This document shows, piece by piece, positions 1 to 64,000 of a DNA stretch of 64,000 bases. Where the stretch lies: contig JAJFVF010000007.1 of NCBI GenBank assembly GCA_021371935.1, positions 1 to 64,000 of the forward strand. Direction: 5' to 3'. Numbering within the stretch: the first letter of the stretch is position 1; every line of letters starts with the position of its first letter. The position numbers and the translations under genes are program-made. The notes beneath the pieces are model-generated. The model made no database searches, was not told the origin of the DNA, and worked only from the letters and a program-made list of their open reading frames with translations. Origin of the DNA: a bacterium. Its GTDB lineage: Bacteria; Armatimonadota; UBA5829.

Positions 1-2
1 TT

Positions 3-119
<117 letters not shown>

Positions 120-127
120 CTAAATTA

Positions 128-163
128 AGGGGTTGCTCCGATTTGGAGCAACCCCTGTATTAT
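128..163 (+). terminator. Rho-independent-like terminator after 5S rRNA
   Basis: A perfect 12-bp stem, AGGGGTTGCTCC (128-139) against GGAGCAACCCCT (145-156), encloses the 5-nt loop GATTT. The downstream tract is T-rich but has no long T-run. It sits about ten bases after the 5S gene. Confidence 0.85.
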
Positions 164-193
164 TCAACCTAAATTGTATATTGCACAATCGAT

Positions 194-886
194 TTATTTT
201 TTTATTATACGCCAGTAATAGAAATTCCGCTCTTGAGTCTTTGTCACGGTCATAAACGAGACATGACCATCGCAAAAACAGAAATTCCCACCTTTATTAG
301 ACCCGCTGGAGTGATAATACCAAAATTGTCCGACTGAACCCGTATCATCATTAGTCCAAGGTTCAGCAGACCAGTCGCCGTCCTTGTTTTCTGATACAAG
401 AATTGTTCTGCTTAATAGTGGAACACTTGTCAACTTCCTGTATCCAACATATGCAGAAGCATCATCTGTCATTGTGATATAGACATTGATACCATAATGA
501 CCAGTTATCAGTGGACCAGGCACTCCATTGACTTTTATTGAAGAATCGTTAATGCCTTGTATTGGAGCATATACCGGAATTGGGCACAAGAGCACCGAAT
601 GGTTTTTTAAGTATTTTTTTTCAAGCCTGGTGCGCCAAGTGCAAGTCAGCCAACTATTCATATTACTGTTATCTACATCCCATGCTGCTGGCGTATAGCC
701 ATTGTTATCGTCAACATACATGTTCATTGCTTTACTGATCTGAGACATATTGTTGAGACACTTAGTCTTGTTCGCAGTGTGCTTGGCTGATGTGTAAACA
801 GGAAACAGCATTGCTGCCAATATTGCTATAATGGCAATAACGACCAGCAGCTCGATCAGTGTGAAACCTTGATTCTCTCTCCCCAT
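194..886 (-). CDS. Pseudopilin with N-terminal methylation motif and CDGH C-terminus
   Basis: A 230-aa prepilin-like protein. After a short charged leader comes the prepilin peptidase site [10 protein letters not shown] (from about residue 7), then a hydrophobic helix to about residue 30. Near the end, FCDGHVSFM matches the CDGH motif typical of H-X9-DG-type pseudopilins of Planctomycetes and Armatimonadota. Such proteins are thought to be processed and displayed by a type II secretion or type IV pilus-like machine; substrate and role are unknown. It points toward the 5S gene and away from the glycosidase array. The start follows a weak AGGGATC element. It resembles the pseudopilin at 18295 in its N-terminal third only. 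Confidence 0.85.
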   Translation of the reverse strand: MGRENQGFTLIELLVVIAIIAILAAMLFPVYTSAKHTANKTKCLNNMSQISKAMNMYVDDNNGYTPAAWDVDNSNMNSWLTCTWRTRLEKKYLKNHSVLLCPIPVYAPIQGINDSSIKVNGVPGPLITGHYGINVYITMTDDASAYVGYRKLTSVPLLSRTILVSENKDGDWSAEPWTNDDTGSVGQFWYYHSSGSNKGGNFCFCDGHVSFMTVTKTQERNFYYWRIIKK

Positions 887-1227
887 CGTTGATCCCTATT
901 TTCGTGAACAATTGCCTGATTTGAGATATCAGACCGGCCCACCCGCAGTCCGAAAGGCCTGCCAGCAAGATCAGTGCTAATTACATGATGTGTTTGAATA
1001 TGTTTTATTGTGCTATAATACGATACAATTAGCGCATCAAATTGTGTATCAATGTATTATGGGTTGCTTGTAGCAAATTGTCAAGGGTCATTGTTTGTCG
1101 GCTTCAAACATATTGACAAAGCCTCAGCAATATGACACACTGAGAGAGCGGATAGGATTCCTGGCAGCGTAACAAGTTCGTGCAAGGCAATAATCTGCTG
1201 ATAACAAGCCCTACATGGAGGTATTTC
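887..1227. other. Intergenic region between pseudopilin and glycosidase array
   Basis: No gene is seen. The region holds an extended -10 (TGCTATAAT, 1011-1019) followed by a near-palindrome, and a TTGACA at 1113-1118 whose 17-bp-spaced partner is only CACACT. Immediately before the first glycosidase is the leader ACATGGAGGTATTTCGTGT, nearly the same as the leader of the sixth glycosidase at 14946. Confidence 0.6.
1011..1050 (+). promoter_or_regulatory. Extended -10 promoter with overlapping inverted repeat
   Basis: TG-C-TATAAT (1011-1019) is an extended -10 element; only weak -35 matches lie upstream. It is followed directly by GATACAATT (1022-1030) and its near-complement AATTGTGTATC (1040-1050), which would sit over the transcription start. 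This is a plausible operator for the glycosidase operon that begins at 1228. The function is inferred from position only. Confidence 0.45.
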
Positions 1228-4200
1228 GTGTATCGTCTTCTTTTCCTTCCCCTCATCTTATTTACTCTAATTACATGTGCACTGGGCGATGAAGTAAGTC
1301 TTTCATCTATCGACATCCAATCCATCCAACCAAATGTCAATCTGATTTCCAACGGCAGCTTCGAAGAGGTGGGTGCAGACGGCATGCCCAGCGGATGGCG
1401 ATGGAACAAGGGGGATGTCGATGCTTCCTGCATAGTCGACAAGACATCGGCTCTGGACGGACGAATATCTCTCAGGATAACAAACACCACTCCCGCCGAT
1501 GCTGGTATCAATGCTGATTTATCAATTTCCAAGCCAGTCGATCTTGAGCCGGGCAAACAATATACACTCAGCGCATGGACTAAGTCATATAATCCCGGTT
1601 TCACGCGGATATTCGGCAACGAGAATCTACAATATCGCATCATCATTCCCGCGACAAACGGCAAGTGGGAGCGCGTGTCGCTAACTTTCACTCCGACAGA
1701 AAAGGAAAGGAACTTTGAGATCAGTATACTCTCCAGGGGTGAGACGGACGGTATCTGGCTCGATGATATACGGCTTGAGCAGAGTGCGAGCGCATCTCTT
1801 GGGAATCCGAGTCTCGGTTCAAGCAAAGACATACGTCTATGTGCGGACAAAAGAGACGTAGAGATAATGACCGAGGGCGCTTTCAGTGTTCCCTTTTTAG
1901 TATATGCTTCCAGGGCTTTTTCTGGAGTAGTTAAGACTGACATGTCCGGCAAGCACTTTTCAAAGCATGTGGACATCAACCCGGGGTTCTCAAAGATAGT
2001 CATCAACGGTGTTTCGGAGAGTGCCGGCTATGGGACGAGGAAACTATCGCTGCGACTTCTTGAATCAAATAAACTGACAGCCTCAGCTTATGCTAATGTT
2101 CAATTCTTTTCGACACCATATGTAAAGTCCCGCCTGCAGGTTCTAAAACAGGAACTGTTATCTTTCAATTCAAAGCTCAAACAGCTAAAGGCTTGCAGGC
2201 AGGATATCTCATATCCTATGGTGAGCTACACGGTGCTGCAAAACTCAATCAACTATGCAATACCCGATGCGGATGCAGGCCGGATTAAGCGAGCGGTTTC
2301 GCAGCTTTCCGATATGGATCGAATTGAGAAGCAGTTAAAGGATGGCCTAAATCAGGCATTAGCAGGCAAGCTTGTATTTCCATCTGTCCCAAAGTGGACT
2401 GGTGATACCCGGCCTACCATAAAAGGAAGCTCATTTATTGCGCCGACAACCACCTTCGGCAACCCCGGAATCGAGATGCGTCCGGTCTTTTTCAATGGAT
2501 ATGGTCACTTTGCCCTTGCCCAATCGGACATAGGAATGTTTCCGAATATGGGGATAAACATCATCCAAATGGAAGCTGTGCCTATGGATGTTTTTAAGGA
2601 AGAGGGCAATCCCAAGAATCTCGGCCTCAATATTGCAAAGACTCTCGACAGGGCGCAGCAGGCAGGAGTAGCACTCAATCTACTCCTATCACCTCATTAT
2701 ATACCCAACTGGATGTTCACCAAGTATCCCGAACTGCGGAAAAAACGTGAGGGTTTCATTCAATATTGCACTCACTCTCCAAAAGGCATGGAACTGCTTA
2801 AGGAGCATATAGCACTAATAGTAAACCCGATCAAGGACAAGCCTGCGCTTCACAGCATATGTCTTTCCAATGAGCCTCGCAATGAGGAGGAGCCGTGCGA
2901 GTATGCGACGAGCGAATGGCGTATATGGCTCAAGGCTCGTCATGGTGACATTGATGTGCTCGATAGCCGCTGGGGAACGCAGTATGCAAGTTTTGACGAT
3001 ATAGAGCTGCCTGATCCTTTCAAGCTGGAACACGAAATCCCGACGCCCATGTGGTCCGACTACATCCGCTGGAACCAGGAGTTTTTCACGAGTTGGCACA
3101 AGATGCTGGCCGATGCTGTTCATGCCATTGCGCCGAATTTGCCGGTGCATTCCAAGGTTCAGTCGACGACCATGTGGACAACACCCGAGGTTATTTACGG
3201 CAACGATCCATATCTATATTCGTCAATTATGAATATAAGTGGCAACGACGGCATCAACATGTATACATACGGTGAGCAGCGGTTTGCCGGTGAGTGGCTC
3301 TCGAACGCTCTGACATACGATTTGCAGCGGTCGATGAAGGACGTTCCCATATACAATTCTGAGAATCATATAATGTGGGAATTTGATGAAAGGGAAGTTC
3401 CATCCCGACACATTCATACGGCGCTGTGGCAGCAGGCGATCCATGGCCAAAGTGCGACCACTCTATGGGTCTGGGAGACTGCAGATGCTCCAGATATTGA
3501 GGCGAGGCCGTTTTACGGTTGCATATTGTATCGGCCTGCGGACGCCAGGGCTGTCGGAATAGTCAATTGTGACCTGAACCGCGCCGCCAGAGAGGTCACG
3601 GCTCTGCAGGAGGCTCCTTTCCAGGTGGAAATTTTATATTCGACAAGCGCGATGGCATATCGCGAGAGGAGATATGAGCCATGTTTGAAGGACCTCTATA
3701 CTGCTCTGGACTTTTCTGGTGTCAAGGTAGGGTTTATTACTGAGAGGCAGTTGGAGAACGGCATTATGCCCAAGACATCGGTGCTCTTTGTGCCGGATGT
3801 CAGGCGTCTCTCGAATGCCGCATTTGAAGCTTTGAAGAATTACAAAGGGAAAGTAGTGATGCTTGGCGACCAGTCTCTCGGATTTGATGAATACGACAAA
3901 CCTAGGGTTGACCGGCTCTCATTCACATCAATACCTTATAACAAGACAACGACCATGTGCAATCTCTGGAAGTCGGTATCATCTGAATTGACAAACCTGG
4001 GTCTACGTCCTCGCATCGAGGTGCTGGATGAAAAGGGCGGATATGTATGGGGAGTGGAATGGCGTCAAGTCGATACATCCGACGGTACACTTATCAATAT
4101 GTGCAACTATCTGAATGAACCGGTAAAGATTAAGCTCTGTTCAAAAGGAAAAAGCGTAAAGGCCGTTGATGTGCTTAAGAGTAAAAGTGTATCGGGAGTA

Positions 4201-4251
4201 ATCAAGCTTCAGCCGCTCGAAACACGACTCCTTAGGGTGGTGGACAAATAA
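1228..4251 (+). CDS. Secreted GH42-like glycoside hydrolase, paralog 1 (with N-terminal carbohydrate-binding-like domain)
   Basis: A 1007-aa secreted protein. A signal peptide (residues 1-20) precedes a CBM4/9-like jelly roll (about 35-185, opening NLISNGSFEE), a small beta domain (about 200-290), a helical segment (about 300-390) and a clan GH-A barrel with GH42-like features such as RHGDIDVLDSRWGTQY. Candidate acid/base is E549 (LSNEPR) and candidate nucleophile E712 (NSENH). The C-terminal 250 residues resemble the GH42 trimerisation domain. GTG 1228 was preferred over an upstream GTG at 1180: GGAGG lies 6 nt before it, the signal peptide then starts cleanly, and the leader matches that of paralog 6. 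Beta-galactosidase is the nearest known activity; the true substrate is unknown. Confidence 0.78.
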   Translation: MYRLLFLPLILFTLITCALGDEVSLSSIDIQSIQPNVNLISNGSFEEVGADGMPSGWRWNKGDVDASCIVDKTSALDGRISLRITNTTPADAGINADLSISKPVDLEPGKQYTLSAWTKSYNPGFTRIFGNENLQYRIIIPATNGKWERVSLTFTPTEKERNFEISILSRGETDGIWLDDIRLEQSASASLGNPSLGSSKDIRLCADKRDVEIMTEGAFSVPFLVYASRAFSGVVKTDMSGKHFSKHVDINPGFSKIVINGVSESAGYGTRKLSLRLLESNKLTASAYANVQFFSTPYVKSRLQVLKQELLSFNSKLKQLKACRQDISYPMVSYTVLQNSINYAIPDADAGRIKRAVSQLSDMDRIEKQLKDGLNQALAGKLVFPSVPKWTGDTRPTIKGSSFIAPTTTFGNPGIEMRPVFFNGYGHFALAQSDIGMFPNMGINIIQMEAVPMDVFKEEGNPKNLGLNIAKTLDRAQQAGVALNLLLSPHYIPNWMFTKYPELRKKREGFIQYCTHSPKGMELLKEHIALIVNPIKDKPALHSICLSNEPRNEEEPCEYATSEWRIWLKARHGDIDVLDSRWGTQYASFDDIELPDPFKLEHEIPTPMWSDYIRWNQEFFTSWHKMLADAVHAIAPNLPVHSKVQSTTMWTTPEVIYGNDPYLYSSIMNISGNDGINMYTYGEQRFAGEWLSNALTYDLQRSMKDVPIYNSENHIMWEFDEREVPSRHIHTALWQQAIHGQSATTLWVWETADAPDIEARPFYGCILYRPADARAVGIVNCDLNRAAREVTALQEAPFQVEILYSTSAMAYRERRYEPCLKDLYTALDFSGVKVGFITERQLENGIMPKTSVLFVPDVRRLSNAAFEALKNYKGKVVMLGDQSLGFDEYDKPRVDRLSFTSIPYNKTTTMCNLWKSVSSELTNLGLRPRIEVLDEKGGYVWGVEWRQVDTSDGTLINMCNYLNEPVKIKLCSKGKSVKAVDVLKSKSVSGVIKLQPLETRLLRVVDK

Positions 4252-7200
4252 ATGACCAAAAGGATACTGCTGCCTGCGATTTTTTTGCTTTGCACATTAT
4301 GCTCGATGGCATACTGCGATGACGTGCGCCTTACGTCCGTGAAAGTGCAGACGGCTAAGGCTAATGCCAATCTGCTGTCCAACGGCGGCTTTGAGATTCT
4401 GGACGCTAACGGCATGCATTCAGGTTGGAACTGGGGCAAACACAACACTGACGCAACATGTGTCGTTGATGAGAGTTCGCCTTTTGACGGGCGGCGCTGC
4501 CTGAAGATAACCAACACTGTCCCATTGGAGCCGGGTCACACTGCGCTGTTGTCGATGGCTGAAGACATTGCGATCGAGCCGGGCAAGACCTATACTCTGA
4601 GCGCATGGGTCAAAACGAATGATGCGGTGCTCGGGTTTATCACAGGTGACAAAGCTTGGCGGTACCGTGCGATGCTGCCGAACACCAACGGCAAATGGAA
4701 GCCTGTGTCATTGACATTTACGGCGGACAATGCCGATAAGGCGTTCAATGTATGCGTGCAGATAGAGAGCCCGACGACTGGTCTATGGATTGATAACGTC
4801 AAGTTCGAAGAAGGCAGCTGTGCCACATACGATGCGCTGCCGGGTGGGTCGAGCGAATCGGTTGCGTTATGGCCTGAGAATAAGAATGTCGAGATGATGA
4901 CTGACGGCGCGTTCAGCGTGCCGTTTGCTCTCAAGGTCGCCAAGCCTTTTAAGGGCACGATTAATGTGAGCCTCTCTCAGCCCAAGAAGAGTATTACGCA
5001 GCGAGTGAGCCTGAAGCCTGGTGTCTATCAGGTTGTCGTAAACGGGGAATCAAATACCGCAGGATATCAGCCGAGGATAGTCAAAGTCAGTGCGATTAAG
5101 GGTAGGCATGAACTTGCTTCGGCTACGACAAGCGTGCAGTTCCATTCATATGCGTATACCAAGGCTCATCTGCAATCGTTGAAGCAGAAACTACCCACCC
5201 TTAAAGCGAATCTGGGTGAGCTGAAGAAGCGCGGGCAGGATGTGTCCTATCCTATGGTGAGCTATACCGTTCTGGAAAACTTTACGGGCTATGCCGAGCT
5301 TGATGCGGACAAGGACGAACTCAGGCGTGCAGTGCTGCAGCTTTATGATATGGAGAAGATGGAGTCACAGCTTGAGGAGCAGCTTTCTCAGGCTTTGGCG
5401 GGTAAACTCACATTTGCAGCAGTCCATCGCTGGACAGGGGATGCCCGTCCGGTTATCAAAAGCAGTTCGTTCATCGCGCCGACGGTGACGCCCGGCAAGC
5501 CCGGACGCGAGATGCGCCCCGTGTTTTTCACGGGCTACGGTCACTTCGGCCAGGTGCAGGCAGATATCGAGAAATTCCCCAACTACGGCATCAATATAGT
5601 TCAAATCATAGCAGGTCCATGGTGTGTATTCCCCGAGGAGGGCAGGGTCGATGCCGGTCATGCCGAGTCGATCAAGGAAGTAATGGATCGCGCTCAAAAG
5701 GCAGGGGTCGCAGCAAATGTGCTGATAAGCCTGCCTTGGATTCCAACGTGGGATGCAGCAAAGATACGTGCCCGCGGAGGTGACCCTGATCATTATCTGC
5801 GTTCACCAGAGTGTCGGGACTTTACCCTTGCTTATTTGCAGGAGCTGATCCCAGTCATAAAGGATCATCCGGCTCTGCACAGCATATGCCTGACAAACGA
5901 GCCGAGTTACAGGGACGATGCATCCGAGTATGCCGTTCGTGACTGGCATGCATATTTGGCCGAACGCCATGGTGATATCAATACTCTAAACAGCCGGTGG
6001 GGGACAAACTACTCGTGCTTTGAAGAGATCAAGCTGCCTTATATGGACAAAGATGCCAACAATCCTGCGGGCAGGCGACTTGATTGTGTCCGCTGGAACG
6101 ATGAATTTTTTGAGGGTTGGCACAAGTGGGTTGCCGATGCAATTCACAAGATTGCGCCTGATTTACCCGTGCATGCCAAGACACAGACCTTTACGATGCT
6201 GGATTATTCGTATGCAGATTACGGCAATGACGCCTATCTATACGGCCAGGCGACAGACATAAACGGCAACGACAGTATGAACTGGTACAGCTTTGGCGGC
6301 GGCGAGTTCGCGCAGGGCTGGATGCAGCATACCAGGGGTCATGACCTCCAGAGGTCGGTTAAGGATGCGCCTGTGTTCAATTCAGAGAACCATCCGATAG
6401 GCGATAAGGAGATCAGATATATTCCAGGCGAGCAGGTGCGCACAACCATCTGGCAGGAAGCCATCCATGGCCAGAGCGCCACAACCATATGGGTCTGGGA
6501 GCGCACATTCGATAGGCTCTATGACTTCGCCGGCAGCATAATGCACCGACCCGCATGCGCTGCAGCTGCTGGCTTGGTGAATCTGGACCTCAACCGTGCG
6601 GCATATGAAGTCACAGCTCTGCAGCAGTCTCCTGTGCAGGTTCAGATACTGCAAGACACCAGCGCATCGGTGCTGGATGGCGAAAGCTATGACACATGCT
6701 CGATCAAGACATATATGGCTCTGGGCTTTTGCGGCGTCAAGATAGGCTTCATCACTGAGAGGCAGTTGGAAGACGGCATATTGCCGAGCGCGCCGGTAGT
6801 TTTCGTGCCGAACGCCAGGCATTTGTCCGATTCGGCATTCCGCACACTGCAAAACTACAATGGCCGTGTGGTGATGGTTGGCGATGGGCTGCTTACATGT
6901 AATGAATATGGTCAGAGTAGGGAAGAGATGATTCCTGCGCGGATGATGTCGTATATCCCGACAAAGACAACTGCCCGCGACCTCTGGAAGCTGCTGCTTG
7001 CCAAACTGCCGCAGTGGGGCGTGAGCAACAAAATCGAAGTGACCGATGTAGATGGCAGCCCGGTTTGGGGAGTTGAATCCAAAGAGGCCGCTGTGGACGA
7101 TGGCACGGTGATCAACCTTTGCAATTATCTGAACAAGCCTGTCAGCGTCAGGCTCCGGTCAAAAGGAATTGATATACAAGCTTTGGATGTGCTTACAAGC

Positions 7201-7278
7201 CAGAAAGTATCAACTATTCGGCTTGAGGCTCTTGAATATAAACTGGTCAAAGTAAACAACAAAGCCCGCGGGATATGA
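4252..7278 (+). CDS. Secreted GH42-like glycoside hydrolase, paralog 2
   Basis: 1008 aa with the same layout as paralog 1: signal peptide (about 1-23), CBM-like domain opening NLLSNGGFEI, helical linker, GH-A barrel and GH42-like C-terminal domain. Candidate catalytic residues are E550 (LTNEPS) and E712 (NSENH). The ATG directly follows the stop of paralog 1, so translation is probably coupled. After NEP it reads SYRDDASEYA instead of the EEPC-YA found in paralogs 1, 3, 4 and 5, and the preceding loop (SLPWIPTW) also differs. It groups with paralog 6 in these features and may act on a different glycan. Confidence 0.76.
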   Translation: MTKRILLPAIFLLCTLCSMAYCDDVRLTSVKVQTAKANANLLSNGGFEILDANGMHSGWNWGKHNTDATCVVDESSPFDGRRCLKITNTVPLEPGHTALLSMAEDIAIEPGKTYTLSAWVKTNDAVLGFITGDKAWRYRAMLPNTNGKWKPVSLTFTADNADKAFNVCVQIESPTTGLWIDNVKFEEGSCATYDALPGGSSESVALWPENKNVEMMTDGAFSVPFALKVAKPFKGTINVSLSQPKKSITQRVSLKPGVYQVVVNGESNTAGYQPRIVKVSAIKGRHELASATTSVQFHSYAYTKAHLQSLKQKLPTLKANLGELKKRGQDVSYPMVSYTVLENFTGYAELDADKDELRRAVLQLYDMEKMESQLEEQLSQALAGKLTFAAVHRWTGDARPVIKSSSFIAPTVTPGKPGREMRPVFFTGYGHFGQVQADIEKFPNYGINIVQIIAGPWCVFPEEGRVDAGHAESIKEVMDRAQKAGVAANVLISLPWIPTWDAAKIRARGGDPDHYLRSPECRDFTLAYLQELIPVIKDHPALHSICLTNEPSYRDDASEYAVRDWHAYLAERHGDINTLNSRWGTNYSCFEEIKLPYMDKDANNPAGRRLDCVRWNDEFFEGWHKWVADAIHKIAPDLPVHAKTQTFTMLDYSYADYGNDAYLYGQATDINGNDSMNWYSFGGGEFAQGWMQHTRGHDLQRSVKDAPVFNSENHPIGDKEIRYIPGEQVRTTIWQEAIHGQSATTIWVWERTFDRLYDFAGSIMHRPACAAAAGLVNLDLNRAAYEVTALQQSPVQVQILQDTSASVLDGESYDTCSIKTYMALGFCGVKIGFITERQLEDGILPSAPVVFVPNARHLSDSAFRTLQNYNGRVVMVGDGLLTCNEYGQSREEMIPARMMSYIPTKTTARDLWKLLLAKLPQWGVSNKIEVTDVDGSPVWGVESKEAAVDDGTVINLCNYLNKPVSVRLRSKGIDIQALDVLTSQKVSTIRLEALEYKLVKVNNKARGI

Positions 7279-7287
7279 GGTGAAAAC

Positions 7288-10200
7288 GTGTACAAGCTTC
7301 TAGTTATCGCAACAATGTTGGCTACAGCATGCAGCTGTGTTTATGCAGACGATGTCAAGCTGTCGGCCATAAGTGTCAATCCAAACAGCATAAACGCCAA
7401 TCTGGTCACAAACGGCGGCTTCGAGCAGATCGTAGATAACTCTCTGCCGACCGGCTGGGGCTGGAACTCGAACAACACAGACGCAAGCTGTGTGGTGGAG
7501 ACCGGATCGGCTGCAAGTGGTCAAAAGTCACTGAAGTTCCTTAACACCACGCCTATGGAGGCTGCATACACCGCACTGTTGTCCGGGTCGGATGCGATAA
7601 AGATCGAGCCCGGTAAGCCCTATACAATCAGTGCATGGGCAAAGACGACCGAACCCGGCCTTGCTTCGATAATTACGGGCAATGCCTGGCAGTATAGGCT
7701 GACCCTTGAGTCGACAGGCGGCAAGTGGGAGCCTTTTTCGATGACGTTCGTTCCAGGTGATCTGAGCAAAGAGCTTAATATGTATTTTCAGATCGAGAGC
7801 GCGACAAGGGGCATATTGCTCGATGATGTGAAGCTCGAAGCCGGTCCGCGCGCCACATTTGCCGCTGTGCCCGATGAACTGCGGGGAAGCATCGGATTGT
7901 GGTCGGCGAGCCGCCATATGCAGGTGACGAGAGAAGGTAAGTTCACTGTTCCGTTTGTTCTTTACGTTCCCAAAGACATTTCCGGCATACTTGTAGCAAG
8001 CATCTCTACATCCAAATCACGCATCGACCGGTCGGTCAGCCTGAAGAGGGGCATATATCAGATAGATGTGGACGGTCTGGCTTCGAGCGCCAATTTTGAT
8101 CCGAGACAGGTCAATCTCCGCCTGGTCGAGGGAAATGCGCAGGTGGCCACCGCAAGTGCAAATGTCCGATTCTATTCCGCAAAATATGCGAAGGCATGCC
8201 TTGATGAGATAGACAGCAAACTGCCGGTCCTTAAGGCCGATCTGGAGCTTATTAAGGCCCGCGGCGAGGATGTATCATATCCTCAGGTCTCATACACCGT
8301 GCTCGAAAACTTCGTCGGCTATGCACGTGAGGACGATGAAAATGGCGATACCAGGCGTATGATCGAGCAGGCAGACGAGATGAGGACCATACTCACCTCT
8401 CTTGAGTCCGATATTTCCGATGCTCTCGCGGGCAAACTTACATTCCCCGCCGTTCCAAGATGGACAGGCGACACACGCCCGGTCGTGAAGGGCAGTTCAT
8501 TCATTGCTCCTACTACTACTCCCGGCAAGCCTGGCCGCGAGATACGTCCGGTGTTTTTCACCGGGTATGGTCACTTCGGCCAGGTCCAGAATGAGGTGGA
8601 GAAGTTTCCGTATTACGGCACGAATATCATACAGACCGAGACTGCTCCAAGTGATGTTTTCCCATCCGACGGGGTGGTCAACGACGGTCCCGCCCAGTCG
8701 ATGTTGAAACTGCTCGACCGTGGTCAAAAGGCCGGTGTGGCAGTCAATCTGCTTATCAGCCCGCACTATATGCCGCAGTGGGCGTATGAGAAATATCCCG
8801 ATCTGAAGAAGCAGCGCGAGAGCTTTATACAATATTGCACGCACGACCCGGACGGCCAGGCACTGCTCAAGAAGTATGTCTCGATCATTGTCACGCCGAT
8901 CAAGGATCACCCGGCTCTGCACAGCATATGCCTGTCCAACGAGCCGGTCAATGTCGAAGAACCGTGCGAATATGCCGCGAGTGAATGGCGCGCATGGCTA
9001 AAAAGTCGTCATGGCGATATAGCCACACTCAATTCCAGATGGAAGATGGATTACGCAAGTTTTGATGATGTAATGCTCCCCAACTTGTTTGCCGCGGATT
9101 GGAAGACCCCGACCGGCAGATGGGTAGACTTTGTCCGCTGGAACCAGGAGTTCTTCACCTCATGGCACAAGATGCTTGCCGACGCTGTCCATGCCATAGC
9201 GCCCAATGTTCCGGTCCATGCAAAGGCCATGACCTATACATTTTCTGATCCCAGCGGTGTCAAGTATGGCATCGATCCATATCTGATGAGTTCCATAAGC
9301 GACATCAACGGCAACGACACCATGGACTGGTGCAATTTCGGCCAAGGTGATTATGCGCAGGGCTGGATGACTCAGGCCAGAGGTTACGATCTTCAAAGGT
9401 CGGTCAAGGACGCCCCGGTTTTTAACTCCGAAAACCACATTATGGGCGACAGAGACACCAGATATGTCCCAGCTTCACAAGTCCGGTCATCGCTGTGGCA
9501 GGGGGCGGTTCACGGCCAAAGCGCCACCACAATATGGCTCTGGGAGCGCACGCTTGATCCTGACAGCGTTTTCTACGGAAACATAAAGGATCGTCCCGCC
9601 TGCGCAAAGGCTGTGGGGATCGTTAACTACGATCTGAACCGAGCAGCATATGAGGTCACTGCGATCCAGCAGGCCCCTGTTCAGGTGCAGATCCTGCATG
9701 GCATCAGTTCTCTCACCATTGACGGCGTTGACTATAGCACATGCGCGATGGAGCTTTATATGGCTCTGAGTTTCACCGGGGTAAAGATCGGTTTTGTGAC
9801 CGAGCGTCAGTTGGAGGATGGGATTGCTCCTACGGCACCTGTGCTGTTTATCCCCAACGCAAAATACTTGTCCGATTCGGCATTCAAGACATTGCAGAAA
9901 TATAAAGGCAAGCTGGTGACTTTGGGAGCCGATCCACTTGCGTATAACGAGTACAGCTCGCCAAGACAGACCAAGCTGCATGCTCAGAAAATCGACTACG
10001 TGCCGGGCAAGACTTACGCTGACGGCCTATGGACAACACTTCTGGCCAAGCTGCCTGACTGGAATATAAAGCCGCATGTCAAACTGACTGACTCCAAGGG
10101 CAGCCCTATATGGGGTGTGGAGTACCTCCAGGCAAATACTGCTGATGGAACCATAGTCAACCTCTGCAACTATCTCAATAACGCGGAGGATGTCAAGCTA

Positions 10201-10323
10201 TCGGTAAACGGTAAGACTGTCAAGGTGATAGATATACTCACCGGCAAGCCAGTCACAGGTGTCATAAATCTCCAGCCTCTCGAAGTCAGGCTGGTAAAGA
10301 TCGAACAGGTTGGAGGAAAATAA
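7288..10323 (+). CDS. Secreted GH42-like glycoside hydrolase, paralog 3
   Basis: 1011 aa, starting at GTG nine bases after paralog 2 with GAGGTG as ribosome site. Signal peptide (residues 1-21, ending VYA), CBM-like domain (NLVTNGGFEQ, about 35-185), a second beta domain, a helical segment with the shared SYPQVSYTVLENF motif, and the GH-A barrel. Candidate catalytic residues are E552 (LSNEPV) and E715 (NSENH). It belongs to the EEPC subgroup (NEPVNVEEPCEYA). The C-terminal domain with TERQLEDGI and the terminal LQPLEVRLVKI are shared across the array. Family placement rests on motif likeness. Confidence 0.76.
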   Translation: MYKLLVIATMLATACSCVYADDVKLSAISVNPNSINANLVTNGGFEQIVDNSLPTGWGWNSNNTDASCVVETGSAASGQKSLKFLNTTPMEAAYTALLSGSDAIKIEPGKPYTISAWAKTTEPGLASIITGNAWQYRLTLESTGGKWEPFSMTFVPGDLSKELNMYFQIESATRGILLDDVKLEAGPRATFAAVPDELRGSIGLWSASRHMQVTREGKFTVPFVLYVPKDISGILVASISTSKSRIDRSVSLKRGIYQIDVDGLASSANFDPRQVNLRLVEGNAQVATASANVRFYSAKYAKACLDEIDSKLPVLKADLELIKARGEDVSYPQVSYTVLENFVGYAREDDENGDTRRMIEQADEMRTILTSLESDISDALAGKLTFPAVPRWTGDTRPVVKGSSFIAPTTTPGKPGREIRPVFFTGYGHFGQVQNEVEKFPYYGTNIIQTETAPSDVFPSDGVVNDGPAQSMLKLLDRGQKAGVAVNLLISPHYMPQWAYEKYPDLKKQRESFIQYCTHDPDGQALLKKYVSIIVTPIKDHPALHSICLSNEPVNVEEPCEYAASEWRAWLKSRHGDIATLNSRWKMDYASFDDVMLPNLFAADWKTPTGRWVDFVRWNQEFFTSWHKMLADAVHAIAPNVPVHAKAMTYTFSDPSGVKYGIDPYLMSSISDINGNDTMDWCNFGQGDYAQGWMTQARGYDLQRSVKDAPVFNSENHIMGDRDTRYVPASQVRSSLWQGAVHGQSATTIWLWERTLDPDSVFYGNIKDRPACAKAVGIVNYDLNRAAYEVTAIQQAPVQVQILHGISSLTIDGVDYSTCAMELYMALSFTGVKIGFVTERQLEDGIAPTAPVLFIPNAKYLSDSAFKTLQKYKGKLVTLGADPLAYNEYSSPRQTKLHAQKIDYVPGKTYADGLWTTLLAKLPDWNIKPHVKLTDSKGSPIWGVEYLQANTADGTIVNLCNYLNNAEDVKLSVNGKTVKVIDILTGKPVTGVINLQPLEVRLVKIEQVGGK

Positions 10324-12540
10324 ATGCGCAGATTATTATTAGCAGTCATAGCGTTATTTCTTGTTTGTCCGGCTGTCGCTGCAGTCGAGCCTGGGCTAAA
10401 GAGTGCGGATCAGATTAAGGTGGGTCTGGACGTCATAGAGAAGTCGCTGCCGTCCATAAAGGCAGATCTTTGCAAGCTGGAAGACGGCGGCCAGGATATC
10501 TCATATCCGATGGTCAGCTATACCGTGCTTTCAAATTTCATTGGTTACGCAAGAGAAGATGTCGATAAGAACGAAGTCAGGCGGGCATCGTATGCTCTGA
10601 CGGACATGGAGTGGATGAAGCGTAAGCTCGAATCTGAGATATCCGGCGCATTGAGCGGCAAATGCAAGCTTCCCGCCGTGCCCAGGTGGACGGGCGACGC
10701 TCGTCCGGTAATCAAAGGCAGTTCTTTCATTGCCCCGACAACGACGCCCGGTAAAGCGGGCCGCGAGATGAGACCCATATTCTTCAACGGCTTCGGTCAC
10801 TTTTCAGAGGTCTGCGAGTCTGTTGGAAAATGGACGGGCTACGGCACCAACATAATTCAGTTCGAGACCGGTCCGACAGTCGTGTTTCCCCAAGAGAATA
10901 AATTGGGTGATCCGACCCCCGGCATCTTGAAAATCCTTGACGAGGCGGAAAAGGCACGGGTGGCCGTAAACTTCCTGCTCAGCCCGCATTATTTTCCGGA
11001 CTGGATGTTCGCGAAATACCCTGAACTCAGAAAGCAGCGCGAATACTTTTTCCCGATGTGCCTGCATGCTCCTGAGACTAAGGAGTTGCTCAAGCGCTAT
11101 GTCAAGCTGGTTGTCGAGCCGATCAAGGACCATCCTGCGCTGCAGGCAATCTGCATTTCAAACGAGCCGCGCAATGTTGAGGAGCCTTGTCAGTATGCGA
11201 ACGAGCAGTTCCATGCATGGCTCAAGGACCGCCATGGTGATATCGCCACTCTGAACAGCCGCTGGGGCACCAGTTACACCACTTTCGATGAGATAACGGT
11301 CCCGAACCCGTTCGCTGGTGCTGAGGCCGAAAAGCCTATGTGCAGGTGGGCTGATTTTGTCCGGTGGAACCAGGATTTCTTCACTGCTTTCCACAAGATG
11401 CTTGCCGATGCGGTCCATGAAGTTGCACCGAATATGCCTGTGAATGCCAAAGTTCAAAGTGCCACGTTTGGCTGTGCAAGTGAGCTTAAGTGCGGCAATG
11501 ACGCATATCTTTATGGCACGATCACCGATATCAACGGCAACGACAGCAACTGCTATTATTCTTTCGGTGGCGGTGACGACGGCTACGCCAACGAATGGCT
11601 GGAGAATGGCATATATTACGATTTGCAGAGGTCTGTGAAAGATGCTCCGGTTGAAAATTCCGAAAACCATCTCATTCGTGATCGCGAGACCAGATATGTT
11701 CCGCCGGAGCATATTCGCACTGCTTTATGGCAGGAGGCGGTCCATGGCCAGAGTGCGACCACAATCTGGGTCTGGGAGCGCACATTCGACCAAAAGAGTG
11801 ATTTGTACGGCAGTATAATGCAGCGGCCGGGCTGCGCGCGGGCAGTGGGTATAGCGAACCTTGATCTGAACCGCGCGGCATACGAAGTAACTGCGCTGCA
11901 GCAGGCTCCGCCGCAGGTGCTGATTTTGCATGACACCAGCGCTCTTATCTATGACAAGGAAGAGTTCGACAGGTGTATGTTCAGGACGTATATAGCGCTC
12001 AATTTCACCGGCCTCAAGATAGGTTTCGTGACAGAGCGTCAGCTGGAGGCCGGTATAGTCCCGACAACATCCGTTTTGTGTATACCGAACGCCAGGCACA
12101 TTTCCAACGCCGCATTTGACGCCCTAAAGAAGTATAAGGGTCACATCATAATGCTTGGCGATGAGTCTCTGGCGTATGATGAGTTCGACAAGCCCAGGTC
12201 GGAGAAACTTTCCGGTGACGTGATTCCGTTTACGAGGGCAGGTACAGGCTCAAAGGAGCTTAAAGCCGCTCTGGTTTCAAAAATGAGCGCATGGAATGTC
12301 GTTCCGAATACGAAAGTTGTGGATGAAAGCGGAAACACGGTCTGGGGTGTTGAGTCGCGTGAAGCTAAAACATCGAACGGCACGGTGGTCAATCTGTGCA
12401 ACTATCTGACCACGCCCGTCACTGTCACACTCATACATAACGGCAAACCAGCCTGCTCGACTGAGGTTCTCAGCGGCAAACCTGTATCGGCGCAAATAAC
12501 ACTACAGCCTCTTGAAGTCCGGCTGTTGAGAGTCAAATAA
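10324..12540 (+). CDS. Secreted GH42-like glycoside hydrolase, paralog 4 (short form without binding domain)
   Basis: 738 aa. The signal peptide (about 1-20) leads almost directly into the helical segment (SYPMVSYTVLSNF) and catalytic barrel; the roughly 270-residue CBM-like and second beta domains of the long paralogs are absent. Candidate catalytic residues are E281 (ISNEPR) and E447 (NSENH). Uniquely, the residue before NSENH is Glu instead of Phe (APVENSENH). The ATG follows paralog 3's stop directly, and TTGGAGGA serves as ribosome site inside the end of that gene. Without a binding domain it may work on soluble oligosaccharides, which is inference. Confidence 0.76.
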   Translation: MRRLLLAVIALFLVCPAVAAVEPGLKSADQIKVGLDVIEKSLPSIKADLCKLEDGGQDISYPMVSYTVLSNFIGYAREDVDKNEVRRASYALTDMEWMKRKLESEISGALSGKCKLPAVPRWTGDARPVIKGSSFIAPTTTPGKAGREMRPIFFNGFGHFSEVCESVGKWTGYGTNIIQFETGPTVVFPQENKLGDPTPGILKILDEAEKARVAVNFLLSPHYFPDWMFAKYPELRKQREYFFPMCLHAPETKELLKRYVKLVVEPIKDHPALQAICISNEPRNVEEPCQYANEQFHAWLKDRHGDIATLNSRWGTSYTTFDEITVPNPFAGAEAEKPMCRWADFVRWNQDFFTAFHKMLADAVHEVAPNMPVNAKVQSATFGCASELKCGNDAYLYGTITDINGNDSNCYYSFGGGDDGYANEWLENGIYYDLQRSVKDAPVENSENHLIRDRETRYVPPEHIRTALWQEAVHGQSATTIWVWERTFDQKSDLYGSIMQRPGCARAVGIANLDLNRAAYEVTALQQAPPQVLILHDTSALIYDKEEFDRCMFRTYIALNFTGLKIGFVTERQLEAGIVPTTSVLCIPNARHISNAAFDALKKYKGHIIMLGDESLAYDEFDKPRSEKLSGDVIPFTRAGTGSKELKAALVSKMSAWNVVPNTKVVDESGNTVWGVESREAKTSNGTVVNLCNYLTTPVTVTLIHNGKPACSTEVLSGKPVSAQITLQPLEVRLLRVK

Positions 12541-12563
12541 TGACGCGAGAGGGAGGCAGACAT

Positions 12564-14789
12564 ATGCACAGATTACTATTGATTATGGCAGCTTTATGCT
12601 TGTCATGTTCAACTGTGTCTTATGCGGACGAGGCTAAGGCCGACAACACTCAGGCTGCCACAATAAAGGCCGGACTGCAGGCAATTGAGGACTCTCTGCC
12701 TCCCATAAAGGCCAATCTGGACAAACTCAAATCGCGCGGCCAGGATATATCTTACCCTATGGTGAGCTATACTGTGCTGCAAAACTTTGTTGGATATTCC
12801 AGGGAAGAGACCGATTACGGCGATATAAAGCGTGCTGTCGATCAACTCTCTGAGCTTGAGTGGATCCAGCGCAAACTCAAGTCTGATATATCGCTTGCTC
12901 TGGCCGGTAAGCTCAAGTTCCCCATTGTCCCAAGGTGGACAGGTGATACCAGACCTGTAATAAAGGGCAGTTCGTTCATTGCGCCCACAAAGGTTCCGGG
13001 TAAATCCACTCGTCAGATGCGACCGGTGTTCTTTAACGGCTACGGCCACTTCAGCCAGGTTCAGGACGACATCGAAAAATGGCCGAACTACGGCATCAAT
13101 ATGATCCAGTTCGAGACCGGTCCTATGATCGTATTTCCCGAAGAGGGAAAGGTGAAAGATGTCACACCGGACCTGCTGAAGACTCTTGATAGGGCGAAAA
13201 AGGCGGGTGTGGCGGTGAACCTCCTGCTCAGCCCGCATTACTTCCCGGAGTGGATGTTCAATAAGTATCCCGAACTCAGGAAACAGCGCGAATATTTCCT
13301 GCCTATGTGTCTGCATGCTCCCGAGTGTAAGGAATTCCTCAGACGCTATGTCAAGCTTGTTGTCGAGCCGATCAAGGATCACCCGGCCCTGCACAGCATA
13401 TGCGTATCGAATGAGCCGCGCAATGTCGAGGAGCCTTGCAAATATGCAAATGAAGAATTCCGTGCCTGGCTCAAAGCTCGCCATGGAGACATCGCAACCC
13501 TAAATGGCCTGTGGAGGACAAGTTATGCCGACTTCGACGAGATAACTGTGCCGAACCCATTTAATGAACAGGAAGCCCAACAGCCCATGTGCAGGTGGGT
13601 AGAGTTTGTCCGCTGGAACGAAGAGTTCTTTACTGCATGGCACAAAATGCTTGCCGATGCGGTCCATGAGGTCGCGCCGAATGTTCCTGTGCATGCCAAG
13701 GTCCAGAGCTTTACACTTGGAGCTTCGAGCGAGGTCAAATGCGGCAATGACGCATATCTTTATGGTAAGATATTCGAGATCAACGGCAACGACAGTTCCA
13801 ACAATTACGATTTTGGGAACAAGGATGATTATACGGACGCATGGCTGTCGAACAATATGTATTACGATTTGCAGAGGTCGGCAAAAGATGCCCCCGTCTT
13901 CAATTCTGAAAATCATATAGTTGAGGAAGGCAACGCAACTGCCGTGCCTGCCGAGCATATCCGCACGGCTTTGTGGCAGCAGGCCATACATGGGCAGAGT
14001 GCCACCACTATATGGCTGTGGCAGCGCGCAATCAATCCAAAGACCGAACTTTACGGCAACTTCATGCAGCGCCCATCATGCGCGAGGGCGGTCGGCATAA
14101 CAAACCTTGACCTGAACCGTGCGGCCTATGAGGTCACAGCTCTTCAGCAGACTCCCGAGCAGGTAATCATTTTGCAGTCGACCAGCACCGCCACCTATGA
14201 AAAGGGTCTCAGCGACAGCAGCCTCTTCAGGACCTATATCGCGCTCAACTTTATGGGCATGAGGATAGGGTTCATCACTGAGCGGCAGTTGGAGGACGGC
14301 ATAGTGCCCAAGGCCGGCGTGCTTGTTATTCCAAACACCAGGCATCTGTCGAACGCCGCTTTTGAGACACTCAAGAAGTACAAGGGCCACGTTATGATGA
14401 TCGGCAACAGCAGCCTTGCATACGACGAATACGACAAAAAAAGGTCGGAGACAATTAAAGGTGAGATAGTGCCTTTCATCAGGGAGCAGACAAAGACCAA
14501 GGACATATACAGGGTGCTTAAGACACACTTTGCTGTGTGGAAAGTTGGCCCGAAGACGACGGTGGTGGATGAAAAGGGTGATTCTATATGGGGAGTGGAG
14601 TGGCGTGAAGCAGAAACTGCCACTGGCAGGGTAGTCAACTTGTGCAGCTATCTGACCACTCCCGTGACAATTAAGCTGCGCGCCAATGGAAAAGATGTCA
14701 AAGCAGTAGATGTCCTCACGGGCAAAGCCGTGTCAGGGGTGATAAAACTCAAACCTCTTGACGTGCGGCTGTTGAAGATAAAGAAGTAG
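12564..14789 (+). CDS. Secreted GH42-like glycoside hydrolase, paralog 5 (short form)
   Basis: 741 aa, closest in length and sequence to paralog 4 and probably its duplicate (both have LSPHYFP-WMF-KYPELRKQREYF). Candidate catalytic residues are E284 (VSNEPR) and E449 (NSENH). A start at 12540, overlapping the previous stop, is possible. ATG 12564 was chosen because GGGAGG lies 7 nt before it and the signal peptide MHRLLLIMAALCLSC then begins with Met and a basic residue. After NSENH it reads IVEEGNATAVP where the others have a D-R/K-TRY-type stretch. It is the last gene of the operon, followed by a terminator. Confidence 0.76.
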   Translation: MHRLLLIMAALCLSCSTVSYADEAKADNTQAATIKAGLQAIEDSLPPIKANLDKLKSRGQDISYPMVSYTVLQNFVGYSREETDYGDIKRAVDQLSELEWIQRKLKSDISLALAGKLKFPIVPRWTGDTRPVIKGSSFIAPTKVPGKSTRQMRPVFFNGYGHFSQVQDDIEKWPNYGINMIQFETGPMIVFPEEGKVKDVTPDLLKTLDRAKKAGVAVNLLLSPHYFPEWMFNKYPELRKQREYFLPMCLHAPECKEFLRRYVKLVVEPIKDHPALHSICVSNEPRNVEEPCKYANEEFRAWLKARHGDIATLNGLWRTSYADFDEITVPNPFNEQEAQQPMCRWVEFVRWNEEFFTAWHKMLADAVHEVAPNVPVHAKVQSFTLGASSEVKCGNDAYLYGKIFEINGNDSSNNYDFGNKDDYTDAWLSNNMYYDLQRSAKDAPVFNSENHIVEEGNATAVPAEHIRTALWQQAIHGQSATTIWLWQRAINPKTELYGNFMQRPSCARAVGITNLDLNRAAYEVTALQQTPEQVIILQSTSTATYEKGLSDSSLFRTYIALNFMGMRIGFITERQLEDGIVPKAGVLVIPNTRHLSNAAFETLKKYKGHVMMIGNSSLAYDEYDKKRSETIKGEIVPFIREQTKTKDIYRVLKTHFAVWKVGPKTTVVDEKGDSIWGVEWREAETATGRVVNLCSYLTTPVTIKLRANGKDVKAVDVLTGKAVSGVIKLKPLDVRLLKIKK

Positions 14790-14798
14790 AGTGGGGCA

Positions 14799-14825
14799 GT
14801 GGGAAGCTGAAAGTGGAAAGCAGAC
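14799..14825 (+). repeat. Purine-rich microrepeat copy
   Basis: Contains GTGGGAAGCTGAAAGTGG, which differs by one base from the stretch at 42241. It lies just after the stop of the fifth glycosidase. Related GTGGAGAGT tracts occur at 40375 (inside priA) and 55254. Confidence 0.55.
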
Positions 14826-14832
14826 AGTTGAT

Positions 14833-14863
14833 AGGCGGCGATTTGGAGATCGCCGCCTTTTTT
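14833..14863 (+). terminator. Rho-independent terminator of the five-gene glycosidase operon
   Basis: Stem GGCGGCGAT (14834-14842) pairs perfectly with ATCGCCGCC (14849-14857), extended by A-T at 14833/14858, with the loop TTGGAG and a six-T run (14858-14863). It separates paralogs 1-5 from paralog 6. Confidence 0.92.
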
Positions 14864-14890
14864 GATCGGCCTTACTGGTCGAATGCTTCC

Positions 14891-14919
14891 TTGACAAGCT
14901 CAACTGCTTACTACATAAT
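14891..14919 (+). promoter_or_regulatory. Sigma70-type promoter of paralog 6
   Basis: TTGACA (14891-14896), 17-bp spacer, CATAAT (14914-14919). The start codon lies about 40 nt further down. The promoter at 18138 shares TTGACAAG and CATAAT with the same spacing, suggesting common control of paralog 6 and the second pseudopilin. Confidence 0.75.
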
Positions 14920-14959
14920 AGCACTTGGCGGAAGCTGAAGAAGAACATGGAGGTATTTG

Positions 14960-17900
14960 ATGTATCGTTTCTTTGCCACGTTTGTTGCTTTGTGTGGAGT
15001 ATGCACATGCGCATATGGCGCTGACGTAAACCTTGCGTCCATTGGTGTGCAATCGGCCAAGGCGAACGCAAATTTGATATCCAACGGCAGTTTTGAGCTG
15101 CCGAATGGAAAAGGGCTGGCCAAGTGGTGGAATTGGGGCACGAGATGGTCTGCCGATACGACCTGCACATTGGACGAGACGACTGCCGTCAGCGGGTTTG
15201 CCTCGCTCAAGATCACGAATAACACTCCTCTTGAATCGCCATACACAGGGCTTCTATCATACGGCAAGACTGTTGCCGTAGAGCCGGGCAAACCGTATAC
15301 ATTGAGCGCCTGGGTCAAGTCAGAATGTCCCGGTGTGTCGTCGATATGTGCGGGCATGGGCTGGCGATACAGAGTGACTCTTCAGTCGACCGGCGGCATC
15401 TGGCGGCCGTTTTCTATGACGTTTACTCCCGATAATGCCGACAAAGGCAATCTCGGCATATACGTTCAATCCGAATCTCCGACAAGTGGTCTGTGGCTCG
15501 ACGACTTCAAGCTCGAACAGAGCGATCATGCAACCTATGACCAAGTTCCCAACGGCACGGCGTATATACTCCAGTTGTGGCCTGAGAGCCGGGATATGGA
15601 GCTTCTGACCGATGGAAGCTTCAGCGTGCCTTTCTTGTTGAACGTTACGAGAAGCATAAATGCCGTTCTTGAGGCATCAATATCCAAAAAGAGCATCAAA
15701 AAAAGTGTAAGGCTTGAGCCTGGGCTGGTGCAGATAATGGTCGGCGGCACTTCAAGCAGCGCAAAATATACGCCAAGGGTCGTAACCTTACGCATCCTTG
15801 ACGGTGACACGGAACTTGCTTCAGCCGGGACCACTGTCAGGTTCTATTCTCAGTCATATACCAGAGCTGGTCTGCAGCGCCTTGAGCAAGTATTGCCAAG
15901 TTTGATGACAAAACTTGAACAGCTAAAGACCCAGGGTCAAGATATTTCTTACCCAATGGTGAGCTATACGGTGCTGGAAAATTTCATCGGTTATGCGAAA
16001 GAGGATGTCGATAAGAACGAAGTCAAGCGCGCATCCGAAGCTCTTTTCGACATGGATTCTATCGAGCAAAAGCTGGACAAGGAGATATCCGAAGCTCTGT
16101 CGGGTAAACGTGCTCTTGCCTGCGTTCCGAGATGGACGGGTGATGCTCGCCCGGTGATAAAGAGCAGTTCTTTTATAGCTCCGACAGTGACACCGGGTAA
16201 ATCCGGGCGCGAGATGCGTCCCGTATTCTTTACCGGCTATGGCCATTTCGGTCAGGTGCGTGCGGATATGGAGAAGTGGCCGAATTATGGGACTAATATA
16301 ATCCAGATCGAGGTCGGACCATCGAGCACTCTGCCCGAGGAGAATAAAGTAAATGACCAGCCTGCGCGCGACTTGTTGACATTGCTGGATAGAGCGCAGA
16401 AGTCTGGAGTCTGCGTAAATCTGCTGCTCAGCCCGCATTATCTTCCGGGATGGGTCAAGGACAAGATGCAGAGCAATTCCAAGAATGCCTGGATGCACTA
16501 TATCAACCGTGACCCAGTTTGTCGAGAGATGATAAAGCGGCATGTGGGTGCGCTGATTCCGTTTATCAAGGATCATCCGGCTCTCCACAGTATCTGTGTT
16601 GCGAACGAACCGACTTCCTACGGCGACAACTCCGAATATGCCAATGCGGACTGGCATGTCTGGCTAAAGGATAGACATGGCGATATCAAGACTCTGAATG
16701 ATCGCTGGGGCACTGATTATGCGTGTTTCGAGGATATAAAGCTGCCGTATGCGCCTTGTGAGACCGAGAAGAACCCTATGGGCAGGTGGCTGGACTGTGT
16801 GCGGTGGAACCAGGAGTTTGTTGCAAGCTGGTATCAGATGCTTGCGGATGCGGTGCATGAGATTGCGCCAAACCTGCCCGTGCATATGAAGATCCAGACA
16901 CCGACCCTATTGGGTTATGCTGATCCCCAGAGCGGCAACGATCCATACCTCATTGGCCAGGTAAATGATATCAACGGCAACGACTCCGTGAACTGGCCGA
17001 GTTTTGGCGGTGGAGAGTTTGCTCAGAGCTGGATGACCAATGCAAGGGGCGAAGACCTCCAGCGGTCTGTGAAGGATGCTCCGGTGTTCGACTCTGAGAA
17101 CCACATAATCGGCGACAGAGACACGCGGTATATTCCTGGCAGTGTGGTCAGGGCAGCATTGTGGCAGCAGGCGATCCATGGCCAGAGCGCGACCACCATC
17201 TGGGTTTGGGAGCGCATATATGACAGGACGCATGACTTTGCAGCCAGCATTATGCACCGTCCGGGGTGTGCGGAGGCCGTCGGCATCACCAATTGTGATC
17301 TGAACCGGGCTGCAGATGAGGTCACCGCACTCCAGCAGGCTCCAACGCAGGTGCTGATCCTGCATGATACGTCTGCCATGGTCTATGATGGCGAGCCGTA
17401 TGATACATGTTCAAAGAAAGCATACATGGCTCTGGGCTTTTGTGGAGTAAAGATAGGTTATATTACCGAGCGCCAATTGGAAGCTGGAATTGTGCCGACT
17501 GCTCAGGTTGTGATGATTCCTTATGCTAAGCATCTATCTGACGCGGCATATCAGACTCTGCAGGCGTACAGAGGCCGAATAGTAATCCTTGGCGGAGATG
17601 ACACTCTCGCATATAACGAGTATGACAAGAAGAGGTCGTCAAGTCTTGACGCGCAGAGGATCGCATACATTCCGAGTGTAACAAGTGAGCGCGACCTCCA
17701 TGCCCGGTTCCTGTCGCAGTTGTCGGAGTGGGGAATTGCACCGAGGATAATGCTTGTAGACGACAAATCTGATCCCGTATGGGGTGTCGAATGGAAAGAG
17801 GTCGCAACTGCTGGTGGAATCCTGGTCAATCTATGCAATTATCTAAACGAGCCTGTAAGTTTAGGGTTATCCGACAAGGGTAAAAGTATAGGTGCAGTTG

Positions 17901-18040
17901 ATGTTTTGAGTGGCGCAGAGGTGTCCGGTACTATTAAGCTGCAGCCTCTTGAAATCAAGCTGCTGCGAGTTAACCCGAATTATGCTTGTCGAGCATATTT
18001 CGGGTCCGGGCCGCGCATCATTCACGTTTCTCGTGAATAA
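14960..18040 (+). CDS. Secreted GH42-like glycoside hydrolase, paralog 6
   Basis: 1026 aa with its own promoter. Signal peptide (residues 1-20), CBM-like domain (NLISNGSFEL), GH-A barrel with candidate E550 (VANEPT) and E713 (DSENH), and GH42-like C-terminal domain. Like paralog 2 it lacks the EEPC motif after NEP (TSYGDNSEYA). ATG 14960 is chosen; GGAGG lies 8 nt upstream and the leader is nearly identical to that of paralog 1. The paralogs stop shortly after LxPLExxLLxV, but here the frame continues about 20 residues (NPNYACRAYFGS and on) encoded by a palindromic repeat that also supplies the stop codon. The tail is probably a repeat-insertion scar. Confidence 0.77.
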   Translation: MYRFFATFVALCGVCTCAYGADVNLASIGVQSAKANANLISNGSFELPNGKGLAKWWNWGTRWSADTTCTLDETTAVSGFASLKITNNTPLESPYTGLLSYGKTVAVEPGKPYTLSAWVKSECPGVSSICAGMGWRYRVTLQSTGGIWRPFSMTFTPDNADKGNLGIYVQSESPTSGLWLDDFKLEQSDHATYDQVPNGTAYILQLWPESRDMELLTDGSFSVPFLLNVTRSINAVLEASISKKSIKKSVRLEPGLVQIMVGGTSSSAKYTPRVVTLRILDGDTELASAGTTVRFYSQSYTRAGLQRLEQVLPSLMTKLEQLKTQGQDISYPMVSYTVLENFIGYAKEDVDKNEVKRASEALFDMDSIEQKLDKEISEALSGKRALACVPRWTGDARPVIKSSSFIAPTVTPGKSGREMRPVFFTGYGHFGQVRADMEKWPNYGTNIIQIEVGPSSTLPEENKVNDQPARDLLTLLDRAQKSGVCVNLLLSPHYLPGWVKDKMQSNSKNAWMHYINRDPVCREMIKRHVGALIPFIKDHPALHSICVANEPTSYGDNSEYANADWHVWLKDRHGDIKTLNDRWGTDYACFEDIKLPYAPCETEKNPMGRWLDCVRWNQEFVASWYQMLADAVHEIAPNLPVHMKIQTPTLLGYADPQSGNDPYLIGQVNDINGNDSVNWPSFGGGEFAQSWMTNARGEDLQRSVKDAPVFDSENHIIGDRDTRYIPGSVVRAALWQQAIHGQSATTIWVWERIYDRTHDFAASIMHRPGCAEAVGITNCDLNRAADEVTALQQAPTQVLILHDTSAMVYDGEPYDTCSKKAYMALGFCGVKIGYITERQLEAGIVPTAQVVMIPYAKHLSDAAYQTLQAYRGRIVILGGDDTLAYNEYDKKRSSSLDAQRIAYIPSVTSERDLHARFLSQLSEWGIAPRIMLVDDKSDPVWGVEWKEVATAGGILVNLCNYLNEPVSLGLSDKGKSIGAVDVLSGAEVSGTIKLQPLEIKLLRVNPNYACRAYFGSGPRIIHVSRE

Positions 18041-18045
18041 TGCGC
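17973..18045 (+). repeat. Bipartite palindromic element, copy 1 (overlaps 3' end of paralog 6)
   Basis: Two adjacent palindromes: ACCCGAA...TTCGGGT (17973-18005, with inner TATGCT/AGCATA-type pairing) and GCGCATCATTCACG...CGTGAATAATGCGC (18013-18045). A second copy in inverted orientation lies at 36743-36811. The stop codon of paralog 6 (18038-18040) is inside the second palindrome. Confidence 0.75.
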
Positions 18046-18094
18046 GTTAAGAGTTGAACCTGACCATCAGTTTTTTCGTCTAATAATATAGATG

Positions 18095-18166
18095 GGGTAA
18101 ATATCTCTTGTTACATGCAAAAAGAAAATATTTACCCTTGACAAGTTACTGAAATCAACCCATAAT
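18095..18166 (+). promoter_or_regulatory. Promoter of pseudopilin 2 with upstream inverted repeat
   Basis: TTGACA (18138-18143), 17-bp spacer, CATAAT (18161-18166). Directly upstream is a perfect 10-bp inverted repeat, GGGTAAATAT (18095-18104) and ATATTTACCC (18128-18137), ending one base pair from the -35. It could be a regulator site or a stem; no T-run follows, so a terminator is unlikely. The 5' leader to the ATG is about 120 nt. Confidence 0.7.
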
Positions 18167-18294
18167 GTATATGTAGGTGCGATGCAATAACAATTGCAAC
18201 ATCAAGAAACACCGTAGTTCTGGCAAAGCGGTCAAGATATATTGGCAGTCGCACTGTGGGCGGGCAAATAATATTTGCCTAGGAGGAATCTGCT

Positions 18295-18915
18295 ATGAGG
18301 AGAGGGTTTACTTTAATTGAGTTGCTTGTTGTTATCGCTATTATCGCCATACTTGCGGCGATACTGTTCCCCGTCTACACGAATGCAAAAGAACATGCTA
18401 ATGCCACAAAATGTTTGAGTAATCTAAAGCAAATTGCAACTGGTGCTTTTATGTATTGTGATGCAAACAATGGCAAAATGCCATTAACCCAACCGCAAAC
18501 TGGTGCCCATACCTGGTGCGGAGTTGGGCCTAGTGGAGCGTCCGATTGGCATGCGGAAAATGGAAGCCTTTTCAAGTATGTAAACAGTGTAGAAGTATTT
18601 CGTTGTCCTACTCTTTACCCCAAGTATCATATAGAAGTTACCTATGGAATGAACCAGGATCTTCAAACACAAAATTTGTCAGCTGATACTAGTGGTCGTG
18701 CAAGTCAGATCATGATGTTTCTTGAAGAAGAACGTAGCAACGATGGTAATACTGCGTGGGAGGATTTGGATTCTGATCCGGTAGGTATAACTCACTACAA
18801 AGGAGCCAATCTAGCCTATTGTGATGGTCATGCCGTATATAAGACGCAGCCTGTGTTATTAAAAGAAATATTAGCAAAGAAATGGTTGCCCAATCATAGA
18901 TTAAAGGCAGATTAA
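18295..18915 (+). CDS. Pseudopilin with N-terminal methylation motif and CDGH C-terminus
   Basis: 206 aa. [19 protein letters not shown] is a textbook prepilin cleavage and methylation region followed by a hydrophobic helix; YCDGHAVY near residue 183 is the CDGH motif. AGGAGG lies 8 nt before the ATG. The globular part is unlike that of the pseudopilin at 194-886 apart from the KCLxNLxQI region. It stands alone between the glycosidase array and the sialidase-like gene, with its own promoter and terminator. A structural or adhesive role through a type II secretion or pilus system (a PilB-type ATPase is encoded at 57554) is plausible but unproven. Confidence 0.87.
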
Positions 18916-18933
18916 TTATTATTGGTGCGTGTA

Positions 18934-18968
18934 AAATCCCTCCAGCCTAAATAGCTGGAGGGATTTTT
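18934..18968 (+). terminator. Rho-independent terminator of pseudopilin 2
   Basis: 13-bp perfect stem AAATCCCTCCAGC (18934-18946) against GCTGGAGGGATTT (18954-18966), 7-nt loop CTAAATA, then Ts (18964-18968). Confidence 0.93.
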
Positions 18969-19064
18969 ATTTTCAACCCATATTCCCCTATACTGAAGGA
19001 CATGCGAGCATAATTGCAGAACGAAGTGGAAAGCGTCATTTTGACAACAAGGAGTTAAACTCAA

Positions 19065-20099
19065 ATGTCTGAAGCAATCCCGGAGCCGGAATATATGGTC
19101 GTGGCTCCATATTCACCCGAGCATCCAAGAAACGGTGAGGGTGACATCATTCTTCTCAATGACGGCAGTCTTCTGCTGGCATACGGCAGATGGAACGGCG
19201 GCGGCGGCGATTTTAATTTTGCGGAGGTTTGGGGCAAGACTTCGACCGATGGCGGTAGGACTTGGGGCAATGACCGCTTGATTGTTCCCAACGAGGGCAA
19301 GGTTACCACTTTTTCCACTGCTCTGCTGCGCCTTGCCAATGGCGAGATACTGATGTCGTCTCTGAGCAAAGACTCTATGGAGGACTGCTCGATTTTCTTG
19401 CGAAAGTCCAGTGATGAATGCAAAACTTGGACGCCTCGCATCAAGTTCGAGACGCCGGATGGATATTCTGGTTATACCGGGATGAACAATGGACGATTGA
19501 TCCAGCTAAAGAGTGGCCGCATACTTGGTGCCGGATTTGACGGATGGGTTAACGATCGCCCATTCGTTGCATTCACATTGATATCGGATGATAATGGTGA
19601 CAGTTGGCGCGCGAGCAAGAATTATGTCAATATCCGAGATATTGACCCGACAAACAAGGATGGCGCGCAGGAACCCGGTGTCATAGAGCTTGCAGACGGC
19701 AGGATCATGATGTGGATACGCAACAGCCTCGGCTATGTTGCGAAAGCATATTCAACAGATCAGGGCGAGACTTGGAGCAAGCCAGAGCTTATAGAGCAAT
19801 TGGAAGCGCCGCTTGCTCCGGCGAGCATAAAGAGGCTGCCTCAGACAGGTGATCTGCTGATAATTTGGAATAACAACCAGAAAGCTCGTCGCCCACTCAA
19901 TTCTGCTATTTCAAGGGATGATGGCGAGACCTGGGAGAATATCAAAGTTGTTGATGACGGCGATGCAACATCATGGGGATTTGCATATACCAGCATCACA
20001 CCGCTGGACGATATGGTTTTGCTTACATACTGGAATGGTGATAACTCGAACCTGAAGCTGGCTCGTATGGATTACAGGTGGTTTTATCAAAAAGGCTGA
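19065..20099 (+). CDS. Sialidase-like six-bladed beta-propeller with Asp-box repeats
   Basis: 344 aa. Five Asp-box-like repeats are visible: STDGGRTW, SSDECKTW, SDDNGDSW, STDQGETW and SRDDGETW, the hallmark of the sialidase/BNR superfamily. No signal peptide is seen, so it may be cytoplasmic. The family includes exo-alpha-sialidases but also many enzymes and binding proteins for other acidic sugars; I cannot assign the arginine triad or the substrate. AAGGAG precedes the ATG by about ten nt. Its place next to six secreted glycosidases suggests a role in the same glycan breakdown, with final steps inside the cell. The C-terminus (YRWF) ends just before a terminator. Confidence 0.8.
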   Translation: MSEAIPEPEYMVVAPYSPEHPRNGEGDIILLNDGSLLLAYGRWNGGGGDFNFAEVWGKTSTDGGRTWGNDRLIVPNEGKVTTFSTALLRLANGEILMSSLSKDSMEDCSIFLRKSSDECKTWTPRIKFETPDGYSGYTGMNNGRLIQLKSGRILGAGFDGWVNDRPFVAFTLISDDNGDSWRASKNYVNIRDIDPTNKDGAQEPGVIELADGRIMMWIRNSLGYVAKAYSTDQGETWSKPELIEQLEAPLAPASIKRLPQTGDLLIIWNNNQKARRPLNSAISRDDGETWENIKVVDDGDATSWGFAYTSITPLDDMVLLTYWNGDNSNLKLARMDYRWFYQKG

Positions 20100-20104
20100 G
20101 TAAA

Positions 20105-20143
20105 AAAGGCCGTCTCATAAACATTGTTTAGAGACGGCCTTTC
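20105..20143. terminator. Terminator between convergent sialidase-like and zinc-ribbon genes
   Basis: AAAGGCCGTCTC (20105-20116) pairs with GAGACGGCCTTT (20131-20142). The loop contains a further TAAAC/GTTTA helix. An A-run on the left and Ts on the right suit both directions. Confidence 0.88.
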
Positions 20144-20170
20144 CGTGTCATACATCAAGTATGAGAGCAA

Positions 20171-20350
20171 TTACCAGCGATCACCGCCTCTGAAGCCGCC
20201 GTCATTCTTCTGGGACTTGCGGATCTCCCTGCATGACTTGCAGCGAATCGGTTCGCTGAAACCTCTTGACTGGAAGAACTCCTGTTCGCCTGCGGTGAAG
20301 ATAAAATTCTGACCGCAGTCCTTGCACTTGATTTCTTTGTCTTGGGACAC
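20171..20350 (-). CDS. Small zinc-ribbon protein (zf-trcl type)
   Basis: 59 aa from the chosen GTG start. Two CxxC knuckles, CKDCG and CKSCR, enclose FIFTAGEQEFFQSRGF, matching the small 'probable zinc-binding' family (GEQEFY-G motif). A C-terminal basic, Gly-rich tail (FRGGDRW) may bind nucleic acid. AGGGGGT lies six nt before the GTG; a longer reading from a TTG at 20419 adds 23 residues without family likeness. A -10-like TATAAT on this strand (20503-20508) implies a leader of about 140 nt containing GC-rich hairpins (CCCGGGTAACATTCCGGG region), which may matter for regulation. The molecular role of the family is not known. Confidence 0.7.
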   Translation of the reverse strand: MSQDKEIKCKDCGQNFIFTAGEQEFFQSRGFSEPIRCKSCREIRKSQKNDGGFRGGDRW

Positions 20351-20555
20351 TTGTTTACCCCCTGGGTATGTTTTAATGACTTCTGTGGAACGAAAGGACT
20401 TTTCGAGATGGGTACCCAAGGACTAAACTTTCCTGTTGCCATATCTTTGAGCCCGGCTCCCAGGCCCGGAATGTTACCCGGGTACAGAAGCGTTGTCTTA
20501 TTATTATAACATGCAATTGCGAGTTTTGGGATAATTATTTGATCGACATCTGCTG

Positions 20556-20587
20556 TTGACGGGAAAGATTGCTATATATGTTATGAT
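20556..20587 (+). promoter_or_regulatory. Extended -10 promoter placing transcription start at the AhbAB start codon
   Basis: TTGACG (20556-20561) and an extended -10 TG-T-TATGAT (20579-20587); the 20-bp spacer is long, so the extended -10 probably carries the weight. The expected start point, about 7 nt downstream, falls on the ATG at 20595 and no ribosome site precedes it, pointing to a leaderless mRNA. Confidence 0.55.
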
Positions 20588-20594
20588 ATAACAG

Positions 20595-21608
20595 ATGAAG
20601 ATACCAACGGATGATATCGACACACGCATATTGGACCTGACACAGGCTGAGTTTCCGCTTTATCCGGCTCCTTTCGAGTTGATCGGCAAAATGCTCTCGA
20701 TTGATGAGGATGATGTGCTGGCTCGGATTGCGAGGATGAAGTCCGGTGGAATAATCAGGCAGATCAGCGCGATTTTCGATTCGGCCGCGCTGGGATATCA
20801 CAGCGCACTTATCGCTTTCAAGGTATCGGATGAATTACTTGACCGTGTTGCAGCCGGAGTATCCATGCACGATAGTGTCAGTCACTGCTACAGCCGTGAC
20901 TCTGACTACAACCTCTGGTTCACTTTGACAGTTCCTCCCGAATGTGATCTTCATGCCGAGCTTGCTACACTCACATCACTCGATGGCGTGATGAGCCATA
21001 TGCTGCTTCCTAACGTAAAAGTATTCAAGATAGGTGTTATTTTGAAGATGAGCGGAGGAGAACAGGGAGCGGTGAGCAGAAAGCAGACTCCTGACTCTTC
21101 CGGCGGAGAGTGTCGGTGTGTGAGCGCTATTCCCATCAATATGGAAAACCAAGACTTCAAAACAGCCGTCCGTGCGCTTCAGACAGACCTGCCGCTTGTA
21201 TCAAGACCTTTTGCCTGTCTTGCAGATGCTTTCGACATACCTGAGGACAAATTGCTGAACGTTGCGCACAGGTTACTTCAAAATTCAGTAATGCGCCGTT
21301 ACGGAGCCGTTCTCAACCATCGTATGGCAGGATACACGTTCAATGCGATGGTCTGTTGGTTTGTTTCACCGGATATGATAGATGAGGTCGGTATAAGATT
21401 CTCTAAACATCCGAGTGTCAGCCACTGCTATCAGCGTCCCACATATCCCGATTGGCCATATTCCATATACACAATGATCCATGCCAGGTCCCAGGAAGAA
21501 CTCGACAGGATCGTTGCCGACCTTGTGACAATATCCACAAATGCCGACCACCTAGTTCTCACAACTCTCAACGAATACAAAAAGCAGCGTGTAATCTACT
21601 TCCCATAG
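20595..21608 (+). CDS. ahbA-ahbB: Fused siroheme decarboxylase (AhbA-AhbB, Lrp/AsnC-like)
   Basis: 337 aa made of two Lrp/AsnC-type halves, each with a winged helix and an effector-like domain. The first (1-150) carries HCYSRDSDYNLWFTL and FKIGVILKM as in AhbA; the second (about 180-337) carries HCYQRP...YSIYTMIHARSQEE and EYKKQRVIYF as in AhbB. AhbA and AhbB decarboxylate siroheme to 12,18-didecarboxysiroheme for the alternative heme or heme d1 pathway. They usually are separate subunits; here a linker of about 30 residues (SGGEQGAVSRKQ and on) joins them. No other ahb or nir gene is in the window. A DNA-binding regulator is the alternative, but the paired catalytic-type motifs favour the enzyme. 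Confidence 0.8.
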   Translation: MKIPTDDIDTRILDLTQAEFPLYPAPFELIGKMLSIDEDDVLARIARMKSGGIIRQISAIFDSAALGYHSALIAFKVSDELLDRVAAGVSMHDSVSHCYSRDSDYNLWFTLTVPPECDLHAELATLTSLDGVMSHMLLPNVKVFKIGVILKMSGGEQGAVSRKQTPDSSGGECRCVSAIPINMENQDFKTAVRALQTDLPLVSRPFACLADAFDIPEDKLLNVAHRLLQNSVMRRYGAVLNHRMAGYTFNAMVCWFVSPDMIDEVGIRFSKHPSVSHCYQRPTYPDWPYSIYTMIHARSQEELDRIVADLVTISTNADHLVLTTLNEYKKQRVIYFP

Positions 21609-21631
21609 TGCCTTAACAGATCAATTATTTC

Positions 21632-21660
21632 TTGACTATTGAACAAACCTGGGCTAAACT
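21632..21660 (+). promoter_or_regulatory. Sigma70-type promoter of the 731-aa secreted protein
   Basis: TTGACT (21632-21637), 17-bp spacer, TAAACT (21655-21660). A short leader with the inverted repeat ATGCA...TGCAT precedes the ATG at 21711. Confidence 0.6.
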
Positions 21661-21710
21661 ACGCATGCATATTTAAGCTTGCATGTCATGGTCAAGAAAG
21701 GTGATCCCAA

Positions 21711-23906
21711 ATGCGCAATTGGATAACAATCAGTCTACTACTCATAATGAGTGTGTGCTCTCATGCCGCTACCCTGGTCGATATTCCACTCGATCAACAG
21801 ATAGATATAGGGCTGGGAGACGCGATAACGGATTATACGAGTTTTGAAAGCGACCAAGACGGCGGCTTTGTGCGCAAAAATTTGACTACAGGAAATGGCG
21901 CTGCCGGATATTATTGGGGACCGAACGTGGACCTGGTAAAAGCGGGTTATGGTCCATATGTGGACATGTCGGCTGACGAGACCGTCATTCAATACACAGC
22001 ACGTTACTGTCAGGACTACGGCAACACCAACCCATATGCTGATGCGCCTATCTTCATCACTCTCATTGATATCAACGGCTACCAGCGCGGCCTCGGCATA
22101 TCCTATGGACCGAGTCCTGATCCGCATTACCCGACTTGGATTACCTGCACGGATGATGGCTTCACGGCTGAGTGGCCCGATGATGATGATTTCGATTTGT
22201 CAAGGGTTGTAGCAATCAACTTCTGGGGAACCGATTGGGCAGGCATTGGTCAGGATTTCATCGACATCAAGAATCTGACAGTGCTCGACTCCACTGTGCA
22301 CAACACCACTCCGGTCGGTCAGGTGAAGTTACTCGATGATGATGAAACGGTGGAAATTTACGGTTATGTAAGTGCATCGTTCGAGTCACAGGACTGCTTC
22401 TATGTTCAGGACAGTCTCATTCCGACCGGGATTCAGGTCAGATACAGCGGAGTCTTGCCCAGCATAGATGCAGGCGCATATGTATCGGGAACTGTCCAGA
22501 CTGATCCCGACACAGGCGAGATGTATATCGATGCTTCAGTCTGGTTGCGCGGTGTCTCGGGTACGACTGAGCCGTTATGCATGCCAACGCGTTCTCTTGG
22601 TGGAGGAAGCCTCAGCAGACAGCAGGGCGTCTATGAAGGCGTGGGTCTCAATAATGTAGGGCTTTTGGTCCGAATTGCGGGCAAAATCACCGGTGTAAGC
22701 GAAGATGACGATTACGCCTATATCTCTGACGGTTCGTCCCTGACCGGCGACGGCGAATATGACGGAGTCAAGATAGATATCACAGGTGTCCCCGTATGGC
22801 AGAGAAATGCAATTGCCGAGAATAATAAAGCCATCGTCACAGGCATATCGAGCATATACCTCGGGTATGACAGCAACAAACATCGCACGATTCGCATAAG
22901 GCAGGCGTCGGACCTGATTAATCTCGACAGCGACGGCAACGAACCAAGGACGATGCGTGTTCTGGCTGTGAATTTCGATCCCATCTGTCCGGGATACGAT
23001 TATATGATTACGCACGAGATTTTTGGCTGGAACGACCCATATCTTATTGCTCAGGGTTACATTGGCGATCTTTATGACGCAAGCGAAGGCTGGTGCAATT
23101 ATGAGATAGTTGACTGGTTCGATGCCGACTATCATCCGTACTTCGAGGATGGTTTTCAATATAGTGCTGACGACTATGTATACGCATGGATGAACAGAGA
23201 GACCGATCCTATGCATGAGGGCACAGCCGATTACTACCGCCTGATCTCAGACACCACATATCCGCACAATCAGCCGTATACCATTGCCGAGCGCATCGCT
23301 AATGATGAGATAGACGAGGTATTCTTCTTTGGCGCACCGTCGGGCTTTGCCGGTTGGGAGGCTGCTATGGCGGGCCCTGACCCGTTCTTCGTGAACGGTG
23401 GAACCTACACCGTCTCCGAGGCAGGGCGCAATTTCGTGATGATGGGGTTTAATTACGAGCGCGATGTCGATTGCATGCTCGAAGACTTCTGCCACAGAAC
23501 TGAATGTGTAATGAGCCATGTCTATTCACCGACAGACTGGTGGCTTCCGACCTGGCCCGTCACTAACAACTGGGACGCATTCAGGATGTACGATCAGATC
23601 GAGGCCGACCAGGCCGCATGCGGTATTTGTCATTATGCCCCTAACAGTGAGTCTGACTACGACTGGGGCAACACAAATTATGTCTGGAGCACATGTGACG
23701 ACTGGCTGTATAACTGGCCGAACCTGCTGGGGGACGTCACCCAGCGGCTGGTGAACTGCAGCGAATGGGGCTATGGCGACATGCGGCTCCATCACATTTG
23801 GTGGCTGCAGCACCTGCCCAATAAGGCCGGTGTCAATTCAGACGGCAAGCAGAATAATTGGTGGAAATACTCCTGTGATTTTAACAACTATGCTGAAAGC
23901 CGTTGA
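21711..23906 (+). CDS. Large secreted protein of unknown function
   Basis: 731 aa with a signal peptide (about 1-19, ending SHA). The N-terminal 190 residues look like a beta-rich, possibly carbohydrate-binding domain. Residues about 205-400 resemble two OB-fold-like repeats (VEIYGYVSASFESQDCFYVQD; LVRIAGKITGVSEDDDYAYISDG). The C-terminal 330 residues (from RVLAVNFDPICPG) are rich in Trp, Tyr, Asp and His with conserved-looking patches GFNYERDVDCMLEDFCHRTE, NSESDYDWGN and RLHHIWWLQHLP, suggesting an enzyme with a metal or acid active site. I recognise this C-terminal type from other secreted hypothetical proteins but know no function. AAAGGTGAT precedes the ATG. Confidence 0.7.
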   Translation: MRNWITISLLLIMSVCSHAATLVDIPLDQQIDIGLGDAITDYTSFESDQDGGFVRKNLTTGNGAAGYYWGPNVDLVKAGYGPYVDMSADETVIQYTARYCQDYGNTNPYADAPIFITLIDINGYQRGLGISYGPSPDPHYPTWITCTDDGFTAEWPDDDDFDLSRVVAINFWGTDWAGIGQDFIDIKNLTVLDSTVHNTTPVGQVKLLDDDETVEIYGYVSASFESQDCFYVQDSLIPTGIQVRYSGVLPSIDAGAYVSGTVQTDPDTGEMYIDASVWLRGVSGTTEPLCMPTRSLGGGSLSRQQGVYEGVGLNNVGLLVRIAGKITGVSEDDDYAYISDGSSLTGDGEYDGVKIDITGVPVWQRNAIAENNKAIVTGISSIYLGYDSNKHRTIRIRQASDLINLDSDGNEPRTMRVLAVNFDPICPGYDYMITHEIFGWNDPYLIAQGYIGDLYDASEGWCNYEIVDWFDADYHPYFEDGFQYSADDYVYAWMNRETDPMHEGTADYYRLISDTTYPHNQPYTIAERIANDEIDEVFFFGAPSGFAGWEAAMAGPDPFFVNGGTYTVSEAGRNFVMMGFNYERDVDCMLEDFCHRTECVMSHVYSPTDWWLPTWPVTNNWDAFRMYDQIEADQAACGICHYAPNSESDYDWGNTNYVWSTCDDWLYNWPNLLGDVTQRLVNCSEWGYGDMRLHHIWWLQHLPNKAGVNSDGKQNNWWKYSCDFNNYAESR

Positions 23907-23935
23907 GTCATATAAAACAACGAAAGGGAAACGGG

Positions 23936-24559
23936 ATGAAGAGGTATTTGTTGAGGCTGGGTTTGTTTTTTATGCTGTGTGCGGTTAGCTGTATGATTGG
24001 ACGCGTCATGGTGGTTCTGGATGCCAGAAAAATAGCTTCAGAGCGCGAGTCCAAAGCACGCACTATAGCCGCAAATATTCATGACAGCAGTGATGTCGAT
24101 GCGCTCGGTGATCTTGTCGAGTTGATAACTCTTCCTGTGAAGCCGCCTCTGCCGCAGCTCTCTGAGAAAACGGGTTGGGCAGCAAATTTGGTCGGTCTCA
24201 AGAACGGGGATCAGGCTTTTAAGGATGCGGAAAAACATAAGCAGACTTTTGCGCTGTGGTTTGCGACTGTTTATTCTTATGTGAAGATGCAGAAGTCGAT
24301 AGGCATGAGTCCTGTGCCGATCACAAAGGCTGAACTCGACAAAATCACAGTTCTTGCCGGAGCGAGGGTCATGGACAAATACTCCGGCATTATCGGACTG
24401 ATGAACATTGGGTTCGCGGTTTGCATATTGTTGAGTGTGGTGATGCTGACATTTTGGTCGAGACCCTCAAGGAAGAAAAAAGTGGCATTGGATATGCAAG
24501 AGCCTGTCGACGAGGAGACTGCAAATGAAGAACCGTCCGGAGGCAGTGATGAGACATAG
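23936..24559 (+). CDS. Small membrane protein with two transmembrane helices, unknown function
   Basis: 207 aa. A hydrophobic helix near the N-terminus (about 4-27) and another near residues 150-175 bracket a 120-residue loop rich in charged residues; the tail is acidic (EEPVDEETANEEP-like). This would place the loop outside and both ends inside. Start ATG 23936 follows a GGGAAACGGG purine tract; an upstream in-frame start at 23903 overlaps the preceding gene and lacks a ribosome site. The gene overlaps the next one by 11 bp and is probably co-transcribed with it. No family recognised. Confidence 0.65.
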   Translation: MKRYLLRLGLFFMLCAVSCMIGRVMVVLDARKIASERESKARTIAANIHDSSDVDALGDLVELITLPVKPPLPQLSEKTGWAANLVGLKNGDQAFKDAEKHKQTFALWFATVYSYVKMQKSIGMSPVPITKAELDKITVLAGARVMDKYSGIIGLMNIGFAVCILLSVVMLTFWSRPSRKKKVALDMQEPVDEETANEEPSGGSDET

Positions 24560-25226
24560 ACAACTAACACTATATATCATTATGGCAGTATTAGCGAGCA
24601 TATGCAGCGAGGGAACGACCGCTCCAAGTCGTCTCGAACAGATTCAGCAAAGAAAGGCGATTATTCAGCAGTATATAATTCCCGCAGCCACTAAGACCTG
24701 TGGGGAGGTAGACAACATGCCTCGCACGGAAGCAATGCTTGCCGTCGAAACGCTTAAGTATGCGGAGAGTTTGGCTCTTGCCGAGGAACAAGTTGGTGTG
24801 ACATTATCAGCCGAACAGGACGGTCAGGTCGAAGGTACTCTCGAGCAGATAGAGCCGAGCAAATATGCAAACATGCTGATAAATCACATCGAGAGTATTC
24901 GTGACAGCAAGGATGCAGACAGCGTTAGCCGGATGGCTGCAGGCGGGCAGTTGTTTGAGGCAATCAGATCGATGCCTTGGCTTGTAACAATCAACGGCCT
25001 CGATCTTGCCAAGCGTCAATATAAAGCAGACATCAAAGACAGCAGAGAGGGCGATATAACATTTTCCAAAGCGCTGCTGGACGCAGCAAAGACGGCGGCA
25101 AGCCATAATGACCCAAAGGGATATATTCCGGCAGACTTGCTTGCTGTTTTTGCCGACGGATATGCTGAGGGTGAATCCACCTATACCGATGGTTCACTCT
25201 GCAGCAATCCATTCACTATCGACTGA
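24549..25226 (+). CDS. Secreted helical protein, unknown function
   Basis: 225 aa with a signal peptide (about 1-24) followed by an all-helical, charged protein including a PSRLEQIQQRKAIIQQYIIP segment. Start ATG 24549 was chosen because GGAGG lies 6 nt upstream inside the preceding gene. The ATG overlaps that gene's stop by 11 bp, so translation is likely coupled and the two products may interact across the membrane. The family is not recognised. It ends before a bidirectional terminator. Confidence 0.62.
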   Translation: MRHRQLTLYIIMAVLASICSEGTTAPSRLEQIQQRKAIIQQYIIPAATKTCGEVDNMPRTEAMLAVETLKYAESLALAEEQVGVTLSAEQDGQVEGTLEQIEPSKYANMLINHIESIRDSKDADSVSRMAAGGQLFEAIRSMPWLVTINGLDLAKRQYKADIKDSREGDITFSKALLDAAKTAASHNDPKGYIPADLLAVFADGYAEGESTYTDGSLCSNPFTID

Positions 25227-25243
25227 GAAGAAAAGAAATTGTG

Positions 25244-25277
25244 CAAAGCCCTCTTCCACTAATGGATGAGGGCTTTG
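25244..25277. terminator. Bidirectional terminator between convergent genes
   Basis: CAAAGCCCTC (25244-25253) pairs with GAGGGCTTTG (25268-25277); the loop adds TCCA/TGGA pairing. It lies between the secreted helical protein and the PurO-type gene, which end toward each other. Confidence 0.85.
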
Positions 25278-25280
25278 AGT

Positions 25281-25883
25281 TTATTCGTGCGGATTATAAA
25301 CCGTCAGTTCGTCCATCCATGCGGCGGCGCAGATCGGCTTTTCCAGTTCTTTAAAGATTCCGCCGTCCACTGCATATTTTGCGGCATCAGATGCATTTTC
25401 GGCTACGAACGGATAGCATTTGCTCTCGACCCTGTCCATCTCATACGTGCAGATGACATGGCATGAGTTATTCTCAAGATCGAAGCTGGAGACTTCCACT
25501 CCATCCGCGCGCACAGTTCCTATATATCCGACCGTGTCGGTCACCACGCCTGCAATGCGAGGAGTGTTGTATTCGTCTTTTTCAAATCCCATTTCAGTAA
25601 GCACTGTCTGCAGAGCCATATCGGGAGCCATGCCTGCTTCAATCTTTTCAAAAATCGGGTCAGTGTGAGACCCGTTTGATACGACTGTGCCTTTTTCCGA
25701 TACTCGGATGCAGTTGTATGCGATATACGGGTTCTTTTTCATATCCTCCGGGTCAAGCGGCTGTATAGCGGCTCCGATGCCGGTGATCCTGGCCACTCTG
25801 TTTGGAAACGACCTCGATGAGACTCTGTATGCCACAAACGGCTTATCAGTCTTGCCGACCGCAACTATTCTTCCAACGTACAC
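25281..25883 (-). CDS. purO: Archaeal-type IMP cyclohydrolase (PurO-like)
   Basis: 200 aa. The opening YVGRIVAVGKTDKPFVAYRV, then SSRSFPNR, NPYIAYNCIRV and VVSNGSHTDPI, are the signature blocks of PurO, which closes FAICAR to IMP in the last step of purine synthesis. The family length of about 200 aa fits. The GTG at 25883 lies six nt from GGAGG and gives the family-typical start; the ATG two codons earlier abuts the ribosome site and is less likely. The more common bacterial route uses PurH; PurO outside archaea is scattered. It stands alone here, but purA lies 3 kb away. Confidence 0.85.
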   Translation of the reverse strand: MYVGRIVAVGKTDKPFVAYRVSSRSFPNRVARITGIGAAIQPLDPEDMKKNPYIAYNCIRVSEKGTVVSNGSHTDPIFEKIEAGMAPDMALQTVLTEMGFEKDEYNTPRIAGVVTDTVGYIGTVRADGVEVSSFDLENNSCHVICTYEMDRVESKCYPFVAENASDAAKYAVDGGIFKELEKPICAAAWMDELTVYNPHE

Positions 25884-26029
25884 TTTCATCCTCCTCGCGC
25901 ATATAGCAACCAGTGCAAAGTGTACCATCACAGCCGATACGCTGTCAAACTTATTGGTCTTTTTGCAGGAGTCGGCCTGGAATATTGAGAATCTATGAGT
26001 ATGTGATTCAACCATCCTGGGAGGGTCTG

Positions 26030-27931
26030 ATGAAGAAGTCGGTATTAGCTATTCTGCTTGTAGCAGGCGTTATCGTTCTTGGAAGCATGGGCGCCGGCGT
26101 CTGGTTGCTGGTGAAGTATATGCCCCGCAGTGTGAGTATGCGCCATGCAAGTAAACCGATACACGTTCAGGTACCTAAGCAAAAGTCCACAGACACACTC
26201 GCCGTGTTCAATTTTAGTGGCGAAGGTGATTCGGATGCGATGTTATATTCAATCGGCTTTGCGCGTGCTCTGGCGGACAGGCTGCATTGTGCTCCGACTT
26301 GTCTCACTCAGCAGCCATCAATATCACAGATATCAGCAAGGCTGTGCCAGGATTTAGGCGATTCATTTGCTGTTCCGTCTATTGAACAGGCAGCAAAAAT
26401 TGGCCGCTCTATGGGTGTACGATATGCCGTGACAGGGCAGTTGAAGATGTCCGGCAATAATGTCGACATAGTTATGTGGGCCTGTGATACGTATAAGCCC
26501 TCGTCAAAAAGCGAGATCAAGCTCTCTGGTGTGATTTCGGACATAGGCAATATGCAACTTCAGGCTGTCGATAAACTTCTGTCCGTTATGAAGCTCAAAC
26601 CCACAAAACAGCAGTTTGCCGAACTCCGCAAACCAAACTTCACAAACCCGCAGATTCTAAAAGTTTACGCCAATAGCTTCAAAGAGCCTGACATGAAAAA
26701 GAAAGAGGCCATGCGCTGGCAGATGGTGGGAATGGACCCTGGATCATCTTTTGCCGTGATTCGATTGTTGGAATATTACTATTACAGTCCGTCCACGGCT
26801 CCACAGATCAAGTCAAATACTAGGCTCCAGAAGCTGCTCTCCGGGCTTGAGGTCAAATTTCCAGCAAACTCAGCCACAAGAATGCTGCAAGCCATGCTTT
26901 TTGTGTCGCAATATGACTATGAGCGTGCCGAGAAAGAGCTTACCTGGTTAGCGAAATCCGACCCCAAGATGGCAGGTGTCCATTCTATGCTCGCTTATGT
27001 GGCCAGATGCCGCCAGAACGGGAAAATGGCAGTAGCCGAGGGCAAAAAGGCAGTAAGTCTGTGGTCCGACAATACCTATTTGCGTGCGTCTCTTGCAAAT
27101 GACTATAGTGCGGCTGCGTCATGTGCGCGTCAGGGTCACTATATGAGAAATATGAACAAACAGATGTATTCGGATTGGTTGGATAATTCAAACAAGTGTC
27201 TGCGCGAAGCAATGATCGCTGCAAAAGTGGACCCAAACTGCAGCCTGGCATGGTATCAAATGATGCAAGTCAGCCTGGAACTCGGCAATTACGACCAGAG
27301 AGACAAGGCATATAAAAAGCTTCTTGAAATCAGTCCAAAAGACACCAGCACATATATAGAGTATGGCCGTGGATATCTTCGGCAGTGGGGTGGGAGTAGA
27401 GATCAACTCGACAAGATATTCATGACGGCAGACAAAGCCTTTGGAGCAGGTTCTTCGGACGCTTGTTTAGTAAGGGCTTCTCTGCTGATGTGCCAAGCCA
27501 ACAAGCCTGACGACCAGCCGGAGATACTAAACCTGGCAGAGCGGGGAATTAAGGCGTCAAAAGAACCCAATTACGGCTGTTTGCTGAAAAAGTGTCAGTC
27601 GCTTGCGGCTATGAAACGCCGGGACGAAGCGTACAAGATTGCTCAGGAAGGATATCGGCGCTGGGGTTCGCTGGACTGGTTGTTTCAATTGGCGAGGCTG
27701 AATGGGGCTTTGTATTATTATGAGCACAAAATGGACAACCTCCGCCAGGCTCGCGCGCAGTATGCCGAGTATGTGCGGCAAATACCCAATAATCCCGAGG
27801 GTCATGTCCAACTGGGTTGGTGCCTGTCTCACCTGGGTAATCGTGATGAGGCCAAAAAGCAATTTCTGCGTGCTCTGGAGCTCGACCCCACGAATGAGTC
27901 GGCAAAGGAGAAGATGAAGTATGTGCAGTAG
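26030..27931 (+). CDS. Membrane-anchored TPR protein
   Basis: 633 aa. An N-terminal helix (about 5-28) anchors the protein; a region at about 50-180 (TLAVFNFSGEGDSDA, GFARALADRL, GRSMGVRYAVTGQLKM) resembles the TolB/FlgO-like N-terminal fold often placed before TPRs. From about residue 260 onward there are TPR-like helix pairs, the last being EGHVQLGWCLSHLGNRDEAK. GGGAGGG precedes the ATG by 6 nt. An upstream in-frame start at 25913 runs back into the divergent gene and is rejected. Such proteins usually scaffold envelope complexes; partner unknown. It ends one base before the LysR-type gene, which is convergent. Confidence 0.75.
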   Translation: MKKSVLAILLVAGVIVLGSMGAGVWLLVKYMPRSVSMRHASKPIHVQVPKQKSTDTLAVFNFSGEGDSDAMLYSIGFARALADRLHCAPTCLTQQPSISQISARLCQDLGDSFAVPSIEQAAKIGRSMGVRYAVTGQLKMSGNNVDIVMWACDTYKPSSKSEIKLSGVISDIGNMQLQAVDKLLSVMKLKPTKQQFAELRKPNFTNPQILKVYANSFKEPDMKKKEAMRWQMVGMDPGSSFAVIRLLEYYYYSPSTAPQIKSNTRLQKLLSGLEVKFPANSATRMLQAMLFVSQYDYERAEKELTWLAKSDPKMAGVHSMLAYVARCRQNGKMAVAEGKKAVSLWSDNTYLRASLANDYSAAASCARQGHYMRNMNKQMYSDWLDNSNKCLREAMIAAKVDPNCSLAWYQMMQVSLELGNYDQRDKAYKKLLEISPKDTSTYIEYGRGYLRQWGGSRDQLDKIFMTADKAFGAGSSDACLVRASLLMCQANKPDDQPEILNLAERGIKASKEPNYGCLLKKCQSLAAMKRRDEAYKIAQEGYRRWGSLDWLFQLARLNGALYYYEHKMDNLRQARAQYAEYVRQIPNNPEGHVQLGWCLSHLGNRDEAKKQFLRALELDPTNESAKEKMKYVQ

Positions 27932-28810
27932 TCACTGACCTTTGCAAATCTCCAGAAAAGCCCGTGCCGATGCGCTCAGATAGCGGTCGATTCTATATAT
28001 GGCTGATGTCTTTCGCACCAAATTGGGCAGGCAGCTTGTCTCAAGTGCAATCAGCGTCCCCGAAGCAATCTCTTCTTCGACCGCACTCATCGGCAGGAAT
28101 GAGACGCCCAGCCCGGACTCCACAAAGCTCTTGATGGCTTCCAAGCTGTCAGATTCCATCTTTACTTTGGGGGTTATGCCTGCGTTGGCAAAGATTCTAT
28201 CCAGGTAATCTCTGAAACCGCTGTTCTTTGGAAAGAGTATGAGCGGAGCCTCGCTCAGATCATGCGCCGCAATAGAACTTCCTTTGCCGGACCATCCTGG
28301 GGATGCGACAAGTTGTATGCTTTCGTCACAGAGGCCGGTGATCCGCAGGTCCGCATGTTCGACAGGCGATGTCACAAACCCTAGGTCGATCTCTCTATTA
28401 AGGATCATCGAAGCCACTTCCCTGCTTCGTCCAGTGCGCACAATCACGTCTATATCGGGGTATTGTTTTCTGAATATACCCAGCCACTTAGGCAGAAGGA
28501 AGATACTGGTAGTGACCCCTGCGCCGATTATCAGCGTGCCTGCTTTACATGAGCCGAGGTCGGCAATGACTTGTCTGCATTCGTCCAGGATTGCGAGAGA
28601 CTTCTTCGCATAATCCACCAGAGCGTGTCCCGCTTCAGTGAGTTGAACTCCTCGCCCGGTGCGATCAAATAGGGATGCCCCCAACTCCTTCTCCAGTGAC
28701 TGAATATGTGCAGTCACAGCAGGCTGTGTAATAAAAAGTCCCTCGGCAGCGCGAGTGATGCTGCCTTCTTGAGCCACTTTAAGAAAACTGCGAAGTTGAA
28801 AGAGTTCCAT
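27932..28810 (-). CDS. LysR-family transcriptional regulator
   Basis: 292 aa, typical for LysR proteins. Residues 1-60 form the winged helix-turn-helix (FLKVAQEGSITRAAEGLFIT, QPAVTAHIQSLEKELG). The rest is the periplasmic-binding-like effector domain (FDRTGRGVQLTEAG, IIGAGVTTSIFLLP, VESGLGVSFLP). GAGGA precedes the ATG by about 8 nt. The nearest divergent gene is purA, 260 bp away with a repeat element between, so I would not assume it is the target. The effector is unknown; CbbR/CysB-like members are the nearest familiar types by overall layout. Confidence 0.88.
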   Translation of the reverse strand: MELFQLRSFLKVAQEGSITRAAEGLFITQPAVTAHIQSLEKELGASLFDRTGRGVQLTEAGHALVDYAKKSLAILDECRQVIADLGSCKAGTLIIGAGVTTSIFLLPKWLGIFRKQYPDIDVIVRTGRSREVASMILNREIDLGFVTSPVEHADLRITGLCDESIQLVASPGWSGKGSSIAAHDLSEAPLILFPKNSGFRDYLDRIFANAGITPKVKMESDSLEAIKSFVESGLGVSFLPMSAVEEEIASGTLIALETSCLPNLVRKTSAIYRIDRYLSASARAFLEICKGQ

Positions 28811-28920
28811 GCATTAGTTCCTCTTATGTGAATCATAATAATAATCAATTTGAATTATACCACAATCAGAGGTAGAATACATCTGTCAGGCTAATATGGG
28901 TGTCAAAGGAAAGCAAACCT

Positions 28921-29008
28921 GTGTCATTCCCGCGAAAGCGGGAATCCAGATACCCAGCTTCCATAGGAGCGTAGGTCCTGGATTCCCAGTCAAGCTGGGA
29001 ATGACAAG
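28921..29008 (+). repeat. GTCATTCCC palindromic element, copy 1
   Basis: About 88 bp bounded by inverted TGTCATTCCC ends. Each end is itself a hairpin: TTCCCGC-GAAA-GCGGGAA and TTCCCAG-TCAA-GCTGGGAA. The interior differs from the second copy at 42415, which is in the opposite orientation. This dispersed intergenic type is known from many bacterial genomes. Confidence 0.8.
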
Positions 29009-29070
29009 TTTATCTTAGGATGCACCCTGCGTTGGTAATGCATCCGGTTATCGGAGAAGGAGCAACAATC

Positions 29071-30342
29071 ATGCCGGTCACAGTAGTAGCAGGAGTCCAA
29101 TGGGGGGACGAGGGCAAGGGTCGAATAGTCGATCTGATGGCCTCACAGGCGGATATAGTAATCCGATGTCAGGGCGGTCCGAATGCCGGGCACACCATCG
29201 TCAACGAGTTCGGCAAGTTTGCCCTGCATGGTGTTCCATCGGGGATATTCAACCCAAAGGCTCTTTGTATAGTTGGGGCTGGCACAGTGATTAACCCATC
29301 CAGCCTGGTCGAAGAACTCAAAACTGTTGCAAAGGCGGGCGCTGATATCAGCCGGGTGCTCATATCGGATCGTGCGCATCTGATAATGCCATATCACAGG
29401 CTGATGGACAATCTCGACGAGCAGCATCGCAAGGGCGGCTCAAAGATAGGCACGACGGGGCAGGGGATCGCCCAGGCATATTCAGACAAGGCTTCACGCA
29501 GGGGGCTGCGCGCTGGCGACCTGCTGGATATGAGCGTGTTTCGCGCGAAGCTGGCTGACACTCTAGCCTGGCAAAACAGACTTTTGGCGACGTATGGCCA
29601 TCCACCGATCACGACAGAAGAAGTGCTCGCACAAGTCGAAGAAGCAGCAGATTTCTTGCGACCCATGATCGGCGATACTATCAATCCGATCTGCGATGCG
29701 TTGGATGCGGGCAAGCAGGTTTTGCTAGAAGGTCAGCTCGGAGTAATGCGCGACCTGGACTGGGGCGCATACCCATTCGTAACGTCTTCCTGTCCAACTC
29801 CTGCAGGTATGGTCGCTGGTGCGGGCGTTCCGTCGAGGAGTGTCGAGCGGGTTATAGGTGTAGTGAAGGCTTACACGACCGCAGTTGGTGCTGGACCTTT
29901 CCCGACAGAGCTTTCCGATTCAAAGGGCGATGCGCTGCGTGAGCGCGGCGGCGAATTCGGCGCCACTACGGGCAGACCCAGGCGCTGCGGTTGGTTCGAT
30001 GCAGTGGCGGTCAAGTGGGCGTGCCGTGTCGCGGGATTTACTGAGTTGGCGCTCACCAAGATTGATGTGCTTGACGGTGAGCCTACTCTGCCGATTTGCG
30101 TCGAATACAAAGACGGCGACAAGACTCTCAGCTCATTCCCGACAACCGATGCGATGTCGCGCGTAAAACCCGTATATAAAGATATGCCGGGCTGGTCCGA
30201 AAAGACCGCATCCGCCCGCAAAATGTCCGAGCTGCCCGTTGCGGCACAGGGTTATGTGAACGAACTTGAGCGTCTGGCTGGTGTGCCAATATCGATGGTG
30301 TCGGTGGGTCCAGAAAGGGATTCGATCATAGACAGGAGATAA
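29071..30342 (+). CDS. purA: Adenylosuccinate synthetase
   Basis: 423 aa, the usual length. PurA joins IMP and aspartate using GTP, the first step from IMP to AMP. Visible signatures are QWGDEGKG near the N-terminus, GGPNAGHT, the IMP-binding stretch GTTGQGIAQAYSDKASRRG, TSSCPTPAGM and GRPRRCGWFDAVAVK. The start is ATG 29071 with AAGGAG eight nt before it; an upstream in-frame reading from 29020 runs out of the repeat element and adds nothing. A HAD-type hydrolase gene follows two bases later, probably in the same transcript. It uses IMP, the product of the PurO-like enzyme encoded at 25281. Confidence 0.95.
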   Translation: MPVTVVAGVQWGDEGKGRIVDLMASQADIVIRCQGGPNAGHTIVNEFGKFALHGVPSGIFNPKALCIVGAGTVINPSSLVEELKTVAKAGADISRVLISDRAHLIMPYHRLMDNLDEQHRKGGSKIGTTGQGIAQAYSDKASRRGLRAGDLLDMSVFRAKLADTLAWQNRLLATYGHPPITTEEVLAQVEEAADFLRPMIGDTINPICDALDAGKQVLLEGQLGVMRDLDWGAYPFVTSSCPTPAGMVAGAGVPSRSVERVIGVVKAYTTAVGAGPFPTELSDSKGDALRERGGEFGATTGRPRRCGWFDAVAVKWACRVAGFTELALTKIDVLDGEPTLPICVEYKDGDKTLSSFPTTDAMSRVKPVYKDMPGWSEKTASARKMSELPVAAQGYVNELERLAGVPISMVSVGPERDSIIDRR

Positions 30343-30344
30343 GG

Positions 30345-31034
30345 ATGAAATACAACGCAGTAATCTTCGATTTGTTTGGGACACTGGTCGACTACCTTCC
30401 TGCCCAGGACTGGCAGCGCTCACACGAAACTATAGCTCAGATATTTTCCGTGGGTTATGATGAGTTTCGCATGGCATGGCGGCAGATTATGCCCGACAGG
30501 GACCTTGGTCGTTACGGCGGTGTTGCGGATGATTTCAAACATGTATGCACTCTGCTGGGTATCCAGCCGAGCCGGGAGCAGATTGACGCAGCCATAGAGG
30601 TTCGACTTGACTACTATCGCCGCGAACTCCAGCCGAGAACAGGCGCAATAGAGACGTTGCACAAGCTGCGAGAGTCCGGCCACAAAGTCGGTCTGATCAC
30701 TGTATGCGGGTCGGAGATACCCATGTTATGGGATGAGTCCGACTTCGGTCCATTGATGAATGCGTGTGTTTTCTCATGTCTGGAGGGGATAACCAAACCC
30801 GACCCGCTCATATATCAGCTTGCCTGCGATAGGCTTGGCGTAAAAGCTGAGGATTGTCTTTACGTGGGAGACGGCAGTTCTCGTGAGCTTACCGGCGTGC
30901 TGGAGGTCGGCATGCACCCGGTATTGATCCAGATGGAATATGATAGAGATTATGGTGTGGATCGTATCGATGCGGTTGAATGGCAGGGGTCGACAATTGA
31001 TTCACTGAGCAAGGTCCTTGAGTTAGTAGTTTAG
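30345..31034 (+). CDS. HAD-superfamily hydrolase
   Basis: 229 aa. Motif I FDLFGTLVD, motif II LITVCG, motif III Lys in EGITKPDPLIYQLACDRLGV and motif IV YVGDGSSRELTG are in order, with a helical cap of about 70 residues between I and II (subclass I). The second Asp of the usual DxD is Phe-Gly here (DLFGT), as is common in this branch; the nucleophile Asp is present. Substrate unknown; likely a small phosphorylated metabolite, and the overlap with purA transcription hints at a nucleotide, which is only inference. AGGAGATAAGG precedes the ATG. Confidence 0.87.
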   Translation: MKYNAVIFDLFGTLVDYLPAQDWQRSHETIAQIFSVGYDEFRMAWRQIMPDRDLGRYGGVADDFKHVCTLLGIQPSREQIDAAIEVRLDYYRRELQPRTGAIETLHKLRESGHKVGLITVCGSEIPMLWDESDFGPLMNACVFSCLEGITKPDPLIYQLACDRLGVKAEDCLYVGDGSSRELTGVLEVGMHPVLIQMEYDRDYGVDRIDAVEWQGSTIDSLSKVLELVV

Positions 31035-31045
31035 CCCAGTATGCT

Positions 31046-32215
31046 CTATGCTATTACAGAGTCCATAAAAGATTTGCCCGGCAGATCATATTGGATGGAG
31101 AGTATATCCGCTATTGTTGCCGATAGATCGCAGAAGCACGATCTTATTCCCAGGTCTACGCTGCAAGCAGCTTTCTTTCCATAGACCAAAAGAGGCACAT
31201 ATTCGCGGGTATGGTTCGTGCCCGGCGTAGTGGGGTCGCAGCCATGGTCGGCCGTAATGAATAGGATATCATCATTGCCCATCGCTCCCATGATCGACGG
31301 CAGCGCTGCATCGAATTCGATGAGGGCATTGGCATAACCTTTGGGATCATTGCGATGGCCGTAGAGCATATCGAAGTCCACCAGGTTTATAAAGACAAGC
31401 GAGCCTTCACCTCCGGCAATTGCTGCAATTGTCGCGCCAATCCCTTCGTGATTGTTGGCGGTATGGATAGATGTGCTGATGCCCCGGCCTGCATATATGT
31501 CGTTTATCTTGCCGATTGCAATTACGCTGCCGTCATTTTTCGCGATCAAATCAAGCAGTGTTTCATGAGGCGGTTCGAGAGAGAAATCTTTGCGGCGCTC
31601 AGTGCGTGTGAACGAACCAGGCTCACCGATAAATGGCCTGGCTATTACTCTCTGCACGTTGTGCGGAGATACAAGCATCTTTCGTGCGAATATGCACCAC
31701 TCGTATAGCTGATCCACAGGCACTATGTCTTCATGACAGGCTATTTGAAAAACGCTGTCCGCGGATGTGTATACGATTGGCCGGCCTGTGCGCATATGCT
31801 CTTCACCAAGTTCCTTGATGATCTCAGTGCCGGATGCCGCCTTGTTGCCGAGTATTTTTCGTCCTATGCCCGCTGTGAATTTGCCGATGACATCATCTGG
31901 GAATCCATCCGGGTAGACAGGAAACGCGCGCTCCGTTATAACTCCCACCATCTCCCAGTGGCCGGTGGTAGTGTCTTTGCCTTGAGAGACTTCCGCCATT
32001 TTGCCATAGCATCCGGCAGGCTCCGTTGCAGGCTCCACGCCCATTATGGGCGAAATATTTCCCAGACCCAGCCTTGCCATATTAGGCAGATTGAGTCCAC
32101 CTACAGACTCGGCAATATGCCCAAATGTATTGCACCCAGCGTCGCCGAATTTGTCTGCATCAGGCAGAGCACCTATGCCGACTGAATCGAGCACAATTAT
32201 AATACAGCGTTGCAT
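31046..32215 (-). CDS. deoB: Phosphopentomutase
   Basis: 389 aa from ATG 32215, with GGAGA seven nt upstream. DeoB interconverts (deoxy)ribose 1-phosphate and 5-phosphate in nucleoside salvage. It is an alkaline-phosphatase-superfamily metalloenzyme: LDSVGIGALPDA (metal Asp and Thr/Ser region), KDTTTGHWEM, FINLVDFDMLYGHRND, ITADHGCDPT and TNHTREYVPLL hold the expected Asp, His and Thr ligands. Length matches the family. It is last in a minus-strand run with the HAF-repeat protein 20 bp upstream, and converges on the HAD gene. Confidence 0.95.
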   Translation of the reverse strand: MQRCIIIVLDSVGIGALPDADKFGDAGCNTFGHIAESVGGLNLPNMARLGLGNISPIMGVEPATEPAGCYGKMAEVSQGKDTTTGHWEMVGVITERAFPVYPDGFPDDVIGKFTAGIGRKILGNKAASGTEIIKELGEEHMRTGRPIVYTSADSVFQIACHEDIVPVDQLYEWCIFARKMLVSPHNVQRVIARPFIGEPGSFTRTERRKDFSLEPPHETLLDLIAKNDGSVIAIGKINDIYAGRGISTSIHTANNHEGIGATIAAIAGGEGSLVFINLVDFDMLYGHRNDPKGYANALIEFDAALPSIMGAMGNDDILFITADHGCDPTTPGTNHTREYVPLLVYGKKAACSVDLGIRSCFCDLSATIADILSIQYDLPGKSFMDSVIA

Positions 32216-32235
32216 CAACTATATCTCCAATTCAT

Positions 32236-33318
32236 TCAAATGCGACCACGTTTGAACCGCAATCCCAACCCGCCCAAGCCGACCATTAGCGAGAGTATGC
32301 TCGTGCACTCGGGAGTCGTTACCGGCTCCCACATAACCAGTCCGTCAGACGACGTCCCGTATATTCGCCCAGAATCGTCTATACAGAAGGCATTGCTCGC
32401 CTCTAGTCCGCTCATCTTTCCAAGATTTACAATGCCACTATCGGCAGTCCATACAAAAGCATATTCATTAGGCACCCATTCAAATGGGTACGGTTCATCA
32501 AACATGGGCTCCCAAACCCTGTAGAATCCGACAACCTCGCCGCGATCATTCACATCTGACAGGCAAAATCCATCAATATAAGGCAGGTCTATGGAGATGT
32601 CAATGACGCCTGTTTTACTGCTCCAGAAAAAACTACTGCCGATTACATTCCCTGAATTACTGATCTTGAAAGCTTCTCCATGACACAGTATCTGAGTAGT
32701 GCCATTCGGGTGCCGAATTGTCGCCCACATATCCTGGCCATTAGCGCCATCGCCACTCCAACCAACAATATCACCATTATCGTTAATATCATTTGCAACT
32801 CGTAAACCGTCTAGAGTAATTGCTATTCCGTATGGATTCCACATTATAGGACTACCAGACAATCCATCTGAAGCAAAACCCACAACCCAGCCCAAATTAT
32901 TAATGGCATATGCCTGTGCATTCTGGTAACCTGGAACTGTCAACGAGGAGGCTGTTCCATCTGATGTCCATCGGATCGCGCTATAATTCCAATTAGGACA
33001 CTCGGGGGATGTGTAGGAAGCAGTGCCTACAGCCTGCCCGGACCGATTGGCATCACAAACACCATAATCATAATAAGAAACTGGCGAAGGTAAGGCACTA
33101 AATCCGGTCTGAGATGACCAGGTGACAGCGCTGTTGCACATAGATTCATTATCCCAGCCAAAACCGAATATGCGTCCAGAATCGGACACGGCTGAAATTT
33201 GGTATAACGATAGGTTGCCACCAGTCATGTTGTCCAAAACCCGATAGTGATAATCCGCAGCTTGCAGTGGAATAGCGAGGCAGCAACAGAGCAGAACAAC
33301 CAGTAGTGCTCTTTTCAT
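32236..33318 (-). CDS. Secreted HAF-repeat beta-propeller protein with PEP-CTERM-like tail
   Basis: 360 aa. Signal peptide (about 1-20, ending LQA). Repeats of the type AISDSGRIFGF, INNLGWVVGF, INDNGDIVGW, VNDRGEVVGF and IDDSGRIYGT mark the HAF extracellular repeat family, a probable beta-propeller. The C-terminus, TPECTSILSLMVGLGGLGL followed by RFKRGR, has the layout of a PEP-CTERM sorting signal (short motif, hydrophobic helix, basic end) but reads Pro-Glu-Cys. It is therefore probably anchored or handled by an exosortase-like system; none is in the window. GGAGG precedes the ATG by 7 nt. Confidence 0.75.
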   Translation of the reverse strand: MKRALLVVLLCCCLAIPLQAADYHYRVLDNMTGGNLSLYQISAVSDSGRIFGFGWDNESMCNSAVTWSSQTGFSALPSPVSYYDYGVCDANRSGQAVGTASYTSPECPNWNYSAIRWTSDGTASSLTVPGYQNAQAYAINNLGWVVGFASDGLSGSPIMWNPYGIAITLDGLRVANDINDNGDIVGWSGDGANGQDMWATIRHPNGTTQILCHGEAFKISNSGNVIGSSFFWSSKTGVIDISIDLPYIDGFCLSDVNDRGEVVGFYRVWEPMFDEPYPFEWVPNEYAFVWTADSGIVNLGKMSGLEASNAFCIDDSGRIYGTSSDGLVMWEPVTTPECTSILSLMVGLGGLGLRFKRGRI

Positions 33319-33397
33319 TTTTGTCCTCCAATGGATAGGACCTCTTTATGTGTTCTTGGTTATCCTTTCGGAAGAACGAAGAGAATTCTGTAGGCAG

Positions 33398-34288
33398 TCA
33401 TGCTCTCGGATGCGTTTCTTTATACACCTCGCGCAAATGGTCGCGGCTCACATGAGTATAGACTTGAGTAGTCGCTATGCTGGCATGCCCGAGCATTTCC
33501 TGCACGCTGCGCAGATCGGCTCCACGTTCGATCAGATGAGTGGCGAATGAGTGCCTGAGCATATGCGGAGTGATGGATTTGGTGATGCCAGCCTGTGCGG
33601 CGTATTTCTTGATTATCTTCCAGAACATTACGCGCGACATAGGTTTGCCTTGCTTGGTCAGAAACAAATATTCGGAGCGATGTATACCCGCAAGCCTGCC
33701 TCGCACGCGGTCGATGTAAGCCCTGACATACTCACCGGCAATCTCACCAATCGGTACGACACGCTCTTTGTTGCCTTTGCCCATGCACTTAATAAAGCCC
33801 ATGTTCAGGTTCAAGTCTTCCACTTTCAGGGCAATGAGTTCGGAAACCCGAAGTCCGCATGCATATAATGTTTCAAGCATAGCCTTGTCACGCAGACCCA
33901 GGTCATCATGAATATCAGGCGAATCGAGCAGGCTGGCCAGGTCTTCCACATCCAGAGATTTCGGCAGTCTGATCGGGGGTCTTCGTGTCTCGAAAGCGTG
34001 CAGTGGATTTTTTTCGATAATACGCTCGGAGCAGAGATATTTGATGAACCCGCGGACAGCCGTGATCTTGCGTGCGATACTGGTTTGTGCATATTTTTCT
34101 TTACTGAGCATATCGAGGAACGCGACCATGCAGTCGTTATCGATTTTATCCGGCTCAGTGACGTTGCGCTTGAGCAGGAATGATGCGAACTGAGAGAGGT
34201 CCCGCCCATATGATGCCACTGTGTTTTGTGACAGTCCTCGTTCGACAGAAATATAGTCCAGAAACCTTTGGATATGATAGTCTATCAT
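33398..34288 (-). CDS. xerD: Tyrosine recombinase XerC/XerD
   Basis: 296 aa, the normal length. The N-terminal SAM-like domain (FLDYISVERGLSQNTVASYG) is followed by the catalytic domain with Arg in CGLRVSEL, Lys in MGKGNKERVVP, HMLRHSFATHL, GHASIATT and the nucleophile Tyr in YTHVSRDHL. It resolves chromosome dimers at dif with a partner. XerC and XerD cannot be told apart with confidence here; xerD is a working choice. The ATG overlaps the stop of the upstream glycosyltransferase gene by 4 bp (ATGA), so they are translationally coupled. No dif-like site was recognised. Confidence 0.88.
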   Translation of the reverse strand: MIDYHIQRFLDYISVERGLSQNTVASYGRDLSQFASFLLKRNVTEPDKIDNDCMVAFLDMLSKEKYAQTSIARKITAVRGFIKYLCSERIIEKNPLHAFETRRPPIRLPKSLDVEDLASLLDSPDIHDDLGLRDKAMLETLYACGLRVSELIALKVEDLNLNMGFIKCMGKGNKERVVPIGEIAGEYVRAYIDRVRGRLAGIHRSEYLFLTKQGKPMSRVMFWKIIKKYAAQAGITKSITPHMLRHSFATHLIERGADLRSVQEMLGHASIATTQVYTHVSRDHLREVYKETHPRA

Positions 34289-35937
34289 TTCTTGCGCTCA
34301 TATATCTTTATCTGTGGGCTGACATATCGCATATCGTGCGGCAGATTCTCAGTATAAAGGTCCATACCGTCCAGTATCCCGCCATAGACCCTGCGCATGA
34401 CATAGTGGTCGTCAATCATCTTCAGGTCGGCTAGAATGCGGTTAACCTGCGCCTTTTGATCCGGGGTCAGATTCCTGTTGTTATGAAGTCGGAGAGCGTC
34501 ACGAATTTCATATTCGGAGACGATGACCCAGTCTGGCGCATCATTGCTCCACCACTTGTCCGGCTTGTCATATTTGGAAAATACAACGATCTTGTAAGGC
34601 GTATTGTTTATTGCCTCCATGCGCTGGGGCAGGGTGCCGAACCCGAAGTCTTTCGAGAGCGGCGGGCTGTAGAACCACGGTGGGTCGATCATGCCGATAC
34701 TTGCGTGCCTGGGCACATTTTTGAATATCCATTTTGCCGCGCAGTCCTGCGGAGCCTGCATCACAAACAGCGTGTCGAGTATTATACTAAAGAAAAATGC
34801 AAAGGTTATAGCGCAAAAACAGAGCACTGCCCATATCCATCCCCCAATCGTGAGCATGGGTTTTCCCCTCAGCCAGTTCCACCATCTGCACATTACCCAG
34901 GCGCATAATATCGCAATCGCAGGATACAGCGGCAGTGTATAGCGGGCAAAGCGCACTTGAGAGAGTGAAATGAGCACATAATACGGGATCACAAAGGCAA
35001 GTATTATAAGTGTCTGCCTGTCGCGCTTTACTAATGCCGCGATTACCGCAAACAAGAAAATAAGTGCCAGTAACGGTCCCAGACCGGAGACGAGCGAGCT
35101 TGTGAACGTGTAGATAAATCCATTGCCGGTCGCCGCGAACACCAATCCATGTCCGCTGCTGACATGCTTCATTTCATATGTCAGGCCGTGGATAAATTCG
35201 TTTGTGTGCAGAATGCATCCGGGAGTCGAGACTACAAACGCTGCGATCATGCAACCTATAGATGCCCACAGCCTGCCTGACAGGATAGACGACCGGTTCA
35301 GCTTTGCGCGAAGGAAGTGGGCAGTGATTACAGATAAGATCACCAATACGGCGTTATACCTTGTGCCTGCGGCAAGGCCGGTCATGACCCCAGCCCACAG
35401 ATAGTCACGCCAGTCGCCCCGTCTATACACAAGCGCGGCATATCCCAGCGCCAGTGCAATAAACAGTGTGCTCGGCACGTCCACTGTGGCGAAGTGTGAG
35501 TGTTGGACATGCAGCGGCGCGACAGCCAGTATAAGAGCCGCAATCAGTCCCTGGGCTTTACCGAAGAACTCACGCCCTGCCCAGTATGTAGCCACAACGG
35601 CACATATCGCTATGATGACTGTCACAGTGCGCGCAGCCAGATAAGGCGCGTCCAGACTGCCCGATAATCCATATCTGAAGGCTATGGCAATCGCGATAGT
35701 ACACAGATATATGTACAGTGATGGGTAGTTATAGAGCTTTGGATCCAGCGAACGATTTAGATACACAAACAGCGCGGCTCCCAGGATCAGAAACTCATCG
35801 GGGTGGTATGAATAGGAGTGCAGTTCGTTCGGCAGACCCCACCTAAGGCCGATCAGCCTCAGCGCGGCAGCCAATATGATTATGCACGCAAGGGGTAACA
35901 GCGTGCGCCAGTTTTCTCGAACATCTCTGACAGTCAA
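34285..35937 (-). CDS. GT39/PMT-type membrane glycosyltransferase
   Basis: 550 aa with about ten transmembrane helices. The first external loop carries YHPDE, which fits the catalytic Asp/Glu position of the ArnT/PMT (GT-C) fold, followed by the helical core typical of 'glycosyltransferase family 39' proteins (RTVTVIIAICAVVATYWAGR; QHSHFATVDVP). It would move a sugar from a polyprenyl-phosphate donor to an envelope acceptor on the outer membrane face. The start is TTG 35937 with GAGG six nt upstream; no ATG fits. It follows the DUF5317-like gene by one base and overlaps xerD. Confidence 0.8.
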   Translation of the reverse strand: MTVRDVRENWRTLLPLACIIILAAALRLIGLRWGLPNELHSYSYHPDEFLILGAALFVYLNRSLDPKLYNYPSLYIYLCTIAIAIAFRYGLSGSLDAPYLAARTVTVIIAICAVVATYWAGREFFGKAQGLIAALILAVAPLHVQHSHFATVDVPSTLFIALALGYAALVYRRGDWRDYLWAGVMTGLAAGTRYNAVLVILSVITAHFLRAKLNRSSILSGRLWASIGCMIAAFVVSTPGCILHTNEFIHGLTYEMKHVSSGHGLVFAATGNGFIYTFTSSLVSGLGPLLALIFLFAVIAALVKRDRQTLIILAFVIPYYVLISLSQVRFARYTLPLYPAIAILCAWVMCRWWNWLRGKPMLTIGGWIWAVLCFCAITFAFFFSIILDTLFVMQAPQDCAAKWIFKNVPRHASIGMIDPPWFYSPPLSKDFGFGTLPQRMEAINNTPYKIVVFSKYDKPDKWWSNDAPDWVIVSEYEIRDALRLHNNRNLTPDQKAQVNRILADLKMIDDHYVMRRVYGGILDGMDLYTENLPHDMRYVSPQIKIYERKK

Positions 35938-35938
35938 T

Positions 35939-36508
35939 CTACGCCTCAGCAGATGCTTTGATTTCTTTGTGCGAGGGCATACGCATTCCCACTATTATCG
36001 CAACGACGATTCCGAGTGTTATGAGGATATCGCCTATGCTGCAGATTTCAGGCAGCAGCGCATATGGCCATCGCATTGGTATTATATCGCACAAGAAACC
36101 GAGTTTTGTGCTTGAGTCCATCAATGAATTGTGGATGGGCATTTTCATGGCTTTTTTGCCGAAGACAAATACCACTGCCCACTTGGAAGCAGGCATAAGC
36201 CCGCCGTTCACGCTTAATGCCAGGAGATTTGCTACCATTCCCGTCACAACCAGCTTTGCCCCTGCGATCCTCAGATTTGCCAGCACAAAGGCCAGGAATG
36301 CGAACTTTTCGGCCATCTGGACAATTCCTGCCAGCCAGTGCATCTCCCTGAGTGTCGGTGAAAACCGAAACGCCCAGGAGGTGAAACTCAACGCCACGGC
36401 CAGGACCAGCACCCAGACACATCTGATTTTGAGGTCGGCGAGTCTGTCCAGCTTGCCGCCTGTCAGCCACGCTATAATCAGGCCGATTATTATAAGTTCC
36501 GGTAACAA
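35939..36508 (-). CDS. DUF5317-like integral membrane protein
   Basis: 189 aa, four to five predicted transmembrane helices. The NGGLMPASKWAVVF stretch (about residue 102) matches the NGG-MP-S core of DUF5317 proteins; the C-terminal helix (GDILITLGIVVAIIVGM) also fits. The start is TTG 36508 with AGGAGG six nt upstream. It heads a minus-strand group with the GT39 and XerD genes. Function of the family is unknown. Confidence 0.62.
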   Translation of the reverse strand: MLPELIIIGLIIAWLTGGKLDRLADLKIRCVWVLVLAVALSFTSWAFRFSPTLREMHWLAGIVQMAEKFAFLAFVLANLRIAGAKLVVTGMVANLLALSVNGGLMPASKWAVVFVFGKKAMKMPIHNSLMDSSTKLGFLCDIIPMRWPYALLPEICSIGDILITLGIVVAIIVGMRMPSHKEIKASAEA

Positions 36509-36650
36509 TGCATACCTCCTGTCTGATTGTTAAGCAATTTACGCTGAGTAAATGTGTTATAAGAGAGCTTATACTCCAAGCGTGATTATGATACCTGTAG
36601 AGATATAAAAAAGCAAATGGCATTTCATCATTATTGCTTTTTGCTAAAAG

Positions 36651-36671
36651 CCGGGAGTACGAAGCTCCTGC
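36651..36671 (+). repeat. REP-type repeat, partial copy
   Basis: CCGGGAGTACGAAGCTCCTG matches the core of the REP family found beside the RAYT gene at 48265, with two changes and without the GAGCC end. Confidence 0.55.
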
Positions 36672-36742
36672 GTTCATTAAGCGTGCTGTTTCGTGCGTTG
36701 ACACCTTTCAATCAGCGTGCTATACTCTGGTAAATCTAGCCC

Positions 36743-36811
36743 GCATTATTCACGAGAAATGTGAATAATGCTCTCAGAGACCCGGATTATTCACTAAGCG
36801 CATAATCCGGG
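36743..36811 (-). repeat. Bipartite palindromic element, copy 2
   Basis: Palindromes at 36743-36771 (GCATTATTCAC...GTGAATAATGC) and 36781-36811 (CCCGGATTAT...ATAATCCGGG). Read on the minus strand they have the order of copy 1 at 17973-18045. The best-conserved part differs at two of 28 bases. Confidence 0.72.
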
Positions 36812-36830
36812 CCAGAGGTATTATAGCGCG

Positions 36831-37436
36831 ATGAGCGTGATTCGGACATGGAGCAGGCACATACGGAGCGAGGGGTTGTTGATCGTGCTCTCCGGTCCGT
36901 CTGGTGTCGGTAAGGACGCTGTGCTGCTTGAGCTTGCCAAGATATATTCCAACTTCAGTCGATGTGTGACGACCACAACACGCGATCCCAGGCAGGGCGA
37001 AGTCGACGGCATAGACTACACGTTCATTAGCGAAGATGAGTTTCAGCGCCGCATCGATGAGGGCGATTTTTTGGAGTATGCCAATGTTCATGGCAACATG
37101 TACGGCACTCCACGCAAATGGGTCGAGCAGCGGCTCTCTGAAGGTGTGGATGTAATCCTCAAGATAGATGTCCAGGGCGGCCTTTCAGTAAAGAAGCAGA
37201 TGCCCTCCGCGGTGATGGTCTTCCTGGCTCCGCCGTCCATTGAAGAGTTGGAGAAAAGGCTTCGAGGCCGACTCACCGAGTCAGAGAACGACCTCGCGAA
37301 ACGTCTATCGAATGCACGCGGTGAACTCGACCAGATCCCGCATTATGAATATATTATCGAAAACGACTCCCTGGCCAAGGCGGCACAGGAATTGAAGGCG
37401 GTAATCATTGCAGAACACCTCAGAGTCAAACAGTAA
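36831..37436 (+). CDS. gmk: Guanylate kinase
   Basis: 201 aa. Gmk phosphorylates GMP to GDP. The P-loop GPSGVGKD follows a strand (LLIVLSGPSG, about 18-27); TTTTRDPRQGEVDGIDYTF is the GMP-binding region; EYANVHGNMYGTP and KIDVQGG follow in order, and the lid Arg residues lie in KRLRGRLTESEND. The usual length is about 205 aa. It starts an operon gmk-coaBC-metK-priA in which the genes overlap or abut. The order is familiar from Actinobacteria, but rpoZ, normally next to gmk there, is missing. Confidence 0.95.
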   Translation: MSVIRTWSRHIRSEGLLIVLSGPSGVGKDAVLLELAKIYSNFSRCVTTTTRDPRQGEVDGIDYTFISEDEFQRRIDEGDFLEYANVHGNMYGTPRKWVEQRLSEGVDVILKIDVQGGLSVKKQMPSAVMVFLAPPSIEELEKRLRGRLTESENDLAKRLSNARGELDQIPHYEYIIENDSLAKAAQELKAVIIAEHLRVKQ

Positions 37437-38655
37437 TGGACACAAAGCCCCGCTGGTGGGCAAAAAGATAATCCTTGGAGTGACGGGCGGCATAGCAGCA
37501 TACAAGTCCGCATATCTTGCGAGCGCACTTGTGCAGTGCGGCGCGGACGTGCATGTAGTCATGACCGAACATGCGAAGCACCTCGTCGGTGCGCCTACAT
37601 TCTGGTCACTGACCAAAAATCCGGTCTTGTGCGGCTTGTTCGATGAGCCTGCAAAGCCCGAGATCAAGCATGTTTCTGTGACCCAGGACGCCGATTTGCT
37701 GCTGATAGCGCCCGCCACGGCGAACATCATAGGCAAAATGGCCAACGGCATCGCCGACGATATGCTCTCCACAATTTCTCTTGCGGTCAGGTGTCCGGTG
37801 ATTATTGCTCCGGCGATGAATGTTAATATGTATACTAACCCGATTGTCGTCGCCAATATAGACCGCCTGCGCCAGTATGAGTATATCGTTATGGAACCCG
37901 AGGAGGGCATGCTTGCCTGCGGGTCTGAAGGTATCGGGCGTCTGGTCGACCCGGACAAGATCGTCCTTAGAGTTGAAGAAGTGCTCACTGGCGGCAGGAG
38001 AGACTATTCTATGGTCAATCTCCTTGTGACTGCCGGTCCGACCCAGGAACCGATCGATCCGGTCAGGTTCATCACAAACCGTTCCTCCGGCAAGATGGGT
38101 TACGCTATTGCCGAGATGGCGGCAAAGCGGGGCGCGAATGTCACTCTTATCAGCGGTCCCACTGACCTGCCTGCGCCGGATGGTGTTGAGTTGGTCGGTG
38201 TACGGACGGTGCATGAGATGCATGACGCAGTCCTGACACGGCTGCAGGATGTCAATGTTATGGTTTCGGCGGCGGCTCCCGCTGATTTCACACCGGCTCA
38301 GGTCCATGAGCAAAAGGTAAAAAAGTCTGCAAAGTGGACGCTTGAGCTGGATAAGGCGGATGATATCCTGGAAGAGGTCGGCCAGAAGAAAGGTGAGACG
38401 ATCCTTGTGGGTTTTGCTGCCGAGACTGAGAATATTGAGGAATATGCCAAAGCCAAGCTGGAGCGTAAAAATTTAGACTTGATCGTGGCTAATGATGTCT
38501 CACCGGAAAGCGATGTTTTCGGGAGCGATACCAATCAGGTCACGCTCTATTCACGGGCAGGCGATAAGGTGTCCTGGCCCAGAATGTCGAAGCGGGAAGT
38601 CGCAAATGCGATTCTCGATTATGTTAAAAATCATCTCTTGGAGGAATTACGTTGA
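37408..38655 (+). CDS. coaBC: Bifunctional CoaBC (phosphopantothenoylcysteine synthetase/decarboxylase)
   Basis: 415 aa. CoaBC makes 4'-phosphopantetheine from phosphopantothenate and cysteine in CoA synthesis. The N-terminal flavoprotein decarboxylase half ([20 protein letters not shown]; catalytic His in [25 protein letters not shown]) is followed by the CTP-dependent synthetase half ([62 protein letters not shown]). The start is uncertain: TTG 37408 (GAAGG about 9 nt before) overlaps gmk by 29 bp, while GTG 37456 would avoid the overlap but has no ribosome site. An ATG at 37436 is out of frame. Confidence 0.93.
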
Positions 38656-39800
38656 GTTCTCAAGCGCACATGTTCACCTCGGAATCGGTCACCGAGGGAC
38701 ATCCCGACAAAATGGCCGATCAGATTTCAGATGCAGTGCTTGACGCGATTATGGAGCAGGACCCTACGGGCAGAGTTGCGTGTGAGGCTCTACTTACCAC
38801 AGGTATGGTAATGGTCGCGGGCGAGATCACCACTCGCGCGTATGTCGAAATTCCCGAAATAGTCCGCCGGACAATCGAGCAGATCGGTTATTCTCGGGCG
38901 AAGTTCGGTTTCGACTTCGAGACCTGCGGTGTGCTGACGGCCATTCAGTCGCAGTCGCCGGATATCGCGGTCGGAGTCGACACAGGCGGCGCGGGCGACC
39001 AGGGTATGATGTTCGGTTTCGCATGTGACGAGACCCCCGAGCTAATGCCCATGCCGATCATGCTTGCGCACAAGATGGCGCGCAGGCTTACAGCCGTGCG
39101 CAAGGACGGCGAGATAAGCTATCTACGGCCGGACGGCAAGACCCAGGTTACAGTGCAGTATGAAGGCGGCAAGCCGGTCCGCATCGATAAGGTTGTGGTC
39201 TCGACACAGCACCAGCCGAACATTCCGCAGAGCACGATCCGCGCGGACATGATCGAGAATGTTATAAAGCCGATACTGCCGCCGGACATGGTGGATGACA
39301 AGACAGAGTATTTTGTCAACCCGACCGGCGTCTTTTCGGTCGGCGGACCTCAGGGCGATACGGGTCTTACCGGTCGCAAGATCATCGTCGATACATACGG
39401 CGGCATGGCCAAGCATGGCGGCGGCGCATTTTCTGGTAAGGATCCAACCAAGGTCGACCGCTCGGCTGCCTATATGATGCGCTATGTGGCCAAGAACGTA
39501 GTTGCTGCTGGTCTTGCCAAGAAGTGTGAAGTCCAGGTCGCATATGCCATCGGTAAAGCTGAGCCAATGGGGATCATGGTCGACACATGGCGGACGAACG
39601 CGATTCCAGAGGACAAGATCGCCGACCTGATTTGGAAATACTTCGATCTGACACCTCGCGGCATCATCGACAAGCTCAACCTCAGACGGCCTATATATAA
39701 GCAGACGGCTGCTTACGGTCATTTTGGCCGCACGGACCTGGATGTGCCGTGGGAAGCGACAGATATGGTCAATCTGCTCAAGAAAGAAGCCGGTATCTAG
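38652..39800 (+). CDS. metK: S-adenosylmethionine synthetase
   Basis: 382 aa. MetK forms AdoMet from ATP and methionine. [20 protein letters not shown] opens with the catalytic His region; [16 protein letters not shown], the ATP motif [20 protein letters not shown], and AVGVD (metal region) are present. Start TTG 38652 overlaps the coaBC stop (TTGA) with GGAGG seven nt before it, so translation is coupled. In the gmk-coaBC-metK-priA order it feeds methylation and is a standard neighbour. Confidence 0.96.
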
Positions 39801-42227
39801 TTGTATGCAAGGGTTTTGGTGGACACAGGGGCGTCCAGCCCGTTAGATTCACTGACCTATGAGATACCTGATGGCCTGACGAATGCCGTCGGCATCGGCT
39901 CATGTGTGCTGGTTCCGATAGGTTCTCGTCAGGCCATCGGCTATGTGATCGGTTTGGAGCAGACCACCGATGTCGAGAAGACTCGCCCGATCATTGCCGA
40001 TATAGACAGCCCCATCCATTTATCATCCGATATGCTCGACCTTGCCGGGTGGATATCAGAACAATATATTTGTTCGCTGCCCAGAGTGGTGAGCGCAATG
40101 CTTCCCGGCGGCATGCAGCATAAAGCGCAGGCAAGGGTTGTTTTAACCGCATCATCTTGCACTCATCCGCATCTCACCCCCTCAGAAATTCGCCTGATGC
40201 AGCAGATAGAGGCATCTGACGATCAGCCGACAGTCGAGAGTCTTTGCAGCGAGGATAACAAGTCTTCAGTCCAACGACTGCTTAGACAGCTCGAATCAAA
40301 AGGCGCTATAAGGAGGCAATGGAGTATTGTCGCTCCTGCGGGCAAGCCGCGTGTTATGCGCGGGGTGCGTGTAAGTGGAGAGTGGAGAGTGGAGAGTGGA
40401 GAGTCGAGTGTGAGTCTGACGAATAAACAGTCAGACCTTCTCGAACTCATCAAGAGCCTTAACCGCGACATATCCACAGTCGAGCTTACACAGAGATATG
40501 GTGCATCGTCAGCAGTCATTGCAGCCCTCGAAAAGAAAGGCTGCCTTGAACGCATAGAAATGGCATTTCGCCGAACACCGGCATTCTCCAAGATCGAGCA
40601 GGTTCGTGTTCACCTCAGCAAAGAGCAGCAGCTTGCCGTCGATGAGATTATCCGTGCCATAGATTCGGGCGCATATAATCCTTTTTTGCTCTTTGGTGTT
40701 ACTGCAAGCGGCAAAACAGAGGTATATCTGCGCTGTATAGAGCATGCTCTGGCTCTTGGTCGCACCAGTCTGATACTGCTTCCTGAAATAGCTCTCACCA
40801 CACAGGTGATGAATATATTCAAGAGCCGGTTTGGCGACCAGGTGGCTGTGCTGCACAGCGCTCTGTCCGCAGGTGAGAGGTTCGACGAGTGGGCACGTAT
40901 CGAATCCGGTGAAGCCAGGGTCGTGCTGGGCGCAAGGTCAGCCGTCTTTGCTCCAATAAGTGATATAGGGCTGGTGATTGTAGACGAGGAGCATGAGCCC
41001 AGCTATAAGCAGGACAACCCACCGCGCTATAATGGCCGTGATGTTGCAATTCGTAGAGCGACTCAGGCTGGAGCCGCGCTTGTATTGGGGAGCGCCACGC
41101 CGAGTATAGAGTCATTCACACTTGCGCGCAATGGGCAATACAAACTGCTTGTAATGTCCAACCGGATAGAGAACCGTCCTATGCCGACAGTCCATATCGC
41201 CGATCTGCGCGAGGAGTATTCCAAGGGCCGGCTCACTATATTCAGCAGCCGTCTTGAAGGCGCGATTAATGATTGCCTATCACGCGGTGAACAGGTAATG
41301 CTCTTTCAAAACAGGCGCGCATATTCCACTTTTTTGCTCTGCCGCGACTGCGGACACGTTGAGCGCTGTCCCAATTGCGCTGTCTCACTCAAGTTTCATG
41401 CTGCCGCCAAAAAACTGAGCTGCCATCATTGCGATTATGAGATGCCTGCGCCCGATAAATGTCCTAAGTGCGGCAGCATCAGGATAGGCAAGTTCGGAAT
41501 AGGCACTGAGCGCGTGGAGGAAGAGGTCAAAAAGACTTTCCAAGGAGCGCGTGTGATCCGTATGGATCGCGACACGACTGCCCGCAAGGGCGCGCATGGC
41601 TCCATTCTTGCGACATTTAGAGCTGGGGAGGCCGATATACTCGTGGGCACTCAGATGATCGCGAAAGGGTTGGACTTTCCGAACGTGACCCTGGTCGGAG
41701 TAATCAGCGCGGACACATCTTTAAATCTTCCTGATTTCCGTGCATCAGAGCGCACATATCAATTGGTTTCGCAGGTGGCGGGACGGTCGGGCAGGGGAAA
41801 GCGCCCCGGCGAGGTGGTGATTCAGACATTCGACCCTGAGCAATATGCCATCAAGTGTGCTGTCAATCACGATTATACGGCTTTCTATGAGATTGAGCTG
41901 GAGGAACGGCGTGAACTCGACTATCCACCATTCGGCTCACTGGTAAATATTATTTCGCGTGACAAAAATGACAACGAGGCCAAAGCCAGGCTGACACGAC
42001 TCTTTGCGGCGATCAAATCCGGCAGAATGGCCAATCGAATGGGGGTTACAATAATGGAACCACAACCGGCTGTATTATCCAAGCTGCGTGGTGAATATAG
42101 ATGGCACATGCTGCTGAGGTCTGTCGACCGTCAGAAGATGCTTGATTTGCTGAATGGCGTCTTTGATTCCAATCCGGCGCTGCGAAGGCAGATCGGTGTG
42201 GATGTCGATCCTATCTCAATGCTTTAG
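39801..42227 (+). CDS. priA: Primosomal replication-restart helicase PriA
   Basis: 808 aa. PriA reloads the replisome at stalled forks. After the DNA-binding 3'BD (about 1-100) and winged-helix region come Walker A (LFGVTASGKTEVYLR), DEEH box (VIVDEEHEPSYKQDNPPRYN), motif GSATPSIES, the zinc-binding Cys cluster (CRDCG, CPNC, CHHC, CPKCG) and helicase motifs V-VI (VGTQMIAKGLDFPNV, VAGRSGRGKRPGEV). The start is TTG 39801 directly after the metK stop. A short in-frame tract encoding SGEWRVESGESS (40375-40405) comes from a tandem GTGGAGA repeat that also occurs in intergenic DNA and seems to be an insertion in the winged-helix linker. Confidence 0.94.
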   Translation: MYARVLVDTGASSPLDSLTYEIPDGLTNAVGIGSCVLVPIGSRQAIGYVIGLEQTTDVEKTRPIIADIDSPIHLSSDMLDLAGWISEQYICSLPRVVSAMLPGGMQHKAQARVVLTASSCTHPHLTPSEIRLMQQIEASDDQPTVESLCSEDNKSSVQRLLRQLESKGAIRRQWSIVAPAGKPRVMRGVRVSGEWRVESGESSVSLTNKQSDLLELIKSLNRDISTVELTQRYGASSAVIAALEKKGCLERIEMAFRRTPAFSKIEQVRVHLSKEQQLAVDEIIRAIDSGAYNPFLLFGVTASGKTEVYLRCIEHALALGRTSLILLPEIALTTQVMNIFKSRFGDQVAVLHSALSAGERFDEWARIESGEARVVLGARSAVFAPISDIGLVIVDEEHEPSYKQDNPPRYNGRDVAIRRATQAGAALVLGSATPSIESFTLARNGQYKLLVMSNRIENRPMPTVHIADLREEYSKGRLTIFSSRLEGAINDCLSRGEQVMLFQNRRAYSTFLLCRDCGHVERCPNCAVSLKFHAAAKKLSCHHCDYEMPAPDKCPKCGSIRIGKFGIGTERVEEEVKKTFQGARVIRMDRDTTARKGAHGSILATFRAGEADILVGTQMIAKGLDFPNVTLVGVISADTSLNLPDFRASERTYQLVSQVAGRSGRGKRPGEVVIQTFDPEQYAIKCAVNHDYTAFYEIELEERRELDYPPFGSLVNIISRDKNDNEAKARLTRLFAAIKSGRMANRMGVTIMEPQPAVLSKLRGEYRWHMLLRSVDRQKMLDLLNGVFDSNPALRRQIGVDVDPISML
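40375..40405 (+). repeat. GTGGAGA tandem repeat inside priA
   Basis: Four near-perfect 7-bp units of GTGGAGA, ending GAGTCGAGTG. The same unit occurs at 55254-55280 between genes. It keeps the priA frame. Confidence 0.7.
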
Positions 42228-42240
42228 CGCTTATGAAGGA

Positions 42241-42270
42241 GTGGAAAGCTGAAAGTGGAAAGCGGAGAGC
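42241..42270 (+). repeat. Purine-rich microrepeat copy
   Basis: Shares GTGGAAAGCTGAAAGTGG with one change with 14799-14825, and continues AAGCGGAGAGC. Confidence 0.55.
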
Positions 42271-42294
42271 AAAATGTGATACGTTCAGACTCTA

Positions 42295-42328
42295 TGTTCG
42301 GGCGCGATATCTGATCGCGACCGGAACA
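42295..42328 (+). repeat. TGTTCGGG hairpin repeat, copy 1
   Basis: TGTTCGGGCGCGATAT, then CTGATCGCG and ACCGGAACA: a stem (GCGAT/ATCGC) within TGTTC...GGAACA ends. A second copy is at 49629-49660. Confidence 0.6.
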
Positions 42329-42414
42329 TAACCTTGCAATATCCGATTGCGACAATCATTGCCAAAATCGGAAGGCATTTCAGGGGTGTATTCCAAACTA
42401 AGGTGTATCTTATA

Positions 42415-42502
42415 TGTCATTCCCAGCTTGACTGGGAATCTAGGAATCAGCGCTGCGATGAAAGTAGGGCGCCTAGATTCCCGCTTTCGCGGGAATGACA
42501 CA
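42415..42502 (-). repeat. GTCATTCCC palindromic element, copy 2
   Basis: Same ends and hairpins as 28921-29008 in inverted orientation; the central ~35 bp are unrelated, as expected for mobile-type palindromic units where only ends are conserved. Confidence 0.8.
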
Positions 42503-42562
42503 TGCTTGGTCACCTTATGTTTCTTAGCTCTCCACTCTTGGCTGTTTTTTAGGGGATAGCCG

Positions 42563-43534
42563 ATGATAAACACATATCTATTTACCGAGGGCAAATTCAA
42601 ACAGGACGTGTCACTTGATGACTGGCGCTCGCTGGTCAGCGGCAATTGTGCGCTGCTCTGGGTCGATATAAGCGAGTTCAGTAAGAATGAAATGGAAGAC
42701 ATCGCGAGCAAATTCGGCCTCCATCAGTTGGCGATAGAGTCCTGCCTGGACGGATATCGCAGGCCTCATCTGTATGAGTTCGAGGATCATTTCTACGTTA
42801 ACATGACTCTGCTTGGTCAGCGCAACCACAAGAACCACGGCGTCAAGCCTGGCGAGATGCACCTGTTCGTGGGCAGCAAGTATATCATAATCGCCTCGAA
42901 AGACAAGACCAGTGACGCCGTGAGTAATGCGATCAAAGAATATCAGGACACGCCGGGATTATGTTCTCGCGGACCGATGTATGGAGTGTATTTGCTTGCA
43001 GAGGATTTGGTGGAGAGCTATTTCCCGATCGTGGAGAACCTGGACAATCAGGCGGACGACATTGAGTCACAAATGCTGGAAAACGCGACCAAGCGGTCAC
43101 TCAACAAGCTCTTCAGCCTCAAACGTGATGGTTTCGAGCTTCGACGACTGCTTGGACCCCAGCGTGACATATTCAGCGAGCTTGCCAGACGCGATTTCTC
43201 GTTCATCGGTGGTGAAAATAAGGTCTATTTTCAGGACGTATATAACCGAATGATCCGCATTTTCGACATGCTCGACACCATCAGGGAGATATTGAGTGGG
43301 AGCCTGGATATATATTTGTCCACCGTATCCAACCGGCTCAATCAGGTGATGAAGGTCCTGACGGTCGTGGCCACGATACTGATGACTCTTTCATTCATCA
43401 CCGGGTTTTACGGCATGAACTTCAAATACTTGCCGTGGCTTCATGCGCCGAATGCATTCCGCAACGTTACTATTCTCATGATCGCGATAACCATAGGGAT
43501 GCTGTGGTGGTTCAGAAAGATCAAGTGGCTGTAG
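42563..43534 (+). CDS. corA: CorA-family magnesium transporter
   Basis: 323 aa. The large N-terminal cytoplasmic domain (alpha/beta, then long helices at about 150-265) leads to two C-terminal transmembrane helices (about 266-290 and 297-318). The signature GMN occurs in FITGFYGMNFKYLP after the first helix; the outer loop is LHAPNAFRN. CorA forms a pentameric channel for Mg2+ (Co2+, Ni2+ also). AGGGGA precedes the ATG. No neighbour is functionally tied to it and the flanks on both sides are repeat DNA. Confidence 0.93.
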   Translation: MINTYLFTEGKFKQDVSLDDWRSLVSGNCALLWVDISEFSKNEMEDIASKFGLHQLAIESCLDGYRRPHLYEFEDHFYVNMTLLGQRNHKNHGVKPGEMHLFVGSKYIIIASKDKTSDAVSNAIKEYQDTPGLCSRGPMYGVYLLAEDLVESYFPIVENLDNQADDIESQMLENATKRSLNKLFSLKRDGFELRRLLGPQRDIFSELARRDFSFIGGENKVYFQDVYNRMIRIFDMLDTIREILSGSLDIYLSTVSNRLNQVMKVLTVVATILMTLSFITGFYGMNFKYLPWLHAPNAFRNVTILMIAITIGMLWWFRKIKWL

Positions 43535-43538
43535 CTTG

Positions 43539-43580
43539 GTTTGATGGTCTGATAGTTGGATAGTCTGATGGTTTGGTAGT
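43539..43580 (+). repeat. TGATGGTTTGATAG-type microrepeat
   Basis: Imperfect units TGATGGTCTGATAGTTGGAT and TAGTCTGATGGTTTGG follow the corA stop. A reverse-complement relative lies at 54286-54324. Confidence 0.45.
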
Positions 43581-43604
43581 TAAATCAGCTCAACGTATAT
43601 AACT

Positions 43605-43631
43605 GCCGGGAGGACGAGGCTCCTGCAGCCG
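43605..43631 (+). repeat. REP-type repeat copy
   Basis: GCCGGGAGGACGAGGCTCCT followed by GCAGCCG, one of two adjacent direct copies upstream of tRNA-Met. Confidence 0.65.
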
Positions 43632-43648
43632 TAATGACGAGTGAAAGT

Positions 43649-43674
43649 GGGAGGGCGAAGCTCCTGCCGAGCCG
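43649..43674 (+). repeat. REP-type repeat copy
   Basis: GGGAGGGCGAAGCTCCTGCC followed by GAGCCG; identical in its core to the copies around the RAYT gene. Confidence 0.75.
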
Positions 43675-43710
43675 TATGATTAATCAAGCAGTTTTGCCGA
43701 GTCCGGCCTA

Positions 43711-43740
43711 TTGACTACTATCGGCTTTTCCTGATAGAAT
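43711..43740 (+). promoter_or_regulatory. Promoter of tRNA-Met
   Basis: TTGACT (43711-43716), 18-bp spacer, extended -10 TGA-TAGAAT ending at 43740. The predicted start lies within a few bases of the mature tRNA 5' end. Confidence 0.7.
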
Positions 43741-43750
43741 ATTCTTGCGT

Positions 43751-43827
43751 GGCGGAGTACCTCAGCTGGTTAGAGGACCCGGCTCATACCCGGGGCGTCG
43801 TCGGTTCGAGCCCGACCTCCGCTACCA
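43751..43827 (+). tRNA. tRNA-Met (anticodon CAT), probably elongator
   Basis: A full cloverleaf: acceptor GGCGGAG/CTCCGCT (with G1-U72), D-stem CCTC/GAGG, anticodon stem CCCGG/CCGGG with loop CTCATAC (CAT at 43785-43787), variable loop GCGTC, T-stem GTCGG/CCGAC with loop TTCGAGC, and encoded CCA. The anticodon stem lacks the three consecutive G-C pairs of initiators, and 11-24 is C-G, so an elongator is favoured. tRNA-Ile2 (lysidine) is the other possibility. Confidence 0.9.
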
Positions 43828-43849
43828 CCTCACCGCACTTTTCACTTTT

Positions 43850-44416
43850 TCATCCAGCAGCGCTGGGAACCACTTCTCTTTCAGGCGCATGAGTATTCGG
43901 CTTGTGGTCGAACACGGGCAGATAGTCTCTCCAAACTTCGTTATTTGCGCCGGCCATGAACTTTGTCAGGCTGATGAACGGTACATATTTCGGTTTTTTC
44001 GGCATTTGCTTGAGAGTGTAATTAAGCTGAGAGAGGGTCTTGTCGCCTTTTTTTGCATTGCACTTCTTGCAGCAGGCCACAAGGTTATCCCATGTGTTTT
44101 GTCCGCCGAGCCTTCGGGGGATCACGTGATCCACTGTCAAATCGCTGCTCTTATGCCCGCAATACTGGCATGTATAGTTGTCTCTGGCAAGTATGCTGCG
44201 CCTCGAGAGTTTGAGCTGTGGCACAGGCCGTCTTACATGGGTTCTGAGCCTGACGACCGACGGCGAGACATAAGTGGCGCTTACGGTGTGAATCGTCTTG
44301 GGGCTTTCGTGAAGCACATCGACTTTGCCCAGAAACACAAGCGATATCGCCCGCCTGATGTTGCAGATATTGAGCGGCTCATAGTCGCTGTTTAGGACGA
44401 GGACATCATGATTCAT
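43850..44416 (-). CDS. HNH endonuclease
   Basis: 188 aa from ATG 44416. An N-terminal domain (VLVLNSDYEPLNICNIRRAI) is followed by an HNH nuclease module: CQYCG knuckle, LTVDHVIPRRLGG, NTWDNLVACC and KKCNAKKGDKT. This layout is the common stand-alone bacterial 'HNH endonuclease' (often about 170-190 aa) whose natural role is unclear: repair, restriction or mobile-element origin. GGGAGAG precedes the ATG by about 9 nt. A longer reading from 44458 runs through the terminator of the small gene upstream and is rejected. Confidence 0.85.
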   Translation of the reverse strand: MNHDVLVLNSDYEPLNICNIRRAISLVFLGKVDVLHESPKTIHTVSATYVSPSVVRLRTHVRRPVPQLKLSRRSILARDNYTCQYCGHKSSDLTVDHVIPRRLGGQNTWDNLVACCKKCNAKKGDKTLSQLNYTLKQMPKKPKYVPFISLTKFMAGANNEVWRDYLPVFDHKPNTHAPEREVVPSAAG

Positions 44417-44435
44417 AATACCGAACTCTCCCAAC

Positions 44436-44471
44436 AAAAAAGCCCACGCCTGACACAAAGTCAGCGTGGGC
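44436..44471 (-). terminator. Rho-independent terminator of the small 42-codon gene
   Basis: On the minus strand GCCCACGCTGAC (44471-44460) pairs with GTCAGGCGTGGGC (44454-44442), one bulge, loop of five, then six Ts (44441-44436). Confidence 0.9.
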
Positions 44472-44476
44472 CATTT

Positions 44477-44605
44477 CTAAGTAATGTCATACAGCCAGTG
44501 TTGGTGATGCATACGCGAGCACATGCCGTCTTCCAGGATTCGCAGAGAGTGCGCTCTGGAGCCGCCGACGAAGTTAGTTGTTTGTGATATCGTCATCGAT
44601 GGCAT
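44477..44605 (-). CDS. Small ORF (42 aa) forming its own transcription unit
   Basis: ATG 44605 to TAG 44477 encodes 42 residues beginning MPSMTISQTTNFVGGSRAHS and ending HHQHWLYDIT. AGGTGA (44620-44615) lies 9 nt before the ATG; a consensus promoter lies further upstream and a strong terminator begins 5 nt after the stop. No transmembrane helix or known motif is visible; the C-terminal third is His-rich (MHHQHW). I do not recognise it. Alternatives are a small structured RNA whose ORF is accidental, or a leader peptide, although the terminator separates it from the HNH gene downstream. Confidence 0.5.
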   Translation of the reverse strand: MPSMTISQTTNFVGGSRAHSLRILEDGMCSRMHHQHWLYDIT

Positions 44606-44621
44606 AAGCGTGTTTCACCTA

Positions 44622-44656
44622 CTCACATTGTAACAGCATATGTGAGCATGTGTCAA
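44622..44656 (-). promoter_or_regulatory. Consensus promoter with operator-like inverted repeat for the small gene
   Basis: On the minus strand: TTGACA (44656-44651), 18-bp spacer, TACAAT (44632-44627). CTCACAT and ATGTGAG (44646-44640 and 44628-44622) form a perfect 7-bp inverted repeat with 11-nt spacing that spans the -10, a likely repressor or regulator site. It overlaps the end of the oxidoreductase gamma gene. Confidence 0.75.
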
Positions 44657-45201
44657 TGCATTGTTGCGTCAATAATTTGTGCGCCTTTTTCGAGCGCGGC
44701 TGTGTTCAAAGGTATGAACTTGTGGTTTCGCTTTGGCAGAGCCTGGGTCATGGACTCATTTATGGATTCCATTGAGACCGGCTTGACAAGCTGGACGTAA
44801 GCTCCCAGCATCACCATGTTCGCCGCCATCGAGCTGCCGAGTTCTTCGGCAATATTGCTTGCGTCGATGCCGACAATGTCGCAGTCATCCCGATAGTCCG
44901 GCTTTTTTGCAAGTGAAGTGTTGACCACGATCAGCCCTTCACGCCGGACGGTCGGTGCGAATTTGTCGACCATGTCCTGAGTGAGCGCTATAAGGGTGTG
45001 CGGCGATTCTGAGACCGGTGAACCGATCTCGTCGGTCGACATAATTACAGTGCATTCAGCCGATCCGCCTCTGGTCTCGGGACCATATGACGGAAACCAA
45101 ACCACATTTCTATCTTCAAGCACTGTCGCGTATGCCAGAAGCTGGCCGATCAACATAATCCCCTGGCCGCCAATGCCCGCTATTCTAACTTCCTGATGCA
45201 T
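44653..45201 (-). CDS. vorC: 2-oxoacid:ferredoxin oxidoreductase, gamma subunit
   Basis: 182 aa. HQEVRIAGIGGQGIMLIGQL, then WFPSYGPETRGGSAECTVI, is the gamma-subunit (POR/KOR catalytic-domain family) signature. With alpha, beta and delta subunits it makes acyl-CoA and CO2 from a 2-oxoacid, reducing ferredoxin. The start is ATG 45201, with GGAG six nt before it; upstream in-frame sequence derives from an intergenic repeat. Last gene of the operon. The substrate (branched-chain, 2-oxoglutarate or other) cannot be fixed by eye; the symbol is provisional. Confidence 0.85.
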   Translation of the reverse strand: MHQEVRIAGIGGQGIMLIGQLLAYATVLEDRNVVWFPSYGPETRGGSAECTVIMSTDEIGSPVSESPHTLIALTQDMVDKFAPTVRREGLIVVNTSLAKKPDYRDDCDIVGIDASNIAEELGSSMAANMVMLGAYVQLVKPVSMESINESMTQALPKRNHKFIPLNTAALEKGAQIIDATMH

Positions 45202-45211
45202 ATGTTTCTCC

Positions 45212-45285
45212 TGGGTGTCGGATGTCGGGTGACGGGTGACGGTAAACATGCCGCTCCGGCACCCAACACCCGACACCTGTTACCT
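45212..45285 (-). repeat. CACCCG/TCGGGTG microrepeat tract
   Basis: GGGTGTCGGATGTCGGGTGA followed by CGGGTGACGGT, then an inverted counterpart CACCCAACACCCGACACC. The units match the tract at 55362-55450 on the other strand. It fills the gap between the beta and gamma subunit genes. Confidence 0.6.
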
Positions 45286-46014
45286 ATCTACAAATACTCC
45301 GACGGGAAAGAACTCGCTCATTTTTTCGTCTATCCACTTGAACGAATCGATAGGGGTCATTCTCCAGTTGGTGGGGCAGTTGCTGAGCACTTCCACCAGC
45401 GAGAACCCTTTTCCATCGATCTGATTCTGAAATGCATGTTTGATCGCTTTTTTCGTCTTACTCATGCCTGCCGGGCTTGTAGGCGCCACTCTTTCGATAT
45501 AAGACGGGCCATCCAGGGTCGCCAGCATCTCACACACTCGTATTGGGTAACCGTTCACATGCGGGTCTCTGCCGGATGGACATGTGGTCGTCTTCTGGCC
45601 GATCAGAGTGGTCGGAGCCATCTGGCCGCCGGTCATGCCGTAGGTGGTGTTGTTGATGAAGATGACTGATATATTTTCGCCTCTGCCTGCCGCATGGACG
45701 ATCTCCGCGGTGCCTATGGAGGCCAGGTCACCGTCACCCTGATATGAGAAGACTAGCCTGTCCGGCAGCATACGCTTGACACCCGTCGCAACAGACGGCG
45801 CTCTGCCGTGAGATGCCTCGATAATGTCGCAGGCCATATATTCATACATGAACACTGCGCAGCCTACCGGGCAGACCCCGACAGTCTGATGAATGATATC
45901 CATCTCCTCCATGATCTCAGCTATCAGCCTGTGGATGGTGCTGTGAAGACATCCCGCGCAGTATGTAAACTCAGTGTCAGTAAGTCCTTTGGGTCTTTCA
46001 AATACTTTTTGCAC
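45280..46014 (-). CDS. vorA: 2-oxoacid:ferredoxin oxidoreductase, beta subunit (TPP-binding)
   Basis: 244 aa. FTYCAGCLHSTIHRLIAE (cysteine for the active-site cluster region), VGVCPVGCA and the TPP/Mg motif GDGDLASIGTAEIVHAAGR...FINNTTYGMTGGQMAPTT define the C-terminal TPP domain subunit. GTG 46014 overlaps the alpha stop by one base, with GGAG upstream. The C-terminal NWRMTPIDSFKWIDEKM is typical of VorA/KorB. Its nearest neighbours in the operon are the alpha and gamma genes. Confidence 0.88.
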   Translation of the reverse strand: MQKVFERPKGLTDTEFTYCAGCLHSTIHRLIAEIMEEMDIIHQTVGVCPVGCAVFMYEYMACDIIEASHGRAPSVATGVKRMLPDRLVFSYQGDGDLASIGTAEIVHAAGRGENISVIFINNTTYGMTGGQMAPTTLIGQKTTTCPSGRDPHVNGYPIRVCEMLATLDGPSYIERVAPTSPAGMSKTKKAIKHAFQNQIDGKGFSLVEVLSNCPTNWRMTPIDSFKWIDEKMSEFFPVGVFVDR

Positions 46015-47114
46015 TAGACCGCACTCTCCTTCCTGCTGGAGTAGTGCGACACAACAGGTGGTTTGCCGAACCTTGCTCGCACTTCATTAAGGATTTCAGT
46101 GGGTGTCGGGACGGCTCCGCCGCTGCGGCCGTAGAACTCCACGTCCGACGCCCCGTTCACGGCCAGCTTCACGTCTTCGACCATCTGACCACAGCTCATC
46201 TCCACAACAAGAAACCGTTTGCCATCTTTTGCCATATCGTTGATTTGCATGGCGGGGAACGGGAAGAGAGTGATCGGACGCAGCAGCCCGACTTTCATTC
46301 CCTCTTCGCGAGCCATATCGACCACACTCCGGCATATGCGCGCAGGGCTGCCGTATGCCACCATCACCAGTTCGGCATCCTCGGTCTGATATTCCTTGAA
46401 CCTGACCTCATGCACCTGCATGTCGGCATATTTTGCCTGCAGTTTCTGGTTCAGTCCCTCCATTGTCTTCGGATCGATCCATAGTGAGTTTATGATATTG
46501 TGAGCGCGTCCCCTTGCGCCATTGGTCGCCCATGGCTTAGGATACTCGACAATGTCAAAATTTTTGTGCATATCCACCGGCTCGAGCATCTGTCCGATGA
46601 TCGCGTCCATCAGTATCATGGAAGGGTTTCGATACTTGTCCGCCAGATCGAATGCAAGCGGCATGAACTCATAGCATTCCTGCGCGCTCCATGGCGCAAG
46701 CACCAGCAGCTTATAGTCACCATGCCCGCCGCCCTTTACCGCCTGGAAATAGTCCGCCTGACCAGGGAGAATGGTTCCAAGACCGGGACCTCCGCGTTGG
46801 ACGTTGACGATTACGCAAGGCAGCTCACAGGCCGCAATATACGAGATCCCTTCCTGCTTGAGGCTCACACCCGGGCTGGATGATGATGTCATCGCTCTCT
46901 TGCCCGCGCATGCCGCGCCATAGACCATATTGATCGCTGAGACCTCGCTCTCGGCCTGAATAAACACACTGCCGTTTGCGGGCATCAGTTCGGACATACA
47001 TTCCGGCACTTCATTTTGAGGAGTGATCGGGTAACCGAAGAATGCGTCGCATCGGGCAGCGACCGCTCCATGACACAGGGCAATATTGCCTTTAAGTAAT
47101 TTCTTTGTCGCCAT
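46014..47114 (-). CDS. vorB: 2-oxoacid:ferredoxin oxidoreductase, alpha subunit
   Basis: 366 aa. The pyrimidine-binding domain opens with KGNIALCHGAVAARCDAFFG, then YPITPQNEVPE and AESEVSAINMVYGAACAGKR, SSSSPGVSLKQEGISY; the C-terminal transketolase-like domain carries VAYGSPARICRSVVD and GRSGGAVPT. This matches VorB/KorA-type alpha subunits, with the N-terminal gamma domain encoded separately (vorC). The ATG lies 3 bp after the delta gene. Together with vorA, vorC and vorD it forms a complete enzyme; an anaerobic or fermentative life is implied. Confidence 0.9.
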   Translation of the reverse strand: MATKKLLKGNIALCHGAVAARCDAFFGYPITPQNEVPECMSELMPANGSVFIQAESEVSAINMVYGAACAGKRAMTSSSSPGVSLKQEGISYIAACELPCVIVNVQRGGPGLGTILPGQADYFQAVKGGGHGDYKLLVLAPWSAQECYEFMPLAFDLADKYRNPSMILMDAIIGQMLEPVDMHKNFDIVEYPKPWATNGARGRAHNIINSLWIDPKTMEGLNQKLQAKYADMQVHEVRFKEYQTEDAELVMVAYGSPARICRSVVDMAREEGMKVGLLRPITLFPFPAMQINDMAKDGKRFLVVEMSCGQMVEDVKLAVNGASDVEFYGRSGGAVPTPTEILNEVRARFGKPPVVSHYSSRKESAV

Positions 47115-47117
47115 AGA

Positions 47118-47324
47118 CTATCTCCACACCTCAATTGCGACATCCGGGCACATACGCGCGCATATGGCGCAGCCCGTACACTCGTCTTTCTTAACAAAAC
47201 ACGATGGACGATAACCCTTATGATTGAAAGAGTCCTCCATCGTTATGCAGCCGTTCGGGCAAAAGTGAACGCACAGCTCACAGCCCTTGCACCTTTCACG
47301 GTCGATTTTGATTGTGCCTGCCAA
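47118..47324 (-). CDS. vorD: 2-oxoacid:ferredoxin oxidoreductase, delta subunit (2[4Fe-4S] ferredoxin)
   Basis: 68 aa with two clusters: CKGCELCVHFCP and CTGCAICARMCP. It relays electrons from the catalytic subunits to free ferredoxin. The start is TTG 47324, directly after the stop of the upstream glycosyltransferase gene, with a GGGGG tract about 9 nt before. The sequence NHKGYRPSCFVKKDECTGC is typical of VorD/KorD-type delta subunits. Confidence 0.92.
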   Translation of the reverse strand: MAGTIKIDRERCKGCELCVHFCPNGCITMEDSFNHKGYRPSCFVKKDECTGCAICARMCPDVAIEVWR

Positions 47325-48146
47325 TCAGCGCACCCCCAATCTTCGGTCGATAAATCTAAGCACTCTGTTGCTCTCGATCAGAGCCGACATAGAATGCTTC
47401 TCGGAATAAAGGTGGATTGCAACGATAATGACAATTGCGCAGGCTTGGAATATCGCGCCTGTGCTCAGAACCATAGTCAGCCCCAGAGCCGTACCCAGCG
47501 CATTTGAACCCGAATCGCCCATCATTGCCCTGCCTTGAGAATCCATGACCGAAAACATAAGTGTGACGGCTGCCACGGTCCCGACAATCCAGGGAGCCGT
47601 TATATGACCGCCCACCGCGATACATGTTACACCTAATCCCAAAAAAAATACAGCCACAGCCCTGCCGGGTCGCAAATCAAATAAATTGAGGATGTTCGAG
47701 GCCAATGGGATCAGCATGGCCGCAAGAACCCACTGTATTGGCTTGCCGCCTGAAATCCACCATCCTGCAGCAATCCCGACAATTCCTCCGCCGATAGCTT
47801 TGATGGCTCCCGTGGTAATTTTGCGCTCGAAAATGAGACTTTTGAAGTGACCTTTGAACCCGCCGACCCTACGCGTGCCCCATATATCGTCGATAATCCC
47901 AAGCACCCACATCGCGCCCATCGGCACAAGGTATGTCCAGACCATCTTCATCTCGACGTAATGCAGCTTTGCCAGGCCGATCATCACGGCAGCCATATAG
48001 ACGAAAGACACGATGCCGTATGAGGCCATGATCGGGGTCTTTTTATAGTTGGGTTTCACCAGCCCGATTTTGGGAGCAAAGCTGAAGATTGCGGCGTACC
48101 AAAAGATGGCGACTAGACCTACTATTGCGGGTATGATGTGGTTCAA
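47325..48146 (-). CDS. MraY/WecA-like glycosyl-phosphate transferase (GT4-type membrane protein)
   Basis: 273 aa, eight or so transmembrane helices. Motifs of the polyprenyl-phosphate N-acetylhexosamine-1-phosphate transferases are seen: GIIDDIWGTR (DD), NLFDLRPGRA (N-x-x-D), GDSGSNALG and EKHS near the C-terminus. It is shorter than MraY (about 320-360) and resembles the small, uncharacterised group. It would start lipid-linked sugar synthesis. The start is TTG 48146 (AAGGAA upstream). It abuts vorD without a gap and may be co-transcribed, an odd pairing with no clear biochemical link. Confidence 0.8.
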   Translation of the reverse strand: MNHIIPAIVGLVAIFWYAAIFSFAPKIGLVKPNYKKTPIMASYGIVSFVYMAAVMIGLAKLHYVEMKMVWTYLVPMGAMWVLGIIDDIWGTRRVGGFKGHFKSLIFERKITTGAIKAIGGGIVGIAAGWWISGGKPIQWVLAAMLIPLASNILNLFDLRPGRAVAVFFLGLGVTCIAVGGHITAPWIVGTVAAVTLMFSVMDSQGRAMMGDSGSNALGTALGLTMVLSTGAIFQACAIVIIVAIHLYSEKHSMSALIESNRVLRFIDRRLGVR

Positions 48147-48217
48147 ATTATCTCATATTCCTTATTTCAGCGATAGGATAATCCATGATTCCAAAGACTG
48201 ATGCACTGCTCCTGCCT

Positions 48218-48242
48218 GGGAGGGCGAGGCTCCTGCCGAGCC
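48218..48242 (+). repeat. REP repeat downstream of RAYT
   Basis: GGGAGGGCGAGGCTCCTGCC followed by GAGCC, preceded by a partial GCTCCTGCC (48208-48216). It lies 22 bp past the stop of the RAYT gene and is inverted relative to the copy at 48745. Confidence 0.82.
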
Positions 48243-48264
48243 ACCATGATATCGCACACAATTA

Positions 48265-48720
48265 TCAACTAACCTCGAAAATCTCTCCTTGGAAAGGCCA
48301 TTGGTCTGATCTTTGTACAAGACCCTGTCTGACAGGATTGTTTTTAACATAAACCCATTTGTTGTAATAACTATCATCTGAGCGCAAGCGCGTATCCCAG
48401 TGGCTGCTTTGCCAACGGTGCTCAGGTTTTTTGTGTTTTTTGCTGAACATAGATTTCCAATAAGTGATCCACCGCTCAAGTGAAATATCATCTTGCGCAA
48501 GTCCTGCAAAGAGATGGATATGATCCGGCATAATGACATATTTGCCAACATGCCAGGCTTGTGCCTCTTGCCATACTGAACGCAATAAATCGTGGATATC
48601 GGGTGATGCAAGCCATGGCAGCCGATCCTTTGTGCATATGGTCAGATAGACAATAATAGTGTGATTTGGTTGGATGTAGATGCCATGGATAGGGTTTTTT
48701 CTCTCATTTTGAATTTTCAT
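48265..48720 (-). CDS. REP-associated tyrosine transposase (RAYT, IS200/IS605-like)
   Basis: 151 aa of the Y1_Tnp/TnpA-REP family. The HUH metal motif is HIH in VIMPDHIHLFAGL (H67, H69), and the Tyr-bearing helix is in SYYNKWVYVKNNPVRQGLV (candidate nucleophile Y118/Y119 or Y124). RAYTs are domesticated HUH transposases that cut and mobilise REP palindromes at their own locus and elsewhere. Two REPs flank it symmetrically, 22-24 bp from each end and in inverted orientation, and four more copies are dispersed in the window. The frame is intact, so it is likely active. The ribosome site is weak. Confidence 0.88.
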   Translation of the reverse strand: MKIQNERKNPIHGIYIQPNHTIIVYLTICTKDRLPWLASPDIHDLLRSVWQEAQAWHVGKYVIMPDHIHLFAGLAQDDISLERWITYWKSMFSKKHKKPEHRWQSSHWDTRLRSDDSYYNKWVYVKNNPVRQGLVQRSDQWPFQGEIFEVS

Positions 48721-48744
48721 ATAATTGAGTTGATGTTCAACAAT

Positions 48745-48769
48745 GGCTCAGCGGGAGCTTCGCCCTCCC
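48745..48769 (-). repeat. REP repeat upstream of RAYT
   Basis: Minus-strand reading GGGAGGGCGAAGCTCCCGCT followed by GAGCC. Together with 48218-48242 it brackets the RAYT gene as an inverted pair. Confidence 0.82.
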
Positions 48770-48819
48770 AAATTAGTCGTTCTTACAAACAAAGCGGGTA
48801 CAGCATATTGGCCTTAAGC

Positions 48820-49596
48820 CTATCTCCGTTCGTTATCATCATCACCGAACGAATCATCAAATAACTTGCGCAGCCGGTCTTTATCGCGTCGTTCTTTGAT
48901 CCTTGCGAATGGGTTCAGGCTGTGCATAATGCTTCTGCGCCTGTGAACATGCACGACTTGTCCTGTATCCTGCCCGGCTCGCATTCCAAAACTGTGAGGT
49001 TGGATATACCAATAGGAAAATGCACAGCCGATCAAGGCAAACACACCCAAAAGCAGGTGAACCTGTCCGTAAAATATCAGAACAAGCACTACATCCAGCA
49101 GCGCCAGATATTTGAGCTTCATAGGAATAATAAAGAAGAACAATATCTGCTGTTCGGGGTTCATCATTGCCCAGGCAATAGTGACGCCTGCAAGCGGCAG
49201 CCACAGCCCGATAAGCGAGATTGGTATGTTCAACAGGACGGAACCTGCCCATAGGCCGCCGGCAGTTATCGCGCTCATCAGGAAAAAGTAGAGCGCATAA
49301 CGCCTGGTGTCCCATGACCTTTCAAGACTGCCCCCGGCGATCCACAGCCAGTATGCTCCGAAGAGCAGACTGATGATGTCCCCTCTCATAGCTACCAGGG
49401 GATATGTAACGAATGTCCACGGCATCTTCAAGGCTATAGGCGAGCTGAATCCGAGCAGGTATGTGATCACGTCGAGTTTGAACAAGGTGACCGCAAGAAA
49501 GGTTGCCGCATTCGCAATGATAATCAGCTTCGTCAGCGGTATCCTATCTTGAAATAGCCAATAATTTATCCTGTCACCCGTCGTGTATCCTCGCAT
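48820..49596 (-). CDS. Rhomboid-like membrane protein lacking catalytic serine
   Basis: 258 aa with six transmembrane helices, then a cytoplasmic charged tail (about 205-258, ending DDSFGDDDNERR). The helix arrangement, L1-like loop (YLLGFSSPIALKMPWTFVTYPL) and WxR-like ERSWDTRRY suggest a rhomboid fold. But at the GxSG position it reads WLPLAGVTIAWAM, with no Ser, and the later HxxG helix (LLGVFALIGCAF) has no His. It is therefore probably a pseudoprotease (rhomboid-family or DUF1751-like). ATG 49596 was chosen, GGAG five nt upstream. Confidence 0.6.
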   Translation of the reverse strand: MRGYTTGDRINYWLFQDRIPLTKLIIIANAATFLAVTLFKLDVITYLLGFSSPIALKMPWTFVTYPLVAMRGDIISLLFGAYWLWIAGGSLERSWDTRRYALYFFLMSAITAGGLWAGSVLLNIPISLIGLWLPLAGVTIAWAMMNPEQQILFFFIIPMKLKYLALLDVVLVLIFYGQVHLLLGVFALIGCAFSYWYIQPHSFGMRAGQDTGQVVHVHRRRSIMHSLNPFARIKERRDKDRLRKLFDDSFGDDDNERR

Positions 49597-49628
49597 ATTC
49601 ACTCCAATAAGAATAACTTAGAATTCGC

Positions 49629-49660
49629 ATGTTCGGGTGCGATATTGATCGCGCCCGGAA
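49629..49660 (+). repeat. TGTTCGGG hairpin repeat, copy 2
   Basis: ATGTTCGGGTGCGATATTGA then TCGCGCCCGGAA; same order and stem as 42295-42328. Confidence 0.6.
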
Positions 49661-49829
49661 TAAAATCACCGCGATTTGAAATCGCGAAGTTCTGTTTCGA
49701 GTCGGATCGGACATCCGACCCGAACGAAGCGAGAATTTTTTTCTACAACCTTAGGTTCAAAGCAGATTCCTCACATTCGTTCGGAATGACTGAATTTGAG
49801 AGGCTGTATGTCTTTGCAATAGGCTCTCA

Positions 49830-49864
49830 AAAATTCAGAATTCAAAATTCAGAATTCAAAATTT
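49830..49864 (+). repeat. AATTCAGAATTCAAA tandem repeat
   Basis: Two and a half units of AATTCAGAATTCAAA in an AT-rich tract. It runs over the stop codon of the glycosyltransferase gene (49856-49858). Confidence 0.55.
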
Positions 49865-50539
49865 TGATTTAGTGCCTTTCCTTTTCCACAGCGCTCGCAC
49901 AATATCTATAAACTGCTGCCCTCTATGCACAAAGCCCTTTAAGTTGCGCCCGGACACCCGATGATTCAAGGGCAGGGGAACCTCCACAATTTTATAGCCT
50001 TTTCGGAGTGCATCGATAGTGAGCGCTGTTTCCACTCCGAAGCCCCTTTCAAACCCGCCGATATCCTCGATCAGTCTGCGCCGGATCGCTCTCTGGCCGG
50101 AGATGGGCGCTGTCACCAGGATTCCGCCATATTTCTTGATTCCCCACCTCGCCAGTTTCAACACAAATCCAAACCCGCCTTTATGTCCCGGCGGAGCCTT
50201 CATAACTGCGATGGCCATATCTGCCTGGTCGGCTAATATCGGTTCGAGCAGCTTATATGTCTCAGCCGCGCTGGGACCAAGATCGGCATCGATTATCAGC
50301 AAAATCTCGGAATTCGTTTCAGCAGCCCCACGGTTCATGGCGGCGCCTTTGCCCGAATTTTGGTTCATCTGGATTACACGCGCTCCGGCGTCATAAGCGA
50401 CAAACGGCGTTTCATCTTCAGAACCGTCGTCGATCACGACCACTTCTTCAATGTCCGGCATGCCCAGCGCCGCCTGCACGGTCTGGCCTATTATATCCTG
50501 CTCGTTATATGCAGGTATGAGAACGCTTACTCCAGCCAA
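49856..50539 (-). CDS. GT2-family glycosyltransferase
   Basis: 227 aa. SVLIPAYNEQDIIGQTV, VVVIDDGSEDET and LLIIDADLGPS (DxD-like) mark the GT-A fold of family 2; ISGQRAIRR and GFGVETALTIDALRKGY support a dolichol-phosphate-mannose-synthase-like enzyme without membrane helices. The start is TTG 50539 right after the stop of the mctB-like gene, in the same operon. A role in polyprenyl-phosphate sugar supply, which would suit the GT39 protein encoded at 34285, is an inference. Confidence 0.83.
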   Translation of the reverse strand: MAGVSVLIPAYNEQDIIGQTVQAALGMPDIEEVVVIDDGSEDETPFVAYDAGARVIQMNQNSGKGAAMNRGAAETNSEILLIIDADLGPSAAETYKLLEPILADQADMAIAVMKAPPGHKGGFGFVLKLARWGIKKYGGILVTAPISGQRAIRRRLIEDIGGFERGFGVETALTIDALRKGYKIVEVPLPLNHRVSGRNLKGFVHRGQQFIDIVRALWKRKGTKSKF

Positions 50540-51427
50540 TTACTTCTTCTCCAGGCTCTGAGGAATGAGTCTGTCGGCGGTGTCTTTGACACCGAACCGA
50601 GCCTTTTCACCATTAAGCGCGCAGATCAGAGCTATCTGACCTATAGCCGAATCCACATTGTCAACCGTCGCAATACCGGATTTATGCCATATTGGGACAT
50701 ACGAGCTTATGCATTGGGTCCCTTCGCATCCAACCACGACGCAATCGGGCTGGTTGAACTGCGCAATCAACTGAGTGTCGATGTAATGTGGGCTGAAAGT
50801 GGTACGTGACTGGGCTCCACCGACCAATACAATGAACCGGTTGTGCCTGGTGTATTCACCTGTAAACTTGGCGACGCCTGAGTCCTCCAGCCTTGAAAGA
50901 AAATGCTGATAGTCGCCGGTATAGAGCATATTTGCAAGAATAGAGAAAATCTTATCGCGTGCCTCTTTCGGGTCGCCGGGCGGGGTTATTCCGCAGTTTA
51001 TCAGCGCAGCGCTGATCTTTGCATCGTCATCAAATGGAAATAGGCGATTGATGTCAGTGACCGAGTTAACTCGTGCCCCGGCCATCTCCAGAGCAAGTTT
51101 GACGTTGCCCGACAGTTCGTCATAATCACCTGTCTGGACTATAGCCACATTTCTCCAAGCCAGTCTGTCTTTGACGACCGTTGGGAGAATTACTCTGCAG
51201 AGATCTTCGCAATTTTTTGCAACTTCTGCCTTTTTCGCGGCATCATCAGCGGCTATGTCTATCTCACGCTTGAGAACACGCATTGAGTTCTCGTAACGGG
51301 CGATTGTGCTCCGTTCCGTGCCTGTGACCGGTGTTCTTTTGGCGAATGAGGTGCCGATCACTATCCCGACCGCAAGCGCGAAGAAAACCGCTGCCAGGCT
51401 GTATATGTGATATCGAATGTCAATCAT
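50540..51427 (-). CDS. MctB-like protein (copper-transport-protein family, SteA partner)
   Basis: 295 aa. An N-terminal transmembrane helix (IYSLAAVFFALAVGIVIGTSF, about 8-28) with a following coiled-coil-like region is characteristic of PF11382 MctB proteins. The rest is an alpha/beta domain of unknown fold. The actinobacterial MctB was linked to copper tolerance, but the gene is nearly always next to steA as here, so a cell-envelope or division role is equally likely. ATG 51427 lies just after the steA stop. I would not infer copper handling from sequence alone. Confidence 0.75.
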   Translation of the reverse strand: MIDIRYHIYSLAAVFFALAVGIVIGTSFAKRTPVTGTERSTIARYENSMRVLKREIDIAADDAAKKAEVAKNCEDLCRVILPTVVKDRLAWRNVAIVQTGDYDELSGNVKLALEMAGARVNSVTDINRLFPFDDDAKISAALINCGITPPGDPKEARDKIFSILANMLYTGDYQHFLSRLEDSGVAKFTGEYTRHNRFIVLVGGAQSRTTFSPHYIDTQLIAQFNQPDCVVVGCEGTQCISSYVPIWHKSGIATVDNVDSAIGQIALICALNGEKARFGVKDTADRLIPQSLEKK

Positions 51428-51428
51428 T

Positions 51429-52586
51429 CTATCTCTTCCATTCCCACGGGCGTGTCTTAGTATAGAACTGCCAGAACTGTGATCTGAGATTGTCTATCAC
51501 GGACTGCACTCTGTCCTGTATTGTGGGCGACAGCGCCAGCACTGTCGCTATTACAACCAGCGCCGCCAGGGCAAGAATTCCGACATACTTTACGCTTGGC
51601 TGCGCCCGATACAGTTTACTTACACCTTTTGCGTCGACTAACCTGTTTCCGACTTTGAGCCTGACGAGAAATGTGCTGGACATGCCTTTGCGGCCTTTGT
51701 CCAGAAAGTCGATCAGGTGCGAGTGAGTGCCCACAGCAACAATCAACTCCGCGCCTTTCTCATACGCCAAAAGCAGTGCAAGGTCTTCGCTGGTTCCCGG
51801 TATTGCGCAGACATGCGGTTCCAGACCGAGCGAGCGCACACGCGGCAGTCCTGGAGCTTTTCCGCTGGTGTATGCGTGCACGATGAGTTCGGCTCCGCAT
51901 TTGAGCGTGGTATCGGAGACGCTGTCCATATCGCCGATTATGATATCGGGTTTCAGACCGATCTCGACCAGAGCGTCCGCGCCCCCGTCCACACCGATCA
52001 GTACGGGCTTCATCTCACGAATATAGTGCCTGATAATCGCGAGGTCCTGCTTGTATGTCTCGCCCCTGACGACCACCAACACGTGCCGATTGTTGATCTG
52101 TGTCAGCACATCCGGCAGCGCAGAGGGGTCAAGCAGCAGTGACTTTTCCTTGGTGACGTAGGTGAGAGTATTCTTTGCAAAGTCTTCGAGCACAGTGCCC
52201 AGGTTCGCCTTAGCCTCTTCTATGAGCGTGTCGATTTTCTCTTTTGTAAGGACCTTACCACGCGAAAGAGTGTCATCATTTCTGCAGATTGCGCCATCTC
52301 TGATCTCGATTTGCTCGCCCTCTTTGATACCTTTGAACAGCTCTTCGCCGGCATTGTCGATGAGCGCGATCCCTGCGTCGATGAGCACACGCGGGCCGAG
52401 GTTGGGGTAATGTCCCGAGCATGACTTGGCAGCATTTATGACGGCAGCGACATCCGCATCCACGAGCATCTGCGCGGCTGTGGAGTCGATATCTTCGTGG
52501 TTTATTAATGCTATATCGCCCGGCTTCAGGCGTTTTGCAAGGTCTTTTGTGCGTTTGTCGAGCCTAATGGTCCCTCTGATATGCAA
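51429..52586 (-). CDS. steA: SteA-like putative cytokinetic ring protein
   Basis: 385 aa from TTG 52586. HIRGTIRLDKRTKDLAKRLK, PGDIALINHEDIDSTAAQML, VINAAKSCSGHYPNLGPRVL form the SteA N-terminal domain; GVDGGADALVEIGLKPDIIIGDMDSVSD resembles the thiamin pyrophosphokinase catalytic fold; a C-terminal transmembrane helix (YVGILALAALVVIATVLAL) anchors it. In actinobacteria SteA, with SteB/MctB, sits at the division septum. TTG 52586 is chosen over 52682, which lies deep in recN, from the family start and GGGAGA nine nt before. It overlaps recN by about 23 bp. Confidence 0.83.
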   Translation of the reverse strand: MHIRGTIRLDKRTKDLAKRLKPGDIALINHEDIDSTAAQMLVDADVAAVINAAKSCSGHYPNLGPRVLIDAGIALIDNAGEELFKGIKEGEQIEIRDGAICRNDDTLSRGKVLTKEKIDTLIEEAKANLGTVLEDFAKNTLTYVTKEKSLLLDPSALPDVLTQINNRHVLVVVRGETYKQDLAIIRHYIREMKPVLIGVDGGADALVEIGLKPDIIIGDMDSVSDTTLKCGAELIVHAYTSGKAPGLPRVRSLGLEPHVCAIPGTSEDLALLLAYEKGAELIVAVGTHSHLIDFLDKGRKGMSSTFLVRLKVGNRLVDAKGVSKLYRAQPSVKYVGILALAALVVIATVLALSPTIQDRVQSVIDNLRSQFWQFYTKTRPWEWKR

Positions 52587-54237
52587 GTGACAGCATCTCC
52601 CTGGCGTGTTGGGTGGCGGCCACGGACGATTCTGTTCCACCCAGCATCCGTGCCAATTCAGCAACTCTCTCTTCATTTTCAAGCGCAGTTATTCTTACCA
52701 TGCTACGCCCATCTAATACGACTTTGTCGACGGAAAAGTGCCTGTCGGCTTTACTTGCCACCTGTGGCAGGTGAGTGACACACAGTACCTGACAGTTTTT
52801 TGCCAGAGACGCAATCTTGTCACCGAGGACTTGCGCGGTCCTGCCGCCAATCCCTGAGTCTATCTCGTCGAAGATGAGAGTGGGGACCGATGCGCCCGCC
52901 GTCACCGACTTCAGTGCAAGCATGATCCTGGACATCTCGCCGCCGGAAGCTATCTTCGCAAGTGGCTTAACCGGTTCACCAGGGTTAGGTGAGATCATGA
53001 ACTCGAGTTCATCGGCGCCCTTAAGTCCGGGATCTATCGGTTGCATACTTACCTCAAATCTTGTTTTACCCATCGCAAGGTCGGATAGTTCGGACTCCAC
53101 AGCCTTTTCAAATTTTGGTGCGGATGCTTTTCTGAGTTTGGTGAGTTTTTCACATATGCCATGCAGCTTGTTTTGCATATCTTCTATACGGTTTGCAAGC
53201 GAACCTGAAAGCTCCTCGGCATTGGTGAGTTCCTCAACCTTGCCGGAGAGTTCACTTGCGTATCTTAGTATATCCTCGATGGTATCGCCATATTTGTGCT
53301 TGAGAGTGCGGATCAGTTCGAGCCTCTCCTCGACCTGCTCCAGCCTGTTCGGGTCGGCCTCGACATCTTCCATATACTGCCTGACCTGACTGAGTGCATC
53401 CTGCGATGCGATAAGCGCGGTGTTCATGTTTTCGACGAACTCGCCCATAGATGGGTCCATGGCCGAAATCTTCTCAGCGGAACCGGCGGCGGCGCTCAAT
53501 GAATCGATGCACCCCCCGTCCGCACCGAGCGCATCATGGATTTCGGAGGCCGCCGCGTATAGTTTTTCTGCGTTGGCGAGCCTGTTCCTTTCAATGAGCA
53601 ATTCTTCATCCTCGCCCGGTTGAAGTTTTGCGTCCGATATTTCCTGCGCCTGGAAGTTGTAGAGGTCGAGCAGCCGTGCTCTTTCGCGTTCGTCGGTGCG
53701 CAGTCTGTCGCGTTTACTGCACAAGTCCGCCAGCTGCGTATATATATCCTGGGCCTGGTCTCGTAAACCTATGATATCCTCGCCGCACCAATCGTCATAG
53801 ATGTCTATGTGTGTCGACACCGACAGAAGTGACTGGTGCTCATGCTGGCCATGTATGTCTATCAGGTGCGAGGTTATGTCCTTGAGCACGGAAGCGGTCG
53901 CGGGGCGTCCGTTTATGCGGCACTGCGACCTGCCTTCGTGTGCGATCTCACGGCTGAGGATCAATACTCCGTCTTCAGGCTCAAAGCCGTAATCACTCGC
54001 CGTGCGTATCGCCTCGGGGTTGTCTGAAACATTGAAGACCGCCTCAACAAAAGCCCTGTCAGTGCCTGTCCGCACGACTTCGCTGCCTGTGCGTTCACCC
54101 AGCGCCGCACTCATCGCGTCCACGATGATCGACTTGCCCGCGCCTGTCTCACCCGTGAGCACGTTGAATCCCTGTCCCGTTTCCAGGTGCAGTTCGTCTA
54201 TCAGAGCAAAGTTTTGGATGTGGAGTTCGATCAGCAT
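52564..54237 (-). CDS. recN: DNA repair protein RecN
   Basis: 557 aa. The SMC-like ATPase of double-strand-break repair. Walker A is GETGAGKSIIVDAMS with ALGERT following; the middle 300 residues are coiled-coil (RLANAEKLYAAASEI, VEERLELIRTLKHKYG); the C-terminal part carries the ABC signature KIASGGEMSRIMLALK, Walker B TLIFDEIDSGIGGRTA and the H-loop VTHLPQVAS. The ATG at 54237 has no strong ribosome site. In the operon nadK-recN-steA-mctB-GT2, the order is well known in Actinobacteria. Confidence 0.95.
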   Translation of the reverse strand: MLIELHIQNFALIDELHLETGQGFNVLTGETGAGKSIIVDAMSAALGERTGSEVVRTGTDRAFVEAVFNVSDNPEAIRTASDYGFEPEDGVLILSREIAHEGRSQCRINGRPATASVLKDITSHLIDIHGQHEHQSLLSVSTHIDIYDDWCGEDIIGLRDQAQDIYTQLADLCSKRDRLRTDERERARLLDLYNFQAQEISDAKLQPGEDEELLIERNRLANAEKLYAAASEIHDALGADGGCIDSLSAAAGSAEKISAMDPSMGEFVENMNTALIASQDALSQVRQYMEDVEADPNRLEQVEERLELIRTLKHKYGDTIEDILRYASELSGKVEELTNAEELSGSLANRIEDMQNKLHGICEKLTKLRKASAPKFEKAVESELSDLAMGKTRFEVSMQPIDPGLKGADELEFMISPNPGEPVKPLAKIASGGEMSRIMLALKSVTAGASVPTLIFDEIDSGIGGRTAQVLGDKIASLAKNCQVLCVTHLPQVASKADRHFSVDKVVLDGRSMVRITALENEERVAELARMLGGTESSVAATQHAREMLSLAYQRDH

Positions 54238-54285
54238 TGTTCTAGAAAAGTTGTCGGTTGACGGTTGGCTGTTGGCAGTCAGCTT

Positions 54286-54324
54286 ATACTATCAAACTAT
54301 CCCGCCATCAAGCCATCAATCCAT
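54286..54324 (-). repeat. TGATGGTTTGATAG-type microrepeat, second copy
   Basis: ACTATCAAACTATCCCGCCATCAAGCCATCAATCCATG, split here as two runs, is the reverse complement type of 43539-43580. It lies between nadK and recN. Confidence 0.4.
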
Positions 54325-54326
54325 GA

Positions 54327-55202
54327 TTATTGTCCACCGCTGAACCTCTGTCCCCAGTGCAGTCTGCGCTGCAGCTTGGAATAGAAGCTGTGAGCGTTGA
54401 GTTGGACCAGTCTGGCGGTGAAGTCTGCCTTGCTCACCTCCACCTTATCGCCGCAGATCAGGTGCTGCCCCAGTTGGCCGTCCACCGTGACCATTATATC
54501 GGGTTTATCTTCGCGGCATTCGGGCACGATCTGCACGCTTTCGGTATCGGGTACTACAAGGGATCGCGCGTTCATAGTGTGGGGGCAGATGGGTGTGATG
54601 ATGAGCACGTCGACGTCCGGGTGGACCACCGGTCCGCCTGCAGACAGTGAATATGCTGTGCTGCCGGTAGGGCTTGCGATGATTATTCCGTCAGCGGTGT
54701 AGGTCACGATAAATTTGTTGTCGGCGAATGTGTTCAACCCGAGCATTCGTGCGAATGGCCCTTTTGATACCACGACATCATTGAGTGCATAAAACGATCC
54801 GATCTGCTCATCATTACGAGTCACAGTTGTCTTGAGGACCACTCTTTCGCTTATCGTGTAATCACCGTCCAGAATCCTAGCCAGTGCAGCTTTTGCTTCA
54901 TCAGGATGCGTCTCCGTGATGAACCCGTATTGACCGAAGTTGACGCCGATCATAAGCGTTCCGCGAGGAGCCGCGAGCCTGCCCCAACGCAGCATTGTCC
55001 CGTCGCCACCGAGCACCATCAGCAGGTCTGCGTCCAGCACTTCCGCCTCCGTGACGGCGAACTGCGGCCTTCCCATGCCTTCGGCCACATCCTCTGCTAT
55101 AAGTGGACGCACGTGCCGCTCTGCGAGCCAGTCCACCAGTTCGGCGGCAAGCTGCACGGCGTCCTCTTTATTCGGATTTGGCGCAAGACCGATTGTCTTC
55201 AA
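54327..55202 (-). CDS. nadK: NAD kinase
   Basis: 291 aa. NadK makes NADP from NAD. The loop GGDGTMLRWGR with LMVLGGDGT, then IGVNFGQYGFITE, NDVVVSKG and the substrate region GIIIASPTGSTAYSLSAGGPVVHP (NE/D, GSTAYS) are in place, and the C-terminal TVDGQLG fits. The start is TTG 55202 with a weak GTGAG site; no ATG is available nearer. It heads the operon with recN, steA and mctB, separated from recN by about 90 bp of microrepeat DNA. Confidence 0.93.
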   Translation of the reverse strand: MKTIGLAPNPNKEDAVQLAAELVDWLAERHVRPLIAEDVAEGMGRPQFAVTEAEVLDADLLMVLGGDGTMLRWGRLAAPRGTLMIGVNFGQYGFITETHPDEAKAALARILDGDYTISERVVLKTTVTRNDEQIGSFYALNDVVVSKGPFARMLGLNTFADNKFIVTYTADGIIIASPTGSTAYSLSAGGPVVHPDVDVLIITPICPHTMNARSLVVPDTESVQIVPECREDKPDIMVTVDGQLGQHLICGDKVEVSKADFTARLVQLNAHSFYSKLQRRLHWGQRFSGGQ

Positions 55203-55253
55203 TATTTTTACTCACGTTCGGGCTAAAAGCAGATTCCTCGACTTCCAAAGAGC

Positions 55254-55280
55254 TGAGAGTGGAGAGTGGAGAGCAGAGAG
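55254..55280 (+). repeat. GAGAGTGGAGAGTGGAGAGC tract (same unit as in priA)
   Basis: Tandem GAGAGTG units between nadK and the TPR gene. The unit also occurs in frame inside priA at 40375-40405. Confidence 0.65.
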
Positions 55281-55361
55281 TCCAGACTCCACGTTTTCAT
55301 TCTCAGTGACGGATCGGCATCTCATGACTTGATTCTTAAGAAACCGTCCTCAAAATTGTGC

Positions 55362-55450
55362 CGATCACCGTCACCCGTCACCCGTTACCCGTTACCTGGC
55401 ACCCGATACCTGGCACCCGATACCTGGCACCCGTCACCCGACACCCATCA
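55362..55450 (+). repeat. ACCCG-rich tandem repeat tract
   Basis: CACCGTCACCCGTCACCCGT, then CCGATACCTGGCAC units (14 bp, three copies), ending at the stop codon of the TPR gene (55448-55450). The tract is related on the reverse strand to 45212-45285. Confidence 0.72.
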
Positions 55451-56911
55451 CGCTCCGGGGTTCTCAAGTCCGGGTTTTTCACCAAAGCGCTCAAGGTTCT
55501 TGATGGCTTCTTCGTTCTTAGGGTCTATCTGAAGGGCTTTGCGATACTGCTCTTTGGCCTGATCGATCTGGCCTTTCTTTTCAAGCTCCACACCCAGGTT
55601 ATTGTAAGCGGGCGCAAATTTGGGATCCAGGCTGATCGCTTGCTTATACTTCTCTATGGCCCCGTCCGATTTGTCCATTTTCGCAAGAGCCGATCCTATG
55701 CCGAAATATGCGCTGCCGGATTTAGGGTCGAGTTTTACAGCAGTATTATATGCTTCCAATGCCTTGTCGTTTTTGCCGTCTGTGAGATAGATGTATCCAA
55801 GGTTTAGTGCTGCGCCTGCATTGTTCGGGTCTGCTGCAAGCAGCCCTGTCCAGGCCTTTTCCGCCTCGGCATTTTTGTCCAATGAGGTGTAGACAGTTGC
55901 GAGGTTCTGCCATGCCGGTGCAAATTTCGGGTCTTTTGTGGTCGCTTCAGACATCTTTTCGATTCCTTCATCGACCTTACCCGCCTTGAACAATGCCCAT
56001 CCCAAGTAGGCCAGAGTCTCGACATCATCGGGTTTTGTTTTAAGAGCAGCTCTGAACGCTTCCGTAGAATCCAGGAATTTGTTCTCTTTCAGATAGAGCA
56101 CACCAAGGTTATACTGAGGGATAAACTCTTCAGGTTTGATCTTGGCGGCGGCTTCATATTGCGCCAGAGCTTTTTCATCTTCGCCCTTAGCAGCAAAAAT
56201 TGCGGCAAGGCCGGTGCGTGCGGCATAGTTCTGTGGATCGGCAGCGCTCGCTTTTTCAAAAGCTGAACATGCATCCCTTGTGTTGTTATTGTTATTAAGC
56301 GCTATGCCCAGATTCACCCAGAAGTCGGCATTCTGCGGCGTTAATCTGGTGGCTTTTCGCAGTTCGGCTATTCCCTCGTCAGCTTTGCCGATCTCTCCAA
56401 GCGCGAGGCCGAGGTTGTTGTGAATATTTGCATCATTCGGGCTTAGCGCGGCCGCTTTATTGAACTCTTCGACTGCATTCTGCGAGTCCTGCAACTTGAA
56501 ATATGAGTTACCCAGCCAGTAATGTGCTTCAGCCCAGTCCTTGCGCTGATTAGCGGCCTCTTGGAATTCAGGCACAGCAGATTTGGCATCGCCGGTCTGC
56601 AGATAGGCCATGCCCAGGTTGAACCGCAGGTCCGAGCCGTCGGAATTGAGCGCACGCGCCTCTTTGAGCACCACCAGCGCATCGTCAAATTTCTTCTGTG
56701 ACAGGTAAATGTAGCCCAGCCAGCGCCTGCATGTGGCGTCCTTAGGGTTGGACTTTGCTGTCTGTGAAAGCGAGACTATCGCCTCGTCCACTTTGCCCTG
56801 CTTGTAGAGTTTCACACCATCTTCGGTGTTTGCGTTTGCCGCCATCGGCACCAACAACGCGACCAGTATAATTGGAAGAATATTACGCATCATGAAGCAG
56901 AATCTATTCAT
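55448..56911 (-). CDS. Secreted TPR protein with about 12-13 tetratricopeptide repeats
   Basis: 487 aa. Signal peptide (about 1-28: NRFCFMMRNILPIILVALLV to AANA) followed almost only by TPR motifs such as AHYWLGNSYFKLQDSQNAVE, PQYNLGVLYLKENKFLDSTE and AALNLGYIYLTDGKNDKALE, ending with the last repeat AYNNLGVELEKKGQIDQAK. The start ATG 56911 has CGGAG eight nt upstream; a longer reading from 56956 would put the signal peptide inside. Function is not inferred beyond a protein scaffold in the periplasm or on the surface. The ACCCG repeat touches its stop codon. Confidence 0.8.
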   Translation of the reverse strand: MNRFCFMMRNILPIILVALLVPMAANANTEDGVKLYKQGKVDEAIVSLSQTAKSNPKDATCRRWLGYIYLSQKKFDDALVVLKEARALNSDGSDLRFNLGMAYLQTGDAKSAVPEFQEAANQRKDWAEAHYWLGNSYFKLQDSQNAVEEFNKAAALSPNDANIHNNLGLALGEIGKADEGIAELRKATRLTPQNADFWVNLGIALNNNNNTRDACSAFEKASAADPQNYAARTGLAAIFAAKGEDEKALAQYEAAAKIKPEEFIPQYNLGVLYLKENKFLDSTEAFRAALKTKPDDVETLAYLGWALFKAGKVDEGIEKMSEATTKDPKFAPAWQNLATVYTSLDKNAEAEKAWTGLLAADPNNAGAALNLGYIYLTDGKNDKALEAYNTAVKLDPKSGSAYFGIGSALAKMDKSDGAIEKYKQAISLDPKFAPAYNNLGVELEKKGQIDQAKEQYRKALQIDPKNEEAIKNLERFGEKPGLENPGA

Positions 56912-56963
56912 CTTATACAGCTCCGTCAAGTGTTGATCGTGCGGCATTGCGCGCACCGCCCAT

Positions 56964-56992
56964 ATTATACCAGCGCCTGTTCTTCAAAACAA
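56964..56992 (-). promoter_or_regulatory. Promoter of the TPR gene
   Basis: On the minus strand TTGTTT (56992-56987), 17-bp spacer, TATAAT (56969-56964). The ATG of the TPR gene lies about 50 nt further. Confidence 0.6.
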
Positions 56993-57041
56993 GTTCGCAA
57001 GCTCTTGCATTTTATAAGTTTTCAGAGGTAACATAAAGTTT

Positions 57042-57551
57042 ATGAGAATAGTCGATCTTACGCATGGCGTCAATCGAAAGAATGTGACAGGGGATGTAAT
57101 TCCGGTGGTTGTCCGTTCCGCCGATCCTATCAGTCGTATAGCGTTGGATGATTTGGTCACGCTTGCGACGGTGGTCGATCTTACCGACCGCGCCGACGAG
57201 ACAGAGATCAGCCTTGGGGATATATCGAAAACAGGTGTAGCCGATATAGGTGGGTGCATACTGCACACGGACTGGTGCGATCACTATATTTCCGGCCTGC
57301 GCACCAAGTCACCTGTGCTGACGATAGGGGCCGCTTCATATCTGCTGCAGGGCGGCGTACGCACGATTGCTTCGGACTTTCCGATCACAACGGAAGCAGC
57401 AGACCTGCTCATCCACAACAACTGCATACTCGTTCACTGCCTGAGCAACATAGGCGAGCTTTGCAAGTCGATAGTCCGGCTTGTTGCGCTCCCGCTCAAG
57501 GTTGATGATGTATACAGCGCCGAGGCGCGCGTGATCGCTATAGAAGAATAG
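57042..57551 (+). CDS. Truncated cyclase/kynurenine-formamidase-like protein
   Basis: 169 aa against about 210 for the PF04199 cyclase family. It keeps MRIVDLTHGV, GGCILHTDWCDHY and C-terminal LVALPLKVDDVYSAEARVIA of the family, but the metal-binding block HxGTHxDxPxH near residue 50 is missing; that stretch reads SRIALDDLVTLATVVDLTD. The usual substrate is N-formylkynurenine or a polyketide-type compound; with the metal site gone it is more likely a degenerate or regulatory relative. GAGG lies about 12 nt before the ATG. It is convergent with pilB with 2 bp between. Confidence 0.6.
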   Translation: MRIVDLTHGVNRKNVTGDVIPVVVRSADPISRIALDDLVTLATVVDLTDRADETEISLGDISKTGVADIGGCILHTDWCDHYISGLRTKSPVLTIGAASYLLQGGVRTIASDFPITTEAADLLIHNNCILVHCLSNIGELCKSIVRLVALPLKVDDVYSAEARVIAIEE

Positions 57552-57553
57552 TG

Positions 57554-59269
57554 TTATTCGTCCTCGACAAACACTTTACGCCGCACTTCGTCTATTGTGG
57601 TAAGCCCCGCCATGATTTTTTCTACGGCATGGTCTTTCATGGATCTCATGCCGGCTGCGACAGCCACATCGCGTACCTGGTCGGCAGTAGGGTTATGCAG
57701 CGCCAGGCGCCGCATCTCTTCATTTACCGGCATCAGCTCAAAGATTGCAAGCCGACCCGAATAGCCGCGCATATTGCACTGCGGACAACCGACGGGCTTG
57801 TAGAACTCCGCTTTTTCATCAATGTCTTCAATACCAAGCAGAGCCAGTTCGTCAATTGTCGGCTTATACGGAGATTTGCAGCGCGGGCAGAGCGTGCGCA
57901 CAAGTCTCTGTGCAAGCACGCCTATTACGGACGAGCCAATAAGGAAAGACTCGACTCCCATATCGACAAGACGCGTAATAGCGCTGGGAGCGGTGTTGCA
58001 GTGAAGGGTTGAAAAGACAAGGTGTCCGGTCATAGCGGCCTGGAATGCAACCTCAGCAGTCTCACCGTCTCGAATTTCTCCAACCAGGATAACATCCGGG
58101 TCCTGCCGCAGAATTGCTCGAAGCTGCGCCGCGAATGTCAGTCCTGCCTTTACATTGACTGCTGACTGGTTGATCCCGTCGAGTTCATATTCGATGGGGT
58201 CTTCGCATGTCATAATGTTGGTGTCTTCTGACTTGATGTGTGTCAGTGCGGCGTAGAGAGTTGTGGTTTTGCCGCTGCCTGTGGGACCTGTGACCAGTAT
58301 TATCCCGTGAGGCTTTCGGATAAGGCTCTCAAATACGGCATGTTCTTGCTCTGCGAACCCGAGCTTTTCAACCGAAAACTGCTGCGCTGACTTGTCCAGG
58401 ACACGCATAACCACACGCTCTCCATATTGGACAGGCAGTGTGGAGATACGCAGGTCGATATTTTTGTTATGGACCCTCAATGCAATTCTGCCGTCCTGCG
58501 GCTTGCGCTTTTCGGCTATATCGAGTTCGGACATGATCTTGATACGGCTGATTACCGCTGGTTGGATGGCCTTGGGCAGATTACGAATGTGCTGAAGAGC
58601 GCCATCGATTCGATAACGAATTTCCAGATGGTTGGCTCTAGGCTCAAGGTGAATATCACTGGCATGCTGCTTAACAGCTTCCTGCAGGACGAGGTTCACT
58701 GTCTTGATGACCGGTGCCTGTCCACTTTGTCTGCGCTCTTCGGCTATATCGTTTGAAAGATCGTTTTCCTGGATTTGAATATCGACACCGCAGACGGCTT
58801 CCTCGATGGACGCGGTGATGTCATCCCCGCTTGAACCGCCATAGACCTGATCCAGAGTCGCCATGATGCGCGCTTCACTTGCCAGCAGTGGCTCGACACG
58901 CATACGGCTGCTTCTCGCGACCGCGTCTATTGCTTCAACATCCATGGGATTGGACATAGCGACCGCAAGCTTTTCGTTTGAAACGCTCACCGGCACCAGG
59001 GTATATGTGCGGGCAATCGATTCAGGCACGAGCCGTGTCACTTCACTTGCAATCGGATACTCACCCAATTGAATATGAGGCATTTCAAGTTGAAGTGCAC
59101 GTGCTTCGGCTATATCATCTTCAGAGGCCAGTTCCGCTTCGAGCAAAATTTGTCCCAGGCGCTTGTAATTTTGTTTTTGTTTTTCAAGTGCCCAATCGAG
59201 TTGATCGCCGGTGAGCACACCTGCTGCGACCAGCATATCACCAAGTCGTGTCTTAGGCAGCGATTGCAT
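57554..59269 (-). CDS. pilB: GspE/PilB-type pilus or secretion ATPase
   Basis: 571 aa. The N-terminal MshEN-type domain (LGDMLVAAGVLTGDQLDWAL, LGQILLEAELASEDDI) is followed by the ATPase core: Walker A GPTGSGKTTT, Asp box MTCEDPIEYEL, Walker B region RQDPDVILVGEIRDGETAE, His box GHLVFSTLHCN. A C-terminal zinc pair, CPRC and CPQC, is typical of PilB/GspE. It powers pseudopilus or pilus extension and could serve the two pseudopilins. ATG 59269 has GGAGA seven nt upstream; a reading from 59338 lies inside the CheB-like gene. No pilC, pilT or secretin genes are nearby. Confidence 0.9.
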   Translation of the reverse strand: MQSLPKTRLGDMLVAAGVLTGDQLDWALEKQKQNYKRLGQILLEAELASEDDIAEARALQLEMPHIQLGEYPIASEVTRLVPESIARTYTLVPVSVSNEKLAVAMSNPMDVEAIDAVARSSRMRVEPLLASEARIMATLDQVYGGSSGDDITASIEEAVCGVDIQIQENDLSNDIAEERRQSGQAPVIKTVNLVLQEAVKQHASDIHLEPRANHLEIRYRIDGALQHIRNLPKAIQPAVISRIKIMSELDIAEKRKPQDGRIALRVHNKNIDLRISTLPVQYGERVVMRVLDKSAQQFSVEKLGFAEQEHAVFESLIRKPHGIILVTGPTGSGKTTTLYAALTHIKSEDTNIMTCEDPIEYELDGINQSAVNVKAGLTFAAQLRAILRQDPDVILVGEIRDGETAEVAFQAAMTGHLVFSTLHCNTAPSAITRLVDMGVESFLIGSSVIGVLAQRLVRTLCPRCKSPYKPTIDELALLGIEDIDEKAEFYKPVGCPQCNMRGYSGRLAIFELMPVNEEMRRLALHNPTADQVRDVAVAAGMRSMKDHAVEKIMAGLTTIDEVRRKVFVEDE

Positions 59270-59900
59270 CGGCGTTCTCCTTTGCAAGTTCGATAATACG
59301 GTCCGCAATATTCCAGAGCGGCAATGTCTCATGGACAACCCCCGCCTCTATTGCATATGAGGGTAAGTCGAAGACAACGCTTGAAGCCGAATCCTGCGCG
59401 ATGGTAATCCCTCCGGCGCTGTGAATTGTGCGAAGTCCCTCGCGTCCATCGGTGCCGATGCCGGTCAGCAGGACTCCAACAGTCTGTTTGGCGAAAGTAC
59501 CTGCTATAGAAGTCATCATATGATCGACACGAGAGCGCCTTTCTTCCGGCAGGTCATCAATATCTTCGACGAGCACTCTTATACCCGGCGTGCCGAAATC
59601 ATCCTTTGTGAACATCAGACGGCAGTTGCTGGGTGTCATCAAAATACGTGACGGTTGCAGTGCCTGTCCATCAACAGGCTCATGAACCGGCAGATTGCAC
59701 ATCTGATTAAGCATATTCGCAAGCACACGTGTAAAACCGTTTCGCATCTGCTGGATGACGATTATCGTGCCTGGAAAGCTGGATGGGAACTGAGGCAGTA
59801 TCTGAGTGAGAGCTTGTGGTCCCCCGGTGCCGGCCGCAATCACAACGACCGGACCGGTATAGTTAAGCGTTTGTGCTGAAGAATCGGAAAGCTGCATCAT
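59253..59900 (-). CDS. CheB-like methylesterase domain protein with lost catalytic Ser and His
   Basis: 215 aa with the fold of the CheB C-terminal domain and no receiver domain. The nucleophile motif normally GASTGG reads IAAGTGGPQAL (Gly24 in place of Ser), and the motif normally QHMP reads VIQQMRNGFTRVLA (Gln51 in place of His). LTGIGTDGREGLRTI retains the Asp. The protein should therefore not hydrolyse methyl-glutamate. It overlaps pilB by 17 bp and is presumably co-regulated with it. A binding or regulatory role near the pilus machine is my inference. GGGGTGAT precedes the ATG. Confidence 0.8.
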   Translation of the reverse strand: MMQLSDSSAQTLNYTGPVVVIAAGTGGPQALTQILPQFPSSFPGTIIVIQQMRNGFTRVLANMLNQMCNLPVHEPVDGQALQPSRILMTPSNCRLMFTKDDFGTPGIRVLVEDIDDLPEERRSRVDHMMTSIAGTFAKQTVGVLLTGIGTDGREGLRTIHSAGGITIAQDSASSVVFDLPSYAIEAGVVHETLPLWNIADRIIELAKENADAIAA

Positions 59901-59942
59901 ATCACCCCACTAATATAGGCGGCGGGGCGAACTCACCGCAGC

Positions 59943-60113
59943 CTATTGACTGCTATTCACGCGCACGGTTATGGTCAACTCTGTCCCTTCGACTGCCTCA
60001 GGAGGCAGTTTATCAACCGGCCAGTCTATCTGGACGCCTTCCTCATCAAGCAGGACAACGGCATATTCGTTTTCGACCCTGTCGACAAACGCGCGCAGTT
60101 TTTTCTCTGTCAT
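59943..60113 (-). CDS. DUF3006 domain protein
   Basis: 56 aa: begins MTEKKLRAFVDRVENEYAVV, continues with a LLDEEGVQIDWP-like strand pair, then LPPEAVEGTELTITVRV. The RAxVDRxExxxAVxLLDxxG pattern fits DUF3006, a small beta-barrel-like domain that in several phyla is encoded next to ComEC-type MBL proteins. AAGGAGC lies about 6 nt before ATG 60113; the ATG overlaps the ComEC-like stop (ATGA). The role is unknown; it probably partners the adjacent protein. Confidence 0.8.
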   Translation of the reverse strand: MTEKKLRAFVDRVENEYAVVLLDEEGVQIDWPVDKLPPEAVEGTELTITVRVNSSQ

Positions 60114-60982
60114 GGCCGCTCCTTTATAGTGTTCGTGATGATAGTGCGGCCATCGCTTATAATACTTATTGTGCCATCTTTATCGGTCCGATGTAGCGCT
60201 GCACCGGTATTTTTTGGGTCAATTCTCTGCAAAATCACCCGGTTTGGGTGTCTGGAGGATGATAATATGCACTGTTCCGGGCGAACTCTCGATAGGAATT
60301 CAAGTGTAATCGCATCTGATTTGGCAGCTTTAGAGATGGCCAACACATTGCTTTGAAGGTCGATGCCGGATTTGACCAAATAGTTTTGCGCACTCCCGCC
60401 GGCATCGGATGTAAACAAGAACCGTTTGCCCTTGAACGTGAGCCTGACAACCAGTGAGTTGCTGTCCGAGTCTGAGTCTGTTTGTGACAGCAGTCCGGGC
60501 GGCGGGCTCAGAACTTCCAGTTTCGTGGATCGAGACAGCCTGATCATATCGCCGCCGCGGATATTTGTCTGGGGAACGTTGTGCTCATTTGCATAGTCGA
60601 TGGCTCTCTTCCATTCGCCCGACGATCCTGTTTTCTCACCCCGAAGGATCCTTTTCACCTTGAATCGGCTGATGATGGTTTCCAGTGCTCCGCCTCGATT
60701 GGCTGTCGGGTTGGTCACAATGACTTCCAGGCTTTTCACGCCCGTATCCTGCAGGTATGCAGCGAGTGCGACTGCCGTCCGGCGGGAACCGGGGTCAATC
60801 AGAATGCACTCGTGCTCGGGTGTGCGAACAAGCGCGCCATTGCCAAGGTCGGCATCAAGGAAATCTATTCTGATGACCGGTCCTTTGGGCATATTGTCCT
60901 GTCTGGCAGTGATGTAGCCGACATATATACCCGCAGTAAGGGCGATGATTACTATAAGCAATGGCAATAATAGTCTGCGCAT
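60110..60982 (-). CDS. ComEC-type MBL-fold protein lacking metal ligands
   Basis: 290 aa. An N-terminal transmembrane helix (about 4-24) and then a beta-lactamase-like domain: VRIDFLDADLGNGALVRTP, ILIDPGSRRT, and C-terminal HPNRVILQRI, GTISIISDGRT match ComEC C-terminal MBL modules. But the metal block THxHxDHxGG reads VTNPTANRGGAL, SGD reads TSDAGG, and the HHGS position reads KAAKS. All ligands are gone, so it is a likely pseudoenzyme. ATG 60982 (GGAG five nt upstream) was chosen over 61000. It is translationally coupled to the DUF3006 gene. Confidence 0.78.
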   Translation of the reverse strand: MRRLLLPLLIVIIALTAGIYVGYITARQDNMPKGPVIRIDFLDADLGNGALVRTPEHECILIDPGSRRTAVALAAYLQDTGVKSLEVIVTNPTANRGGALETIISRFKVKRILRGEKTGSSGEWKRAIDYANEHNVPQTNIRGGDMIRLSRSTKLEVLSPPPGLLSQTDSDSDSNSLVVRLTFKGKRFLFTSDAGGSAQNYLVKSGIDLQSNVLAISKAAKSDAITLEFLSRVRPEQCILSSSRHPNRVILQRIDPKNTGAALHRTDKDGTISIISDGRTIITNTIKERP

Positions 60983-61040
60983 GATTACTCCAGTCAGCAA
61001 CCGAATAATATGTCAGTTCACGCTACAATGATGGTTTTCT

Positions 61041-61065
61041 GAGAGGGCGAAGCTCCTGCTGAGCC
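61041..61065 (+). repeat. REP-type repeat copy
   Basis: GAGAGGGCGAAGCTCCTGCT followed by GAGCC, about 100 bp upstream of acpS, a sixth copy of the REP family centred on the RAYT at 48265. Confidence 0.75.
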
Positions 61066-61171
61066 AATATGCCCGCATCTATCTTAATAACTAAACCATG
61101 CACAGTCAAATGCAGGAGTTTTCGAGTTTTCGGCGTAAGAGTAAGCGTTACTACAAATATGTGGGGTAAAA

Positions 61172-61528
61172 ATGCCGATACTAGGTGTAGGGACGGATAT
61201 AGTGGAGACCGCGCGCATACGTGAAGTGCTGGAGCGCGAAGAGGCTTTTGCGCGCCGCGTATTTACACAGGCCGAACTGGATTATTCACTGCCTAAGCAG
61301 TCGAAATATCTTCACCTTGCCGCCAGGTTCGCAGCCAAGGAGGCCGTGGCCAAGGCTCTGGGCAGGTCGTTTTCCTGGCAGGATGTCGAGGTAGTCAATA
61401 ACGCTCTGGGCAAGCCGGAGGTGAAGCTCCATGGCGAGGCGAAAGGTGCGGCAGGCAAGGCGAGAGTGCATTTGAGTGTGTCGCATACGAAGAATTATGC
61501 GAGCGCAGTTGCGATTGTGGAGGAATGA
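61172..61528 (+). CDS. acpS: Holo-[acyl-carrier-protein] synthase
   Basis: 118 aa, normal length. AcpS transfers 4'-phosphopantetheine from CoA to acyl carrier protein. GVGTDIVETARI (Mg-binding Asp), FAAKEAVAKALG and HLSVSHTKNYASAVAIV are the three signature blocks. The gene starts three bases before nnr, and the pair acpS-nnr is common. CoaBC, encoded 23 kb away, supplies the CoA precursor. Confidence 0.95.
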   Translation: MPILGVGTDIVETARIREVLEREEAFARRVFTQAELDYSLPKQSKYLHLAARFAAKEAVAKALGRSFSWQDVEVVNNALGKPEVKLHGEAKGAAGKARVHLSVSHTKNYASAVAIVEE

Positions 61529-61531
61529 GGG

Positions 61532-63142
61532 TTGAATAATCTGGACATGCTGCCGGTTGTGACGGCACAGCAGATGCGTGACCTCGATAGACGCGCGACT
61601 GAGGAGTTCGGGATTCCAAGCATACTGTTGATGGAAAATGCCGGGCGCGCCGTCTATGAAGCTGCAGTGGAACTGCTCGGCAGCGTGGAGCTTAGGAATA
61701 TACTAATTGTCGCCGGACCGGGCAACAACGGCGGCGACGGATTTGTGGCGGCTCGGTTCCTTTACAACGCAGGCGCGAACGTGAGAATATTTTATTTTGG
61801 TGATCGCAAGAAAGCCAAAGGAGACGCGCTCACAAACCTGGAGATAGCGCAAAAGATCGGTCTGGATATTGACTATTCCAAAGATACAGATGCTCTCGGC
61901 CTGGCAATTAAGCCGTGCCATCTTGTTATAGATGCTCTTCTGGGAACAGGCGTAAAGGGAGAGTTGAAACCTGAGATTGCACGAGTGGTCGGCGCTATGA
62001 ACCGCAGAGGATGCCCATTGATTGCTGTCGACATTCCGTCAGGAATAGATGCGGACACAGGCAGACCTCTTGGACCGCCGTTAGGCAAGGAACATATCGG
62101 CGAAAGCGCAGTTCGAGCGGATATGACGGTTACTCTTGCACTTCCGAAGATAGGTATGGTGAGTTCAGCCGAATGCGCTGAGTATGTGGGCGAACTGGTG
62201 ACGGCGGATATAAGTATTCCCGATGAAGCCGTTCTGAGTTCTAATGAGTTTCAGACATGGATGCTGGAGGGAAGCCCATTATTTATCAGCGGCAGACCTT
62301 TTGGCGCGCATAAGGGCGATATGGGGCATCTGGCGATTGTTGCCGGTTCAGTCGGCATGACCGGCGCCGCGACTCTTGCCGCAATGGGAGCGCTCAGGAT
62401 CGGGACTGGGCTTGTAACAGTAGCCGTGCCGGAGTCGCTCAATGATATTATAGAAGTAAAGCTCACGGAGGCTATGACTATCCCTGTGCCCGAGGGCAAA
62501 TCCCGCGCATTCGGGATGGCATCGCTTGATAATGTCCTTGAGATAATTGAGAAGCGTGATGCAGTGGTGATCGGACCGGGATTCGGCAGGGACGAAGACA
62601 CCATAGCTTTTACACTGGAGCTAATTAAGAATCTGGATAAGCCTGCAATAATAGATGCGGATGCGCTGTTTGCGATTTCCAGGGATTTGAGCGTCGTAAA
62701 AAATTGTAAAGCGCCGCTAGTGTTGACACCGCATCCGGGTGAGATGGCGACGTTGTCAGGAACGTCTGTGGACAAAGTGCAGTCAAATAGAATAGAGGCT
62801 GCACGAACATTTGCGCGAGAATATGGCGTGACGCTTGTCCTAAAGGGCGCTCGCACTATAATCGCCGAACCTGACGGGATGGCGTTCATAAATATGTCCG
62901 GCACGCCCGGCATGGCTACTGGCGGCACGGGCGATGTTTTGTCCGGCATGATAGGCGGACTGCTTGCCCGTGAGCCGGATATGTTGACTTGGATGCAGGC
63001 GTGCAGCGCAGTTTACATTCATGGCAGGGCAGGGGAGTTGGCGGCTGAGAAGCTCGGAGAAGATGCCATGCTTGCCTCCGACTTGGCAGACAATATAGGC
63101 GCAGCCATCATGCAAGAATTGGACGAATCAGAAAAGGAGTGA
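61532..63142 (+). CDS. nnr: Bifunctional NAD(P)H-hydrate repair enzyme Nnr
   Basis: 536 aa. The N-terminal half is NAD(P)H-hydrate epimerase (VTAQQMRDLDRRATEEFGIP, GPGNNGGDGFVAARFL); the C-terminal half is the ADP-dependent dehydratase (KGDMGHLAIVAGSVGMTGAA, LTPHPGEMATLSG, GTPGMATGGTGDVLSGMIGG). Together they repair damaged NAD(P)H. The start is TTG 61532, with GGAGG eight nt before; an in-frame ATG 15 nt later is possible. The next gene begins in the same frame just after its stop. Confidence 0.94.
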   Translation: MNNLDMLPVVTAQQMRDLDRRATEEFGIPSILLMENAGRAVYEAAVELLGSVELRNILIVAGPGNNGGDGFVAARFLYNAGANVRIFYFGDRKKAKGDALTNLEIAQKIGLDIDYSKDTDALGLAIKPCHLVIDALLGTGVKGELKPEIARVVGAMNRRGCPLIAVDIPSGIDADTGRPLGPPLGKEHIGESAVRADMTVTLALPKIGMVSSAECAEYVGELVTADISIPDEAVLSSNEFQTWMLEGSPLFISGRPFGAHKGDMGHLAIVAGSVGMTGAATLAAMGALRIGTGLVTVAVPESLNDIIEVKLTEAMTIPVPEGKSRAFGMASLDNVLEIIEKRDAVVIGPGFGRDEDTIAFTLELIKNLDKPAIIDADALFAISRDLSVVKNCKAPLVLTPHPGEMATLSGTSVDKVQSNRIEAARTFAREYGVTLVLKGARTIIAEPDGMAFINMSGTPGMATGGTGDVLSGMIGGLLAREPDMLTWMQACSAVYIHGRAGELAAEKLGEDAMLASDLADNIGAAIMQELDESEKE

Positions 63143-63148
63143 CGAGCC

Positions 63149-64000
63149 ATTAACATTTCAAAGAAAGTCCTCATCTGTATTTTATTGCTTATTATGAGCG
63201 CATGTGCAGCATGCGCCGCTGTAAAGGTCAATGTCGCAAAAAAAGGCAGCTATGTCTACTGGCTGACCTGCAAAAATGCCCTCGGCGAGACTCAGACAAC
63301 ACTGCCAGAAGTCTTCAAGGGCAAAGGCACCAATCTGGACGCTAAGGATCTGCCGGTCAAATTCACGGATGGCAAGCTCTTTGTGATGGACAAGAAGACC
63401 GGCAACATGGTGATAGTGGACTACGCAGCGCCCAAGGACGAAAAGTCTGCCAAGCCGATAAACCTCAAGTCTGACGATTTCCAGTATGTCCGCAATGTCA
63501 GGCTCAGGATAGTGACCCAGGACGGTGCGCCTGTAGCGCGCGGGATCGTCCATATCACGGATGGAATGGGCACCGAGATGAGCGCGGTGCTCACACCTGC
63601 CGACGAGGGATATGTGATATTTAAGAATGTGGCGACTGGCGAGATCAGCGTAAAGGTGGACGCCGAGGGTCTGACCAAGACCAAGGATTCGGACATCGAG
63701 CTTCCCGAAAAACGCGACAGCCTCGGCTTTGAGAGGAATGTAAAAGTCATGGGCGATGTGGATACACTGCCTGTAGAGCCAAGCACAACCACTAAAGGCA
63801 ATGCACAGCCTGCAACTGCGAAGCCTGGGCCGGGGTCGTATATTCTGCCGAGTATTGTCGGGGTAATCTTCATTGCGATCATAATCGTTGTGTTCTATTC
63901 CATATTCAAGTCCAAGGGGATCACTGCAGGCGAAGCGCTCAAGAAAATGGGTGTTGAGCTGCCTGGCGATCAAGCGGCAAATGTGCCCGCTCCCGAACCG
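63149..64000 (+). CDS. Membrane-anchored secreted protein with regulatory beta domain, 3' end outside window (ATT start)
   Basis: At least 284 codons, open to the right edge. It reads INISKKVLICILLLIMSACA then ACAAV, a clean signal peptide, followed by a beta-rich domain (about 25-115), a carboxypeptidase-regulatory-like domain (VRNVRLRIVTQDGAPVARGI, about 112-190), a Pro/Thr linker, a transmembrane helix (ILPSIVGVIFIAIIIVVFYS) and a charged tail. The frame is that of nnr, directly after its TGA. The only codon with proper spacing to AAGGAG (9 nt) is ATT 63149; no ATG, GTG or TTG precedes the signal peptide. Product and role unknown; the opposite-strand reading is its shadow. Confidence 0.7.
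   Translation, partial: MNISKKVLICILLLIMSACAACAAVKVNVAKKGSYVYWLTCKNALGETQTTLPEVFKGKGTNLDAKDLPVKFTDGKLFVMDKKTGNMVIVDYAAPKDEKSAKPINLKSDDFQYVRNVRLRIVTQDGAPVARGIVHITDGMGTEMSAVLTPADEGYVIFKNVATGEISVKVDAEGLTKTKDSDIELPEKRDSLGFERNVKVMGDVDTLPVEPSTTTKGNAQPATAKPGPGSYILPSIVGVIFIAIIIVVFYSIFKSKGITAGEALKKMGVELPGDQAANVPAPEP

Follow-up and report, generated by a model that had tools for sequence, protein, structure and literature searches.

A conserved leader ORF reaching a terminator upstream of a small HNH endonuclease gene suggests ribosome-mediated attenuation in Armatimonadota

Does a compact group of a promoter, a ribosome site, a 42-codon open reading frame (ORF) and a strong terminator constitute a transcription unit of its own, or does it belong to the gene that follows it? 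The preliminary description of the window, i.e. the whole 64,000-nucleotide stretch of DNA analysed here, regarded such a group as a complete miniature transcription unit which could encode a new small protein or a regulated small RNA. All of these parts are indeed present, on the minus strand and ahead of a gene encoding an HNH endonuclease (Table 1). They also lie where they had been placed, between an oxidoreductase operon, represented by a 2-oxoacid oxidoreductase gamma-type ORF ending at position 44653 on the other side of the unit, and the HNH gene. Comparison of this locus with its counterparts in other genomes suggests that these parts together make up the 5' leader of that gene and act as a ribosome-mediated transcription attenuator, a reading to which we give a probability of roughly three in four.

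Table 1. Positions in the window of the elements of the leader and of the HNH gene
Feature	Position	Strand	Basis or remark
-35 hexamer TTGACA	44651..44656	-	invariant in four genus members
Extended -10 hexamer TACAAT, preceded at one base by TG	44627..44632	-	sequence; sister-species alignment
Inverted repeat CTCACAT-N11-ATGTGAG	44622..44646	.	present in the sequence, unconserved
Shine-Dalgarno AGGTGA of the leader ORF	44615..44620	-	AGGTGA or AGGAG retained in close relatives
Leader ORF, 42 codons, MPSMTISQTTNFVGGSRAHSLRILEDGMCSRMHHQHWLYDIT	44477..44605	-	stop included; homologues and coding selection
Conserved peptide core GGSRAHSLRILEDGMCSRMH	44507..44566	-	homologue alignment, profile
Hairpin of the intrinsic terminator, separating leader ORF from HNH gene	44442..44471	-	fold; covariation
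Terminator T-run	44436..44441	-	sequence
HNH ribosome site GGGAG	44428..44432	-	sequence
HNH endonuclease gene, 188 aa, proposed target of control	43850..44416	-	ATG at 44416

The promoter, TTGACA-N18-TACAAT (44656-44627, minus strand), has an 18-nt spacer and agrees with the consensus at 11 of 12 positions. The predicted transcript start falls approximately at the Shine-Dalgarno sequence, implying a very short 5' untranslated region. The leader ORF runs from the ATG at 44605 to the TAG at 44479-44477 and is followed by the terminator (44471-44436), which reads GCCCACGCTGAC-TTTGT-GTCAGGCGTGGGC-TTTTTT and forms a stem of 12 bp with one bulge. The HNH gene starts about 20 nt beyond the T-run on the same strand, a point left out of the description as a complete unit, and no second sigma-70-like promoter was found on that strand from the leader promoter to the HNH start, so that the recognisable path to the HNH gene runs through the terminator. 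At its 3' end, the HNH gene is convergent with a tRNA-Met (CAT) gene (43751-43827, plus strand), and a tRNA-like stretch also comes after the HNH gene in several relatives (L002, L003, L010 and L011).

An operator had also been proposed, based on the perfect inverted repeat CTCACAT-N11-ATGTGAG. The repeat is present, but it is broken in each of the three sister species whose promoter could be aligned, and the suggested search for it near other genes revealed no further copy in the whole 3.54-Mb genome. When up to two mismatches were tolerated, 28 of 100 shuffled versions of the window yielded a match. The operator reading was rejected on the grounds of the absence of conservation and the single genomic copy, and the repeat is probably a product of chance.

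The leader ORF bears the marks of a coding sequence. Relatives of the host genome in public collections, among them an Armatimonadetes MAG, place it in Armatimonadota. Three sister species, recovered by DNA search, keep the promoter, the ORF frame and the terminator, and a peptide profile gathers seven confident members from two genera whose common core is approximately GGSRAHSLRxLEDGxCVRQH. Indels internal to the ORF are multiples of three and the frame is maintained; dN is lower than dS in each species pair where both could be computed, as the synonymous/non-synonymous comparison advised in the preliminary description would have it for a protein. The conservative-codon score exceeds those of all 2000 column shuffles (P<0.0005), with four, five or seven species, the rows of the codon alignment having been pre-aligned as proteins and the core being ungapped. 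Judged from these patterns of substitution and indels, the 42-aa ORF is genuinely coding, and since it is under coding selection the unit is not a plain non-coding RNA; the outcome that had been foreseen as contrary to a small protein, an RNA structure conserved in place of the frame, did not materialise. Conservation is confined to about 20 residues, the N- and C-terminal parts being free in both sequence and length. No family of Pfam, NCBIfam or PADLOC matches the 42-aa peptide, in agreement with the earlier proposal of a new small protein, and no relative of it was found to be encoded on viral contigs. A PDB sequence search with the peptide returned weak matches to ribosomal protein L17 (E 0.5) and the peptide profile gave weak matches in genomes G011, G013 and others, all of which were judged to be due to chance. 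The leader of one homologue (L004, in G001) carries a 24-nt insert (alignment columns 143-166) between the Shine-Dalgarno sequence GAGGAG and the ATG; it contains a perfect 7-bp hairpin, TATGTCG...CGACATA, the folding of which would restore the usual spacing of about 10 nt.

The linkage of this ORF to the HNH gene is constant. The parts of the presumed miniature unit are real, but all seven confident homologues, from two genera, show the order leader, terminator and same HNH gene; given this and the unconserved operator, the idea of a stand-alone unit is not upheld. The gene upstream of the leader varies among them: it encodes a ferredoxin oxidoreductase subunit in G000 and G004, a hydrogenase-type protein in G001 and other products in G002, G006 and G010, and in G003 it is a divergent, DNA-glycosylase-like gene, for which reason the terminator is not simply that neighbour's own. 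Six genomes of the host's family have no HNH gene above the cut-off applied, and no convincing leader was found in any of them.

Of 291 Armatimonadota genomes, 254 carry the HNH gene, and the plan of promoter, leader ORF, terminator and HNH gene is largely repeated across the 109 genomes of the phylum in which the upstream region was examined. Ahead of the terminator, 61% of 108 regions contain a sigma-70 match of at least 10/12, a level reached by 1.5% of shuffles, with a median of 186 nt from the end of the -10 hexamer to the terminator stem. Upon iteration, the peptide profile recruited, in order, G015 (E 8e-13), G016, G018 and G075, and later G027, G026, G065, G104 and G106. All of these recruits lie on the sense strand immediately 5' of the HNH gene, and in the antisense control the best E was never below 0.12 and the threshold was never reached. 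The profile covers some families only and the motifs of distant families were partly chosen by eye; similar peptides recognised in this way elsewhere, such as SRRLRLLADSFEHVHRQHAIGRRRA in G090 and its relatives, are missed by the profile. A third clade-specific motif, RWSTGSWF[GY]xR, is displayed by f31 and f32 leaders (e.g. L113 in G210 and L108 in G117) and likewise precedes a terminator and the HNH gene. Some of the HNH upstream regions of Armatimonadota lack a terminator or a recognisable leader, and the gap between terminator and HNH gene reaches 60-130 nt in some lineages. Beyond the phylum, no leader with terminator comparable to these was evident before the HNH relatives located on plasmids of Acaryochloris, Nonomuraea, Tsukamurella and Persicobacter, a small sample in which a hairpin before the Nonomuraea gene is the exception.

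The terminator and its distance from the ORF are conserved features of the leader. In the terminator alignment, 96% of cells are paired and five of the ten pairs show compensatory change, both sides having changed, against a shuffle mean of 1.9; as read from this alignment, the terminator is conserved as a structure, through compensatory change. The covarying stems, together with the parts conserved in the sister species and the coding score, confirm the initial impression that this assemblage exceeds chance. In 23 of 24 leaders for which a terminator was located, the stop codon either begins within the stem or precedes it by no more than 4 nt, when flanking A-U pairs are included in the stems, and in the remaining one it is 10 nt ahead; at the window locus, 5 nt separate the TAG from the G-C stem. 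The same routine applied to ordinary terminators in about 389 kb of the host genome gave a median stop-stem spacer of 33-38 nt, with none of 20-32 within 3 nt. This sample holds at least two other attenuator-like arrangements, a count which is a lower bound because the routine missed the HNH locus itself, the stop-stem distances being unaffected. A comparable regularity was observed for the peptide motif L-R-x-L-E/A-D-G/S, the Asp of which is located at a median of 16 residues from the stop (IQR 15-18; 25 leaders from many families). In the large family f16, which is probably Fimbriimonadaceae, the leader ORF extends across the hairpin in the direction of the HNH start, and the Trp codon of its motif (R/W)PPxWxDTIIR is found 42.0 +/- 1.7 nt before the stem (17 genomes, range 39-46). 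The feature common to the leader families thus seems to be the distance from motif to terminator.

Other leaders have peculiarities of their own. Those of genus g4 (L035 in G007, L032 in G011) start with MSDDD and, like those of f16, apparently enter or cross the terminator, those of genus g20 (L130 in G044, L052 in G030, L055 in G224 and L128 in G228) share QQDxHWxxHRFGHVMRxR and end at the terminator, and histidine-rich tails occur on the leaders of some other families.

These characteristics can be combined into a model of attenuation. RNA polymerase would start at the TTGACA/TACAAT promoter, transcribe the leader ORF and reach the terminator at or just after the stop codon. A ribosome following closely and standing on the end of the leader ORF would mask the 5' arm of the hairpin, leaving the terminator unfolded and allowing read-through into the HNH gene; with the leader untranslated, or the ribosome lagging or gone, the terminator would fold and only a leader RNA of about 180 nt would be made. 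The motif would be within the exit tunnel once the ribosome is at the stop and probably tunes its dwell, through nascent-chain pausing or arrest. As is expected of an attenuator, a short ORF under coding selection, with its start and ribosome site, precedes the structural gene, an intrinsic terminator lies between them, and the stop codon is placed at the stem, where the position of a ribosome can affect the folding of the hairpin. An arrest peptide, too, would be expected to keep certain residues at a set distance from its arrest site, as the motif does here from stop or stem. Attenuators of the trp/his type, which respond to amino-acid starvation, do not fit this pattern, the leader having neither a codon run nor a conserved alternative helix. 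No conserved antiterminator was found, the 6-7 bp complements of the 5' arm varying between species, so that the ribosome alone would carry the control.

The direction of the response, with translation switching the HNH gene on, is presumed from E. coli terminators near stop codons (PMC4824070). There, translating ribosomes suppress an intrinsic terminator a few bases past a stop almost completely, termination recovers with the distance from the stop and is maximal beyond about 27-30 nt, and uncoupling of translation fully restores it (PMC4824070). In light of these data, a stop fused to the stem is the expected look of a terminator controlled by translation; the same data also permit a terminator that is simply leaky and unregulated (PMC4824070). 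A nascent-chain pause at the stop is plausible by analogy with TnaC and SpeFL, in which the conserved residues are likewise within the exit tunnel at that moment (PMC8429421). Going further, the leaders could be nascent-chain sensors throughout the phylum, in which the core L-R-x-L-E/A-D-G/S and clade variants such as PPxWxDTIIR and RWSTGSWF would arrest ribosomes at the terminator-fused site, a cellular signal, be it a metabolite, an antibiotic or stress on translation, thereby turning on an IshB-like HNH nuclease, a relative of the protein supposed to have given IscB and Cas9 their HNH domain; we put forward this extension tentatively, and rather doubt it as a whole.

The presumably regulated protein contains an HNH domain, the best NCBIfam match being the HNH part of IscB, under the model cut-off, and the structural neighbours of the domain are the HNH domains of Cas9 and IscB. 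The protein has no RuvC, being too short to contain one and matching HNH models only. According to what Altae-Tran is said to have reported in 2021, IshB consists of PLMP and HNH only. In an AlphaFold2 model (mean pLDDT 78), the N-terminal part of our HNH protein forms a beta-beta-alpha-beta-beta unit, and PLMP domains are described as beta-beta-alpha-beta-beta (PMC9581776), suggesting that the regulated protein is possibly IshB-like. Profile comparison with the PLMP of IsrB gave no match and Pfam RRXRR was hit with E=0.16 in one member only; as these sequence tests of PLMP are negative or marginal, "IshB-like" is to be taken as a lead, not as an assignment. The PLMP domain of IsrB contacts a hairpin bearing IsrB's own Shine-Dalgarno sequence (PMC9581776), and a similar feedback at the HNH locus is conceivable by analogy.

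Three other explanations were weighed against attenuation. The leader ORF may encode a small protein acting in trans, for instance a partner of the HNH protein or an inhibitor of it, with the terminator as a gene end that determines how much of one product is made relative to the other. The conservation of amino acids, the constant pairing with the HNH gene and the strong promoter would suit such a protein, which we nevertheless hold to be unlikely: a mere 20 or so residues are conserved between freely varying termini, the stop fused to the stem and the fixed distance from motif to terminator are left unexplained, the f16 ORF crosses the hairpin, and expression of the HNH gene must still pass the terminator. 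Much less probable still is a structured regulatory or guide RNA in which the ORF would be incidental, either riboswitch-like or comparable to the omega-RNA of IscB. The guide RNA of IscB (HEARO) is located upstream of the IscB gene, and such a role would agree with the IscB-like HNH domain, with a fold of the leader RNA somewhat better than that of shuffles (z -2.2) and with a weak hairpin in the core region which, in seven close relatives, scores above shuffled columns. In most other families keeping the peptide motif, however, the pairing of this helix is no better than that of slid versions, the coding signal opposes an incidental ORF, and the lack of room for RuvC opposes an IscB-like effector. 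At gathering scores, Rfam matched only 5S rRNA and tRNA in the window, the HEARO/omega-RNA model being unmatched. The non-coding RNA reading was rejected on this negative Rfam result and the restriction of the internal hairpin to close relatives, and beyond the terminator the regulated small RNA proposed in the preliminary description finds no conserved fold in its favour.

An ordinary gene layout, where the terminator would stop upstream read-in or leak and the HNH gene would have a promoter of its own that escaped recognition, appears just as improbable as a guide RNA. It could account for the position of the promoter in the window, after an operon with no other terminator, and for the longer terminator-HNH gaps of some lineages. 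Against it are the gap of only about 20 nt here, the divergent upstream gene of G003, the phylum-wide conservation of a dedicated promoter at its median distance of about 186 nt from the stem, and the scarcity of other attenuator-like arrangements, of which the 389-kb sample showed two, a lower bound. Attenuation by the translating ribosome is the reading that we retain.

Leader peptides combined with premature terminators make up a known class of regulatory element. Such peptides usually evolve fast and occur clade by clade before biosynthetic or resistance genes. A literature search covering few subscription papers found nothing relevant on leader peptides of Armatimonadota or on attenuation of HNH genes. 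Short ORFs before operons often prove to be leaders that were mistaken for genes (PMC2965389). A close parallel is the pyrBI attenuator of E. coli (PMC4824070, citing Roland et al.), in which a short leader ORF also reaches an intrinsic terminator, a close ribosome blocks the hairpin, and the dependence on stop-terminator distance is steep, steeper than in the E. coli measurements above (PMC4824070). In pyrBI, the ribosome is coupled by polymerase pausing and no conserved peptide motif is described (PMC4824070), whereas the HNH leader has a conserved peptide and a nuclease as its target. TnaC and SpeFL (PMC8429421) share with it a conserved leader peptide acting near the stop, a fixed distance from residues to stop and control of downstream transcription; they differ in that TnaC works by blocking Rho, tryptophan and ornithine serve as ligands and the sequences are unrelated, arrest and ligand being only putative for the HNH leader. 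The ilvB-II motif of Corynebacterium, a conserved region from a search for structured RNAs, similarly turned out to contain a leader uORF, but of an amino-acid biosynthesis operon and in one genus (PMC10272879). As for the target, it resembles the IshB/IscB/IsrB proteins by its size of about 185 aa, the PLMP-like N-terminal fold of its model and an HNH domain nearest to those of IscB and Cas9 (PMC12477157, PMC9581776), and departs from them in having no RuvC, no guide RNA found and a PLMP homology insignificant by sequence. Compared with these systems, a leader-terminator module of fixed geometry appears to have been retained before one small HNH nuclease gene across a phylum. It offers a handle on when bacteria make this near-universal, uncharacterised nuclease, and its many diverged leaders constitute a natural set for finding new arrest peptides.
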